Of a stretch of DNA of 64,000 bases, positions 1 through 64,000 are shown piece after piece. The notes below the pieces were generated by a model. The model saw only the letters and a list, made by a program, of their open reading frames with translations, searched no databases and was not told where the DNA came from. The DNA is from Heterobilharzia americana (Eukaryota > Platyhelminthes > Trematoda > Strigeidida > Schistosomatidae). The first letter of the stretch is position 1. Every line of letters begins with the position of its first letter. The position numbers were made by a program, and so were the translations under genes. Location: the NCBI GenBank assembly GCA_944470555.2, contig OX104130.1, positions 52,671,491 to 52,735,490 of the forward strand, in the 5' to 3' direction.

Positions 1-886
1 CTTAGATACCAAGCTTCTAAATATTCTTTGGCATTCTTTATGTTTCCTCTATCCAGGATTTTGACATTTTCCTAGTCAGATTCATGTCCATAGGCATCTG
101 TATGCATTGATCTAAGCGAAAATATGTCATGATGCTTAGCTGCTATTTGAAGTTCATGTAGATGGATTCGAAGACGGAGACCACTCTGTCAGATGTAGTG
201 GTTTTCTGAAGTTTATGCTAATGATGTCTAAAATGACAACGAAAGCTCCTTGATTAAACAATCCAGCTCATCAAAATTATCCTCCTAAGGTACAAATATC
301 CGGCACTATATCACTGACTTCTTCTTCCTCTTACCTTAGTGAATTAACTGCTAAATGAGAGTATTTTGACTCTGAATTTGCTTGACTGGCCGATTATTTT
401 CTGAATCTTAAAGGCGTGTATTACTAATGATGTAAGCGATTTGAAAATTAGGTTTCAACTGATAGAAAGAGTACTTTAAAACTTTGGATGAATATCACAA
501 GACAGTTTCTAGGTCATCCCGGTAGTATTTTTAATCCTACTTTACTCTGAAAATAAAATCATTTCTTCTTTATCTCTCTTTAAAGACTCAACACATGTCT
601 GTATTCCACTGAATCCATTTACTTCACTTCCCTTTTCACGGGTTTATCCACACTTATTGACCTCTAGTTACGTTTCCTAAGACATTCTTACTCTCATTGA
701 TATACAACCCATGGGATATCGGTACACTCAACTCATTTTCCCAAATATAGTTATGATTGTGTAGCTGCCATGTTTTAAATATATTTTGAAGGCACATCCA
801 AGATTTTCTCCTCTAAAGACTCACTACCAAGAAATACGAACAAATCTAACTTTCCTCTCATTTGTTCTTCTTCTTTTAATTTGCAG
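1..886 (+). other. Upstream intron of the DYRK2-like gene (3' part)
   Basis: AT-rich sequence before the first recognisable kinase exon. It ends in a pyrimidine-rich tract and TTTGCAG at 880-886, a good splice acceptor. The open frame that runs into the exon from about 786 is intronic: it encodes nothing kinase-like before the acceptor. No other feature is supported here. The exons for the N-terminus and kinase subdomains I to about VIa must lie further upstream, outside the window. Confidence 0.7.
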
Positions 887-1116
887 AAATAAAGTTATTC
901 ATTGTGATTTGAAACCGGAGAATATACTATTACGACGTGCAGGAAAGAGTAAAATCAAAGTAATCGACTTTGGATCGAGTTGTTATATTAATGAATGCCC
1001 ATACAATTACATACAATCACGCTTTTATCGTGCGCCGGAGATTATTCTTGGTCTACCATATGGTACTCCAATCGATATGTGGAGTTTAGGATGCATTTTG
1101 GCTGAATTTATAACTG
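887..1116 (+). CDS. DYRK2: DYRK2-like kinase, exon a (catalytic and activation loops)
   Basis: Internal coding exon of a class II DYRK, a dual-specificity kinase that autophosphorylates on tyrosine and then phosphorylates Ser/Thr substrates. Seen in order: catalytic loop [12 protein letters not shown] (HRD-type Asp present), metal-binding loop [23 protein letters not shown] (the YxY activation motif followed by APE), and [14 protein letters not shown]. The first base completes a codon begun in the previous exon; 76 whole codons follow, and the last base (1116, before GTAAGT) starts a Gly codon finished in the next exon. [15 protein letters not shown] and [11 protein letters not shown] match DYRK2/3/4 better than DYRK1 (which has SPE and VDFGSSCQ) or HIPK. 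All catalytic residues visible here are intact. DYRK2 versus DYRK3/4 orthology is inferred. Confidence 0.93.
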
Positions 1117-3715
1117 GTAAGTTGTATTCGGTTGATTATTATTACTGATGCTGTTAAATGGCTTGAGCTTAGGGGTTGTCTTTAACTTTGGAACTGAACG
1201 GTGCACAGTTGAATTACCTAGAGGTCACCAGTTTTTTGGGGTCACAGATATACCCTAATCATTAGTGGCAGCAAGCCAAAAACCTAGATAAAGTAGGGCT
1301 CATGGACAATTAGCTCCCACCGTATCACACTTTTACGGATTACTCATTGCGTAACAGTCATGGCCTGTAGAGAAAAAAACAAGATGTAGTGCTTTAATTG
1401 TGATTTCTTGAGGCAACAAACATATTAGACAGTAATTTTAAACTAATCTGAGTCCTTATTCAGTAGTTAATTGATGTCGTTTATTGTCATCCAATCAAAT
1501 AGGAAACATGAATTTCAAAAGGAAGGCGACGTAATAACACTATGTATGTTCCGATCCATGTGTCTAAGCAGTTTCTCTCTTAGACACAGAATGAATGGAG
1601 ATTATAACGGAGTTTCATGCAAGCTAAATAATAAATCAGATCGCGATAATACGAACATTTTTCATACAAGACGGGTCATTATCGTATCACTTCCCACTTC
1701 ATGTGAAAATAATATTATTTTTAAAGTATACGTAAGAAAAACAAAAAAGAGATAATTTCATGACAATGAAATTTACAACTTTGCACTACAAAATACCAAA
1801 CAAGTCCTGAAAACACTTCATTGTTTGTTTATTGCATTGCCAGTGCAGAGTTCACACTAACAGCATAAGGAATGTATCAGTAACTGCATATTAAAAAAAC
1901 TCGTAAAATGTATGAATTCTAAAGCAGAATGCGATCTCTTCAGCAAAAGTTGTAAAAATAGTTTCTATTAACTGTATTTTTATGCAGCCAATTTGAATAA
2001 ATCTTTCGAAGATTACCTGAAATATTAAAAATATATAATCTGCAGTAATTTGCAAAGTGAATTGCCCAGTCTGATGAAGTTCAGCAGATTATTCACAGTA
2101 CAAGGACCATATTCATCCTAGTACAGCTTTCTGCAAATAATAAGTTTATTACAAGTCCTTACTGTCTGGCACTACAATGGAAGTAGCACAATCCTCATGC
2201 ATTACAAACTCTTTGAATCACAAAAAATATTGATTTTTTTTAGAAAACTCGTCCAAGAATTGAAAGTAAACACTACTGGGTAAATTTTCCTGCTAAAACC
2301 AAATTATTTTGAACACAAAGAAGATTTGCAAAGCTTCTGAACATTTGATCACTAGCTGTTTTGCTGCCTTGCACATCTGTTTTGTGAGCTCTGTGAGAGA
2401 GATATTGAAGTTGAGCATACAGGGTTAAATAAAGCAGATAAATCAGTCTGTAGCATTGAAAAACTTCATTGAATCAAGTGACTGAGTCATTTGATATGGA
2501 TATTATTTGCCAATCCTTCCCTGTTATATGGATTAGATAAAATGAAACTATACTTGAACACAGCCAGACAGAAGCATGCCACCTATGCATTAATCACCAT
2601 CTGACAGCATAAGTAGTGTAGGAAAGTATAACATTTTTGAAGGTTAATCCAATTATCGTAAACTCTATGTCGAATGACTGAAAATTGACAGTCGAAGCTG
2701 AAGGATATTCATAACAGTCATCATTTTTAACGGTTTATGAGATCATTTATCCTACATCCTTCGCTTTTTTATGCCTAGGTCAAATACAACAGCGTAGAAA
2801 GATACCACTATCCCATATCCTGTGTGTTTCTGTAACCAAGCTACTCAGTTCACTTTTAATGTAATTAGGGAAGAGAAGAAAAGGGAACTGTCTGAGATGT
2901 TTAGCACTGGCCGCTATAAGGCTGACTAACTAGTTTACTAATAAGTACGAAACATAACTGCCATTCATGATTCAATGATGTTTTTTCAGATGAGTAAACA
3001 ATCGTTTGAAAAAAACAGTAATGAAAATAAATATTTGATGAAGTTTTTCTTGTTTAAATAACTCATCTTTCAACTACAAACCGGAACCGAATAACTTTTT
3101 TCGGATATATTTGCAAATCCATAAACTTTTAACCCTAGATGAACGTTACATTTATCATATATATCTTAATTTTTATCAGTGGAAAACTGTTACTCACAGA
3201 CCTCAACGAATAAATAAATAAATATGATAAAAAAAGAAGCGAAATTAAACCTACTGCATGACTTTGTACGTGACCTTAATTTCTTTAAGTCAAGCCTAAT
3301 GCATGCAAATGAGTAATCGGTAATCGACAACAAGTATATGTCTGTTATGTTATCTGTTAAAAGATTGTTTCAGCCAGTTATAATCCAGAACAGTGTTAAC
3401 TGGAGAGCAGAAATCGTATCCACAACCTTATCATTAAATCACTCATTTACATCCATAAGTCATTGAACCAGAAAGAATGTTGTTTACAGAATAGTTAACG
3501 ATTTCTTAAACATCATGAACCGCTTTTAAGCTTTAAGCGACCGTACAAACAAACTAGAGGATGATTTCAGGTGAGGAAGATAGCAAACCAGATTTTGACA
3601 CTATTACTAATGCGAAGTTGTGATATTGCGTTTTGTATTTTTGAGATCGGTAATGTATCCAAGTGACTAGTATTTATACTGTTTGTGTAGTTCATTGTGT
3701 TGAATGAATTGCGCA

Positions 3716-3800
3716 CTGGTGTTGGGACTCATTGGTGTAACCACTAGACTTTCAGCCAGTGAGCCACTGGTTCGAACCCCGCTCCTTTGACGTGGTTTTG
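3716..3800 (+). repeat. tRNA-like repeat (SINE fragment)
   Basis: The stretch GTGAGCCACTGGTTCGAACC resembles an RNA polymerase III B box (GGTTCGAANCC) with an upstream A-box-like GGACTCATTGGTGTAACC. There is no complete cloverleaf, so this is a tRNA-derived repeat relic rather than a tRNA gene. It lies in intron 1. Confidence 0.45.
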
Positions 3801-5449
3801 CGCAGCCTGATGATATCATTAAATTTCACTGCCTACCACACGAATGTTCACCTGATTGCTGAGTGAAGTCTGGTTTTATTCAATATTTACAATGTGTTCA
3901 AAAATACAATGTTTTGAACTGAACTGAAAAATACTCATCAATACATTTTCGAAGTTCCACTACTGTAAGTTCGAATACACTTCGTTTCATCAGGTGTCAC
4001 TAGGTGTCTGAGGAGTATACAGGATGTTTTAACTGACATTCTTCCCATTTATCGAACTGATTTCTCAACTTTTCTCTTATGAGTTCATCGGTTTGCGAGT
4101 ACTAATTTGGTTCTATGATCGATACAGCTGCATAGACTGACAGTAAAATCAGTAGATTTTTCATGATAAAACAATGCTTTGATAAGTTTCCCTTCTTCAT
4201 CTATTGCATTCAGGTGAGATGCTTACATTATGCACAACCTCTAATGTGAACAGTTTCAGTTGCTTGCATCACCTTCCTACGATAAAAAAAAAGTGACATT
4301 TTTCTGCTAGTATAAATGTGAACGTATCTTTCAAAGACAGTGGGTAACTAGTCATTAGAAGAGGTATCTTACTTATAAATCTATCTATGAAAAGTTGTAA
4401 TGAATGCACTTTATCAACTTTGATATTTATCCTGTACTGAAAGAGTAATTAGCTTTTCAATGGTGTCTACAACAGAGAAAAGTATAAAGATATTTTTTAA
4501 TTGTACATGTGTTCTAATAATAAAAAAATAATTCATACACACAAATGTAGGTACTAGTTTGCTTCTGATTTCACATTTAGGAAGCAAAGTATCTAATTTA
4601 TGCTGAACACTGAATACCTACGTAAAAAGGATAAAGAACAGTATACAATCCTATCAAGTAACTCTTTTGACTTACAAACAAGCTAATTAATTTATGATAT
4701 ACAGTTGAGAGGAAACTATTTAGTTTCTTACTGGTTGTAGGAATTGAATTTTCCCATTGTATCTTTTTCTTGTCCCCTTGAGATGACTTCACTGCACAAA
4801 TGTGCCAACATACGGTTCAGTATGTTCTAATTATTTAGCTAGTCAAACCTTGAATTATTTAAAACCTACTCAAAAAATGTTGATTCCTTAAAGCCAACTC
4901 CATGCAATTCACTGATTTTATCTTTACAGTTCCTACAAGAGAAAGAGTTTTTATCGAAGATGGTAACTCTTACCTAACCTCAGTGATATGAAATGAAATG
5001 TTATAGCCATTATATACTACAATTAAGATAGCAGGAAATTAAAGTTGAGATGAAAACGAAAACAGTAACACAAGTGATTATAATCTTGATAAGAAAATAA
5101 AGTTCACCATGGTCGTATAAGAGCAAATTGTTTCAGTACACATAAGGACAGTTTCGATTTGTTTATGAGTATCGTTTCAACGAATCTCACTATGCATCCC
5201 TGACTGTTTCTTCATAAAACTTTGGAAACTTCTTGAACATTACTTGTGTGATCCGTTCCTATAATGTGTTTAGCTACAGATGGAAGAGTCGTCTCCCACC
5301 TGGGCTTAACAGATTTTCATACTGCATTTGTTTTTGAAGCCATTTAGGTACACGTTTTCTTAATTTCACTTCTGTGGCCTGATTACTCCCTGTGTAAATT
5401 GGTAAACACAATGGGATGTGGTGCAATTATTGATGGAGTGTTTAAGTTT

Positions 5450-6345
5450 GTGGGCAAGTATGCGTTTTGTTTTTTCCACAGTATGTTTTCCTAATGACTG
5501 ATGTTAGCCTACGTCTCAAAATCATACTATTCAACTCCTCTCTGTATGGTTAATTGACATATACATTTTTTCTTAGAAACTATGTACACAGTTGGCTTCG
5601 ATGTTACCTAACTTCTACAAGGATTTATAAACTTCAACGGATATCCGCTTTCCACAAGTGTTTTCGTCGGAAATTTGATATCTTCATTCATCACATCTAA
5701 TGTACAGATACGATAAAACGTGTTAAATAGGCATTTTATTAGACATCGGTTGCGTTGGATCGAATAAAAACTGTGAGAACTCACTTATCGTTCTGTCCAT
5801 GTAGGCTTTCTGTAGACTGCCCATCCTATTGAACCATCTCTTGGACTCAATAGTACGTCTAAGGGTGCCAGATGATTATAATTATCTGTCTCATAAGTCA
5901 GGCTGATATGAATTTGTGTGACGTTAAGCCTTTGAAAGTAGACAAACCATACCCTCATGCATCTCACAACTCACTGTGAAATCGTCAACACATTCCTTGT
6001 AAAGAAGGACCTTAGCGATAAGATCACCACCCAGAATTCTGTTATTTGACATAAATATCAATTAGTAATGGTCCTAATGGACTACCCATAGCTTCACCAT
6101 CAACTTGTCGAAAGCCTTCTCCTTCATATATGACTTTGTCTGTACACAACAATAACAGTTCCCTTATGAAAATTGGAGTATTAAGGATTTGGAGGTTTCT
6201 AGAAGATATGTAGTCGCAGAGAACGTTAATAGTCTTGCGCAATAACACCTTAGTGAATGAAGAATTTACAACAGAAGAGTACCTAGTCGTCTTTTTGATA
6301 TTCATCTTACTGTCAATTCTGTCACTGTTTCTTTTTGTTCTCATC
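5450..6345 (-). mobile_element. Penelope-like element fragment (RT core and thumb)
   Basis: Minus-strand frames, broken by stops and shifts, give the hallmarks of a Penelope-like reverse transcriptase. At 6042-6344: FRQVDGEAMGSPLGPLLIDI (the Q-x-x-G-x-x-MGSPLGPLLADI block). At 5785-5967: DVLLSPRDGSIGWAVYRKPTWT. Further on, about 5600-5700: the LESGYPxKFI-like block of the thumb (GYPLKFIN), then a YIVSKKK segment. The stretch between the MGSPLGP block and the DVL block, where the YVDD catalytic box should lie, is missing or unreadable. PLEs are telomerase-related retroelements with a C-terminal GIY-YIG nuclease; that part is absent here. Non-functional, in intron 1 antisense to the kinase gene. 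Confidence 0.8.
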
Positions 6346-7259
6346 TTTCTCAGTTTTAATCCCCTATCATCTTATTTGTTTTATTTGTCCTCTCACATTT
6401 CAGTTCAATAGTATATATCAGTCCACTAGAGCAGGATGCATCATACCTATCACACTCAGGGGCAAATGAAAATAAATGAAACTAAAGCACAGACCTATCA
6501 CAAAATAGCCACCAACAACTGAGCCACTCAAAATGACGTGACAAAACTTCGAACTTAGTATAGAGGGAGAAAAAAAGGGATAGAAGATAGAGGGTAAAGT
6601 GATTGGATTATGAAGTAAACAATTTAAAAGAGGAGGACTCATCACTTTACTTTTTTGTAACATAAAATAAAGAAACAATAGCGTGAACATTATAGTTTTT
6701 TTGATGATGCACCATTTCTTCAGAAGACTTGGTTTACCAAGTCATATAGTCTCTCAGACCCTACCTAAGGAATCCTGAATCTCCAACAGATGCTACTTAA
6801 CACAGATATCATTTATACCACAGTATACAGTAACCGCCACAAGGTTGAAAAACGGGGGAGGGTGCGCGATGCGTTAAAATCAAGTTTATCGAAAAGGTAC
6901 TGGAAATTGGAACTGATATCTGAATCAGTAATGAAGAGCGATCTTCATCACACAGTATCCTACGGTTACTTATATGGAATAGCCTCTTATTGCAAGCAGT
7001 CCTAGATAAATGGCAGTAATCCGAGATAGAGTGGCTAAGCTTCCTGAATTCCGTAAGACTAGTTTCCAAAGAAATGGAGTACAACTTTCTGCAGGCAAAC
7101 TTTACAGTCGGGCCGACATCATGGCAGAAACGTTGCCTCGACCGAAAACAAGTATATATATAAACTTTTATTGTATCAGGTAACATATGGATATCGTAAA
7201 ACTGGGATGCTGCTGTTCGGATCAGTCAGCCAGTCAACACTGACATAGAAAGTCGAAGC

Positions 7260-7740
7260 ACTGCGCACTGGTGAGAGTTGCCATACTTCACATCAGTAAT
7301 CAAAGATACAGGGCAAGAAGATTAAATATTGAGAAACGGGAAAAGTATAAACGATTTGTGAAAAGTCACAGGAAGAGATTAGGAAGAGCCGAAACAACAA
7401 CAAATGTGGTACAGTGACTAAGATGAAGATTACAGATGGGTACATCTGCATCGCTGAGATAGATTTTGAGTCATGTCACCTAAGATCTCCAACCACTCAC
7501 TTCAGTTATCATGCTGACGATAACCGATAAATTTGCGTTTCGTTGCACATCTCAGACAAACCGTCGGAGACATGGTGACATGGCACCACACTTTTTTCTA
7601 GCCATCTGCAACCTTTAACCAGGCTAAACTCAGTGGGGCTGGCATTGTACAATAGGTAGACGATGACTAGGCATCCTGACGTGGATCAACCACTTGGGTT
7701 GATAAAGGCTTACAATGTCATAAACTGATTTACCTCTTAC
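7260..7740 (-). mobile_element. Family B RTE/SR2-like element, 3' end fragment
   Basis: The minus strand reads like the C-terminal tail of an RTE-like ORF (a PKWLIHVRMPSHRLP block, comparable to LRWLEHVLRMPSRRSP in the copy at 54.1 kb). It continues into a 3' untranslated stretch with the 'tctgcgccactgt' type wording shared with the copies at 46.1-46.5 kb and 53.9-54.1 kb. Frame-shifted, 5'-truncated relic. Confidence 0.65.
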
Positions 7741-8093
7741 CTACAGCACTGCCTGATATCTAGACAACTAACATATTGAAGTTTCATGATATATCAGCAA
7801 TGCCACGAATACAATAATTATCGAATACTTGAAGTCTTTCCGTGTTCTCCATTTTTAATAGCCATCTTTCAAAGTAATGTAGTGAAACAGACCAAGCTGA
7901 TCTGCAGTACAATCAACTTCTAGTTGGTATTGGGATAGCTAACTTATGCCACAAATGACGAAAGTTGTTAAAAATCAGCTAAGAGTTTTATTTTCTTGCC
8001 AAGTTTTCGTCAGTCACTGATGCAAAAGGGCTGATCTGACTTCCCACTTAAGTAATATAGTCAACGTGCTCAGCCGTTTCATTTCCTAATGTT

Positions 8094-8244
8094 ACTAGGT
8101 GATGACTGAAGATGAAGTGAAAATTTGGGCGGTTGGCGGACTCAAACCAGCGATCACCGGGTTTCCGCCTCGATGCTCTAGCACCTGAGGTACGAAGTCC
8201 GGCCGCGATCCAAATTTTCACTTCACCCCCAATCATTACCTAGT
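8094..8244. repeat. Head-to-head inverted SINE pair (hairpin)
   Basis: Left part (minus strand, 8094-8192) is a tRNA-headed SINE: A-box-like and B-box-like segments, then a tail ending in ACTAGG. Right part (plus strand, about 8192-8244) is the 3' half of the same SINE. The arms are collinear: each base p pairs with 16338-p, for example GAAAATTTGG at 8119 with CCAAATTTTC ending at 8219, and ACTAGGT with ACCTAGT at the outer ends. The loop is about 53 nt. The SINE tail continues to about 8300 with CCAAACCATGGCTATCTCAG, a segment also seen beside the copies at 42.0 and 49.7 kb. Confidence 0.7.
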
Positions 8245-9149
8245 ATAAATACTAGACTGCCAAACCATGGCTATCTCAGAAAGTCAGAAATGATAATCAC
8301 CTCCTATTCTCAGACTGTGTAGTGACGCAGACCAGTGGCGAAGTCCTGCTCGCCACCATCTGATTTCCTAGCCTACATAAAACTATAATTTGTTCTTAGT
8401 GAGGACTAGGTCTAAAATACATGCCTCAAGGCTTATTGATAAAACTATTCATATTCCTCAGAAAATAAGCGCTTTAACGTAGAAATTTATGTTTTAAATA
8501 GGCAAAGTGCGGTTTATGTTTTTCAAAAATGTACTGTTGTAGCCTTATTAATATCACGTTTCATAAATGACATTTTCTTTTGTCTTACAAGCTGAATTGT
8601 GCATACGAGGGAAATAAAGTTAAATAATGTGTTGGAAATTATTCTTTTTTAAACTGGTTTAAACTAAGTTATGAGGTTATACATTTCACCAGAACTAGTA
8701 ATCCAGCATCCCCTCTTGGAAATTCATTTACATAGTCTATTTCTTACTGTCAGTGATTTTCATTTTAAATACTCCTCATGTTAGATGATTCAGGAGTACG
8801 TCAGCAAACCAAACATTTGACTGAAACTTTGTCAAATCCGGAGCCAAGTATAACAACCCGTAGTAAGTATTTTTGGTTTATTTCTATATCTGGCCGTTTA
8901 TAATTCACCCTTAAAGGAAGTAGAACAATCAGCTTTCTCCCTTCATGGCAGCAGAAATTTAAACTCTAGAAAGATTACTTCTACTCTGCTGACATACTTA
9001 AGCTAAAACGACAGTATTGTGTGGGTTACAGGTGACTATACAACAGCTCCAAACTGTTTCTTACCTATGTATATTTGCTTCACAATTTAAAAGTGAACAA
9101 ATGATCTTAAGTTGGAGAAAATCTTTCTTAGTCTGAGGCAATTGGTAGG

Positions 9150-9560
9150 AAACCCTGTTCAACCTACGTTTCGTGCTTGTTGGCACTTATGAGTAAGGCG
9201 TATTTGCAATGTCGGCTGAACTTATGAGATTAGAACTCCCGTCACCCAGTTTTACAGTCAGTGAATTTTCACTGAGCCGTTCGAGTCGCGACTGATTTTT
9301 TGTTGATATTTATCAGATAAATTTACTGGTCACTGGAGGGTAACTAACTACATGTTTTCTTATCCTGATTACTGATCGAATTCAATCGATCGTAAGGAGT
9401 ACGCTCACCAAGCTGGGAGACTCATCATCGCAATACACTGGGATAAAAGTAAGATGGATGGAGGCAGTCGGCAGAAGCTAAGCTAGACCTAGGTTTTATG
9501 AATGTTGGAACTCGTCAGCAAAGCGTATGTGCAATCTCGAAGGGATTAGTTCACGTAACA
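9150..9560 (+). repeat. Dispersed repeat family E, with internal direct duplication
   Basis: Two diverged direct copies of a block (CCTACGTTTCGTGCTTGTTGG near 9170 and CCTAGGTTTTATGAATGTTGG near 9486, each followed by ...CGTATTTGCAATGTC / ...CGTATGTGCAATCTC) flank a segment with 'actggagggtaactaact' and 'ggaggcagtcggcag'. Related segments occur at 16.88-17.30 kb (minus strand) and 59.84-60.06 kb (plus strand). No coding capacity was seen; it is probably a non-autonomous element or SINE-like unit. Confidence 0.55.
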
Positions 9561-10159
9561 ATGAACGGCAATAGTGATCATCAATCTTAAGTCCACAATA
9601 TAGAATGAAAAAATGATTATTTAGCATCTGGTAAGACAAGATGTGTCACAATGTTTCAGAAGATAAACCATCAGTTAATACGTATATGTGGCCTGGCTAC
9701 ATCTTTACTGAATTCAGAAACATTTTGAAGAATCAAACAGTTTTTATTGAAGGCTTTCAATGGGCAGTTTTCATAGGAACTGGATTTTGATACACTGCAG
9801 GAGTAAAATCTTCACTTCTCTGTAAACTGATATATCTCATAAAAAGCATTTTGAAAATATTACCGTTTTACTATGCCTTAGGCAAATATTAATCAGTCAC
9901 TAAAATTAACAGTGAAAGAAGCCTACTAACTGAGGCTCTCTTCCTAGTCCCCTAAATGGAATGAGTAACTTATTCATATATGATTTCTGCACACTAGTTT
10001 ATACAGGTTTGAAACACTTTTGAATTATATTATTATTATTATTAGTCCCTTGGGTTCCTAATGGAACATAGGGCTTCACTAGCACGTCTCCAGTGAACTC
10101 TGTTCTCTGAAATCTTTTGAACCTGGCTCCATGACAACCCACAACCTCTCATTTCCTCC

Positions 10160-11660
10160 TCACACGATCTCCCCCATGTCACCCTCACCACGGACGCCTA
10201 ACTCGTCGCTTCCCATGGGGATTCCACTCGAGTGACTGGCCTGGCGCATGACGTCCTCATATGGTCTTCTCGGTGCATGCCCAATCCATCTCCACTCCCT
10301 TCCAGTGCATATTTGTTGAACGATAGGTTCTTGGTGGGTTCGTTCACAGAGTTCCTTGTTGCTTATTCTTGTTATTCTGACCATCTGATCTACAGTAACG
10401 AGCCAGCATAGGCAGTTGTTGATGAATGTCTGTAGTTTGTTGGAAATGCCTTTCGTAACTCGCCAAGTTTCAGAACCATACAGAAGCACTGACTTGACTG
10501 ACGTTGGTGTTGAAAATCCGGATCTTGTTCACGCTTTATGCTGAGTGCAGAAGATCTCTACACTGCTTTCAGGAAAATGAACGCCTGTCTTGATTTTCCG
10601 ATTCTGACTTTGACATCTTCGTCTGTGCCGCCACCTGTAGTTGAGACAGTGCTGCCTAGATAGGTGAAGGAGGTTACTTCCTTTAAGTTTCTCCTGTTGA
10701 TGGTGATTGGAGTTTGTTGCTGTTGTTGAAGTTGTTGGTGCAGTATCTTCATCACTTCTGTCTTCTCTATATTCACTTGAAGTCTTGTCTTCGCTGCCTC
10801 CCTCGCCTCTTCTGCCAACTTGCTAGTTTTCGCCTGTAGATGTTCAAGTTTGTGTGACATCAGACACAAGTCATCATTGGCGAAATCCAGATCTTCTAGG
10901 TTCTTTTCCGCAGTCCAGCCAGTGTATCCCCCTCTTCTCGCTCCCCACTGTTTGCTGCATGATCCAGTCGACCACAACACAATCAGGAATATCATGGAGG
11001 ATAGTAGGCAACCTTGTTTCACTCCTCTCTTCACTTCAAAAGCATCACTGAGCTTCCCATTGTGAATTACTTGGCCGGCATGTGGCATCTTCATATAGTT
11101 GTTGAATGAGGTTGATAAAGGTTTGTTGTATTCCGTTGTATTGAAGCAGTTTTCAAATTACCTCTCGGTCGACGCTGTTGAAGGCCTTCTCAAAGTCGAT
11201 GAAGTTGAGGTAGAGAGCTGATTGCAATTCTATGCTCTGTTTTATGATGATGCAAAGCATTGCAATTTGGTCCGCACATGATTTGTACTTCCTGAAACCT
11301 GCCTGTTCCGGTGGTAGTTTTGAATCCAGCACATCCTTAAGCCTCTCCAGGATGATGCAGCTTAATATTTTGCTTGCTCTGGGTGGACAGGAGAGTGATT
11401 CCTTGCCAGTTCTTGCAAACACTGAGGTCTCCCTTCTTCGGGAGTTTGACAAGGTAACCCTTCTTCCAATCAATGGCCAGGTACCCTCTCCTCCTTCCAC
11501 ACCTTCTGCAATAGTGGTGTGGTGTTAGCATGTACGCTGTTTTCTCTGCGTGTGTTTTCGGTGCCTCTGGCGGGATCCCATTTGGTCCTGTTGCTTTTAC
11601 ACATTTCACTAGCTTTATGGCTTTCAGGACTTCCACTTTTGTTGGAGGATTTATGTTCAC
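10160..11660 (-). pseudogene. Reverse transcriptase and C-terminal region of element A1
   Basis: Minus-strand frames in order: VKATGPNGIPPEA (11337-11660, fingers region), PPEQAGFRKYKSCADQI and LYLNFIDFEKAFNSVDREVI (11153-11500, first catalytic Asp block), DAFEVKRGVKQGCLLSSMIF and EDLDFANDDLCLM (10558-11094, the catalytic F/YxDD box with an extra Asn), FTYLGSTVS, then LLYGSETWR and WRWIGHAPRRP (10160-10489, C-terminal tail). The blocks lie in different frames, so no continuous protein exists. The FANDD wording recurs in copies A3 and A4. Confidence 0.85.
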
Positions 11661-12566
11661 TTGTAGTTCTGTGGCTGGGCTGTAGGTGGTATTTCTGGAC
11701 GAAGTGCAGATGGTGGTGATAGTGGTGGTCGATTCAAGAGCTTCTTGAAGTGGTCAGCCCATTGTTTCCTTTGTTTCTCTTCTTTCGTAATTAAATTTCC
11801 GTCATCGTCTTTTATTGGTTTCGTGTGCTCTGATCTCTTCCCAGATGCACAGTAACCTGGTTATTTGATACAATGTTGTCAGGTCTGTATCTCTCCTGCC
11901 TACAGCCTGTTCTGCTTCACTTGCCAGTGTTTCGTAGAAGTGTCTTTTGTCTTTGCGTGCACTCTTCTTCACTTCTTTGTCCAGTGAAGTGTTTTATACA
12001 TTGTGCTCAGTTCCTCTTGTCGTTGAGCATCCTTGCACTGGTTTATCTTCTGCTTCACCATCCTCCTCCACACAGGTTTCTTCAGGGATGTTCCTCGATA
12101 TCTCCCATTTTGTCTTGATGGCTGACTGGTGAGAAGATTTCCTTTGTAGTTTCGTTCCTCAGTTTCCGAGTGTTGTACTTGGACTGCGGTCTATCACCAG
12201 CTTCCTTGAAGGCTTTTAACTTGATTTGGAAGGTTCCTTGCACTAGACAGTGACTGGTCTGAACCTGCATCTGCTCCTCTTCTTGACCTTGTGTTAAGTA
12301 GACTGCGTCTCCATTTTCTTGACATTGAGATAAAGTCGGTTTGATTTTTGGTGTGTCCATCTGGTGAAATCCATGTCGCTCGCTTTGTGGATATCCTTGT
12401 GTCTGAACACACTGCCTCACCTCCAATCACCAAATCGTTGAATGCACAGAATTCTGCAAACAATTCTCCATTCTCGTTCATCGCCTCACCGAGCGCTTCT
12501 TGACCCATGGTTAGTTCTCTTCCTGTGTTGTCCTCTTCCAGTTTGGTATGCATGTCGCCCCACCCA

Positions 12567-13043
12567 TTAGAATTTTGATATCGCCAACTGGGGTTTGGTC
12601 TTGTCCAGTGTTGATTGAAGTTGTCTGTAGAATTCCTCCTCTTTCTTTTGCTCTGCATTATTTGTATGTGCGTAGAGTAGCACTGTACGATTGTGACTTT
12701 CCTTCCTTCTGAGTTCAATCCATTTTGCTGTGATGATCGTGATCCTGGAGGAGATTGGTTCCCACTGCATGAGGGAGAGCCTTCGATACTCTTGGGAGGG
12801 GGACATCATGATCGCCACTCGAAAACTCAGTGTGCTCGTGGTTGTCCTGTGGGTGACAGTGTCGGAGTAGATTATTGATTCTCCAGTTGACAGTTTGGAG
12901 AGTCCACTCCCATTCCATCTGCTTTCGCAAATTACAAGCACTTCAATGTGATACCTTCTCATCTCGTTTGCAATCTGGGCTGCCTTGCTGGGTTCAAACA
13001 TGGTGCGGACATTCCATGTCCCCACGTTTACTTTCACTTTCAT
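12567..13043 (-). pseudogene. Endonuclease domain remnant of element A1
   Basis: An open stretch of 158 codons starting MKVKVNVGTWNVRTMFEPSK, then IEVLVICESRWNGSG. These are motifs I and II of the exonuclease-endonuclease-phosphatase fold used by non-LTR elements to nick target DNA (Asn and Glu visible). The region frameshifts after about residue 70. A second frame at 12194-12718 carries later parts (GDMHTKLEEDNTGRE and RATWISPDGHTKNQTDFI, the latter matching the usual SPDG...IDHI block with Phe replacing the His). Catalytic function is lost because the domain is split between frames. Confidence 0.75.
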
Positions 13044-13290
13044 CGAGAGAGAGAAGACACATCGGCCTGGTCAATTGGCTTCCAGAAGGCAGGCTTTCAC
13101 CAACTGGCATCATTTCGCCTCTCCGATTCCAGCGAGGAATAAGTTTTTTTTGATATTTCGTTTGTGCTTTGAAGTTTGTTTAGCGGTTAGATTTGTTGTA
13201 GGGGGTAGGGTTGTTAGCCCTATGCCCAACCTTCCCTGTTCACCCGGGCTTAGGACGGCTAGTAACTAGTGAACTAGTTAACCAGCTGTT

Positions 13291-13402
13291 TCGTCCTAGT
13301 ATGGGACTCCTTAGCAGTACGCACCCACGACCCGGCTAGGGGTCGAACTGACGACCTTCAGGTTTCACGGTGAACGCGTTAACCACTCAGCCACTGATTG
13401 GT
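13291..13402 (-). repeat. tRNA-like head joined to the 5' end of element A1 (family D SINE head)
   Basis: The minus strand reads a tRNA-like block with A box TGGCTGAGTGG and B-box-like CAGTTCGACCCC, then GGGTCGTGGGTGCGTACTGC and a 'cccatactaggacgaaacagctg' segment that runs directly into the 5' end of A1. The same tRNA-plus-CAGCTG block heads family D SINEs (14.2, 38.3, 42.6 and 51.7-52.0 kb), where a different tail follows. This is either a SINE immediately adjacent to A1 or a shared 5' promoter module. Confidence 0.6.
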
Positions 13403-14204
13403 AACCAGTGGGTAATAGATGTAGCTGATTAGTGCTTAGTTCTCAGCGGTGAACAAAGTCTATCGGTCAAGTTCTGCAGTGAGGTGAATAAGCTGAGTGA
13501 TTTGACACTAGGGTACATTGTTTCTTCATAATCAATATTGAAAGTCAGTGGATAGTAAGCCATATCGTAGGCAAGCGCATCTACAGCTATGATTAATTTG
13601 GTGTTCCCTTAATGACTTTAGCGCGTATTGATCAAGGTTGAAGTCAGAGACTTTATCAGTAAGTTAGTCAGACTGACCGACTGAAATTATTGGCATTGCT
13701 TTACATTCAACTACCCTCTTGTTGAAATAGCCTATAGTATCGATGGTTTGCAAGTGCAACACATAAATAGTACCCACATGGTTGTTATCAAGCAAATAAA
13801 CAGCAGATTGGTATGTTAAGAGTGACTTTAAAGACTAGCCTAGCAACTGTTGAGAAACTGCTTTTCTAACTAACATTCCGACGTCTGATTGGTTGCTAGC
13901 GTGACCAATCTATGTTTATCACGCCTACGTAGAGTGAATAAATACATTAGGATTTTGGTGTTCAAAGTTTCAGTTCACTAGTGTTGGCATAATATAATGA
14001 ATAAACAATAAAACTTAAACAAAACAAAAATTTAAATAAAAAGGATAGGTATCCCTTCCAGTTACAAGGTTAATTCGTAAAATTATCAATCTACTTGCTA
14101 ACACCATGCTGTTTAGCGTTCTCAATTCTTGTTGAACTTGAATTTTCTACTGTCAAAATAAGGCTTATTAGGAATCTCTATACAATTTGGATGTTTGTGT
14201 GGAT

Positions 14205-14385
14205 TTATTGATTTCAGGTTCATATTCATCATGGACTGACGTTAGATGGAGGAACATTAGAAAATTGGGATCACTTGATAGCTGTTTCATCTTAGTATGA
14301 GGCTGTTCAGTAGTGCATACCTTGGACATTCGGGTTCCGTGGCCAGCATGCTTTTGTTGAGTCACTGGCTCGGAATCCTGTGGTT
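14205..14385 (-). repeat. Family D SINE copy, degenerate
   Basis: The minus-strand copy contains the tail landmarks (TCCTCCATCTAACGTCAGTCC-like, AGCTATCAAGTGATCCC) and a decayed tRNA-like head ending near 14385. It is related to the better copies at 51.7-52.0 kb. Intron 1. Confidence 0.5.
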
Positions 14386-16879
14386 GATATTTCTAACTTC
14401 TGTCAGTTCACTATATAGCATGACCTTCATCCGATTCCATCATTGAGTAACTGTCCTCATGTTCAAATTGGTTTACCCGACCGGTTACGACTTTTCACTG
14501 TAACTTCAAGAGGTGATTCTGCATACCTTCCTTGGTGGTAAATTTATGGCAGAACTGTAGCGTTACTTAATACTCACACCAATATGTAGAAAAGGGGATA
14601 AAGGAGATAGACCAGATCAATAAATTTGCTGTTCTTTACCAGCCAGTCAATGCAGTTCCGTCTACAGCGACGTTTGTATGATGTCGTATAAGGTGTTGGC
14701 AGTTATTACTATCATTATGATGACTATCACAAATGTCATTATTGCCACCATTCATTCCTGAAGTAGGTTTAGAAGAAGGGTATACAGAAAGAATAACTTA
14801 TGTATTATACACAGGTGACCGTCTGCTAATAATTTTTCTTTCATTTCCTCGTATTTTGTAGCGTAGAAACGTTTGGTTTCAATTTTTACTCTCTGATAAC
14901 CTGCATAGGTGTTCACTAGTAATCCGTGTATCTTCATTTGACTCAACCTACCTGCGCTAGTACAAGTTCCTAATGAATATTAGACATGGTTGCGTGATAA
15001 AAGTCGATAAGACAGATCAATAGACAAATTTCCAAGAGGGCAATTGTGTATGAACCTATGATTACCGATAGGATTCTCAGAAATGTCTCAGGATGAGTTT
15101 TTAACAGATTCACTTTAACATGTTGAACTGTTTGACCTCTAGTGGCACATGGGGTTCTACGCCGGGCTACTCATTATATTTTCCTGCTGGATAAAGCTTT
15201 GGCACTTTAAATAACGGGTACTGGGCTCGAGTTTCAGTGAAAAGAACATCATTTACTGAGATGGAGGTACTTCCAGCTGCATGAGTCGCGAATACTGCAA
15301 AACGTGTGTTCTAGATTTCACTGCTAACCAACACGTAAACCACAATTTCACTTTAAATCGAATCACATTCCCCTAATCAGCTTGATACGACGCTTTTATA
15401 ACGACGGATTTAAAACAATTGATTCCCTTTAGAAACTTCGACAAAACAATAAGAAGACGTTATGCATTTGTGGGGTGGGGGATTACCAATTAATTGCACT
15501 ACGGTGTCTTTGCAGTGTTATGGATGAAGGACCGACTTCTTTACCACAGGAGTAAAACCTTGGCATTGAGACAGAATATAGTTCCATATCAGCCTCGTTC
15601 ATTTAAAATACCTCTCAGTGATATAGTATTCTTTACTGAATGACCTTTTGAGCCCAAATTATTGCTCATAACCATATTGAAGTGACCATACAACTTCCGA
15701 TATCTAGTTCTGATAATTTTATCAACTCATATTTTTATAATTTTCAGTGGCAGTAGGTTTCTTCACGTTTTCGGACTAGGTGTTGTATTATTTAGTTTAC
15801 ATGTAGCTGTAATTGATTTGACGATGGAAATTTCAGTAATCAGTCTTCATCTTCATGTGGCAATAGTGATTTTTAGTATGCTTGCCTAATTTCAACCTAT
15901 TGTACGATTTTGTTTCAGCATACGTGCTGTAATAACTGACTTTGTGTTATTAGGTTATCAAAGTTTGTGGAGTCTTAAAATTCTTAATTCTCCTAAGTTA
16001 ATATAATTCAATAACCTGACTAATTGCAGTTGCTTGGTTCACCATATGTAGTGGATTCCACAGTTATTACGTAGATCAAATCGCTTTGTCTATTTGTGTC
16101 GATAAGATCCTTCAGCGGATAAAGTATAGATTCGAATACCACCTCAAACCTAGCCTTGTTGGGAATTATGCATGAAGTTTCTGTTGTTTCTTCCTCATGT
16201 GATTAATGAACAGAAGCTTTGGGTAGCTAATATCTCTTTTATAATGATTATTCACAATCCTATTACTGCTTACTTTTATAACATGTTCCTATGGATTTTC
16301 TAATAAACCTTGTATAGGTACAATGTTGCCATAATGCCATAATGATTTCCAGTCTCAGACTCTTTTATTCAATATTGAACTATCTAGATGTATTACTTTA
16401 AAACTTTATTATGTGTCATATCAGGTGGACAAATTTAATACACATTAATCGGATTTCTTTCAAAATATCTGCTAAAAAGCAGTGAAAAGAAGTCATGAAA
16501 AGGTGCTCAGAGATTTTTTGCAAACATACACTGTTATAAAAGTATAAGCATTGCAGTAATCATCTTCACCAAATTTTTTCACACTTGATTTTAAACTCCA
16601 AAAAATATGTCGTTTCATAGTAGCTTGTTATATGTATTGTTAAAAGCTAGTTCGAACAAGAAATCTCTAATCCTCTGATTGACTTCCACAAAAAAAGTCA
16701 GTTATAATTCTGAAGACTAATGCATTTTATAGTGATCCCATTCCTGGCGTTAGAACAGCTTTCAGAAATTCAGTTTTCATTAACTAATACTTCAATCTTA
16801 AAATGTATATCGTATTAACTAGTAATAATGATTTCATTATGGTATTACTGTGCAGTAGTTAAAATAAGCTCATTTTCTC

Positions 16880-17300
16880 GCACGAGTTGGCATTCGGTGA
16901 GTAAACCATGTAACTAAGCTCTGACCAAAGTTTATCGCTCATGTTTTGCAATATGACCTCATGATCACAAATAAGCATTGCTAATGAGTGCCAACAAGCA
17001 AAAAATAGGTCTAGGGTTTCTTGCCGACTGACTGCCACCGTCTAATATCAAAATACAGTTCACCGACGTTCCATGTCATTCCACTTCATGACCTGACCTA
17101 TATTTTTTGATTAGTGATAGGTATTATGTACTGGACAGCTAAACCGATTTCCCCCTCGTGACCAACTCGTGTACCTAATCAAATCCTACAGAGGGTCAAC
17201 CGAGGCCAAAAACTAATAAACTGAAGTTCAGAAGTTCCTACCGACTGACTCACTCATCTAACACCAAGAACTTATTTTTTTGTACTAAACTACATCATCG
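16880..17300 (-). repeat. Dispersed repeat family E, two adjacent partial copies
   Basis: The minus strand shows GGTGGCAGTCAGTCGGCAAG then CTAGACCTA and TTGTTGGCACTCATTAGC (about 16.97-17.05 kb), matching the order in the 9.15-9.56 kb copy. A second, more decayed copy with 'gatgagtgagtcagtcggtag' occupies about 17.14-17.27 kb in the same orientation. Non-coding. Confidence 0.5.
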
Positions 17301-17898
17301 TCGATGCTAAAAAGACGTTTTGGACTGAAACTATATACTGTTGTACTGGAACATAGCTTGAAACAAACGTTAAACTCGACGTCTGATAAAATCAACTTCA
17401 CAATGTAGACACTGACACCCACAGACTAAATTTTTACACACATATATAAGTCTTGTGGAGATGTATTCAAGCATGAAATACGTTTCCTTGAAAATATGAC
17501 CTGAGAATATCCAATTTATACAGCTTCGAATACTTCTCATTGCTTCCTTGAAAACTACAAAACGTGATTCTTGAAATTCTGATTACAATCGACCTGTTCA
17601 CTCTAGACAATACTGGCTACCTAAAATCTTTGAGATACATTTGTGGCATTTGTAAGTTTTTGTCCATAGCAACGTAGTCTAAGTGCTATACAGACTCAAA
17701 AACAACAGACTTAAACTGATGCAGCTCGTCCAGTTACACTGGTGAAATTATCAAATGTTGGTTCATTGCTGTTAATAGTCTGAAAATGTTCATATTCATC
17801 ATTCCGATCGTTCACAAATAGATAATTATTCTTTTCCTGAATTTTTTAATCATTACACCTGTTTTTTCTAATTTGTTTTCGTCTATCACCATTTCAAG

Positions 17899-18632
17899 GT
17901 GAACCATTATTTCCAGGAGAAGATGCATCCGATCAGTTGGCTTGTATCATGGAGATTTTGGGCATGCCACCAATTCAAATGATTAAGAAAGGCAGTCAAA
18001 GTCATCATTATTTCAATAATAATGCTCAACCTCTCTATATGATTGAACAACAACATCATATCTATGGAAATCAGCATGTAGATAAATTACAAGAAGCTAT
18101 AACCAACTTGAATAAGTCACTGAATTCGTCTTCAAGTAAACATAAACGTGCTAATAGCAGTAAGCGTCAAAAAATTAGAAAGTCACCCGGTTCCTTGGAT
18201 CTCGTCGATGCATTAACAAGTTCTAAGAATTCTTCTGTCTGTTTACCATTAGGTGAAACATCAAGTACTGGACATAAAATTCCACAACCATTAGATCCGG
18301 ATATGATTGACTTTTTGAAAGGTTGTTTAACATGGAATCCAGATGAAAGAATGAATCCAATTGAAGCACTTGAACATCCATGGATTAAAAAAATGTCATT
18401 ACAAACTCCATCAGGTCTAGAAAGAACAAACACTTTTCTAGCAAATTACAATGCCTATAACAATTCAGATCCATGTCATACTAGCAACAAAACAAATTAC
18501 AACAGTTATTCGAATGGGACAAGTAAACAAGTTTCTGACAAAGATTTTGTTGCCAATATTCTAGGTGTGCGTATGCGTAAACACGATGCAAATTCTCTAC
18601 GCGTCTCTCGCAAATCTGAAGTTCCAAGTATA
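17899..18632 (+). CDS. DYRK2: DYRK2-like kinase, exon b (C-lobe end and linker)
   Basis: Coding exon spliced in phase to 1116. It reads GEPLFPGEDASDQLACIMEI then LGMPP (kinase subdomain X area), a long insert rich in Asn, His, Lys and Ser (about residues 30-95 of the exon) including the basic run KHKRANSSKRQKIRKSPGS, then IDFLKGCLTWNPDERMNPIE and ALEHPWI (subdomain XI with its conserved Arg, and the end of the catalytic domain). In fly and human DYRK2 the stretch between LGMP and the FLDFLKxCLxWxP block is better conserved and ends in a KLRGPP...AL block; here KIRKSPGSLDLVDAL probably corresponds, so the insert is lineage-specific. The exon ends at 18632 (codon ATA), directly before GTGAGT, phase 0. 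Without splicing, translation would run 7 codons further to a stop at 18654-18656. Confidence 0.88.
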
Positions 18633-19449
18633 GTGAGTTCTACCGTTCTTTATTAAACCTTTTTGGCTCACTGTGTGTGTTACGTATATAGACTTCTACT
18701 CTCGATGACCTTTTTCAGTTGATTACATACAATCATAATGTCACACCCTAGCTTCTACCCTGCAGGACATCCAGGATATCTCTCGGTACCATACTATTCA
18801 AAACTTAAACACTTCACTAAAATGAATATAATCTGTTATCACTTGTAATAAATTTGTTGTTTGATTTCAAAGTAGTATTTATCATCCACCGACATCAGTT
18901 GGCGAACGAACTGCGGTGTTAGTAACATACTAAATACAAGCTGAGTCATACAGTATCTTAAATCATTTAGCATAAAATTTTTCAGTTTTTACATCAAAGC
19001 CAAGTTTTTTAGATATTAAGATATACTCCTGGGACCTTTGTGGGGTACTACCACGAAGTCATATCCCCAAGAATATCCTAAAACAAAGACGCAGATTTTG
19101 AATTTATAGAAATCACTTGTTGAGGATAAGAACGGTTTGATCTTCTCTAAGCTTTGATATTTCATTCTGAACTTTGCGTCATCATGTTTGATGACATCTC
19201 CAGCACTTCCTCTTAAAGTCTACTAATTTGTTTACCGATTACTAACTTACCTGATGAAATTATCTGTCAAGAAAGCTAGTCCGTATTCATTATAAAATTT
19301 ATATGAAATCGATCCAGTATAAGCACCTTACTAGTTGGTAATAAATATCATCTATTGTACAACTGCCATCCGACATATGTCGAATTCACTTCAATATTAG
19401 TAACTCAATTGCTCGTAATTATGTCGTAATTGTTTCTGTGTCTTCTTAG
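18633..19449 (+). other. Intron 2 / alternative terminal region of the DYRK2-like gene
   Basis: Donor ATA|GTGAGT at 18632/18633 and acceptor TGTCTTCTTAG at 19439-19449. Both neighbouring exons are in phase 0. If the donor is skipped, a stop follows at 18654-18656 (tail VSSTVLY) and an AATAAA lies at 18847-18852, so the intron could also serve as a short-isoform 3' UTR. Splicing is inferred from the signals and the frame match; no transcript data are available here. No other features were seen. Confidence 0.65.
18847..18852 (+). promoter_or_regulatory. Candidate poly(A) signal for the short isoform
   Basis: AATAAA lies 191 nt after the read-through stop at 18656 and inside intron 2. It would end a transcript that does not use the 18633 donor. 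Such hexamers are common in AT-rich DNA, so confidence is low. Confidence 0.3.
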
Positions 19450-20100
19450 ATGTCTGATGATCCAATGAAACTGAATCAATCTCGCCGTCGATATTCCTAT
19501 GACCACAGTAACAACAGACTCTCTGATCTATTTGAAAGGGCAATGAGGTGTACTTCGAATCCAAAATCTCCAGATCGACACAGATATCACAAGTCAGAAA
19601 TTTATTACAATACAAGACAATATCGAAGTTTCTTGAATAACAATGATTACAATAACAACAATCAGGATGACAATAATGATAATAATGATAACAGTAGTAG
19701 TTTGAACGATGAGAATTACGAACAAAGTGTCTCTCCTAGTGGTGATATTGTTAAGCTTCGTCGTCGCCGTAATCGTCGTCATACTCATCGTCAAAACAAT
19801 GTTAACCAATGTGATAACTATGAACAACAAGAGAATGCTCATCCTGATTCAAACCACAGTTTAGTCAATGATGAAAATATCATCAGTATTTGTGAAACAC
19901 CCCTTGAAACAATGATAGACAATCATATATCAGTTACAGAGGACAATGAAGTCAGTATCAGCGATGTAGAAAATAATTGCAGAAATTCAGGTTACTATGA
20001 AAACGCTAATGGTCATAATGGTAATCCTACAATAATACTGTTCAATGAAGACAAAGTTGTCCGAGTTCCACACGTAACAGCAGGAGAACACGATATCTAA
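19450..20100 (+). CDS. DYRK2: DYRK2-like kinase, last exon (low-complexity C-terminus)
   Basis: A 216-codon open frame starting at the acceptor (MSDDPMKLNQSRRRYSYDHS) and ending at TAA 20098-20100. Joined to exon b it continues ...EVPSI-MSDDPMK... in frame. It holds an Asn/Asp-rich run (about residues 60-82), a basic cluster KLRRRRNRRHTHRQ (about 98-111) that could act as a nuclear localisation signal, and an acidic tail with VTEDNEVSISDVEN. No catalytic domain is expected here: in DYRKs the C-tail is variable and regulatory. The long open frame in AT-rich DNA, the well-placed acceptor and the phase match support it as the normal last exon. An alternative is a separate small gene starting at its own ATG. 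Confidence 0.7.
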   Translation: MSDDPMKLNQSRRRYSYDHSNNRLSDLFERAMRCTSNPKSPDRHRYHKSEIYYNTRQYRSFLNNNDYNNNNQDDNNDNNDNSSSLNDENYEQSVSPSGDIVKLRRRRNRRHTHRQNNVNQCDNYEQQENAHPDSNHSLVNDENIISICETPLETMIDNHISVTEDNEVSISDVENNCRNSGYYENANGHNGNPTIILFNEDKVVRVPHVTAGEHDI

Positions 20101-20103
20101 ACT

Positions 20104-20129
20104 GAATATATATATATATATATATATAT
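20104..20129. repeat. (AT)n microsatellite in the 3' UTR
   Basis: About 12 AT units starting 4 nt after the kinase stop codon. It is presumably transcribed in the 3' UTR. Confidence 0.9.
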
Positions 20130-20229
20130 GATCAGTTTCAGCACATTCAGTGTTTATTTTCTTGCTATGTAACTATTTTTCAAAATCAAACAAAACCTGT
20201 AAACGATAAACAGAGGGAACTTTCGTAAA

Positions 20230-20235
20230 AATAAA
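20230..20235 (+). promoter_or_regulatory. Candidate poly(A) signal of the DYRK2-like gene
   Basis: AATAAA 130 nt after the stop at 20100. A second one is at 20624-20629. Either could define the 3' end; which one is used cannot be decided from sequence. Confidence 0.4.
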
Positions 20236-21929
20236 CACACGCTCACACTTATACTTACATATTTTCTATGTTCTCAAAAATAATTGTGGCTTAAATTGAC
20301 TGATTACAACCTATTTTTTATTTTATTTGCCTAAATCCTTTCGATCTGACAATTATTTTATCCATAAGTCTTGAAGTTTTATCATTATAAGGATTAATTT
20401 CACATGATGTCAACCTCAGCTCTACTTTAAGAATACATACACGCAACAGCATATCCCATTTACAAAGTGGAGTTAAAAGGTAAATCCATAAGATCCTCTC
20501 TCTCTCTCTCCCTCTCTTTTCATATTATCCTCCTTCCCATGTCTCCTTCATGTACACCAACCACTGGCTTATTCACCTTGCGTCAAGTCTTTCCTAATCA
20601 TGTACAATTCAGTTTAGGTTTGAAATAAATTAGATAATATAAATCTTATTTTCAACTTCTACTTTTTGATATCACCAGATGTGTCACACTTAACTGGCTG
20701 AGTACAAGTTCTTCGAAATGGGTACACAGAGCTTTTAGAATGATGGATATTGGGTTTGATTCACTTTTGGAATAATAATAATAATAATGTGTGTTGATAA
20801 TACAATATTACATAACTGAAGAATTTTATGAATAATTAAGCATGTGCAACATTCTTACCATCTATAATGATTGAGGGCAAATTATCCCCTTGACAGGCTT
20901 TCAATGCTTTGTAGACAAATACTACTAATCATGTTTTCTGTCACTAAGGTAACTAAATAAGTTCACTCATAGAATCAAATTTCTTTTGTTTCAGGTCATT
21001 AACGTGCGTTAACTATACCAGTTGGAGAATTAAAAAATCAGTGAGAATGATGAACATTTCATCTTGGTACTGTCTAAAAATATTTACTAGTGATTCTTCA
21101 TAGAATCAAATGCGTTAACTATGAACTAGTCTCATTTCACATAACTTGCATAAAAATCCTTCGAACAGTCTCAAATGTGATTAAAATTTGCGATTTTAAA
21201 CTGGCGATTAAATTTCCAATGGCAAATGGAAGGTTATAATGGTCAAATATATCCTTTAAGGTGACTGGATCTTTTTCAAGAAGCACAGTTTAGATACATT
21301 ATAAGCAGCATAAAGTTACACCTGTCAGTCACTTAATTAATAAACAATGGTTAAGTGAACCAACTTTACTAATTGAAATAAAAAGGTTTACACTAACACA
21401 CACACACACACACAGAGAACTTTCAGCGTTACTTATCAAAAGAGCGCCTACAAATTCAACGTTTAATTTCTTCCTGATCTATACAACTTATTCTTGTGTT
21501 ATTGACACGTGTGTTCATGAATAGGTGTTAAACTTAAGTTGAGAAATCTTTATGCATGAGTGTAATGATTTGGTACGCAAAAATCTGGACAATCCTTATA
21601 CATAAACTCAGGTTGACACTAGCTAGTCTCACTCATAATTTCAAAAACTCTGTGTTATTAGAGTTGTACATCTAAAGTGAACTTGAAATCAACACTTCTC
21701 ATATCAAAGTATTGGATCAGTTTAAGTTATCACATTTCACAGTAACATGTGACGAAAAAGTAAATTGAAATAGACTGATATCCCAGTAGACTAAAGTGAA
21801 TAGAAGGGAAAAGAATTTTTAAAATCAATGTTAGAGGAAATGTTTGAGCTTTAGAAGAAGTTAAAGAGTGAATATATTAGCTCTTTTGTGAATGATCTTC
21901 CACAATGTCACTAAGTATTTCACAAAGAT
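20236..21929. other. Intergenic, simple repeats only
   Basis: AT-rich DNA downstream of the kinase gene. It holds short microsatellites: (CT)n about 20498-20518, (AAT)n about 20772-20790, (AC)n about 21397-21414. I see no coding or element signal. Confidence 0.6.
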
Positions 21930-23150
21930 ATCCTGGAGTGGTGTGACATCTTGTTCTGACCATTATAAGCCTTCTTTCAATTTAATTCAACTTCGGCTAA
22001 TACTCCATGTCAAGGTAGACGGTGCTTTAGCATGCACAAAAGATGTCTAAGCCACCTCAGTCATTAAAAGTTCACAGTCTCATTGACTAACATGCCCTCC
22101 TTGCCTAATACACTTCGCCTAACATTAACGGTGATTACGCAGTGACTTTACCATACATGAACAGCTCTGAGAAGACACTTGTGTTCAAAACATTGTAATC
22201 TCTCAATATATTATACTTTCAAAGGCCACTTCTCACAGCTATATAACAGCCATATAAATTTATAGTATACTCCTGCTTCAAAAGGTAGTAAAATAGATCG
22301 CCGGCGAATGCCAAACGAATCCCGTGTACTTGTTAAGATTATGTCAGCAACCGATTCGTTCATGCAGATGCAATTTCCCAGGTTAGTGAAGTGATCAGTG
22401 GGTTCCCCCGCTTCACTCCCCATCTTTAAACTGGAACTGGCTTCAAACTAGTCCTGAAGCATCAAACTACGCATGATGGGTGCATAATGCACACTAGGCA
22501 TACTCGAATTTTCGTTGAAGCAATTCAGAAGACTTAGTTTCGTCAGCGTCTTTCACTAACTGAACAGTGTCATCTGTGTACTCCAATCCGACTAGATACC
22601 CTTTAGGGAGTTGATCAATCTAGATGGAGTCAGATGTACCAAATGTTATGTCCATTAGCACATCCACAACGATTTTAAACAGTAACTGAGACAGTAAGGA
22701 TCCCTAGTGAACACTATAGGTTGTCTTCAATTCAAATAAAAACTCTCCATAAGCTCTAATATACCTACATGAGTTTGAGTAGAGAGCTTTGATAGGTATA
22801 AGACACTTGCTTATTACTCCCTCCGCAGTCAGAAACCATTACAATACCTCACAGTCGACACAGTCGAATGCCTCATTCAAGTCAAGAGATATGAGGAATG
22901 TCGGCCACCAGTAAGCATGGTTGTGTCCCAAAGCACGTCGGACATTGACAATCCGATCGATGCACCTTCATTCAGATCTGTAACATGCTTTGTTTTTTTC
23001 AGGTTTGGCTGTTCTCGAGCTCCAGTTAGGCGTCAGATAACAGATAACCCAAGGATCTTGGATACAATTTTAGTCAAAACGATTCCCTCACCCTTCTCAC
23101 AAGAAGATTTCTTCCCTTTCTTATAAACTCTGATCAATATTGAAACCGGT
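21930..23150 (-). mobile_element. Family B RTE/SR2-like retroelement copy, heavily mutated
   Basis: Minus-strand translation, with many stops and shifts, follows the order of the family: a VSKIL-type segment near 23.07 kb, LDLNEAFDCVDCEVL (about 22.85-22.89 kb, first RT Asp block), LYSNSCRYIRAYGE (22.76-22.80 kb), WLLYSCEKWPLKV (22211-22260, the VLLYGCETWPLKV block) and LRWLRHLLCMLKHRLP (about 22.02-22.07 kb). No intact ORF remains. It is 5'-truncated, since no endonuclease region was seen. Confidence 0.78.
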
Positions 23151-23549
23151 GGCAGTTAAATAAAACAATTAGAAATAGTGTATGTGTAGGATGACTAATC
23201 GAATTATTGCACTCAACATTCCTGATAAATTTATTCATCGCAATCATGAGTTTCAAATGAGTCATTTATTGTAACGGTTATGCCAGATTTAAGTAATATG
23301 TGAAGTGGCAATATTACAATGAAACATGGAAATCAGTGTTCTATAGCATTTTATTGTTAAAATAAAGCTATATATCTCTCATCTCTATAAGCTTCATACT
23401 TTCACAATTCAGCTAGATGCTTAAGTGCAATTCTCATAGTTTGAATTACCATGCGCATGTGTATACTTTGAATTTAAATTTTTTATATAAAGTTGAATAC
23501 TCAACGAAGGGAAATATTTATTTATGAAATTTTTTATTTGATTTGTAAC

Positions 23550-23640
23550 ACACAGTGATACAGTATTATTCACTGGATAACATTTCGAGCACAAACTATT
23601 TCTCATAATCATATCAGTGTATGATATGATTGTGAGCAGT
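23550..23640. repeat. Dispersed repeat 'acagtattattcact...' family
   Basis: The segment GATACAGTATTATTCACTGG followed by 'ataacatttcgagcac' and 'ctcataatcatatcagtgt' recurs in diverged form at about 15605-15690, 30975-31060 and 49949-50010. The last copy lies next to a Penelope-like fragment, so this may be part of a PLE terminal region. Non-coding. Confidence 0.45.
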
Positions 23641-23954
23641 AATCCCACAAGATATTCTGCAAGGCATAAGCGCTAAAGGAGAACCAATAGTTGTATCATC
23701 TATGAAATGTGATGTACAGAATTAGGGGGGGAAATCGCTGTTTATATACTATTTATATACAGTGCTGAGGTCATGTCAGTAGTAGAACGAATCAACAGTG
23801 ATGGAACTATCGGATAAATATTTGATAGAAATATTCTCCTTCAACTTATCACAACGAAAGTGTTTCTGCTGCTAATCTATAAGCAGTGTTTATGTTGATA
23901 TAAGCAACGGCGATTGTCAAGCAGCGGAAGTGAGGAGTTTTTTCTAGTCTTACA

Positions 23955-24065
23955 TCAGAATCATCAGCTAGATGTGCCTGCATCCTAGTCAGTAAAAATG
24001 TTCCCACTGAGATTCAAACCAGGCACTGGTAATATCAAATACCAGAGCGTTATCAACTAGATCTC
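23955..24065 (-). repeat. Hammerhead-type SINE relic (Sm-alpha-like)
   Basis: The minus strand reads a tRNA-like head (GATAACGCTCTGG, GGTTTGAATCTCAGTGGGAAC) then GCACATCTAGCTGATGATTC. The last part is the start of the schistosome hammerhead ribozyme (GUACAUCUAG-CUGAUGA). The expected stem II, GAAA and cleavage triplet are replaced by decayed sequence, so it cannot be catalytic. Confidence 0.6.
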
Positions 24066-24302
24066 TAGGTTGTGATATCCAGTTCTTGCACAACAGGTAT
24101 AGTTTAGTATACGAACTCTGTGTTCGTCCTGTTATGCAAACACAAAAACAACGCAGTGGATCCTTCTGTTCTCATAGCCAGATGTCAGGAAGGCGAATAG
24201 GCAAACTGGGTCAACTTTGTAATGTCTCCAACTATTTTTTTGCACTTTATAACATTGCCTGTAGTTTCCATCGCTTATTAAACTAAACAGATCGGTCTCT
24301 AT

Positions 24303-24395
24303 TGGCGTTTGAGCCCTCACGTGGAAGCCTCCGTGTTACCAGCTAACGAATCCCTAATTGGACGAAACGTGTGCCCTGGGTTCTACCGATTATCA
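24303..24395 (+). repeat. Hammerhead-type SINE relic, core mutated
   Basis: CCAG-CTAACGA-ATCC...GGAC-GAAA-CGTGTGCC-CTGG lines up with the schistosome hammerhead (CUGANGA, stem II, GAAA, stem III, cleavage triplet, stem I). CTAACGA has A in place of the invariant G of CUGANGA, and the triplet reads GCC. Stems I (CCAG/CTGG) and most of II remain. The tRNA-like head is mostly deleted. Predicted inactive. Confidence 0.6.
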
Positions 24396-25109
24396 CTGGT
24401 CATCGTTTCTATTTTTTGCACTGTTCAGAAACACTATTTTCAGACAGCATAAATGAAACACCGAGATGAATAAAAATCATTTTAAAGGTTTATTATTGCA
24501 TTAGATTTCATTAGGTATTTTAAAAGCAGCAATAAGATACTGGTCATTGTTTCCAATAACTTCATCATTTCGTCTATCATCGAGTAGCTAAGATTTTTTT
24601 AAAGTAAAATAATTTTTTTGTTCAAGCAATGAAATCGATCAGGTGTACGAATTAAACTAGCCTGATTTCCAAAAAGTTTAGCAGTATTTTGCCGACGCAA
24701 AAACCTAGGAATGAATCGTTAGTTTTACTAGCATCTCACTTTCTTGCAGTTAAAATCTATGCCTAACCACTTTCTAAGTCATATAGAATAGTATTGTAGG
24801 TTCCATAGACTACTTTCTTGCATAAATACACGTGACCAGAACTGTCAACTTCCATATTGGAAATGATAAGCTCAAACCGGCTTCAATGAGGAAGTTGCGA
24901 TCTTTAAAATCTAAAGATAATGTGATATCAGCAACATATATCTCCATTACTGTGTGCTTATTCATATTGTTTCGCTTACATTATACCATCAAGATGGAGG
25001 TTATTTTGACTCAGAAGAAAACAAACAGATATTGTATTTTCGAAATTTATAGGAGAGTAATGAAAATAAAGAAAACTAAGTGGTATTTCAGTCTTTTTGG
25101 TGGCTAGCA

Positions 25110-25245
25110 GTGAGATACAAGACGCACGTTTCTTCCTACTTGTAGCTCGTCGACTGTATTTAGCTGCATTTCAGCCAGTGATGCTTTTCCTACTGAGACT
25201 GGAACTCAGTACGCATTGCTTCAAACATTGAAGCATCATCCATTA
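25110..25245 (-). repeat. Hammerhead-type SINE relic, core mutated
   Basis: Minus-strand tRNA-like head (GAAGCAATGCGTACTGAG, GTTCCAGTCTCAGTAGG) followed by ATACAG-TCGACGA-...-GAAGAAACGTGCGTC-TTGTAT. GAAA and GTC are kept and stem I is strong (ATACA/TGTAT), but CUGANGA has become TCGACGA, which loses two invariant bases. It ends in CACTGCTAGCCACC, the usual 3' wording of this family. Confidence 0.62.
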
Positions 25246-25377
25246 TAATAAAATATTATGAATATCTGGGCAGAATCAAGGCATCCGCCAAGGAGCTCAT
25301 TTGCCAACATTGGTCGAGCAATTCGACCTAGTATAGCAACGGCAAACTACTAGTATCAATATACAAAAGGTGGTTCT

Positions 25378-25530
25378 TGTGCCCCAGTGGCCTACTGGAT
25401 AACGCTTTAGCATTTGAAGGGATGGGTACTTGGTTTGAGTCCCAATGGAAACATCACACTGGGGTGCAAGTACATCTAGCCGATGAGCCTCAAATAGAAG
25501 GAGACGCGTATCCTGGATTCCAGTGTTATT
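25378..25530 (+). repeat. Hammerhead-type SINE, near complete
   Basis: tRNA-like head GTGGCCTACTGGATAACGC with B-box-like GGTTTGAGTCCC, then GTACATCTAG-CCGATGA (25480-25486), GAGA (25501-25504) in place of GAAA, ATC, CTGGATTCCAGTG. The order matches the Sm-alpha class of schistosome SINEs, known to encode hammerhead ribozymes. U4 to C and the GAAA change should abolish cleavage. Confidence 0.7.
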
Positions 25531-26194
25531 CACCAAATGGACTACAACCTAATCAAACTCTGGGTATTACTGAGGCATCCGTCTTCTAATAGAAGTCAAA
25601 CAATTCGATCCCCTATACCAACGGGAAATGACAATTATCAATAAACAACAAATGGTAACTCATTTTACATGAATGCATCAATACGATTAACTTTTAACTA
25701 TGTAAATTATGGTCTGTTAACACGTGTTCCCCGTTTCGCATGAATACCAAGTTGAAACACTGTTTTCCGTCATCGCGACGAATCACAGTCAGAGTTTTCA
25801 TCGATCAGGGCTATGCCTCTGTTTTGCTGACTTAGACTTTCATGCAGCGAAAATCAATGTGGCTAAATTTGTGACAATGAGTAAGACGCATCTTGATGTA
25901 CTCTACCTGTCCCATCTACTTAAACTGATTACAACTGAAGTTCTAGTCAATTAAATTGCCCTAAAAACCGGTGCTGTCATATGTCCAGCGGTATTCTAAC
26001 ACTCACAATTGCAGATGTTTCTGGTTATTTCGTCACAACCAGCTTGTTTTCTTATAAAACAGATAGACTTCAAATCTTCTAGTCACACTACTTTGGCCTC
26101 TAGATTTTTACATCCTGTCTGTTTGGATCTCGATAGGTGCATTCTTTATTCAACTAATGTGCTAATTGTGTCACATATGATTTAAGAAGACGGT

Positions 26195-26290
26195 TGCAAT
26201 CGACAAACTTGATCGTGTTTTGTTCTCTCAGATACATGGTTCAACTGTGAGGCTTTCATTGTTATTCCAGACAACATCAGTACAAATGCC
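26195..26290. repeat. Repeat shared with 34455-34545
   Basis: GAGGCTTTCATTGTTATTCC followed by 'agacaacatcagtacaaat' here matches GAAGCTTTCACTGTACTTCT with 'agacaacatcaacactaac' at 34.5 kb; similarity extends upstream through the 'gatcgtgtt...ctc' stretch. The 34.5-kb copy lies just 5' (minus-strand sense) of a Penelope-like N-terminal ORF, so the repeat could be part of that element's leader. Low confidence. Confidence 0.35.
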
Positions 26291-27660
26291 TAAAATTAGT
26301 AACCCAGGGGACTTTTTCCACGAGTGGCTTATTCGCCTGCGCTGATGACCTTGGCTGTGATTGATTTTTTCTGCTCAAATCTTGTCATTACCTCCATATC
26401 TATTTCGGTTGGTTGTCCTGCCAACAAGAGTTTTGACCTTCTTGTTGCTTCCTGTGTTTCATAACTACTTGATAGACTGTGTCACTATTCATATGTCTGT
26501 TGACTGCCAAATGACCTGAGTGAAACGTTTCTAAACATCCTCTGACATTATTTGTATTTCTTGTACTGAGGTTGTCCAAATTTCCCATCGAATTCTAGTA
26601 CACAGTTATCTATATGTATTGATATGAGAGATGTATCATGACGCTTCACTGCTAGTTGAGGCCCAAGCAAACGGATAAGAAGAGGGTGATCACTGATTCC
26701 CGTATGGTGTTCTTCGTAGTTTCTGCAGTTTAATTTGTAGATTATGTTTGGCTTGTCTTCCTTTGCTATTGTACATTTTGGCCAGCTTAGTAGAGAGTGA
26801 AGAGATATTTAAGGCTTGTGAACATCAACTGCTCTATCATCTCGTCTGAAAGAAAGAATGAATAAGAAAGAGTACGTCTATTGAGTAGTAATGGTTGGTT
26901 CACACAATACGAAAATTTTCAATTCGAGTTAACTATTTCAAGAAACGTTACATGATGTAATGGTGTACGGTTAAAATTCCATTGCAATCTGTCATGTCGG
27001 TTTTTCAGTACCTTATTGTTAACTTGTAAAACCGCTGGTTGAAAAAGGTTTAAAAATGCACTACAGTACTCAATACGACGTGAAGTCATAACTGAATGAT
27101 TCAAAAAAGTTTTTAAAAAAGTAATTTGAAGAACTAAGATTGGTGGAAAAGTTCATGAAATTCCAAGTCAGTCAGGTAAACAGTAACAAGTGAAAGTATG
27201 GTTCACACCTACCCTTCCTACAAGTTAACCATGCAATACATATACAACAACTCCTATTTTATTTTATCGTAAGTATTTAAACTAGTTAGAATACATTGCC
27301 CGAGTAAGCAGTCGCATATGTTCGGGGTAAGTCACGAGGCACATATCGATTTGCTGGAAACTAATACTGCTCACTGTGTAATAGAATTCTTTATGGTGAT
27401 CTGCTATGAAAATATCTTTTATCCCCCCCACTATTCTCCGTGGTAATTCTAACAATTGCAGTGTAATGATATGAAAATATTGCATAAGAGTCAGTTAGAT
27501 TGCAATTAAGCAAACGTGTTACAATATGTGAATAAAATAAAACATTATACAACATATTAGTTCGAAATAGATTGCGTGCCACTTATATACTGTAAAAGGT
27601 AAACTGCATCTCTGCATTCCCCTGATAATGATTATCTCAAAGTTGTATTCTTTAAAATGA
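26291..27660. other. Intergenic, no recognised feature
   Basis: AT-rich sequence. Short open frames here match no family I know and have no conserved partner in the window. Confidence 0.5.
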
Positions 27661-28318
27661 GTGTCGAATTCCATAAATAGTGTTGTAAATTCAAAGATGT
27701 AATGCTCAACATGATATACATGAAAAATGAATCACATGACAAATGTGACTGAAGACATCACATATATGATTTAAAGAATTCAATGGTAGTTCTCTAATTC
27801 ACATCTTTCATGTAAAGTCAAACAGCATTATTTTATCTTTACTGAACTTCAAAATCATCCTCATTCACGGATGAACAGTCACAGTACACACAGAGTTGCA
27901 GTCAGTAGTCAATCTGCTGTCACATCAATAAAATGCATCAACCATCAACTACATTATTCACTATTGATGATCACAGGCATACCTACAACCAACTGTTTGA
28001 TTGTGACTGTGCAATTCCAGAAGAATAATATGCCTACACCGATGCTTCGATATATCCAACTCTCAGACACTTCGAATGATACATGTCAGTGTTCAACAAT
28101 GAGGATTCATCACATCATCATCACTCATCAATGCTTCACATAATTCCATCTGAAGATGTACAGACATCTTGAGACCATGATATAGTCTGTCTCCGAATAC
28201 TGAATCTTTATGAGCAATTAATATACAACATTCAGTTAGACCTATCGTTTGATGACTATCCTCTCTTAATTGAGATGAAGAATTCTCAATCCTACTGACT
28301 ATGAGATAACGTTCTTCA
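27661..28318 (+). repeat. Left arm of a near-perfect 0.65-kb inverted duplication
   Basis: Nearly every base pairs with the right arm at 29372-30008. Position p matches 57690-p in the inner part and 57669-p in the outer part, because the left arm has 21 extra bases (within CAGTACACACAGAGTTGCAG near 27.89 kb). The few differences include two substitutions near 28263. An 84-codon minus-strand frame (28093-28347) is kept in both arms (QTIGLTECCILIAHKDSVFG block) but matches no family I know. Homology stops sharply at 28318 and near 27661. Confidence 0.9.
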
Positions 28319-29371
28319 TTTCTATCATTTCTATGAAGCTCAAACATTCGAACAGATTAGGTTGAACATTCTCAGAGATGCAAAAAGTGATAATTGCAAC
28401 TGAATTAATCAAGTTATCGTAAATCAACAATTAGTCACTTCATTTTCTTGTACGCATGATCGGATTTTAGTGGGTGACTTTTTCTATTGAAATTCCATAA
28501 CAGTTCAAAATAATTGTAAAATGTGAAGCAAAATTTAGTACTTCTTTTTTACAACTTATTGAAATAATCCTGTCAACCAACAACTGAACAACAAATAATG
28601 CTTTTCCCTTAAACTGGTTACAATGGGCATCTACTCATGCAGATTACCTCACCGTTTAGCATCAAGAACTGATAAGAATAACTTAGGTGTGAAGTGCTTA
28701 TTTCAGCAATCATTTTCACAGGGCTCTGTAGTTAGTTCATTTCACTATCAGGGTGTTTTTTTTATTTTAGTAGTTGCAGCTGATTATTTCTGTTTATTCA
28801 ACAAACAGTTCGTTAGTCCGTCCAGTCATGTACTGGTCACCCGATGGATTGGACAAGTTCTTTGGAGTAACCGAGTGCTTAGTATTTTTTACTAAAAGCG
28901 GAAATTTCTCATGAAAGCCTAACATTAGAAACGACTACGTGTTAAATGATTTCATGTGGTACCAATTTTCGCGAGCATTACATATATAATCATATTGTTA
29001 GGCAACAACAAGTCTGCTGTTAGCCACTTCAAGACAACAGAAACTCACTAAAGCTGCCAATAAACACACTTGATATTCAATTGAGATATGAAATCTCACA
29101 AATAATGTACAACTTCTCAACATCAATTATACTGAAGTGCATTTTCACGTGACGACCAAGTTTTATGCAGATACCACATGTTCCCTGCATTCGCATTGAT
29201 ACATGCTTCGATTTATAGTGTTGAGTGTGAGTTGTGCTTCATCAGACTACCGAATTATGTGTTAATTAGTGTGAGTCGAGAACAAACACTTTGGTGTCTC
29301 ATTATCGGTGAATGGTAATGAGTATTTGTGCTTATTGGAATCTGGAGTTGTTGTGCATACAATAATTTAAT
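28319..29371. other. 1.05-kb spacer between inverted arms
   Basis: Single-copy-looking sequence between the two arms of the inverted duplication. It has only short open frames and no recognised product. Confidence 0.6.
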
Positions 29372-30008
29372 TGAAGAACGTTATCTCATAGTCAGTAGGA
29401 TTGAGAATTCTTCATCTCAATTAAGAGGGAATAGTCATCAAACGATAGGTCTAACTGAATGTTGTATATTAATTGCTCATAAAGATTCAGTATTCGGAGA
29501 CAGACTATATCATGGTCTCAAGATGTCTGTACATCTTCAGATGGAATTATGTGAAGCATTGATGAGTGATGATGATGTGATGAATCCTCATTGTTGAACA
29601 CTGACATGTATCATTCGAAGTGTCTGAGAGTTGGATATATCGAAGCATCGGTGTAGGCATATTATTCTTCTGGAATTGCACAGTCACAATCAAACAGTTG
29701 GTTGTAGGTATGCCTGTGATCATCAATAGTGAATAATGTAGTTGATGGTTGATGCATTTTATTGATGTGACAGCAGATTGACTACTGTGACTGTTCATCC
29801 GTGAATGAGGATGATTTTGAAGTTCAGTAAAGATAAAATAATGCTGTTTGACTTTACATGAAAGATGTGAATTAGAGAACTACCATTGAATTCTTTAAAT
29901 CATATATGTGATGTCTTCAGTCACATTTGTCATGTGATTCATTTTTCATGTATATCATGTTGAGCATTACATCTTTGAATTTACAACACTATTTATGGAA
30001 TTTGACGC
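29372..30008 (-). repeat. Right arm of the near-perfect inverted duplication
   Basis: Reverse complement of 27661-28318, lacking 21 bp. It starts at TGAAGAACG (29372) and ends near TTTGACGC (30008). No target-site duplication, tRNA-like head or microsatellite tail was seen at the outer edges, so it does not look like two opposed SINEs. Confidence 0.9.
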
Positions 30009-31400
30009 TGAGCTAGAATAATCTTTGAGCAAGATTTGTAATGGTAAATATTTTATGATAAATTGTAAGGACATGTTTTTTCACAGCTGTTGCTCTCGGA
30101 CTTTAAGTTTTATGATACAGTTTCCTCTCCACCGACCATTTGTTTTGCCGTTCACCGAACTCTATTTGAAGCTTCTTTCTCAGCAGAATGTAGTTAGTTT
30201 AAGGTATTTTTGAGCAAACTTTTGTTTGTTTTTTGCTTTGTTCATCTTGGAGTTTTTTAGGAATACATATCATTTCTCAGATCATCAACATTTTACTTAT
30301 CGTTATCTATTTTTCAGTCTATTGCAATATCATTATGATTGCTTTAATCATTACTGTTTCATACTTGTGGTGTTGACTTCAGGAATTTCCACAGGGTTAC
30401 GTAATCATACTGTAAATCATTTTTTACCCTTTTAATGAACATCATTTAAATATATTTTTAATTTCATTGGTTCATTCTTTATTTCTTTAATGACTCCTCT
30501 CTATGTATGTCAGAACACTAAAATGTTGGTTTGAGCGTACGAAGACTGAACATCTAAAATGTTTATTTTATTTTTTCTATTGGTTTACTACAATTTTTAC
30601 TGAAGGTTGCATATAGCTAAAAGAAACCGATGGAATAGAATGACATCATCACACTCAGCAAATGGTATTCACTGACTGTCAGCTGTGATATGGACTTTTC
30701 TAATTCTCTTCTTTAACTGTACTTTTTGTTACTACCCTCTGTTCATCAACATTGTTATTTACCTCGGATAACTTTCCTTAGGTATTATCTTCAAATTTTG
30801 CGTATCTTCTTATTGCGATCTCACTTACTTCGCTACACAAAATATACTTTTAAACTGGTCAGTAGTTATTCTGAGAACCAATTTGTAAGGTAAAACAGTC
30901 ATAGAACAGTGGAGTTTAAGAGCTAAATAATCTAGTATAACCCCTTAGTAAATAATTTTGTACAATATGACTGATACAGAGTGATACAATACTGTGGACT
31001 AAACAATGTTTTGAGTACAATTCACCTTGGTATGAATATTAGGAAGGAATTCTGCTCGAAACATATTCCAATAAATAATGCCGTATCATTGTGGGTTATA
31101 TCAAATAACATCAGTCATTCACCCAAGTAGTCTGTTAAGTGGATCACTCTTCACGATAAGTTTAAATGTTCAATTTCATGTTGATCCTCTAAATTTATCT
31201 CTAAATAATTCTCAAATGCGCGGCTTTTTTTAATTGAGCTTATTGGTTAATGAAATTTACAACATATAATACAGTCATTTGTACCATAGTCTCCAATCTC
31301 GACTTTTAGTGTTGCAACTTCCTGCACTTTGCCAACTACTTGCAGTCATTCAACTAATTTGCTACATAGTTACATTATCTTCATAATTAACAGACACCCT
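30009..31400. other. Intergenic, no recognised gene
   Basis: T-rich and A-rich DNA. Only a diverged copy of the 'acagtattatt' repeat near 30975-31060 is recognisable. Confidence 0.5.
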
Positions 31401-31500
31401 TCAGTAGTGGTGCTTTGGCTCACTGGTCAACCCACCTAACATCCAACCAATGGGTCATGAATTCGAGACCCAGTTGCATATACTGAAGTCTTAGCAAACC
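31401..31500 (+). repeat. tRNA-like SINE fragment
   Basis: TTGGCTCACTGGTCAACCC (A-box-like) and ATGAATTCGAGACCCAGTTG (B-box-like) with matching spacing for a tRNA-derived head; no hammerhead part follows. Confidence 0.5.
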
Positions 31501-31629
31501 AGATAGTATCATTAACCCTCACATAACAGGTGTAGCATACCATCCACTGCACAAAAATAAACAAAGCTCCTGATTTCAATTTTACAATAATTGACTCAAC
31601 TCCAGTATGACAGTCAATAAAAAAACGCT

Positions 31630-32226
31630 TATTGTTATATTATTATTTGCCCCTTGGGTTCCTAGGGCTCCAGTAGCACGTCTCCAGTGAACTCTGTTCT
31701 CTACAATCCTTTAAACCTGGCTCCACGACAGCCCACAAGCTCTCATTTCTTCCTCACACTATATCCTCCATGTCACCCTCGTCTCGTATGCCCAACTCGC
31801 CGTTTCCCATCTGAGTTCCACTCGAGTGCTTGGTGCGTGATGTCCCCAGTTGGCCTTCTCAGTGTATGCCCAATCCATCTCCACTTCCTTCTGCATATTT
31901 GTTGAGTGATACGTTCTTGATTGGTTCGTTGCCAGAGTGACTTCCCTGTTGCATATTCTTTCTGGCCATCTGAGCATCAGTAATGAGCCAGCGCAGGCAG
32001 TTGTTGATGAATGCCTGTAGTTTGTTGGAAATCCCTTTCGTAAGGCGTCAAGTCTCTCAACCATTGCATAGAAGCACTGACTTGACTGAATTGTTGTTGA
32101 AAATTTGGATCTTATTCACGCTTAATGCTGAGTGCGGAAGATCTCTGCACTGGTTTCAGATTAATGAACGCCTGTATTGCTGTCTTTCCTATCCTGGCTG
32201 GCTTTGACTTCCTCGTCTGTGTCGCT
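31630..32226 (-). mobile_element. Family A RTE-like element, 5'-truncated copy A2
   Basis: The minus strand holds only the last about 0.58 kb of family A: the C-terminal tail (WRITRVT... in broken frames, related to the VTKGISNKLQTFINNCLCWL and WRWIGH blocks of A1) and the 3' end TTATATTATTATTTG on the plus strand. Homology to A1 stops at about 32226 within the ACAGGTGGCGGC region, a typical 5' truncation point of target-primed reverse transcription. Confidence 0.8.
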
Positions 32227-32895
32227 TATCAACAGAGAATTTTTAGTTTCTCGTCGACAAAGCTAATTCTTTTCCAGTACTACTATTTTTACTACTAGAT
32301 GGCCAAATCGCTGTCATTACATTAATATATCAATATCTTCTTTGTTTCAAAAGAAAAGAGAAACAAAAAACATAATATTCGTAAAACAAAATAATTTCAC
32401 TAATAAATAAGGCATTTCCATACTTGCAGGAACATTACAATAATGATAACAGATAAATTATTTCCTTAACTTATTTCTAGGACAAAGATTGACATACAAT
32501 CATAAATAATAATTATAAGTACGATTTATATATTAATTAATACTAGTAGTTGATATAATTGCATTCCATTCAAGTTAAATACTTCAATTTTCTACAATTA
32601 GTTTCATTTTATTGATTAGTTTGAATTTGTGAAGTGATTGACGAAGTTATTGCTGGAAAGTGTAAGAGATATTCCATTCCCATCTCCATTCCTATTGTCA
32701 CTGCTTACTAGTAAGTATTTCAACAACCACTTTCCTGTATGCTTGCTGACACCCGTGAAACAGATATCAGGAACTAATGACTGACTGTTTCATTCTGCCC
32801 ATGAAACTTGTTAAGAGTAGTTGCCTATCCTGGTAGACCCTATTTCGGTGGTTATTTTAGTGACAAACAGTTCCGCCTGCTAAACTGAACTTCGT

Positions 32896-32897
<2 letters not shown>

Positions 32898-32955
<58 letters not shown>
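32898..32955. repeat. (AT)n microsatellite, 58 bp
   Basis: Uninterrupted AT repeat of about 29 units. Confidence 0.97.
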
Positions 32956-32960
<5 letters not shown>

Positions 32961-33108
32961 TCAATACGAAGTCATCATTGGCAGGGATGTTCAAAAATCA
33001 TTTGCATAACACACTGAAAAAGACCTGCTTCATCAGTCGAACTTCGGAGTCAACAAATGACTCGTGGATGTGTAAAGGATAAACTACTGTTTTGAGCTAC
33101 CTGCATGT

Positions 33109-33425
33109 GTGTTTACAAATTCACCTGCTGCTGATTATATAGGTTGCATAAGCATTTTCTATCCAAATGTATACCCGAACACTATACTCGATGGGTATCT
33201 AAACGAGAATGCGAAACTTTTAGCAGCTCTATTCTTGAGCGCCCGATTAACTCTGGTCACTCTGTTCAACGAGAATCTTCCTTCAAAGTCACTAGTAGAG
33301 TCAAACCAAACATTTCGAAAAGAGTGTCGATCCGCCACTTGAACACAACGGAAGCCTTGTCATTTCAGTGGTCCAGGCCTGATCTTTGCGTTGAAAAGCG
33401 ATACGTTTAACCTCTAATCATAAAT
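33109..33425 (+). pseudogene. Penelope-like element, GIY-YIG endonuclease C-terminal remnant
   Basis: Overlapping plus-strand frames read SKCIPEHYTRWVSKRE, SSSILERPINSGHSVQRESS, FKVTSRVK, RHLNTTEALSFQW and RPDLCVEKRYV. This order (H/W-K block, SSI..HL..SGH, SFKV, EAL.I...KPDLCVQ) is typical of the end of GIY-YIG nuclease domains in Penelope-like elements. The N-terminal GIY-YIG part is missing. Assignment is from memory of the family pattern and is moderate. Confidence 0.55.
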
Positions 33426-33831
33426 TGGTCATAATCTCCCTAAAACATTTTATTAACTTATCTATTTATTATGTTGCTGATTTATTGTATTCCTATAAAC
33501 AGTTGTTGATGACCTTGAGTTGACCTTGTGGTCATAATCACGTTGTGAGTTTACTGACCGTTTTTAATGACTTTTTATTAATTTATTATTATTAGCCAGT
33601 GATTGATGAGTCTATATTTTGTTGCAACTATTATTGTGATCCTACAGCTTTTGAAAACGAATCGTGGAAGAGAGAATTTCCTCCGCTGATTTATCTTCTG
33701 TTGAATTGTGAGAATTTCGCATATCTTGTATTTATGTTTCAAAATCTGTAGTTCATGTCGAATCAGCTTTCAGATCGTTAGGCAGAAATGATACTTTAGT
33801 GATGTTGTGTTCTCTAAGTTGGATGGTCTAA

Positions 33832-34035
33832 TCATGTTACTTGTCTTATTTCCTGTTGGCACCCAGAGTTTAACCCTGAAAAAATGAGTGGTGACTCTAG
33901 GGACGAGAAGAATCTTGGTTCTAAACCATCTCCTATATTGTAGTTTAGTTCCTTCTGAAAAAGAAGTTCCTCGGATTCGGTCAGAGGTCTTTTAAACGAA
34001 ATGACTTTATAGTCACCTGCTTCTTCCCCTTCCAA
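33832..34035 (-). pseudogene. Penelope-like element, N-terminal ORF remnant
   Basis: 67 codons reading ISFKRPLTESEELLFQKELN, YNIGDG, FFSSLESPL, CQQEIRQVT. The pattern 'LT..E..LL.KGLNY...D....F...LESAL...........IRQ' is typical of the region before the reverse transcriptase in PLEs carrying a GIY-YIG domain. It is opposite in strand to the PLE fragment at 33.1 kb, so the two are separate insertions or a rearranged copy. Confidence 0.5.
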
Positions 34036-34545
34036 TGATCGTGGTTTAGAAATTTCAGCAAGTTTCTCTCAAAGCATGTCTCCCCTTTGTTCTTTGTGTC
34101 GTCTCCTTGATTTTTCAATCGCAGTTGCTAACGTTTCAAAGCCTTCTGCTGTGAGTAATCCCTGAAGCCTTCACTTTTGTCTGTCTTTCGTCTGTTTATA
34201 TTTCTGAATCCTGTAATAAACATCTGAGATCATCAGTTATACTATGTGTCTTCTACTTCGTTTCACTAATTTCCAGCCTATTCGATAGTTGATAGGTGCC
34301 CTGTATCTGATGCTAGCTGGCAGAACACGCTAACGTAGACAGCCATTGTGGTTTGGAGTTATTTTCTTGTGGAGGCCTGCCTTTTGGAGAAGTCCTTCCA
34401 TTTCCGAATAAAAAGAAGCTTTTGATGTATTTAGGATTTTGAACTGAAGAATATTTGCAGCTTTGGAGGATCATTATGATAGTGTTATACTCTTTGAGGT
34501 ATACAGTTTATTGTGAAGCTTTCACTGTACTTCTAGACAACATCA

Positions 34546-36359
34546 ACACTAACTTCATATGTTTGTGATGGATTCAACTGAGAAGTTTATATAATTTTCT
34601 CCGCAAGAATAATCTTTTGCTGAGTCGTTTCACTTAAGCCGGGGAGCTAACTCTCATGTTCAAATGGGAGAGCAAGGAGGCATCTACGTGTTAGGATTTT
34701 TGAGATAGGACAATCCTTTTCAACTGCCTTCTCAAGACAGATGAAATATGCACCTTGGCTTGGTAAAATAACAACGGTCATCAAAATGCGTAGACCTTAG
34801 TGGTGTGATCAGAAAGGCAATTCTAGGTGAAATATAGCGTTTTGTTACTAACTGTTAGTACATCGAACGCTCAGACTCTCAATAAGTGAACATTTCACAA
34901 CCCCTTCCTTTTAGCCGAATTATTAGGACTATCACAATTTTCAATGAATAAATGGAACAGTAATTTCATCAACAGTTGAGAAACTGACACCTCAAGGATT
35001 TTATCCCTATGATTTGCAGGAAATCATTCAGATCGCTGATCTGTAATCATTCGAATAACGTGATAAACATTCAGTATTTCCCCCTTCCTTAGTAATTTAT
35101 ACCTTCAGCGGCTTCATTCCCATCATGTATATCTTTCTATGGAACTTTCGTCTTCTCATTCGTTATTGTAATTGGTTTCAAACCATTGTAATGTCCACTA
35201 TACACCTAATATTATTATCTTATCCGGTCGAATTTTAAAAAAAGGCAATAATGAAGATTTTCTGTAATGCTTATTTAAATGGATGTGTACCGTTCAACAT
35301 TCAATAGTAGATCGTGTTGTTAGTTATCAGTTAACTAAAATTTAAGTTGTATTCCTGATAATATCTTTGCAATGTTGTAGTTACCATATTAAGTGAAGCA
35401 CTTTCAAGCACTTTCATTATCGATTACTGTAGTTAATGTTGCTGCTGTAATAGTTGTTGCTTACACTCCATTGATTGACTCTATTCTTATCGATCCTTTT
35501 TTAGTGGTAACACGTTTATTATCATTTAGCTTTTATTGTATTTTAGTTGATAGACTGAAATGCCTAAATAGCCAACACATTTGAAACATCAACTAGAAGG
35601 TCTACTGATTACCTGTAACCACCTAACATCAATCAAAACACACTGAAGTGTTGAGTTTCTTAACTTGCTCACCACATTATAAAATGATCGATAAACTTTT
35701 ATTAGTAATCAGGACTAGAGAGCATGAAGTTGGTCTCACTTTAATGACCAATCAACGTAAATGAAAATGTATTCTTTCGTATGTTTTCTACTTCCAGTCA
35801 AGTTTAAATTATTCTACAAAGTAGTTTACATATATATGTCTGACGTAACATTTTGTGTGTATGTATGTGCAGTTGGTGTATATCATTTGTAGAATTATTT
35901 TCAATGTTTATTGATTCACTGTGCTTTATATCATGTATTTCAATCTACAATGATTATCGAGTGCTTTACCATTTTTTTCGAATGAAACATATGAATCATT
36001 TTTTAGAATTCGATGATATAACTTATCTAGGCAGCATGCTGAGTAGATAATCACTCTAATCAGAAGCCTTTGATATACTCTCGACCTAAATATTTTTGTA
36101 ATAATTTATGATACTACTGAAAGTAGGCTGATCCAATTAGCCGATGATTATATTTCCTTAATTCATGGTGTAATCAGTTGCGCAACACCATTGTAGAGAA
36201 ATAATGAAGTCGACAAATTAAAGTTCATTGAAAACAGATCTGCTTTAGATGATCAGATCGACAGAGGTTTTGCTGTCAGACTGATGGACTTCATCAATCA
36301 TCTTAGTAGTTAAGAAGGGAGAAAAATCTACTTGTGACAACAGTAATGGAATCAGTTTC
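34546..36359. other. Intergenic, no confident feature
   Basis: AT-rich. A short frame ending FDDITYLGSML near 36010-36045 hints at a retroelement tail but is too short to assign. Confidence 0.45.
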
Positions 36360-37720
36360 ACTAATATTGTGTCCAAGATAATGGTATCCTTAGCTACCCA
36401 ATACCTAACTGGAGCTTGAGAGCACCAAACTTGAGGAAACCAGGCACGTCTGAGACCTGAACGAAGGTGTATCGATCATACTTTTAAGCCCATCTGCAAC
36501 GTAAAGTCATCATACTCCACCAAGGTCCAGTTTAATGAATGACCATACTTTTACCTTCGTACATGCCCTGCAAGACAGGAATACCTATTGGTTGCGGCCG
36601 CTTGTCACGTTTCTTGACCTGAAGGTGTTATTTGACTCCTTCGACCTTAAGGTGTTGTGGCAAAGTCTGAGTGTGAAAGGGCATTGAGCAAGTATGTAAC
36701 TCCAATCAAAGCTCCCTTCTGGAACTCATGCAGCCGTGTCAGGGTTTATGCAGAGTTGCCACCAGGGATGTCCACTGTTATCGTTCCTATTTAACTTCAT
36801 CATAGGCGTTCTAATGGACAAAACATTAAGTACATCTGACTTCTTACGGACTGGCCTTCTCCTTGGAGGTTATCTGGTTGACTTGGAGTGTGCAGACGAT
36901 ATTGTCCTGCTAGGTGCAGGGGGTGATAAAATGGAGTTTCTTTTGGGGGCGTTGAGTAGAAAACTGAGTATTTTTGGCATGCATCTCATTGCCGCCTGTC
37001 AAATGTGTGGTGATGCTCTAGGACTGGTCTGCTACAAGTACTCCCATTTTAATGACAGGGAGTGAAGTTTTGAGATGTGTCGACCAATTCACTTGCTGAG
37101 TTGCATCAGCTCGATTGAGGCGGTTACAGACAAGATTTCAGCCCGGACGCTGAAAGCTCCTTTGGCACTTGCCAAGTTCGGGTATCTGTGGCACCGTCTG
37201 GCGAGATATCAGACTGTCTATCGGAGGATAGGTATACTGCACTGCAGTCCGTTCTGTCCTGTTGTACAGCTGTGAGACCTGGCCATTAAAAGCAGAAGAC
37301 TTGTAGCAGTTGAAAGATGTTGATCTCAGGCGCCTTCGTGGAATTCCTTGTGTTCGGTGGAATCACCGTCTGATCAACGGTAAGATCAGGGGAAAGGCAC
37401 TAGGCAAGGGAAACAACTCGATTGATGAGGTTCTGGACCTTAGTCAAACGAGATGCATCGGGATTTTATTGCTCATCTCGATCCTGCCTTGACGGTCAAT
37501 GCTAGGGAAAGTTGGATTAGGTTCGAAAAAGGTTCAGGGTGGCGAGACCAAGACGTGGCACTAGTCGATAAAGTCCCCGGCTGTTAGTGTGAATCGTGTG
37601 GGGAGATGTTAACTGCCTGACTGGGGTCCTCGAGACGGAAGGAATCAATGGTTGGGGACTGTTTGTGACACGGCTGAAAATCAGTCACAGTAGCGCAGAT
37701 GTATTCACTCTCTGACATCT
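36360..37720 (+). mobile_element. Family B RTE/SR2-like retroelement, plus-strand copy
   Basis: Broken plus-strand frames give: IVSKIMVSLATQYLTGA (about 36.37 kb), a degraded FDSFD...VLWQSL block (36.63-36.67 kb), CHQGCPLLSFLFNFIIGVLM and DLECADDIVLLGAG (36736-37065, with the catalytic block C-ADD instead of Y-ADD), IGILHCSPFCPVVQL and the region equivalent to VLLYGCETWPLK (about 37.25-37.29 kb), then a 3' UTR with 'gtagcgcagatgt' wording. The catalytic Tyr to Cys change plus frameshifts make it dead. It is followed by a (GTCA)n tract at 37872-37889, possibly the element's tail. Confidence 0.85.
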
Positions 37721-37871
37721 TCTGGTGCTTGAATATTCGCACTAACTGTTATCTTCAAACCATTTGTTGTCTCACACTACTTCATCTTCTTTAATATGAG
37801 TCTTTTTCTATATACCCTTTCTTTGTACACTACTATGAAGTGTAGTAAATTGAATCGATGCATCTATGCTG

Positions 37872-37918
37872 ATTTTGTCAGTCAGTCAGTCAGTTTATCT
37901 GTTTATCTGTCTGTCTGA
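37872..37918 (+). repeat. (GTCA)n / (TCTG)n tract
   Basis: GTCAGTCAGTCAGTCAG followed by tatctg and tctg repeats, close to the 3' end of the family B copy; it may represent its microsatellite tail. Confidence 0.7.
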
Positions 37919-38332
37919 AGAAATATGGGGATATCCTGGAAAATATTAGTCTTGCAGTCATATCCTTTGAATTGTTTAAGGGTATTTGGAGTTAGCTGGC
38001 ACAAAACTCAGGACCCGGCCTGGGTGGTTATTGACATTAATCTCGTGACTAAATGTAACCTTAAGCGGTATACACTTTTAAAGAATGAGCCAAAAAGATT
38101 CAGTAGTTCATGTACATGTGAGTTTTACTTAACTTGACTGTACAACTGTATCAATGGAAACAAAGAATGCATAACTATTGAGATAAACTGCCTATATTTT
38201 TGAATGCAATATGCACATTTCGTTTCATGGGTTTTTATCGTCTGCAAACAGCCTGAAATCACAGAGGTTATCATAACTAATAAATACATTTATGCACTTT
38301 CAGGTTAGTGCGAATTTTTATATTTAAGGTAG

Positions 38333-38500
38333 TATTCATCATTGATTGCCATCTCTTGAAGAACCACTGAAAACTTGAGAGCATTGGACAGCTGTTTCAT
38401 CCAAAGAGTGCGCACCCACAATCTAATCAAGGATTAAACTCAGATCATTCATGCCTCGCTCATGGTGAACGCATTGACCATCCAGTTACTGGGTTGCAGT
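38333..38500 (-). repeat. Family D SINE copy
   Basis: On the plus strand the landmarks 'aagaaccactgaaaacttgagagc', GGACAGCTGTTTCATCC and 'gtgcgcacccac' precede a tRNA-like head on the minus strand with B-box-like GAGTTTAATCC. Degenerate. Confidence 0.55.
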
Positions 38501-41500
38501 TCAACGGTTCATGGTTTCCTACTTTCTTCACTTTGCTATATAGCTTGGCTATCCACCAAGGTCTTCAGATGGCATCCACTTCAATCCCGACTAGATGACC
38601 TCACAGATCACAGGTTCTTGTTGGAACTTCAGGATATCCATCTTGATAAATGTCACCTGTGAGCATTGCACAGTAATGTATTTCGAGTTTTATGGGATCC
38701 AATCTAATATTTTTTTCCCTTTGTATAAGATGTGTGCTACATAGGGAGGGTACAAGTGATTTGTTTTAGTTATCCGTCTGAACATAGAGTCTTATGTAAC
38801 TGATACCTGTTCTAGCTGAAGAGATACTAGGAGAGAGTTGTGAATAAGCAGGATCCTCAGTAATCGATAAAGCGACATAGTTGTCTGTTTGAATTCAAAT
38901 ATTTAATGGCCACAGCGTTAACCAAATGAGCCACGGGACACACTAATAATCCTACTGACAGATTTCAAAACCATACACAAAATAACATATGAAGTCAAGT
39001 TTCCCACCGCGTGTTGCTGATGCTAGTGGTGCGATGTTTGCCAGTGAAAAAACTTGAACATTTTGATCGAGTTTATACTTCTGAAAGAGTTGTATTCTCT
39101 TATTGACATTCTATTGAGCATAACTTGAAAACATTTCATTCATTCAACATACACTTAATAATAGCTCATTTTTCATCCCTTCGTGGATTCTTCCAAACTG
39201 GATTGGACTATATTTGAACTTAAAGTGTTTCTGTCCCATGAGCTAGAGAAAAGGGATTGGTTAGAAGGTGATTCAGCTGTATGAAAAGCTATGTTTATGA
39301 GACAAACTTAAAGAGAAGTTATCCATTGTTTAGAAGATTTGGAATGATAGTGGTTATCCGCAGAGGTCTACTGAAAATTAAGAAAAGTCTAATGCAAAAA
39401 GAATAGGGTGAAACATAGTACCGACGCAGCCTATCACTTTACAACATATCTTCAAGACTGATAAAATTGCTGCTAAGATCCAGCGTCAGCTGACTGTTAC
39501 ACTGAATAGAACATAACCGACTTCCGGGCTGATCTGTTTGTACCATATGCTAACCGAAAGTATATAAACCCCAACTCATGTTACCTTCAACTCCGTCAAC
39601 CAATGTATGTGTACGTGTCAAAGCTCATGTATTGAAAGAAGAGGGAGTAGAGATTTTTCTAGCATTTCTAAACACAATCTCAATAGTCGGAGATTAAACG
39701 GCCTTCCTGCACTAAGAAGTGTGATTGCATGTCACCTGATTGGTAATTAATACAATATGAACAACTAACAATCTCTCAAAGTGATCAACAGGTAAACAAA
39801 CTCAGACCTGTAACATTTTGGCAAGGGTGTAGATATCAAAAGACTGAAACCAACTCTATGTATTCAGACAGATCCAACTGACAAATTTCCATTACCTTGG
39901 TGATTGCAGTTTACAACAAAATATACGCAAAACTTTGTCACATCATTCTATCTTGCATATTTTTGTTCCCATATGAACCTTAACTTCTGACATGAACGCT
40001 GCTCATCTTACCCTACAAGCTTTTGTAACTACACAGTCTATGGAAATTACTTTCCATTCATGGTTACCTGTTGTTCCTATCCTCTTCTGAACCTCCGCCT
40101 TCAAAAATATTCACCAAATAATCCTCTCATATTCCTAATGACCTTCTCTACCTTAGCTACTCACAGTTACCATGATCTGTTACTGGCTGTTCTCGTCAGT
40201 AAATTCTTGTCAACTCGTTTAAAGTACGTTCTTTTTTTATAGCACATACTTTTGAGTTTAAGTTGTAGGCAATTGATAAGAAATCTTGAAATAAAACTAA
40301 GCCCATTGTATCCCGCTACACTTAATGATCTTGCGTTAGCTAAGGCCTCTCAGACTATCTTAAACATGTAGCGCCCTAGTACATCATATCAAAATCATAT
40401 TGCACTATGCTTTCTCCACATATTTTTGAATCTCTCAGATTCTTATTACATAGGCGTCAAGAATTCATGCTGAATATGCATCCTTTACTATCAAATGTGG
40501 TAGCTATGATTCCGTTAACGAACTGACACACCATACGTTTGGGAGCTACAATCAAACATGCAGACACCTACTCAGAAAAAGGAAGTGAAAGATTTTATCA
40601 ACCATTTTGAAGTAATACTGACAGTCTCGAAACTTTCCAACGTATCTAACCCCTGATTCACATACACACACACACACATACAAACATGTTAGTCGTAGTA
40701 GCAAGTGTGCATTCGATATAACAGATTGTACTACAGCTACAAATAGTATTTCTAAAAAGTTGAACTAAAGTAAGGCCATCTAAAAATAGACGGTTCTTTC
40801 TCCCTAAACACATTGTTACACTTGTATCATTATTCTAACTGATAAGAGCTGTGAAAAAAATCAGTTCTGTATTTTTAGCGAAAAACACATGATATGTATG
40901 CTTCCCAAGGTTATGAATAATATTTATGATTTAACAGCGGACAAAAATAGAGACACACATATTGCTAGGACTTCATTGACTACCTGCTGTTATTTCCATC
41001 AGATATCATGAATTAGTCACGTTTTGATCAATAGTTCACTGACTACAACACTGGGTGATGTAAGCCTGAATCTCAGAAGGGTCATCAATAGTAGTGACGT
41101 AGTAGTAATAGGAATAAATTACTTCATTCCAAACAATTTGTGGTACAGTTTGGAATTCTCAGCATGATATATTGCAACAACAATAAAATATATGTATGTA
41201 TATACTCCTTTACAGCAATTCGAATTGTGTTATTATAAACATTTCAGTAACGTAAAGAATGTTAAAAACGAGAACATTTCATATTTTTAATTAAATTATT
41301 GAAATAAGATTGTTAACTGTCACACAGTTGATATGTGAGTTCTGTTCTAAAGCGTTTTTCCTCATATAATATACGTGCGTACAATCTTATGTAGTTTCTT
41401 CTTGTCCTCCCTGAGGCGATACAATGGGGAGAGCTGTGAATGAAGTTGGTGCTCAGCGTCAGTTAGAATTACTGCAGCTAGTAGCTTGCTTTAGTTTAAA

Positions 41501-41994
41501 TTTCTATCAGCTACAGTGCTAATTGTTTGAGCTAGAGGAACAGTGCTCAACCTACTGATGAGACAGTAGTCGTTAAATGTGGTTCACCTTGTACTAAGAC
41601 AGTCATTTGCAAAATATGCTTCATTTCCTCTTCTGCTTCTCTCTTGATTTGCTCTCCATACGCCTGCTTTGTCTCTTGCGTTTCTCTTGGCAGAATCCCT
41701 ACCCATTCCTGGTAATTCAAAATGATTTCTGCCACCCTCTAAAAATATACTACTTATATCCAGTCTTATCAGCAACGCCCACTATAATAGTATTTACAAA
41801 CATAACCTACTAACATCACTTCAGTAGGGTATCGCACCAATATTTTGAAATTTTGTGAGGATTCATCAGTTGGTCATACTGTATGTTGAGTTTGTTAATC
41901 TAATCAGTCAACCGATAAAATTTCTTTGATATGTACAAGAAAACAACAACGGAAACGATTATCTGAGATAGCCTTGGTTTGATAGATTTGTGTT
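38501..41994. other. Intergenic, no recognised gene
   Basis: AT-rich DNA with a tRNA-like relic near 38.89-38.95 kb and (AC)n at 40665-40678. Short open frames (for example near 41.6 kb) have no recognised family or conserved partner in the window. Confidence 0.45.
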
Positions 41995-42090
41995 GATACT
42001 GGGTGATGACTGAAGGTGAAATGGAAGTTTGGATGGTGACGGGATTCGAACCACTAGTCATCGGTTCGAAAATCTTCTTTCCAGGTTATC
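41995..42090 (-). repeat. SINE copy (same family as the 8.1, 45.5 and 49.7 kb copies)
   Basis: The plus strand reads ATACTGGGTGATGACTGAAG, 'gtgaaatggaagttt' and GGGATTCGAACCACTAG, the reverse complement of the tRNA-headed SINE. The tail side (41.95 kb) shows 'gattatctgagatagcc', shared with the 49.7-kb copy. The tRNA head is truncated near 42090. Confidence 0.65.
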
Positions 42091-42594
42091 TCTAGGAGCA
42101 CATGCTAACTAACATATACATGTTGAAACATATAAGTTGGGAGGAAAAATGGAAACGTCTATAACCACATGTTTGAGCATACTACAAAGAGTTTCCAACT
42201 GAAAGGTAAACAAGCCTTCAGTAGTGCAACTGTCAATCATCTAATCAATAGTCTGCATGAATTTAATGTCCATAAATTATCTAAAATAACTACTAAACAA
42301 GTGAACTCGACTATACATTGTTTCATTTCAGTGGTAGCTACTGGGTTGGCAAAATCAAGCCAGTGTTATCAAAAAGAAACTCTTATTAGTATATCCACAC
42401 TATAAAACCTAGAAATCCTTACAAATCAACAACCAACTTCGCTATCTAGAGTGAATTATTAACTTGGTTCGAAAGGGATTTCTCAAAATTCTGGTGATTT
42501 GTGACCGGTAGGGTTAGGCGAGTTGAAAGTGAGGCGGATTCTCACAGATTACATAGGAAAATCGTAAGGCTATATCGTGAATTGACAGAACCGT

Positions 42595-42790
42595 AGGTTA
42601 ATGACTAGTTGATTTCAACCAGGTGAAACCTGGCAACCATAGGTTTAACTTATCATAGGGTCATGGACACGAAATTCTAAAGAGTTGGGAACTGAAACCA
42701 AACAGCTGTCCAGTGCTCCCAGGTTTTCAAAGCTTTTCCAACTGACATCACTCCAAGAAGAAGGCCAGTTTCAAGTAGTCTCATAATGTT
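42595..42790 (+). repeat. Family D SINE copy
   Basis: Plus strand: decayed tRNA-like head, then GGGTCATGGACACGAA, CAAACAGCTGTCCAGTGCTC, 'ccaggttttc' and CCAACTGACATCACTCC. The same order is seen in the 51.9-kb copy. Confidence 0.6.
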
Positions 42791-43404
42791 GATGATCTTT
42801 TGTGAGACGCCACCATGTCACACATCCATTTTCTGTTCCATTTTTCATCATTGACTTAACTGGATTCTACTCACCTTATTTACTAAGTTAGTGTAAGTTC
42901 TCTGATTTCTTCTGATATTCCCATGACATATTCTGTATCGTCCTTCATTGTCCAACTTCCTTGCTTACTTCTTGGACATCCGTTGGATCTTTGTGTATGT
43001 AAGCAACGTTGTTATTAGTTCTCGTAAAACCTGTCACTCAACTCCTCTACTTTCAGTTACATAGTGCAGATTTTATCCACCGTCTTCAAGCTAACAGTAT
43101 TCAGTCAAATCAAACCGTGTGTAAGCACTGATTAGTATATTTTGATATTACAGTTATTTTAGTTTGTTAACAACTGCAAAGGACCAGAAAATATACTGCC
43201 TCCATATTTTTTACTAGAATTGTCGTTCAAGCTGCTTTCACTGGATTTCAGTATAATGCGTTATAATCCATTTTTATCAGAGGTACTAAGTATAACACTG
43301 CTGACTCATTAGCACTGCTCTTTTAGTTTAACTAAAAGGTCAACTTGCTAAACTGTTAGAAAATGCATAGGTAACAAGTGGATTATATGGTGAGAATTCC
43401 CATA

Positions 43405-43560
43405 CTAATGTATTACTTCGGTTAAGTAGTATCAGGGTTTGAAGTTTGGACAGATGGATACTAGGTTCAAGTCTCAATGGGAACAACACTCAGTGGATCC
43501 ATGCAGCTGACGATTCCCAAGTCGGACGAAGTGTACATTGTGGGCTGCACAGACTAGAGG
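43405..43560 (+). ncRNA. Hammerhead-type SINE with partly kept ribozyme core
   Basis: tRNA-like head with GGTTCAAGTCTCAATGGG, then CATGCAG-CTGACGA (43507-43513), stem II TTCC...GGAC, GAAG (43528-43531), and TGT TA? ACA-like mini stem III followed by TT (43538-43539). CUGACGA fits the CUGANGA rule, GAA of the second core segment is kept, the mini stem III is complementary (TGT/ACA), and the cleavage triplet ATT obeys NUH. Defects: the first stem II pair (G-C) is T/C and the base after GAA is G. It belongs to the schistosome Sm-alpha-type hammerhead SINEs. Activity is uncertain. Confidence 0.6.
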
Positions 43561-43971
43561 CAACAGACAGACTAATTTCCTCTGAGTTTTTAAATGAGTA
43601 GTACTTTGAAGTTAGTGTCTGCATTTACTAATATATCACCATGTCCAAAATCTTCGGTTACCATTTCCCAGGTGTGAACAGAATTCTCCTAATAATAACT
43701 ATTGTTTCCACGCGGTATACACAATAGTAATAAATAATAAAACCAGAGAAAACAAAAAATGTTGTTCATAAATGTCATTAACTGAATTAGTGATTTATTC
43801 CAGACAAATACAGAAAATGGAATGTCTAAAACATTACAAGACAAAAAATGATTTGTTTGGCAAATATACATTCACTTGAACAACAGTTTAAAACTGTGAG
43901 TGATATGATTAAGAATATTTTTAGTTGTGATACCTTAATCTGCTTTGAAAGTATCGATTTCTGTTTGTATA

Positions 43972-43994
43972 ATCAATCAATCAATCAATCAATC
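43972..43994. repeat. (AATC)n microsatellite
   Basis: About 6 AATC units. Confidence 0.95.
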
Positions 43995-44254
43995 GTGTAT
44001 GAATTAGCAACTTGAATTATCATATCATCATATTCATCTTTAACTGTTCTCATAGCTATTCGCTAGTTAAAAGTAAGGCAGATTCGTACTGAAATATACG
44101 TTTTACAATTTTATTAATTTGTATAGAGTAGTTGTTTTCTACCCTTATTCGAAAAAATTCTCTGCAAAAACTGAATCATACAGTATTCATGACATATAGG
44201 CGAAGAAGCAATCCGAGTATGGAGAAACTATGTAGCACGATGACAGGTAAAACT

Positions 44255-44400
44255 GCATAACATTTTGCACACAATTTATTGTCCGTATTCATATCAGGTA
44301 ACTTCATAACTTTGAGAAAAAGTTTGTATGATCCTAATTTTCTCTCCTTCTTCGTGATAGCAAGGGTAGTAGAATGTTTCATACATTTGGGACAGGTGCG
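44255..44400 (-). repeat. Inverted repeat partner of 45788-45934
   Basis: The minus strand reads GCACCTGTCCC, 'ctatcacgaagaaggagagaaaatt' and ATGGACAATAAATTGTGT-like wording. The plus strand at 45788-45934 has the same order with roughly 80% similarity and no net length change (p pairs with about 90190-p). Together they bracket a Penelope-like fragment. The repeat may be PLE-derived; no protein motif was recognised. Confidence 0.7.
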
Positions 44401-44997
44401 GAATTATTTCTATTACTGCATGTATTTGGTGTTGATTCGATAAACGCAGATTCGGTTATCAGTCTCTCCCTCCACCCAACTAAGTTAGTTGTTAATGCTG
44501 TCGCTCTATCCCACCTTATTGTGTGATTGTCTGTAATCACATTCAGAGCTTAACTTCACCTTTTGTCAAAATTTCTTAACTTATTAGGATCTGATAACCC
44601 TGACTTGGCTACGTTTTTGTGCACTGTTATTCTAATCGACCCTAGTCGACTTCCTTGACCTGTATATTTGACCTCTTAATCATCCCAAGGGATATGGTAA
44701 ACACTCATATTGCTACTACTGTTACCATTACCACTGCCAATATTTTCCGTTCGATTTCTTAGGAATTTATATATATATTTAAGTGGGTAGTTATTCAGAC
44801 ACAAGGTATTCTCGATGTGTCTAATTTCTTGTCGTAGATTTTTTGGCCTACTAGTAAGATTTCCCGCCTAATCACTTAGGCAATTGACTAAGCCTACTTT
44901 AACTGAGATGGGGTGGAGGGATTTGAAGTTTAAGTAGTGATTGGAATGGGAAGGTTTCCTATAGACACTAGTCTCTTAAATCCCATTTTTGGTTTGT

Positions 44998-45466
44998 TTA
45001 ATCTTCCAGTCCAACATTACTTTGCTCACCTTCATCACTTTCTAAGTCACAGGTAAATTGGATTGTATTCACCATTGAATTTATATGTGCCGAGGACCGA
45101 TTGATGTGTTCCGATTTCAGTACTGTAAACGTATCATCTACATATGGTAACCACATGTTTGGTGTAGGACTAAGTGTTTGAAGAGTCATCCCTTCCCAGC
45201 TATGCATAAATATATCTGCAAGATAGGGTACATTGGTGATCCCATAGTAACCCCTTCAGTTTGTTTATATATTTTGCCTTAAAACTTAAAAATTGCAGAC
45301 ATCAGACGCAATTGTACTTCTAGTATGATTCCCTCGATCGGTACCTTAGTTCGATGTGTAAGCTCTTTGTCATTCTTATGCCCATTTTGAACTACCTAAA
45401 GAGCAACGTCGATCTGCGTATTTGTGTAAAGGCTAGTTATGTCAAAACTAACCATTTTTTTTATTG
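44998..45466 (-). mobile_element. Penelope-like element fragment with YVDD core
   Basis: Minus-strand frames: MVSFDITSLYTNTQIDVAL (45396-45450, first catalytic block, SFDVVSLFTN-type), QTEGVTMGSPMYPIL (about 45.23-45.26 kb, MGSPLGP-type) and WLPYVDDTFTVLKSEHINRS (44998-45207, catalytic YVDD intact). The three blocks lie in different frames. A SINE (45467-45573) sits directly upstream of the FDITSLYTN block, apparently inserted into the element. Confidence 0.8.
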
Positions 45467-45573
45467 ATACTGGGTAATGATTAAAGGTGAAATGGAAATT
45501 CAGACGGAGGCCGGATTCGAACCAGCTACCACCGGGTTTCCGGCCCAATGCTCTACCAACTGAGCTACAAGGT
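45467..45573 (-). repeat. SINE inserted in the Penelope-like fragment
   Basis: The minus strand reads CTTGTAGCTCAGTTGGTAGA (A box), GGTTCGAATCCGGCC (B box, near-consensus), then 'gaatttccatttcacctttaatca' and CCCAGTATCAAT. It is the best-preserved tRNA-like head in the window, but the acceptor arm does not pair as a tRNA and a SINE tail follows, so it is not a tRNA gene. 5' of the head is GTGATTGAAGTGAAACAAAA, also found beside the 49.8-kb pair. Confidence 0.75.
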
Positions 45574-45787
45574 CTTACTGTCGATCGCATTTTTGTTTCA
45601 CTTCAATCACTAAGGTTTTTGCCTAACTACCATATGAGTTTGTCACGCATTTCTACCCCTTTATCGGAACTTCTTATCCCAGTCTAAATCTAACTGATCT
45701 AGAGAGGAGGAGCATCATATTGTTTATCATTCGACTATTAGTGTTTATCGAATTGACGCCAAATACATAGAGTAATAAAAATGATTG

Positions 45788-45934
45788 TGCACCTGTCCCA
45801 GATATATATAAAATCTTACTACCCTCGTTATCACGAAGAAGTAGAGAAAATTGGAACTATATAAACTGTCTCAAAGTTGCAAAGTTACCTAATATGAATA
45901 TGGACAATAAATTGTGTCTGAAAAGTTACGCAGT
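45788..45934 (+). repeat. Inverted repeat partner of 44255-44400
   Basis: GCACCTGTCCCAGATATATA, 'cacgaagaagtagagaaaatt' and GGACAATAAATTGTGTCTG correspond to the minus strand at 44255-44400. Confidence 0.7.
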
Positions 45935-46139
45935 AAATGATACTGTTCCACTGGTTGGCATTCCTAATAAACAAACAGATACAGCTCTAGCGCAAGAAAT
46001 AACGTCAGAGTAAGTAAATAGTTTTGAATTAATCAACAAAAAGTACAAAATTACCATTTCTGTTGAGAATTAGGATAGTAATCGGAATGCATAAACAGAT
46101 CAGCAGAGTTCACGAAAAAGAAGCTAATGTACTCTAGTA

Positions 46140-46510
46140 AGTAAAAGTTGGACAGTATGAACATGAGACTTAGAATTATCATGTGACGGCTGAAGTTGCC
46201 GCACGTCACACCAGTATACCAAGGAAGCAGGTGATAAGAGAAAGGAAGAAGGAATAGGAGCAGAAAGCAGTCAGAAAAAAGGAAGACAGATTAACTCGAA
46301 TGATAAAGTGTGATGTGATGGTTCAGATGAAAATGAGGAGTGAATGCGTCTGCGCCACTGTGATTGGTTCTAAATCATTGGCGTCGGTTGTCACATGGAC
46401 CCTAACTTGGAGCCTACATTATCCAGCACGCCTCCGGTCTACACTCAAAAGCTTTACAAACTGATTTGACTCTCATGGATGGCCATACTTAATTTCAACC
46501 CAACCAACTC
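46140..46510 (-). mobile_element. Family B RTE/SR2-like 3' end fragment
   Basis: The minus strand shows the 3' UTR wording 'agtggcgcagacgcattcactcctc' and upstream sequence shared with 53.9-54.1 kb and 7.4-7.6 kb, including a GCTTCATATTTCCAGTC-like decayed tail. No RT block remains. Confidence 0.6.
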
Positions 46511-46692
46511 AGTCAATAAGACGTCACAAAATATCTAGTCGGTTTACTTCCCTTACCTAGGATTCTAAATATAACATTTACATTAACCACATATAACTGC
46601 CACGACATGCAGTAAATTCTGGTGATCAAATACTTGTAGCCTATGCAAATATTTCCTCCTGAGTGACGACTATTTGCAGCGATATTTCAGGT

Positions 46693-46770
<78 letters not shown>

Positions 46771-46792
46771 ATAGTGATAGTGGTAGTGGTAG
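46693..46792. repeat. (GTA)n microsatellite, about 77 bp pure plus imperfect end
   Basis: Pure GTA units to 46769, then GATAGTGATAGTGGTAGTGG. Confidence 0.95.
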
Positions 46793-48529
46793 ATCTGCTT
46801 TTGACGGTAATCTAGAGGGAGTAATGGTGTGTTCATGGAAGGCCTAACTGGGTATCAGATATCTTTAAAACTTCATACGATTCTTCCTATTTATGAACTG
46901 GAACAAACCAAAAGCAGCAAACGTAACACTATGAAGTTTCAACAATTGTTTGGCGAGTTCTGTCTTAAGTTTGAAATTAATGTGCTTTCTTATCATTTAG
47001 CTAAACCCAAAGAGCCATCTACTGGTGCGCTTACTGTATTTATTAAGGCAAATATACACACGTACACAAACCAACTCAGACTCATTGTCGAAACGTGTGC
47101 CTCAGAACGAGCTGAAATATTTCCATGAATCCATCCATCAAAACCTGATAGCTATATGTTTCATATGCGTCCACAATTGATCTGAGATCGGTGAACACTG
47201 ACCGAAACAATATCTTCACTTCTAAAATTTGTATGGTGTAGAATAAAGTGGTATTCTGAGCATAGTTATAGCAAATGATTATCATTATTGGTCCATTCAG
47301 AATTATGTAACTACAACTTAATTTGCACTGTCAGTTGCCTAGACTCCCTACATATGCATTGGGATTGGTCGTTTCTGCAACCCTTATACTGCTGAAACAA
47401 AAACTACTGAAAATCTCACTCAAACAACTGTTCAATTAAATGAATGTAGTTGTAATGGTCATCTACCAACCGACAGCTGATACCCTGACTTATTGTTCAG
47501 GCTTACATATCACAATAACCCAACGAGATACTTTTTCAAAAACTCGTTCCTTTGACGTCACACTGTGTCAGAAAGGTCTGTTGGATAGTGAATGGTGAGC
47601 CAAAAACACTTACTTTTGTGGTGAAAATTACGACACTTTGATTAGAGTCCAAGAGCGAAGCCATTTTATGAAATAGGATCCCTGGTTTCTTGAAACTGGG
47701 TTCAAAACGAAACATTGAAGCTTTCAATCTACTCACCCTTCGTCAACTCAACCAACAAGCTTCCCCAGACAAAACTATGGCATCTCAGGCCATGGATGTG
47801 TCCTGTGTTCATGATCTATCCATGCAAAACTCCAAAACGGTTACTCATTTAACGTCATTCGGTCAGTTGGTAAACACGTTAACTGCATAGTTTGAGTTTC
47901 TGGAGATTCGGTGGCTAGTCCTCACGGTCTTGAAGATGTAGGTATACCTTTGAGTCCTCAGGCAGAAAATGAACTGCTCGACTGTAACTCAGTTGACAGT
48001 CGTCTATGGTCTGTTTGACTGGACGAAATAATGAGGACTAGGAAGAGTAGCGAAACTTGCCGTTCTCTCTTTGAAACTTCTGCTTTCACACCCACTTACT
48101 GCAGAAGGGATAAAGTGAAGGGTGAATTCCAGTGAAAACCGTCTAGTCTCCTACTGTAACTGGACGTTCAGAAGTGGTTATCTTTGAAGGTGATTCTGAT
48201 GGACAGGTGGGTAGCCTGAGTCACGCAGTAAAGTATTTGGGCGGTCTTGTAGTGTACCTTCCTGGCACCAAAAATCCAAGTAGGGTGAAAATAAGTAGAT
48301 TAATTTGAATTCACTAAATACTAACTAAATAAACATCTAGGTAACCTACGGATGCTTTAGGTGTTTTAAGTTTTGTTTCAACGAGTATGCATCCGAGCAA
48401 CCTTGGATGCGGTTTTTCAGTCCCTTTGTGCTGGTTAACATGCATGTCCTCAGAGTTCCTAGCTCAGTCATATTAGCCATATAAGTAGGACAAGCTTTCT
48501 CCCTAATAATCACAGTGGGCTGACCAATT
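46793..48529. other. Intergenic, no recognised gene
   Basis: A 99-codon plus-strand frame at 46829-47128 has no recognisable domain. The rest (47.3-48.5 kb) may hold decayed retroelement DNA, but I cannot assign it. Confidence 0.4.
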
Positions 48530-48700
48530 GTAGGGGTCTAGCTGTGTTACTAATTTGCAACGCTTGACCAACCCCTGCTTAACTCGATACTTAATCAGTA
48601 CTTACATGTTAGGTAAGGTACTGATTAACAAGGTTCTTGAACACGGTGTTAAGTAGGGTTGGTCAAACGTTACGTGATAGTGACACGTCCAGGCCCCTAC
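48530..48700. mobile_element. MITE-like 171-bp palindromic element
   Basis: Ends GTAGGGGTCT ... CAGGCCCCTAC are imperfect terminal inverted repeats. The inversion extends through the whole element: GCTTGACCAACCCCTGCTTA pairs with TTAAGTAGGGTTGGTCAAACG, and TAATCAGTACTTAC with GTAAGGTACTGATTA around a short central loop near 48617. There is no open frame. No clear target-site duplication was seen by eye, so the superfamily is open. Confidence 0.75.
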
Positions 48701-49637
48701 AGTACCTTCGGAACCCAATCCGAATGAACAAATGATGACTACTGTCTACTACAACTTTTCTCAGAAAACCACCCATTTCTGTCCAGCACGATGTTCAGGC
48801 GCAAAAGGAGACACCGCCTAAGATGACATCCACAGACCTCAACTCAACGCTGGATGTACATAGACCGTATTCCTATCAGTTGTCTCTGAAGAGTGTCGGC
48901 GGAAGATTACTGCTTCTACTTGGCAACGTGTTTGGACACTGACCGCACGTCAGTACTAACACGTATATGTCTACGCCTTAATAGACGTAGAAAAACTTCA
49001 GCAGCGAGACCATTTCGCACTTGGCTTTAGGCAAAGGACTATCTAAGCAGTTGTCGGAACAGTGAAAGACCGTTCATCCGGAAAAAGCATGAGGTCGTCT
49101 TCAGTATGCTGTAAAAATGGCGTTAAAGACCGTAACTGACCCTCAGAAAAAGATTAGAAAGGGTTGTTGGATCTCAATAGTTTCTCATGAGTTACTGGAT
49201 GGACATAGACTCATTCTAGTGGAGTCTGAACATATTGTGAAAAGACGGAGATTCTACGCAATAACCCCAAGCAGTGGTGAGTGATAACGGCTTAGATATG
49301 GAAAAAGCAGTGAAAGATAACAGCAGACAGTTATTTAGACTTACTGAGAGAACTGGAGCATAATCGTAGACGGTTGCTGAGATTATAGTGGAGAAGTATG
49401 AAATTTCGTTTCATTTTCAGAGTAGACAACTGAAACGATAAGTGGGACGTCTTGAAGAACAGTTCAGCTGATCTCTAGAGACTATCCGACAACTTGATAT
49501 TTAGTCTTATTCAGAAGTGGACACGAAGACAGGTCTCAAAATCTTGCCAAAGCTGAGAAGTCTGTAAATAACCTGAAATGACAAACAGTAGGAGGGTCAT
49601 ATTAGATTCGTTTATTCTATTTATAACACTCAATAAT
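48701..49637. other. Unassigned, possibly decayed retroelement
   Basis: Less AT-rich than its surroundings, with short broken frames. No conserved block was recognised. Confidence 0.35.
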
Positions 49638-49960
49638 ACAGTATTATTTGATCATTTTGATTATCAGAGATAGTCGTACTTTCGTAGACTAGGTGGTGAT
49701 AGGAGATGAAATGGAAATTTTGACCGCGGCCGGATTCGAACTGGTGACCACTGGGTTTCCGGCCCGATGCTCTACCAACTGAGATAGTAGTCGGCCAAAA
49801 CGCTTGGTGATTGAAGTGAAACAAAAACCTACCCAGCATGCCGACCCCGTGGCTCAGCTGATAGAGCATCGGATGGGAAAGTCGGCGGTCGCTAGTTCGA
49901 ATTTAGCCGCTGTCCATATTTTCATTTCACTCTCAATCATCTCCTAGTACAGTATTATTT
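49638..49960. repeat. Head-to-head inverted SINE pair with flanking 12-bp direct repeat
   Basis: Minus-strand SINE (49688-49783) and plus-strand SINE (49853-49948) have 96-bp arms paired with p = 99636-p at both ends and no net indel; the loop is 69 nt. Both have A-box (CTCAGTTGGTAGAGCATCGG / CTCAGCTGATAGAGCATCGG) and B-box (AGTTCGAATCC / AGTTCGAATTT) segments. ACAGTATTATTT occurs at 49638-49649 and again at 49949-49960, as expected for a target-site duplication around the whole pair plus a 38-nt extension of the left tail. Confidence 0.75.
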
Positions 49961-50196
49961 ACTCCATGTCGTTTCAAGCATTAATTATTCCTCATAATCA
50001 TATCAATGTAATCACACCACCTCCGACACCTCATTTTTATACTCCCATCACTTCATATTACTTGTTTCTATTAGCAGTAAAATTTTACAGATCTCTGGTA
50101 TAGGTGTGCATCATTTCTGTTACATGTGTTGGCTTAGTGTTGTCTCGATGTAGAAAGATTCAGCAATCAAAAGTCTCTCTCTCTCTCTCGACCTAA

Positions 50197-51050
50197 TTAT
50201 ATTGGACTTAAATACGGTGGTTTTATTCCTCCCACCCTATTATGTAGTTGTGTGTTAATGCATGCATTGCAACAGCCCAGTGTTCTTTCTAGATTACTAA
50301 TCTTATTAGGGTCTGTCATCCTATATTTAGCTAGATTTCTATGTTCCGTGATTCTGATTGACTCCGACTGGCTGATTTGGTCCATGCCCTTCACTTCACA
50401 ATCATTACATGGAATAAGCCAGCCGAAAAAGCCTATCTCTGAGTGACTTGTAGGTTTGAATGCCACCCTAATTCCAGTCTTGTTGAGGATCCTACGTGAA
50501 GCTTCCGATGTACTTTCCTTGTAGGGTAACATAAGGGAGGCTGTGAACTTATTTATACTCCTCTTGTTGTTACTATTCGACCTCATGTTACTGTTATTAT
50601 TTCCTTTCTTATATGTTCGTTCAAGTTTGTTAGTGAACTGTAGAGGATAATTATTAATTATTAACGCTTCTTTTTTTAATGGTCTTCAATTTTTTGTTTA
50701 GGTCCTAGCACGGACTAGTCAGTTTTCTAGCTCTGCCATTTAGACATCTGACCAAGCTTGCCTCAACTGACATTTGATGAGATAACCTGAAGTCTAGATA
50801 CCTGTTAGAATGTATCAGTTTCCTGTGGACGGTAGTATCTTTCGTTTTTATTCTACACTTCGGCAGACGCAATTCTCCTTGTTCATTTTCTACCTCGTAA
50901 GTAAGTTGGATTGAGTCTACCACTGAGTTTGTATTTGCGAATAAACTATCGAAAAATTACGATTTCAACACATTAAATGTGTCATCCATATACGGCCACC
51001 ATATCTGCCCACTTTGAATAAAGTTGGTAGTCAGTTTCTCTTCAAAAGCC
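50197..51050 (-). mobile_element. Penelope-like element fragment (YMDD to GIY-YIG region)
   Basis: Minus-strand reading from right to left: WWPYMDDTFNVLKS (about 50.96-51.01 kb, catalytic YxDD), DSIQLTYEVENEQGELRLPK (50705-50923), HSNRYLDFRLSHQMSVEASL, then LMLPYKESTSEASRRILNKT (50490-50560, linker before the nuclease), LIPCNDCE and ITEHRNLAKYR (50300-50400, equivalent to the IPC..C and R..EH blocks of the GIY-YIG nuclease). The GIY/YVG dipeptides are not recognisable. Several frameshifts; non-functional. Confidence 0.82.
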
Positions 51051-51737
51051 TCAAGCTCAACTGAAGCAAAAGTACTTGAAAAAGGACTAAACTTTAGCGT
51101 GGTAGTAGGTCATATTAAACCCGATGTAATGCCTAGCAGAAAAGTAGCATTAACCTCGGTGAATACGGCAACTGCCAAAAAAGGTTAGAGCACATTGTGC
51201 TTTAGCACTAAAAAAGAAAAAAACAACGAAACTAGGAAATTCAGCTTTAAATAATTATATTGTGGAGACATACTGTTCTTTCCAAGAAATCTGAATCAAA
51301 AATGCCACAGGACAAAATATTTTTAATCAAGCAATTTCAAAAAATCTATTTATTTGCAGTTCTAAAAACTCATTCTCTGAATGACCAATTTTCAGCGTCA
51401 CTTAATAATATCTTATATGTACACACGTGTTTTTTCGCCCCTATTACTATGAGTTTTGAGTAGCAGTAAGTATGTTCTGTTTCCTCTTGTTTTCTTTTAT
51501 TTGTAGTAATGTGGAACAGAGATGATAATCGTTCTTCATGTGAATGTCCGCGCTCGTATTTGGTTCATCACACTTATTATTCCATCAGATGTTCTTGTTT
51601 CCGAACGTGATGTGAGTCTTGCTAACGCTCTATTCATATCCTGTTGACCAGTATCGAAAATCATTACATCTCATTTGCAAACTTTCTGACCCTCATTTTC
51701 AGTTACTAAACGCAGAACAGTACACCATTTCAGGTTA

Positions 51738-52021
51738 GAATTCATCACAAACAGATATCAGCTGGAGGAACACTGAAAACAGACGAGTCCTTGGCATCTG
51801 TTTCTTTCCAGTATGGGACTCCTCGGCATTGGACCATTGGATTCCTCCCCAGTGGCTTAGTAGTAAAGTGCTGGCCACCCAAAATCTGAAGGTCTTGGGT
51901 TCGATCCCTGGCGAGGTCATGGGTGCGAACTGCTGATGGATCCCATACTAGGATGAAATAGCTGTTTAGTGCTCCCAGGTTTTCAGTGTTCCTCCAACTG
52001 ATGTCAGTTCACGATGAATTC
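51738..52021. repeat. Head-to-head inverted family D SINE pair
   Basis: Left arm (minus, 51738-51834) and right arm (plus, 51925-52021) pair with p = 103759-p at both ends (GAATTC/GAATTC outer, TATGGGA/TCCCATA inner), without net indel. The 90-nt middle holds the plus-strand tRNA-like head (CAGTGGCTTAGTAGTAAAGT, GGGTTCGATCCCTGGCGAGG). The (TTA)n tail of element A3 follows within 15 nt. Confidence 0.75.
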
Positions 52022-52034
52022 CAAAGTGGATTTA

Positions 52035-52035
52035 C

Positions 52036-52079
<44 letters not shown>

Positions 52080-52097
52080 GTATTAGTATTATTATTT
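52035..52097. repeat. (TTA)n tail of element A3
   Basis: About 20 TTA units with a few variants, directly joined to GTCCCTTGGGTTCCTAG, the conserved 3' end of family A. Confidence 0.9.
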
Positions 52098-53633
52098 GTC
52101 CCTTGGGTTCCTAGAGAAACATAAGGCTCCAATAGCACGTTGTCATTCCACTCTGTTCTTTGCAGTCTTTTAAATCTGGCGCCACGACTGCCCAGAGGCT
52201 CTCAATTCTTCCTCACACGATCTCCTCCATGTCACTCTCGCCTAGGACACCCCACTCCTTGATTCCCATTCCTGTTCCCCTCGACAGCCTGGCCTGGAGC
52301 GTGATGTCCCCAGCCGGTCTACTCAGTGTATGCCCAGTCCACCTCCACATTGTTCTGCATATTCGTTGGACAGTGGGTTGTTGGTTGGTTCGTTGCCAGT
52401 CAGCCAGAGTGAGTAAATTTGTGGCTTATTTTTTCTGGCCACCTGATCTTCAGTATCGAGTGAGTGAGCGTAGGCGGCAGCTCTTCATGTATGTCTGTAG
52501 TTTGTTGTAAGTGCTTTTCGTGAGGCGCCAAGCCTCTCAAACATACAGAAGCACTAACGTGAGGTTTTTGCTGAAATTTCGGATCTTGTTCAAGCTTTAT
52601 GCTGAGTGTAGTGCAGAGGAGTAGATCTCCACAGTGATTTCGGGTTAATAAGAAAAGCCTGTCTTTCAGAGCCTGGCTTTGACATCTTCATCTGCACCTC
52701 CGCCACCTGTGGTTGAAATGATGCTGTCTAGGCAGGTAGGTAGGTGAATAGGTAAAAAAGAGTAAATTCCTTCAGATTTCTCCCGTTGATGATGATTGCA
52801 GCTTGTTGTTGATGGTGATGTTGATTGGGTATCTTCATCACCTCCGTCGTCTCTACCTTCACTTGAAGGAAATTCCGTCTCCGCTGCCTCGTCTCTTCTG
52901 CCAACATGCTAGTTTTCACCTGTAGATCTTCAAGTTCCTGCAATATTAAACATAAATCATCGTTGGCGAAATCCAAATCTTCTTCTAGGGTCTTATTATC
53001 GGTCCAGCGTACACCCCTCTTCTCACTACTCACGGTTTGCTGCATGATCCAGTCAACCACAATCGCGAAGATAATGGGTGGTAGTAGACGGCTTTGTCTT
53101 ACCCCTGTCCTCACCTCAAAGGCATCACTGAATGGCTTTCCATTATGAATCACTCGGCATGTGGCGTCGTCATATAGTTGTTGAATGAGGTTGATAAAGG
53201 TTTGTGGTACTCCGTTGTGTTGAAGCAGCTTTCTGCCAAATTACTTCTCGGTCGACGCTGTCAAAGGTCTTTTCAAAGTCGATGAAGTTGAGGTAAGGTA
53301 GAGATTTGACTGCCATTCTATACTCTGTTCTATGATGATGCGTAGCGTAACGTCGCGTTGTAATTTGATCCGCAAATGACTTGTTCTTCCTGAAGGCAGC
53401 CAACCAGCCTGTTCCAGTAGTGATTTTGAATGCAGAGCATCTTTTAGTCTCTCCAGGATGATTCGGCATAATATTTAGCTTGCTTTGGGTGGACAGCAGC
53501 ATGATTCCTCACCAGTTCTTGCAAAGACTTAGGTCTTCCTTCTTTGGAAGTTAGACATGGTAGCCCTTCTTCCAATCGATCGTCAGGTACCTTTCTTTGC
53601 TTCCAAACCTTCTGCAGTAAAGGTGTGAGCATA
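52098..53633 (-). mobile_element. Family A RTE-like element, 5'-truncated copy A3
   Basis: Minus strand, about 1.5 kb. It starts (5') near 53633 inside the reverse transcriptase and runs through YLNFIDFEKTFDSVDREVIW (about 53.24-53.30 kb), DAFEVRTGVRQSRLLPPIIF (the usual QGCLLSP block changed to QSRLLPP), EDLDFANDDLCLI (about 52.98 kb), TTEVMKI, to the 3' end and (TTA)n. Frameshifts split the RT. From 53615 to 52674 it appears identical, base for base, to copy A4 (62719-63660), but outside that tract it diverges strongly. Confidence 0.88.
52674..53615 (-). repeat. Inverted near-identical tract (partner 62719-63660)
   Basis: Position p equals the complement of 116334-p throughout. All open frames, on both strands, recur at mirrored coordinates with identical translations, including disabling frameshifts. 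I saw no internal difference by eye. Identity drops abruptly at 52673 and becomes patchy above 53615. Confidence 0.92.
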
Positions 53634-53859
53634 TGGTTACTAGAAAACAATTTTTAAAGCAATACTAAAGTTTAGAAACACCTGAAGTCATTTTTAGTTT
53701 ACAGGAAATCCTTCGATTTCATGAAAAATTTAATCGGGGTGTTTGGATGACAATTACTGTAGACGACCCTATTCAGGTAGGTCGCGATTCATCCATCCAG
53801 ATCAACCTAGGACCAGGCATTACTGCCTCAAGATCCTATTTGCCACACCTCATATCAGT

Positions 53860-54990
53860 ATATCAAGTAAAAAGGTAGCGAGATGCAAGATGAAGATAAG
53901 AGAATGCAGTCAGAAGAAATATAAAGTACGAAAAGAGAGAAATGATGAATGAGAAAGTGGTGAGATTCGGCATAGCATCGTTAAGATGAGGATAATGTAT
54001 GTGTGCATCTGCGCCACTGACATTGGTTCTGAGCCATATCACCTACAGTCTCCAACCACTGGTTCCTCTTGTCCTACGGACCCCAACCGACTAGTCTGCA
54101 TCATCCCGCATGGTTCAAACTAACAGTCAGAGACTTCATACATTGGTGCCATGTTTTAGCCTGGCTACCTCGGGTCTTTTTCCAGCCTGGATATACTTCA
54201 GCCAACATTTTGTGACGAGGCGATCGGCGACTAGGCATACGTAACACGTGTTCCAACCATCTCACTCGGTGAAGGTTCACAACCTGGTCAACCAACTTAC
54301 CTCTTCTCCCTAAAACTCCACACCTGACTTCTGCGTTGCTCACGTGGTGACACTACGGAATACGGCGGCCTATACTACGAAGGCGACTGTGGTCAAACGC
54401 TTGAAGCCTTCCCATATCTTCCACCTTCAGTGGCCACGTTTCACAGCCATACAGTAGAAGAGAGCAAACTGCAGTGCAGTACATGCTACCCTTGATAGAC
54501 AATCGGATATCAAGTCGACGCCATAGGTGTCGTTTGTTGGCAAAAGCTAACTGAGTCTTTTGTATTCGTGCAGAGATTTCACCGGCCACTGAGCCACCAG
54601 GGCAGGGCTGACCCTACTTCTCAGGTGAGTGAAATCGTCAACACACTCAACCACTTCACTCTCTGTTATTAGCCGCGGTAATGGACCATTGAAGACCAAT
54701 CGTGGAGCACCAATTTACGTTTGGGTGGCGAGAAACGCATCCCAAACATTCTCAAATTGCCACTCAAGGTGTTCAGAAGACTCTGCATCTTGTCAGTATC
54801 TTCACTTAACAGGACTATGTCATCTGCATATTTTAGGTCTGACGAAAATTCTCCACCATTTAGGTCAACGTCTGTGTAATCAGGTGACGAGAGGGAAACA
54901 TCCATAAGAATACCTATGATGAGATTGAATAAGAATGGAGAGAGTGGGCACTCTTGACGGACACTACTCAACGAGTACAGTACATTGATA
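53860..54990 (-). mobile_element. Family B RTE/SR2-like retroelement, 5'-truncated copy
   Basis: Minus-strand frames: VRQECPLSPFLFNLIIGILM and DLKYADDIVLLSEDTDKMQS (54669-54971, catalytic YADD intact), GEISARIQKTQLAFANKRHL and LLYGCETWPLKVEDMGRLQA (54353-54589), LHRVRWLEHVLRMPSRRSPR and KKTRGSQAKTWHQC (54101-54343), then the 3' UTR. It is the least decayed family B copy here, but still frame-shifted and lacking the endonuclease and the first half of the RT. Confidence 0.88.
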
Positions 54991-57900
54991 ACTAATCAAA
55001 GTATGTTCTTCAACGACTAAAATGACGTATGATTAACCAGAACACTCAATACTATCCATCAAGATTCATTTATTTAGACTTGATTGCACAATTTAGCAGA
55101 AATGGTGAAACCAGTTGTAACTACTTTGATTAACTTTGATGTTACACCCCGAAAAAGTACTGAAGCATGCCTTTCAGCTCACTTAACGGTTCCAACTTAG
55201 TGACTGGTGTGCAGAGCAAGACTAACCTCACCACAAGCTGATATAAAAGTAAGCCATGCTTTACTTTTCTTGCAGTGACTTTCACCTTTCTGTGAGCTGG
55301 GGTTACTTGTAGAGTACTGTTATTGATTAAATAGGATGCAAAAACTCTTCTAGTGGCATCAAAATCAATTGATAGCAGGTATACTTGTGAATTGTGTGGT
55401 CTAAAACTGTTTCAGTGATATGTAGTGAAGTTGACACTAAACTCGGTGGCTGAACTGGGTTCAGTAGCACATGATTTGATAAGATTGATACACCGTAATC
55501 TATTGCCGACTATTCCAAGTTCCAGCTGAATGAGTATCCATTATGACAGACCTGTTTACCAACTGATTAGTGTATATGTTTTAAACAATGTCAAGGTTTC
55601 AGAACGAAGATCACTAATGAAATGAAATGCTTACTTATAGACAAAGATGTCTCTAAGATAAAATTAATTATTATTATCTAACCTTTAGATAACAAGTAGA
55701 CAATCATGAGTTACACAGAGGTTTTCAATTGGCCAACAAAGTTTGTACAAGGTTAGAATTTTATCCACGAGGGGTGTTCTGTGGCTTCCAAAGCCTTGTG
55801 CAGAGTTACCACAGCTTATACTGAATCTTCTGTGAAGAATCACAGTGCAACTGGATGTAACGCTAAACTTAAATCGCCAGTCTATAGTTCTGCATAAAAC
55901 TGTCAAACCAGTTGTGAACTCAAAAATGGTTTTCACTATTCCTTTAATTATGAGACATGTTTCTGTTTTAGTAGGGGGATTTATCCAAGAAAAGGCAGAC
56001 ACAAGAAATGTACTAAACATTCGAATTGTTTCTGTTGTGTTCACAGGCATGTTATTTCCGTCAAAAAAAGTTTTTAGTGATACCAAATTGTGGATTATTC
56101 ATTTAATAGCTTCTGTGATGTAAAAAGGGGCTAACTGAATGTTACATTTATGTATATGAGTAGCAATTTTGACTGGTAGAGCAGTTCTGTTTCCCCTTAG
56201 TCAGTTTCGAGTGACTTCGTGTACCTCATTGCTCATTTCTCATGGTGATGTACTAATGATTCGAAGGCTGCTCCCTTTAGTTCCATCACGATGCATTTTA
56301 TCCTCCTATTTTTATCACCATTACCATATGTAAAGCTTGCAGCGTTTTGTGAGAACGGTTTCAGCTGGTCTAATTTAAATCAAATTAGTCTTTGTCCCTT
56401 TATGACTCGTTAAGAATTGAATGTAAGGGTATGAACAATGAACAGTAGAGTTTTTCTCATTTTCATAGTATCTTATTCAGCCATTTTCTAGCTAGTGTGA
56501 AGTTGAGATCTAACTACCACAATGACCCTACAGTTCAATCAACTGGGGATTTTAATAGTTTGGCATAGTATGAGTTATCCTGCATGAGATTTACCCGTGA
56601 AAGAATTCCCAGAAGTTTTCAGTCGGAGTTTTTTCTGTTTTGCTTCCTAATGGATAAAGCAGTGCCTTCTACGAATTATCATTCTATTCAGTTATCACAT
56701 GGAACATTGGTTTCTACTTAAACTTGAACAGAATCGTCAGGCATCGGTAGGATAATAGTTAGTATGATTTATTTGTTTCAGAGTAAGCCGAAGTTTCCAG
56801 GATGCCTAAAACTTATTTCACGATACTCTGCACTTATACATCGAATGAACAGTTCAGATTAGGTGCAGTTTGTACAGCTGGAAACACTTAGTTCTTTATA
56901 GTTGACAGAACATAGTAAGCAACAGAAGAAAATATGTGATGAACATAAAATAACCATAGTCACTAAGAGAAAAGTTGAATAGTAGTCCCTAGCCATCAGA
57001 TGTTTATTTAAAAACTTAAGAGATTCATACATTTCGTGAAAACAGACGAGCTGAATAATCTGGTCGACTATATTCTCAATTTAGTTTGGAACTTTGTAGG
57101 GATTTGTTGATTTCAAGTTAGCATTCATTACTGGCTGACATCAGTTTGAAGAAGGCCGCACTATATCGCAAATCAAAAGAAGTAAAAGCATGTGGACAAT
57201 TGATTTCTGGCCCAGTAGCTCATTGGTGATGTAATAGCGGTGAAACTTGGTTTCGAGTTAGATCCGTGATGGAGTCACTGGTAGATACTGTTCTTCAGCT
57301 GGTTTTCTAACTGATACTAGTTTGTGATAAACATTAGTTTGAAATATTTTCCTGACCACTCACATCAACTAAAAAGAGCGATTTTAACCGATATACTGTG
57401 CTTAGAGATAATCACTCACGTCCTCATACCTCTTTTCCAGGGGAAGGCATATTACTAATTCCTTGTAGAATGTTGATTCAGCTTTTTCCCTGGGTATAGG
57501 AAGTGCTTCTCATCAGATATTCCATCTTTCTTTCCTAAAAGCAGTCAGTCAAGCAGTCAGTGTACCAACTACTTAGCTTCCCTAGTTTTAAAGCACCCAG
57601 TTTGGCATTCTGTTGCCAATAACAAACTGGATGAGTGGTCATATGTATTTCTTTCCACAGCAGAAATCATAATGCAGACGGTAGCTGCTATTTAATTGGA
57701 GGCAGTCGTCACTACGGTGTATCTGTAGCCTTGAAGGGACTGATGTTGCTCCTGAGATTCGGACCAACGTCATGCAGCGTTGTAATCCGCTACTTTACGA
57801 CAGCTAACATCCATCAAGGCGAGTCACTATGGTTATCCTTCAAGTTTAGTTTCCACATTGCAAAAATGTTCAGTAGAATTTGGTCAACACTCAGGACTAG

Positions 57901-58477
57901 ATAAAATGAAGTTAGATGGTATATGGGTTAGGTGCTCCGATCCCTTAAATATTGGCAACTTACATTGGTTATGATTAAAAGTTCTTTCCATTTATAAGGC
58001 AGTCAAATCTAGGATATAAGTGCAATCATGAGCACGAAATCTATCTGTACCCTCAAGATGTGTTTATTTCCTGACATTTAGGATAGATAGAGAGTTATCA
58101 CCTGCAAATTCTTATGTTTTGTTGAGAATAAGTTGAGAAAAGCAGGTTGGTACCTAACATTACCTGTTATCAAGTCTTTCTTCCTGTATTTTCAAGTTAT
58201 TTGACATGAGAAAGGCGGTTGCACTTTAAAATATACTCAAAAGTTAACTGTACCAAATAAATATAGAAAGACTGACAGATCTATGTCACAACAGATTATA
58301 GACTAGTTGCATCTACTTTTTTTTCAAGTAAGCTAGGCTCCACGGATAAGCATCCAGAACTATATAGGCATTTTCCTTGGGAAATGTAGAGAATTTTGAC
58401 TCAAGGATGAATAAAGACTGATTGTGGAACCTAGAATAAACAATCTTTTCTATTCAGGGCTTATCAGCTAGCCGGAG
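54991..58477. other. Intergenic, no recognised gene
   Basis: Includes two antiparallel open frames at 55685-56123 (133 and 92 codons) without recognised domains, and a partial family D-like tail near 57100-57160 (minus strand) followed by a tRNA-like relic near 57215-57270. Otherwise AT-rich DNA. Confidence 0.4.
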
Positions 58478-58560
58478 TTGCCTTTCGGTGGCCAGTGTCT
58501 CTACTTGGATTGAAACATCACTCCCTGGGGGCAGGTACATACAACCAGGGTTATAAATAA
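58478..58560 (+). repeat. Hammerhead-type SINE relic (ribozyme part lost)
   Basis: CTTGGATTGAAACATCACTC, CTGGGGGCAGGTACAT match the region between the tRNA-like head and the ribozyme of this SINE family; the CUGANGA and GAAA segments are not recognisable. Confidence 0.45.
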
Positions 58561-58615
58561 GATGTCCAGCGACCTACTTTTAACAGTATTTAAGTGAAAC
58601 ATTTTGATCAGCTGG

Positions 58616-58618
<3 letters not shown>

Positions 58619-58663
<45 letters not shown>
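58619..58663. repeat. (AT)n microsatellite
   Basis: About 22 AT units between two opposed hammerhead-SINE relics. Confidence 0.96.
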
Positions 58664-58665
<2 letters not shown>

Positions 58666-58689
58666 TGTTCGGATGCCAATAATAGCTGG

Positions 58690-58835
58690 TGGCCAGCAGT
58701 GGAATTCAGGACATACATTCTGTCATATCTAGGACTCCCCACGTAGATGTACCTGCTCCTCAGTGAGTGATGCTATTCTCACTCAAACTGGAGTCTAGAC
58801 TTCACTGCCTCAAGCACCAAAAGGCTTGTTGTGTG
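58690..58835 (-). repeat. Hammerhead-type SINE relic
   Basis: The minus strand reads CAGGTACATCTACGTGGGGA, then GACAGAATGTATGTCCTGAA and TTCCACTGCTGGCCACC. Flanks and the GTC triplet fit the family, but CUGANGA has become CGTGGGGA and GAAA is lost. Inactive. Confidence 0.6.
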
Positions 58836-59017
58836 GAGAGTGTAGTTAGATGTCATAGCTTGTAGCTTCTCGTTGTTGATTGAACTGAACTGATCACCCA
58901 CTACTGACATACGGACACCTAGACAGGCACCCTGACATTGCCAGGAATTTAGACTTGACCCTAATGATGTATAACGCCAAACTATACCCGTCTCATAGGA
59001 CATAATTTTCACGACTC

Positions 59018-59105
59018 AGTAGTTCAGTAAATAACGCTCTGGCGTTTGAAGTGATGCGTACTGCATTCAAGTCTCAGTAGGAATAATGTCATCTTATTCC
59101 AGTTA
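59018..59105 (+). repeat. Hammerhead-type SINE, head only
   Basis: CAGTAGTTCAGTAAATAACG, CTCTGGCGTTTGAAGTGATG and CATTCAAGTCTCAGTAGGAA match the tRNA-like head; it is truncated before the ribozyme. Confidence 0.55.
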
Positions 59106-59839
59106 AAATACTTGTTTGTCAATAAATTGGTCTTCTTCTAACGAAATGAAGTTTTTGTTGAAGTTGTAGTTTGACCTCCGTTAAAGATTATTGATGGTGT
59201 GATACGACACTAAGTGATAAGGTAGACTTGTTGAAGTTAATTTTATTCAACGGAAGTAAATCACCTGTACGTTTCATATGGATGAAAATTCTTTCACCAC
59301 AACATCATATACAGCAGAAAAAGAAAACTATTAGGGAAGAGTTTGATTCACTGACTACTTCATCATGTCCTGTAAATTAGTGAATCTCAGATTATCTACA
59401 TTCAATGAGAAAGGTAATAGTTTATTGACAACTATCAAGTGGTCATGGATTCCAATTTCAAAAGAAGAGTATTATTGCTTGTACTACCTTCTAGTGTGGT
59501 GTGGATTAATGTCCATGCAGAATAAAGTTTATCATTGGCTAGATTCTGGAGGACCATATGAGTTTCAACTAGGTCATAGTATCTGAGTTGGAAAAATTGA
59601 TTGTAGTGTCAACAGTAAAAACGATATCACAAAGAAAGTCTCATGATGTTGAAAATGATTATACAACTCATAAGTTGCCACTTAGATACGCTTGTGATGC
59701 ACTGTAGAGGTTCGGAGTTCAGTCTCAAGCGAACTGTTCTTACATTTTTGCTGGACATGAAACCTATATTGATTTCAAATTATACTGTGCTTCAGATAAG
59801 CACAATCTTCTGTTCCTCTCCCAAACACAAAGATACACA

Positions 59840-60060
59840 CTGACTAGCCACTGGAGGGTTATCAACTTACTGTTGTCCGGTCGTAGGTATTGAAAGGATT
59901 CTGTCGACAATTTTGAATTTAGGCTATCGAACTAGAAGACTCACCATCGCGACGAACTGGGATAACTGTTAGTTATGTAGAGGGATTTGGCGGAAAGTCT
60001 TGAACCTAAGTTTTGTGCTTGTAGTCACAGTCTTCCTACCGGATCCTTCCACTTAAGTAA
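59840..60060 (+). repeat. Dispersed repeat family E copy
   Basis: GACTAGCCACTGGAGGGTTA, AACTAGAAGACTCACCATCG, CGACGAACTGGGATAACTG and CTAAGTTTTGTGCTTGTAG follow the order of the 9.15-9.56 kb copy. Confidence 0.6.
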
Positions 60061-60224
60061 CATCTGTCCCAATGAATCACGATGGTTTGTCTCCTAGTTT
60101 GGTGTTCATACAGCAAAATAATCGACAGAATTCGATCAGAACTCTAAACTAGATAGAATGAAGTTTATTACTCTTCAGTGACCAATCAGTGGACGTAACG
60201 CAGTCCTACAGGAGGCCAGTCGCA

Positions 60225-60380
60225 GTTTGAATAGTTCAGCGGTAACTTATCATCTAACTGCACACTGGTCAATGTGGGTTCGGATCTCAGAGGAGACACT
60301 ACTCCCTTGAATTACAGATACGTCTTGCTGATGAGTCTAAGCAAGAACGAAACCTAGGTCCAGAAGGCCCCCCTGGTGAG
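60225..60380 (+). ncRNA. Hammerhead ribozyme candidate in a SINE, core motifs intact
   Basis: tRNA-like head with GGGTTCGGATCTCAGAGG, then CTGATGA (60328-60334), stem II GTCT/GAAC with one mismatch (C/A) and a wobble, GAAA (60349-60352), mini stem III ACC-TA-GGT, and cleavage triplet GTC (60358-60360). All invariant core segments (CUGANGA, GAAA, NUH) are present, and stem III stays complementary although its sequence differs from the usual CGCGCG. Stem I (GTCTTG with CAGAAG) is weak. This is the best candidate for residual self-cleavage in the window. The class is known from schistosome Sm-alpha SINEs. Confidence 0.65.
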
Positions 60381-60837
60381 AAATAAAAGGTTAACTTTTG
60401 AGTACTATTGAGTACTATTTTGTCAGCCTTATCGACTTGAATTCTTGATGAAAAAATATTTCTTTAAAGTGAAAGAAGCAAATTATCAAGTCTGTGATTA
60501 ACCTACTAGAGTATATGGAGGAAGTTCACTAACACGTAGTACTAACTTTCTTTGGCAGACTCACTCTTCTGTAGATATGAAATGCTACAAAATACGAACG
60601 ATGCAGACGACAGAACTTTTCGTTTTGATAATGGCTCATGCAAGGCTATTCTGAGAATCAGTGAAAGTATTGGTGATCACGTGTTTTAAAAAATATCAAT
60701 AAAACAGTGGTAAGAAAAATTAATGAAAGTTAATTCAATGAAGAAAAATGGTGATACCAATAAATCAGGTTCAACAATGCAACCTTGTAGGTCGATGAAC
60801 TATTTTTAATATATATACTTAATCCAAAACCTCGCCT

Positions 60838-63800
60838 AGTTAACTAGTTTACTAGTTACTAGCTGGTGCTAAGCCCGGGTAAAGAGGGAAGGTTGGGCAT
60901 ACGGCTAGCAACCGTACACTGGAAAACCAATCCAATCGCTAACGAAACTCCTAAGCACAAAGAAAATATAGAACGTAAAATTAAACTTATTCCTTGCTGG
61001 AATCGGAGAGACGAAATGACGTCAGTTGGTGAAAGCCTTCGGGAAGCCAGTCGACCGATGTATCCTCTCGATGAAAGTGAAAGTAAGGATAGGGATATGG
61101 AATGTCCGCAATATGCTTGAAGCTGGCTGACTGGCTGGCAAGGCTGCCCAGATTGTAAAAGAGATGAGAAAGAATCTGCAGATGGAATGGAAGTGGGCTC
61201 TCCAAACTGTCAACTGGAGAGTCAATAATCTACTCCAATATTGTCACCCAGACAACAACCACGAGCACACTGAGTTTTCGAGTGGCTCTCATGATGTCTC
61301 CAAGAGCATCGAAGGCCGTCATGCAGTAGGAGCCAATCTTCTCCTGCAGGACCATGACCTCATGATGGATTCAATTCAAAAGGAAGGTAAGTCACAATCA
61401 TGCAATGCTACGCTGTGCAACTACAAATAATCCGAATCAAGAGAAGGAGGAATTCTATAGATAACTGCAATCAGTAATGGACAAGACCCCACCTCAGAGG
61501 TGACATGAAAATCTTAATGGATGGGGTGACATGAATGCCAAACTGTGAGTGGACAACACAGGAAGAGAACTCATCATCATGGGTTGAGAAGCACTCGGTG
61601 AAGTGAATGAGAACGGAGAATTGTTTGCAGATTTCTACGCATTCAACGATTTGTTGATTAGAGGCAGTGTGTACAAACACAAGGATATTCACAAGGCAGC
61701 GACATAAATTTGATTTCACCATTCACCAGATGGACACGCTACACTAAAAATCAGATGACTTCATCTGAATGTGGAGAAAGTGGAGACGCAGTCAGTCTAC
61801 TGGACACAAGATCAGATGAAGAAAGGGAGCAGATGTAGGTTTACACCGCTCACTGCCTAGTACATGAAACCTACATTGAAAATAAAGTTGAAAGTTTTCA
61901 AAGAAGCTGATGATAGACCACACTTCAAGTTCAACACTCAGAACAGAAACTGAAGGATGAAACTACAAAGATATCTTCATGTCAGTCAGTTAGTAATCAG
62001 GAAAAAGTGGGAGATATTGAGCAACATCCCTGAAGGAACTTGCGTGGAACTCTGTGAAAGAGACATGGAAGGAAACCTGCACAACCGTGTTAGGGAGGAA
62101 GAAGAGATAAGACAATGAATGGAATGGATCAAGACGGAGACATGAAAGGTGATAGCGCAGGGAGAGTACGATGGTGAAGCAGAAGATGAACCAGTGCAGT
62201 GCAAGGATGAACAATGAAAAGAGAAACTGAACATAACCTATAAAACACTACACCGGACAAAGAAATGAAGAAGAGTGCACGTAAAGACAAAAGATACTTC
62301 TTCGACATACTTGCAAGTGAAGCAGAACAGGCTGCAGGTAGGAGAGACAGAGACCCGACAAAATCATATCGAATAAACAGGTTTATATCTATCTGGGAAG
62401 AGATCAACGCAGATGAAAACAATGAAAGATAGTAAAGAAAACATAGTTACCAAAGAGGAGAAACAAAGGAAACGATTAGCTGACCACTTCAAAACACTCT
62501 TGAATCCAGCATCACCACAACATACAATTCATCCAGAAATACCACCAGCAACCGCAGTATTGCCAGTGAACACAAGCCCTCTGACAAAAGCTGAAGTGAA
62601 GTCCTGAACACCAAAAGTTGCTGAAATCCAGGAAAGCAGCAGGACCAGATGGAATTACACCAGAAGCACTGAAAACAGACTCAGAAACATCAGCAGCGGA
62701 CATGCTAATACCTTTACCGCAGAAGGTTTGGAAGCAAAGAAAGGTACCTGACGATCGATTGGAAGAAGGGCTACCATGTCTAACTTCCAAAGAAGGAAGA
62801 CCTAAGTCTTTGCAAGAACTGGTGAGGAATCATGCTGCTGTCCACCCAAAGCAAGCTAAATATTATGCCGAATCATCCTGGAGAGACTAAAAGATGCTCT
62901 GCATTCAAAATCACTACTGGAACAGGCTGGTTGGCTGCCTTCAGGAAGAACAAGTCATTTGCGGATCAAATTACAACGCGACGTTACGCTACGCATCATC
63001 ATAGAACAGAGTATAGAATGGCAGTCAAATCTCTACCTTACCTCAACTTCATCGACTTTGAAAAGACCTTTGACAGCGTCGACCGAGAAGTAATTTGGCA
63101 GAAAGCTGCTTCAACACAACGGAGTACCACAAACCTTTATCAACCTCATTCAACAACTATATGACGACGCCACATGCCGAGTGATTCATAATGGAAAGCC
63201 ATTCAGTGATGCCTTTGAGGTGAGGACAGGGGTAAGACAAAGCCGTCTACTACCACCCATTATCTTCGCGATTGTGGTTGACTGGATCATGCAGCAAACC
63301 GTGAGTAGTGAGAAGAGGGGTGTACGCTGGACCGATAATAAGACCCTAGAAGAAGATTTGGATTTCGCCAACGATGATTTATGTTTAATATTGCAGGAAC
63401 TTGAAGATCTACAGGTGAAAACTAGCATGTTGGCAGAAGAGACGAGGCAGCGGAGACGGAATTTCCTTCAAGTGAAGGTAGAGACGACGGAGGTGATGAA
63501 GATACCCAATCAACATCACCATCAACAACAAGCTGCAATCATCATCAACGGGAGAAATCTGAAGGAATTTACTCTTTTTTACCTATTCACCTACCTACCT
63601 GCCTAGACAGCATCATTTCAACCACAGGTGGCGGAGGTGCAGATGAAGATGTCAAAGCCATGATCGGAACGACAGCAAGATAGGCGTTCATTAACCTGGA
63701 ACTAGTGTGGAGATCTTCTGCACTCAGCACAAAGAGCAAGATCCGAATTTTCATCACCATTTCTGTCAAGTCAGTGTTGCTATACTGTTTAGAAACTTGG

Positions 63801-64000
63801 CACGTTACGAAAGGGATTTCCAACAAACTTAAGACATTCATCAACAATTGCCTACGCTCTATGCTGAAGCTCAGATGGCCAGAAGGAATGAGCAACAGGG
63901 AAGTCACTTTGGCAACTAACCAACCAAAAAGCTATCGTTCAACAAATATGGGGAAGAAGAAAGTAGAGATGGATTGCGCATGCACTGAGAAGACCATATG
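60838..64000 (+). mobile_element. Family A RTE-like element, plus-strand copy A4 (runs off the window)
   Basis: Starts GTTAACTAGTTTACTAG (60838), as A1 does at its 5' end, but without the tRNA-like head. The endonuclease region begins near 61069 (MKVKVRIGIWNVRNML) and is soon disrupted, with a local duplication CTGACTGGCTGGCAAGGCTG and an internal deletion compared with A1. RT blocks follow: RKAAGPDGITPEALKTD (62618), LPYLNFIDFEKTFDSVDREV (63035), DAFEVRTGVRQSRLLPPIIF (63200) and EDLDFANDDLCLI (63350). The 3' end lies beyond 64000. Multiple frameshifts; non-functional. Part 62719-63660 is the inverted twin of A3. Confidence 0.88.
62719..63660 (+). repeat. Inverted near-identical tract (partner 52674-53615)
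   Basis: See the partner entry: collinear over 942 bp, spacer 9.1 kb. The first mismatch is at 62718 (C against T in the mirrored partner), with several more just beyond. At 63661 the sequences part completely although both continue as diverged family A DNA. Confidence 0.92.

Follow-up and report, generated by a model that had tools for sequence, protein, structure and literature searches.

A 942-bp identical tract in two inverted, diverged retroelement copies of Heterobilharzia americana, probably the trace of recent gene conversion

Introduction

Neighbouring Alu elements of primates undergo non-allelic gene conversion (Aleshin and Zhi 2010, as cited in PMC6598467 and PMC8230782), and the excerpts of the two citing papers describe an effect that declines with distance, at about 10 kb. 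For the ta-TRIM copies of the tapeworm Taenia solium, the excerpt of one study gives four gene conversion cases identified by GENECONV (PMC4558846). The arms of sex chromosome palindromes are also held alike by gene conversion, according to an excerpt of PMC7023750. Among the literature matches listed there is no report of such conversion between neighbours in trematode LINE-type elements, which does not prove its absence.

We analyzed a 64,000-nucleotide stretch (the window) of contig OX104130.1 in the genome of the schistosomatid Heterobilharzia americana, where two copies of one retroelement, A3 and A4, share an identical tract in inverted orientation. As in the Alu excerpts, neighbouring dispersed copies are homogenised and the effect falls with distance. 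In contrast to Alus, the copies are long LINE-type elements, the near-identical segments measure 0.9–2.3 kb, identity beside them is about 72–92%, and long exact runs link copies separated by as much as about 73 kb. The ta-TRIM study likewise finds statistical conversion tracts among retroelement copies of a parasitic flatworm, but its elements are miniature and LTR-type, its host is a tapeworm, and its excerpt reports no restriction to neighbours. A3 and A4 resemble the excerpted palindromes as inverted local copies that conversion is proposed to have kept alike; unlike palindrome arms, they are old insertions, identical only within the element. The process itself is already known from neighbouring Alus; what is unusual here is how low identity is next to the tract and how broad the pattern is.

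Results

Host element. The tract lies in two decayed copies of one ~3.4-kb non-LTR retroelement, A4 near full length and A3 5′-truncated (Table 1). A reverse transcriptase domain (RVT_1) was found in a frame of copy A1 (6.2e-07) and in a relative, P0002 (1.4e-31); the endonuclease match in the 5′ frame of A1 (Exo_endo_phos, E=0.072) fell below the cut-off. Target-site repeats are clear in 6 of 13 other copies of the family. Size, 5′ truncation, (TAA)n tail and target-site repeats make the family look like RTE-like non-LTR retrotransposons, as does a reverse transcriptase related, via P0002, to the LINE-1 and R2 enzymes. The RTE-like label is provisional and follows element size and tail. None of the 16 annotated proteins listed is identical to the tract, and the best H. 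americana match there reaches 73%.

Table 1. Coordinates of the tract, its host copies and other features of the window
Feature	Position	Strand	Remark
942-bp identical tract in A3	52674..53615	-	Reverse complement of 62719-63660, 942/942
942-bp identical tract in A4	62719..63660	+	With the A3 tract, the only 100% places among the best 40 of 19,622
Spacer between both tracts, 5′ part of A4 included	53616..62718	.	9,103 bp
Copy A3, 5′-truncated non-LTR retroelement, (TAA)n tail at low-coordinate end	52075..53632	-	Aligns to A4 62702-64226
Copy A4, near full-length element	60828..64000	+	Runs beyond the window end to about 64226 (locus L001)
A3 sequence 3′ of tract	52075..52673	-	In register with A4, diverged, about 72%
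A4 sequence 3′ of tract	63661..64000	+	Diverged from A3
Copy A1, same family	10024..13285	-	Not homogenised with A3/A4; longest common exact run 36 bp
Copy A2, 3′ fragment, same family	31629..32219	-	Not homogenised with A3/A4
Left arm, second separate local inverted duplication	27663..28321	+	
Right arm, second separate local inverted duplication	29369..30006	-	Partner is 27663..28321

Identity and borders. A first-pass annotation of the window had described an identical inverted tract with mirrored coordinates, abrupt edges and shared disabled frames, in copies 9 kb apart. Alignment bears this out: all 942 bases match at a constant coordinate sum of 116334, and the borders are sharp (52673/63661 and 53616/62718), with the first mismatches at A3 positions 52673 and 53616. 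A3 and A4 carry the same interrupted frame, and their stop-to-stop frames of 170 aa are identical. RVT_1 was not found in these frames at E<=0.001, nor at E<=1; the homologous frame of A1 does match it.

At 72% identity, that of the adjoining element sequence, 942 consecutive matches have a likelihood of ~10^-134, or ~10^-76 if identity is taken as 83%. No shuffle out of 1000 reached the segment score, and together these results exclude chance identity. With 0 differences in 942 bp, divergence since the event is at most about 0.32% (95% upper bound); we give only this bound because no calibrated rate was found in the literature.

The first-pass annotation also held that diverged homology continues outside the tract. 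This is so on the 52673/63661 side, 3′ of the tract, where the copies stay in register at 0.720 identity over 564 columns (gap runs counted as differences); the best local alignment there has 243 of 312 aligned bases identical, and the longest exact runs outside the tract at this border are 11–12 bp. On the 53616/62718 side the claim fails: homology stops 17 bp past the border, A3 being 5′-truncated, and no related upstream flank was seen beyond those 17 bp. The pair shares a near-identical segment within otherwise diverged paralogues, in register, and the non-homologous flank is not duplicated.

Search for a donor. The proposed genome search for a donor scored 40 places, taken from 19,622 candidates as those most similar to the tract. 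A3 and A4 match at 100% and the other 38 at 77–82%, so no third donor was seen among these 40. For the scored places this rules out the alternative named in the same annotation, that the segment is identical throughout the family.

Homogenisation among neighbours. The distance comparison covers the best 40 of 19,622 places, a set chosen for its similarity to the A3/A4 tract. Exact runs of at least 100 bp occur in 16 of 18 pairs less than 200 kb apart and in 0 of 762 pairs at least 200 kb apart or on other contigs (0/11 at 0.2–2 Mb, 0/121 further on the same contig, 0/630 on other contigs). In the set examined, homogenisation is confined to neighbours. Long exact runs extend to the distance given above, and 123-bp runs to about 116 kb.

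Several local pairs are mosaics with sharp edges. Successive identities are 0.842, 0.989 (over 2,273) and 0.791 in the inverted pair L019/L020, about 72 kb apart, and 0.916, 0.998 (over 2,023) and 0.858 in the inverted pair L009a/L009b; in L016/L017, L015/L016 and L015/L017, too, a near-identical segment adjoins diverged element sequence. L012/L013/L014, L021/L022/L023 and L024/L025 are similar along almost all of the length they have in common; they may be sister insertions that landed close together.

For eight further local pairs (four clusters), the first 500 flank bases beyond the aligned block scored on neither side higher than the best of 20 shuffles, with 1 of 16 sides equal to it; these pairs are therefore not segmental duplications. 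The comparison covered one side only of L024/L025, stayed within the element for both L009 rows, and left out L010/L011 and the pair at 27.6 kb in the window. Segmental duplication is rejected for A3/A4 and these eight pairs on both sides.

Around the window (A1, A2, A3, A4 and L028), A3/A4 is the one homogenised pair of ten. The other nine share exact runs of 15–79 bp, and against A3/A4 the longest run of an unconverted neighbour is 51 bp for L028 (for A1, see Table 1). That nine of ten pairs in this neighbourhood are not homogenised speaks against conversion.

Discussion

The first-pass annotation had offered recent ectopic gene conversion or template switching among its explanations, and this reading accounts best for the sequences. 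The tract is probably the product of recent non-allelic gene conversion between the inverted copies, or of template-switch copying, which leaves the same trace. We base this on exact identity, on an in-register border with a diverged 3′ continuation, on 5′ homology that ends near the border, on the lack of a third donor among the scored places (the other 38 of 40 at 77–82%), and on the occurrence of such tracts only between neighbours in the set examined. In the proposed event, a double-strand break or a stalled fork would have arisen within one of the neighbouring, independently decayed copies, and its repair, through synthesis-dependent strand annealing or template switching, would have used the other copy as the template for 942 bp.

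Transfer may have run from A4 to A3, a weak suggestion based on the columns in which 13 other copies agree. The tract departs from these at 8.7%, the 5′ parts of A4 at 9.4% and 10.4%, A4 3′ at 12.1% and A3 3′ at 13.9%. Comparing the tract with A3 3′ gives p=0.005, with A4 3′ p=0.065, and with the A4 5′ parts p=0.66 and 0.30 (all uncorrected).

A review, in its excerpted text, puts the minimum segment for homologous recombination in rodent cells at about 200 bp and describes a rate strongly lowered near 80% identity (PMC3924818). For homologous recombination, ~72% identity next to the tract is low, and the unconverted neighbours A1 and L028 have exact runs of only 36 and 51 bp in common with A3/A4; both points weigh against conversion.

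Conversion could have been accompanied by a crossover, which would have inverted the 9.1-kb spacer and swapped the 3′ flanks of the two copies. This reading does not compete with conversion as the core event, and we consider it unlikely. The 5′ flank of A4 scores 9 against both the 3′ flank of A3 and its own 3′ flank, and the A4–A3 match ends beside the element start, where other copies have target-site repeats. Unrelated flanks cross-compared also score 9–10, however, and for A3 its own match has a slight edge over the exchanged one (6 against 5); none of these differences exceeds noise. The other 13 copies had own scores of 10–14 in six and 3–6 in seven, with L024 and L027 badly cut by automatic tail trimming. 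The tracts could plausibly drive inversion of the spacer, as the first-pass annotation proposed.

An assembly artefact, in which a chimeric join, a fold-back read or over-polishing put one tract into the other locus, is improbable. Inverted near-identical arms are a classic site of such errors, but an artefactual 3′ join would need to land in register within ~72% identical sequence, where exact runs outside the tract are so short. Polishing errors are not expected only among neighbours, yet the 762 distant pairs have no long run and the neighbour-limited pattern takes in pairs about 73 kb apart; the similar L019/L020 mosaic spans a distance longer than ordinary accurate long reads. Even less probable is repair from a cDNA of one copy at the other locus. 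Conversion through cDNA has been discussed for retroelements, citing yeast work, in the excerpt of PMC4558846, but this route could act at any distance, whereas homogenisation in the set examined stays among neighbours, and both A3 and A4 are decayed. Least credible of all is that A3 and A4 are sister insertions, retrotransposed locally from one source. Several other local pairs show about 97–99.6% identity throughout the length they share and unrelated sequence outside it, but sister insertions cannot give a 3′ continuation that is diverged yet in register. L019 and L020, moreover, each have target-site repeats of their own (own scores 14 and 12, against a cross mean of 5.0, s.d. 1.27), but near-identity between them is limited to the central segment.

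Beyond the A3/A4 event, a tentative and rather doubtful generalization is that repeats lying close together in this schistosomatid genome, from more than one family, have repeatedly been rewritten from one another, in both orientations, over tens of kilobases and despite unusually high divergence (about 8–28% next to the tracts). If so, the rejection of mismatched strands would be relaxed or template switching would be frequent, and repeat ages and subfamilies would partly map neighbourhood rather than ancestry. If conversion between neighbours is common, repeat-rich fluke genomes would yield misleading divergence dates for transposon copies and misleading repeat-family trees. A3/A4 offers a clean, datable case with a single visible partner, and conversion beside ~72% identity would also tell something about the stringency with which mismatch repair keeps diverged repeats from recombining.

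The arms of the second inverted duplication in the window (Table 1) differ by 4 mismatches and one 21-bp length difference over 659 aligned positions.

The element and the shared tract

The retroelement is about 3.4 kb long and ends in a (TAA)n tail; from size and tail we take it to be RTE-like. A reverse transcriptase domain (RVT_1) lies in the frame of copy A1, relatives carry RVT_1 with DUF6451, and the best solved relatives of one relative, P0002, include LINE-1 and R2 proteins. Target-site repeats are clear in 6 of 13 other copies and unclear in 7. One copy, in L011, holds an array of about 1.3 kb of exact 8-bp repeats, missing from a neighbouring, otherwise near-identical copy.

The inverted tract common to A3 and A4, apparently identical in the first-pass annotation, is indeed so at 942/942 positions, with first mismatches at 52673 and 53616. 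Zero differences in 942 set a 95% bound of 0.32% on divergence since the event. The tract carries an interrupted reading frame and no longer matches reverse transcriptase. Searching the 665 Mb assembly (337 contigs) with the tract, where only the best of 19,622 candidates received scores, gave 41 matches at 40 places. Two places, at 100%, are the A3/A4 pair itself and the other 38 match at 77–82%; the remaining match, at 72%, is a second, short piece. The genome-wide donor check proposed in the annotation thus yielded no third near-identical copy among the 40 scored places.

Coordinates of the features discussed (window positions unless a contig or locus is named)
Feature	Position	Strand	Remark
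Window	G000:C4:52671491-52735490		
A3	53632 down to 52075	minus	5'-truncated
A4	60828 to ~64226	plus	ends just beyond window
Tract in A3	52674-53615	minus	
Tract in A4	62719-63660	plus	
Short repeat, putatively tRNA-derived	51740-52035		just 3' of A3
8-bp repeat array	L011 7529-8805		
Second local inverted pair	27663-28321; 29369-30006		~1 kb apart
Third local inverted pair	88453-89523; 100713-101785		outside window; L047 4453-5523, L048 6713-7785; 11 kb apart
Second repeat family (~800 bp)	C1:60000001-60060000		L051-L056

Diverged copies had been described beyond both borders, which holds for the 3' side only. There A3 and A4 stay in register yet diverged: the best local alignment has 243 identities among 312 aligned bases, and scoring gap runs as differences puts identity at 0.720 across 564 columns. 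On the 5' side homology extends 17 more bases (identity 0.824) and ends because A3 is truncated there. The short repeat just 3' of A3 looks tRNA-derived by a B-box-like motif, and A3 may have inserted in or beside it. Identity left by a sister insertion or a segmental duplication would not end in register within the element, as the A3/A4 identity does.

Distance dependence

The longest exact shared run was computed for every pair of the 40 scored places, leaving out the 72% second piece. For pairs closer than 200 kb, runs of at least 100 bp occur in 16/18 and of at least 200 bp in 14/18 (median 493). No pair reaches 100 bp at 0.2–2 Mb (0/11; maximum 78, median 65), farther apart on the same contig (0/121; maximum 51, median 32) or on other contigs (0/630; maximum 55, median 31). 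The 16 long-run pairs (9 inverted, 7 direct) fall into 8 clusters and so are not 16 independent events. Both close pairs without a long run involve the copy at C4:52763812, compared with A3 and with A4. Since the 40 places were chosen by likeness to the tract, the genome-wide share of affected copies is not readable from these counts.

Among 27 copies or copy pieces, 18/27 local pairs share a run of 123 bp or more, and no non-local pair (0/323) exceeds 76 bp. The nine local pairs lacking long runs (15–79 bp) are confined to the window's surroundings and to the copies A1, A2, A3, A4 and the nearby L028. Of the ten pairs that these five copies form, A3/A4 alone is homogenised, so closeness by itself is not enough.

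Mosaic pairs

A best-segment scan of 15 copy pairs (1000 shuffles each) found a near-identical segment adjoining diverged element sequence in A3/A4 (0/1000 shuffles). L019/L020 (identity 0.842, then 0.989 over 2,273 columns, then 0.791), L009a/L009b (0.916, 0.998 over 2,023, 0.858), L016/L017 (0.765 over 17, 0.955 over 2,306, 0.891) and L015/L016 (0.889, 0.960 over 668, 0.878) are likewise mosaic, each at 0/1000, as is L015/L017 (0.887, 0.952 over 498, 0.866) at 1/1000. L012/L013 (11/1000), L012/L014, L013/L014, L021/L023 and L024/L025 are alike across almost all of the length they share, a pattern that could come from conversion or equally from nearby sister insertion. Shuffles reached the segment score in 926/1000 cases for the distant comparison pair L018/L026, in 189/1000 for the distant pair A1/L016 and in 563/1000 for the unhomogenised pair A1/L028, about 82 kb apart. 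A third distant pair, L015/L018 (0.8 Mb apart), gave a weak signal (133 columns, 10/1000).

In eight further local pairs (4 clusters), the aligned block stops at an element end or at one copy's truncation point. Neither flank beyond it gave an alignment scoring higher than the best of 20 shuffles, although a single flank tied with that score.

Probable mechanism and known systems

Established work shows that non-allelic gene conversion homogenises neighbouring Alus (Aleshin and Zhi 2010, as cited by PMC6598467 and PMC8230782), and among flatworms a study of Taenia solium ta-TRIMs reports four GENECONV cases (PMC4558846). The A3/A4 case belongs with this known gene conversion among retroelement copies. 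The H. americana copies differ in tract length, in the low identity adjoining the tract, in involving both orientations and in their spread across tens of kilobases.

In the most likely course of events, damage or a stalled replication fork in one copy, A3 or A4, would leave a broken end that pairs with the inverted neighbour, copies 942 bp and then goes back to its own locus. The tract stops 17 bp inside the homology end (5') and inside the element (3'). Measured against columns in agreement among 13 other copies, departure is 8.7% in the tract, 9.4 and 10.4% in the 5' parts of A4, 12.1% in its 3' part and 13.9% in the 3' part of A3; these rates weakly suggest A4 as donor. For rodent cells, a review puts the minimum at about 200 bp, with a rate that falls steeply near 80% identity, and does not exclude conversion below it (PMC3924818). 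The longest exact runs shared with A3/A4 measure only 36 bp for A1 and 51 bp for L028, both unconverted neighbours; set against that minimum, this speaks against conversion. A crossover, if part of the event, would invert the 9.1-kb spacer. In target-site scoring, where unrelated flanks at times reach 9–10, the A4 5' flank scored 9 against both 3' flanks, and the A3 5' flank 6 against its own and 5 against the exchanged one.

Other local repeats

An unselected sample, made up of 124 kb contiguous around the window and 60 kb of C1, was searched for matches of at least 100 bp and 88%. It yielded 7 local pairs (4 direct and 3 inverted), two of which have a copy in common. A3/A4 is absent from this list because its alignment runs on into diverged sequence. 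At the same thresholds no pairs link the 124-kb stretch to the 60 kb of C1, a comparable search space, and the 124-kb stretch has no match of at least 90% and 120 bp in 119,511 bases of remote loci. The similarity is not exclusively local in every case: one repeat at 92% locally also has a remote match in L010, at 88.5%.

Over 659 aligned positions the second local inverted pair, distinct from the retroelement, differs by 4 mismatches and a single length difference of 21 bp. Its flanks look unrelated by eye, and the sequence searched contained no further match to it. The third is 97.8% identical over 1,074 aligned positions with abrupt, unrelated borders; its sole other match in the sequence searched is 88 bp at 74%. 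In the C1 stretch, some neighbours of the ~800-bp family are 90–94% alike and others 70–77%, and the remote matches shown are at 66–84%.
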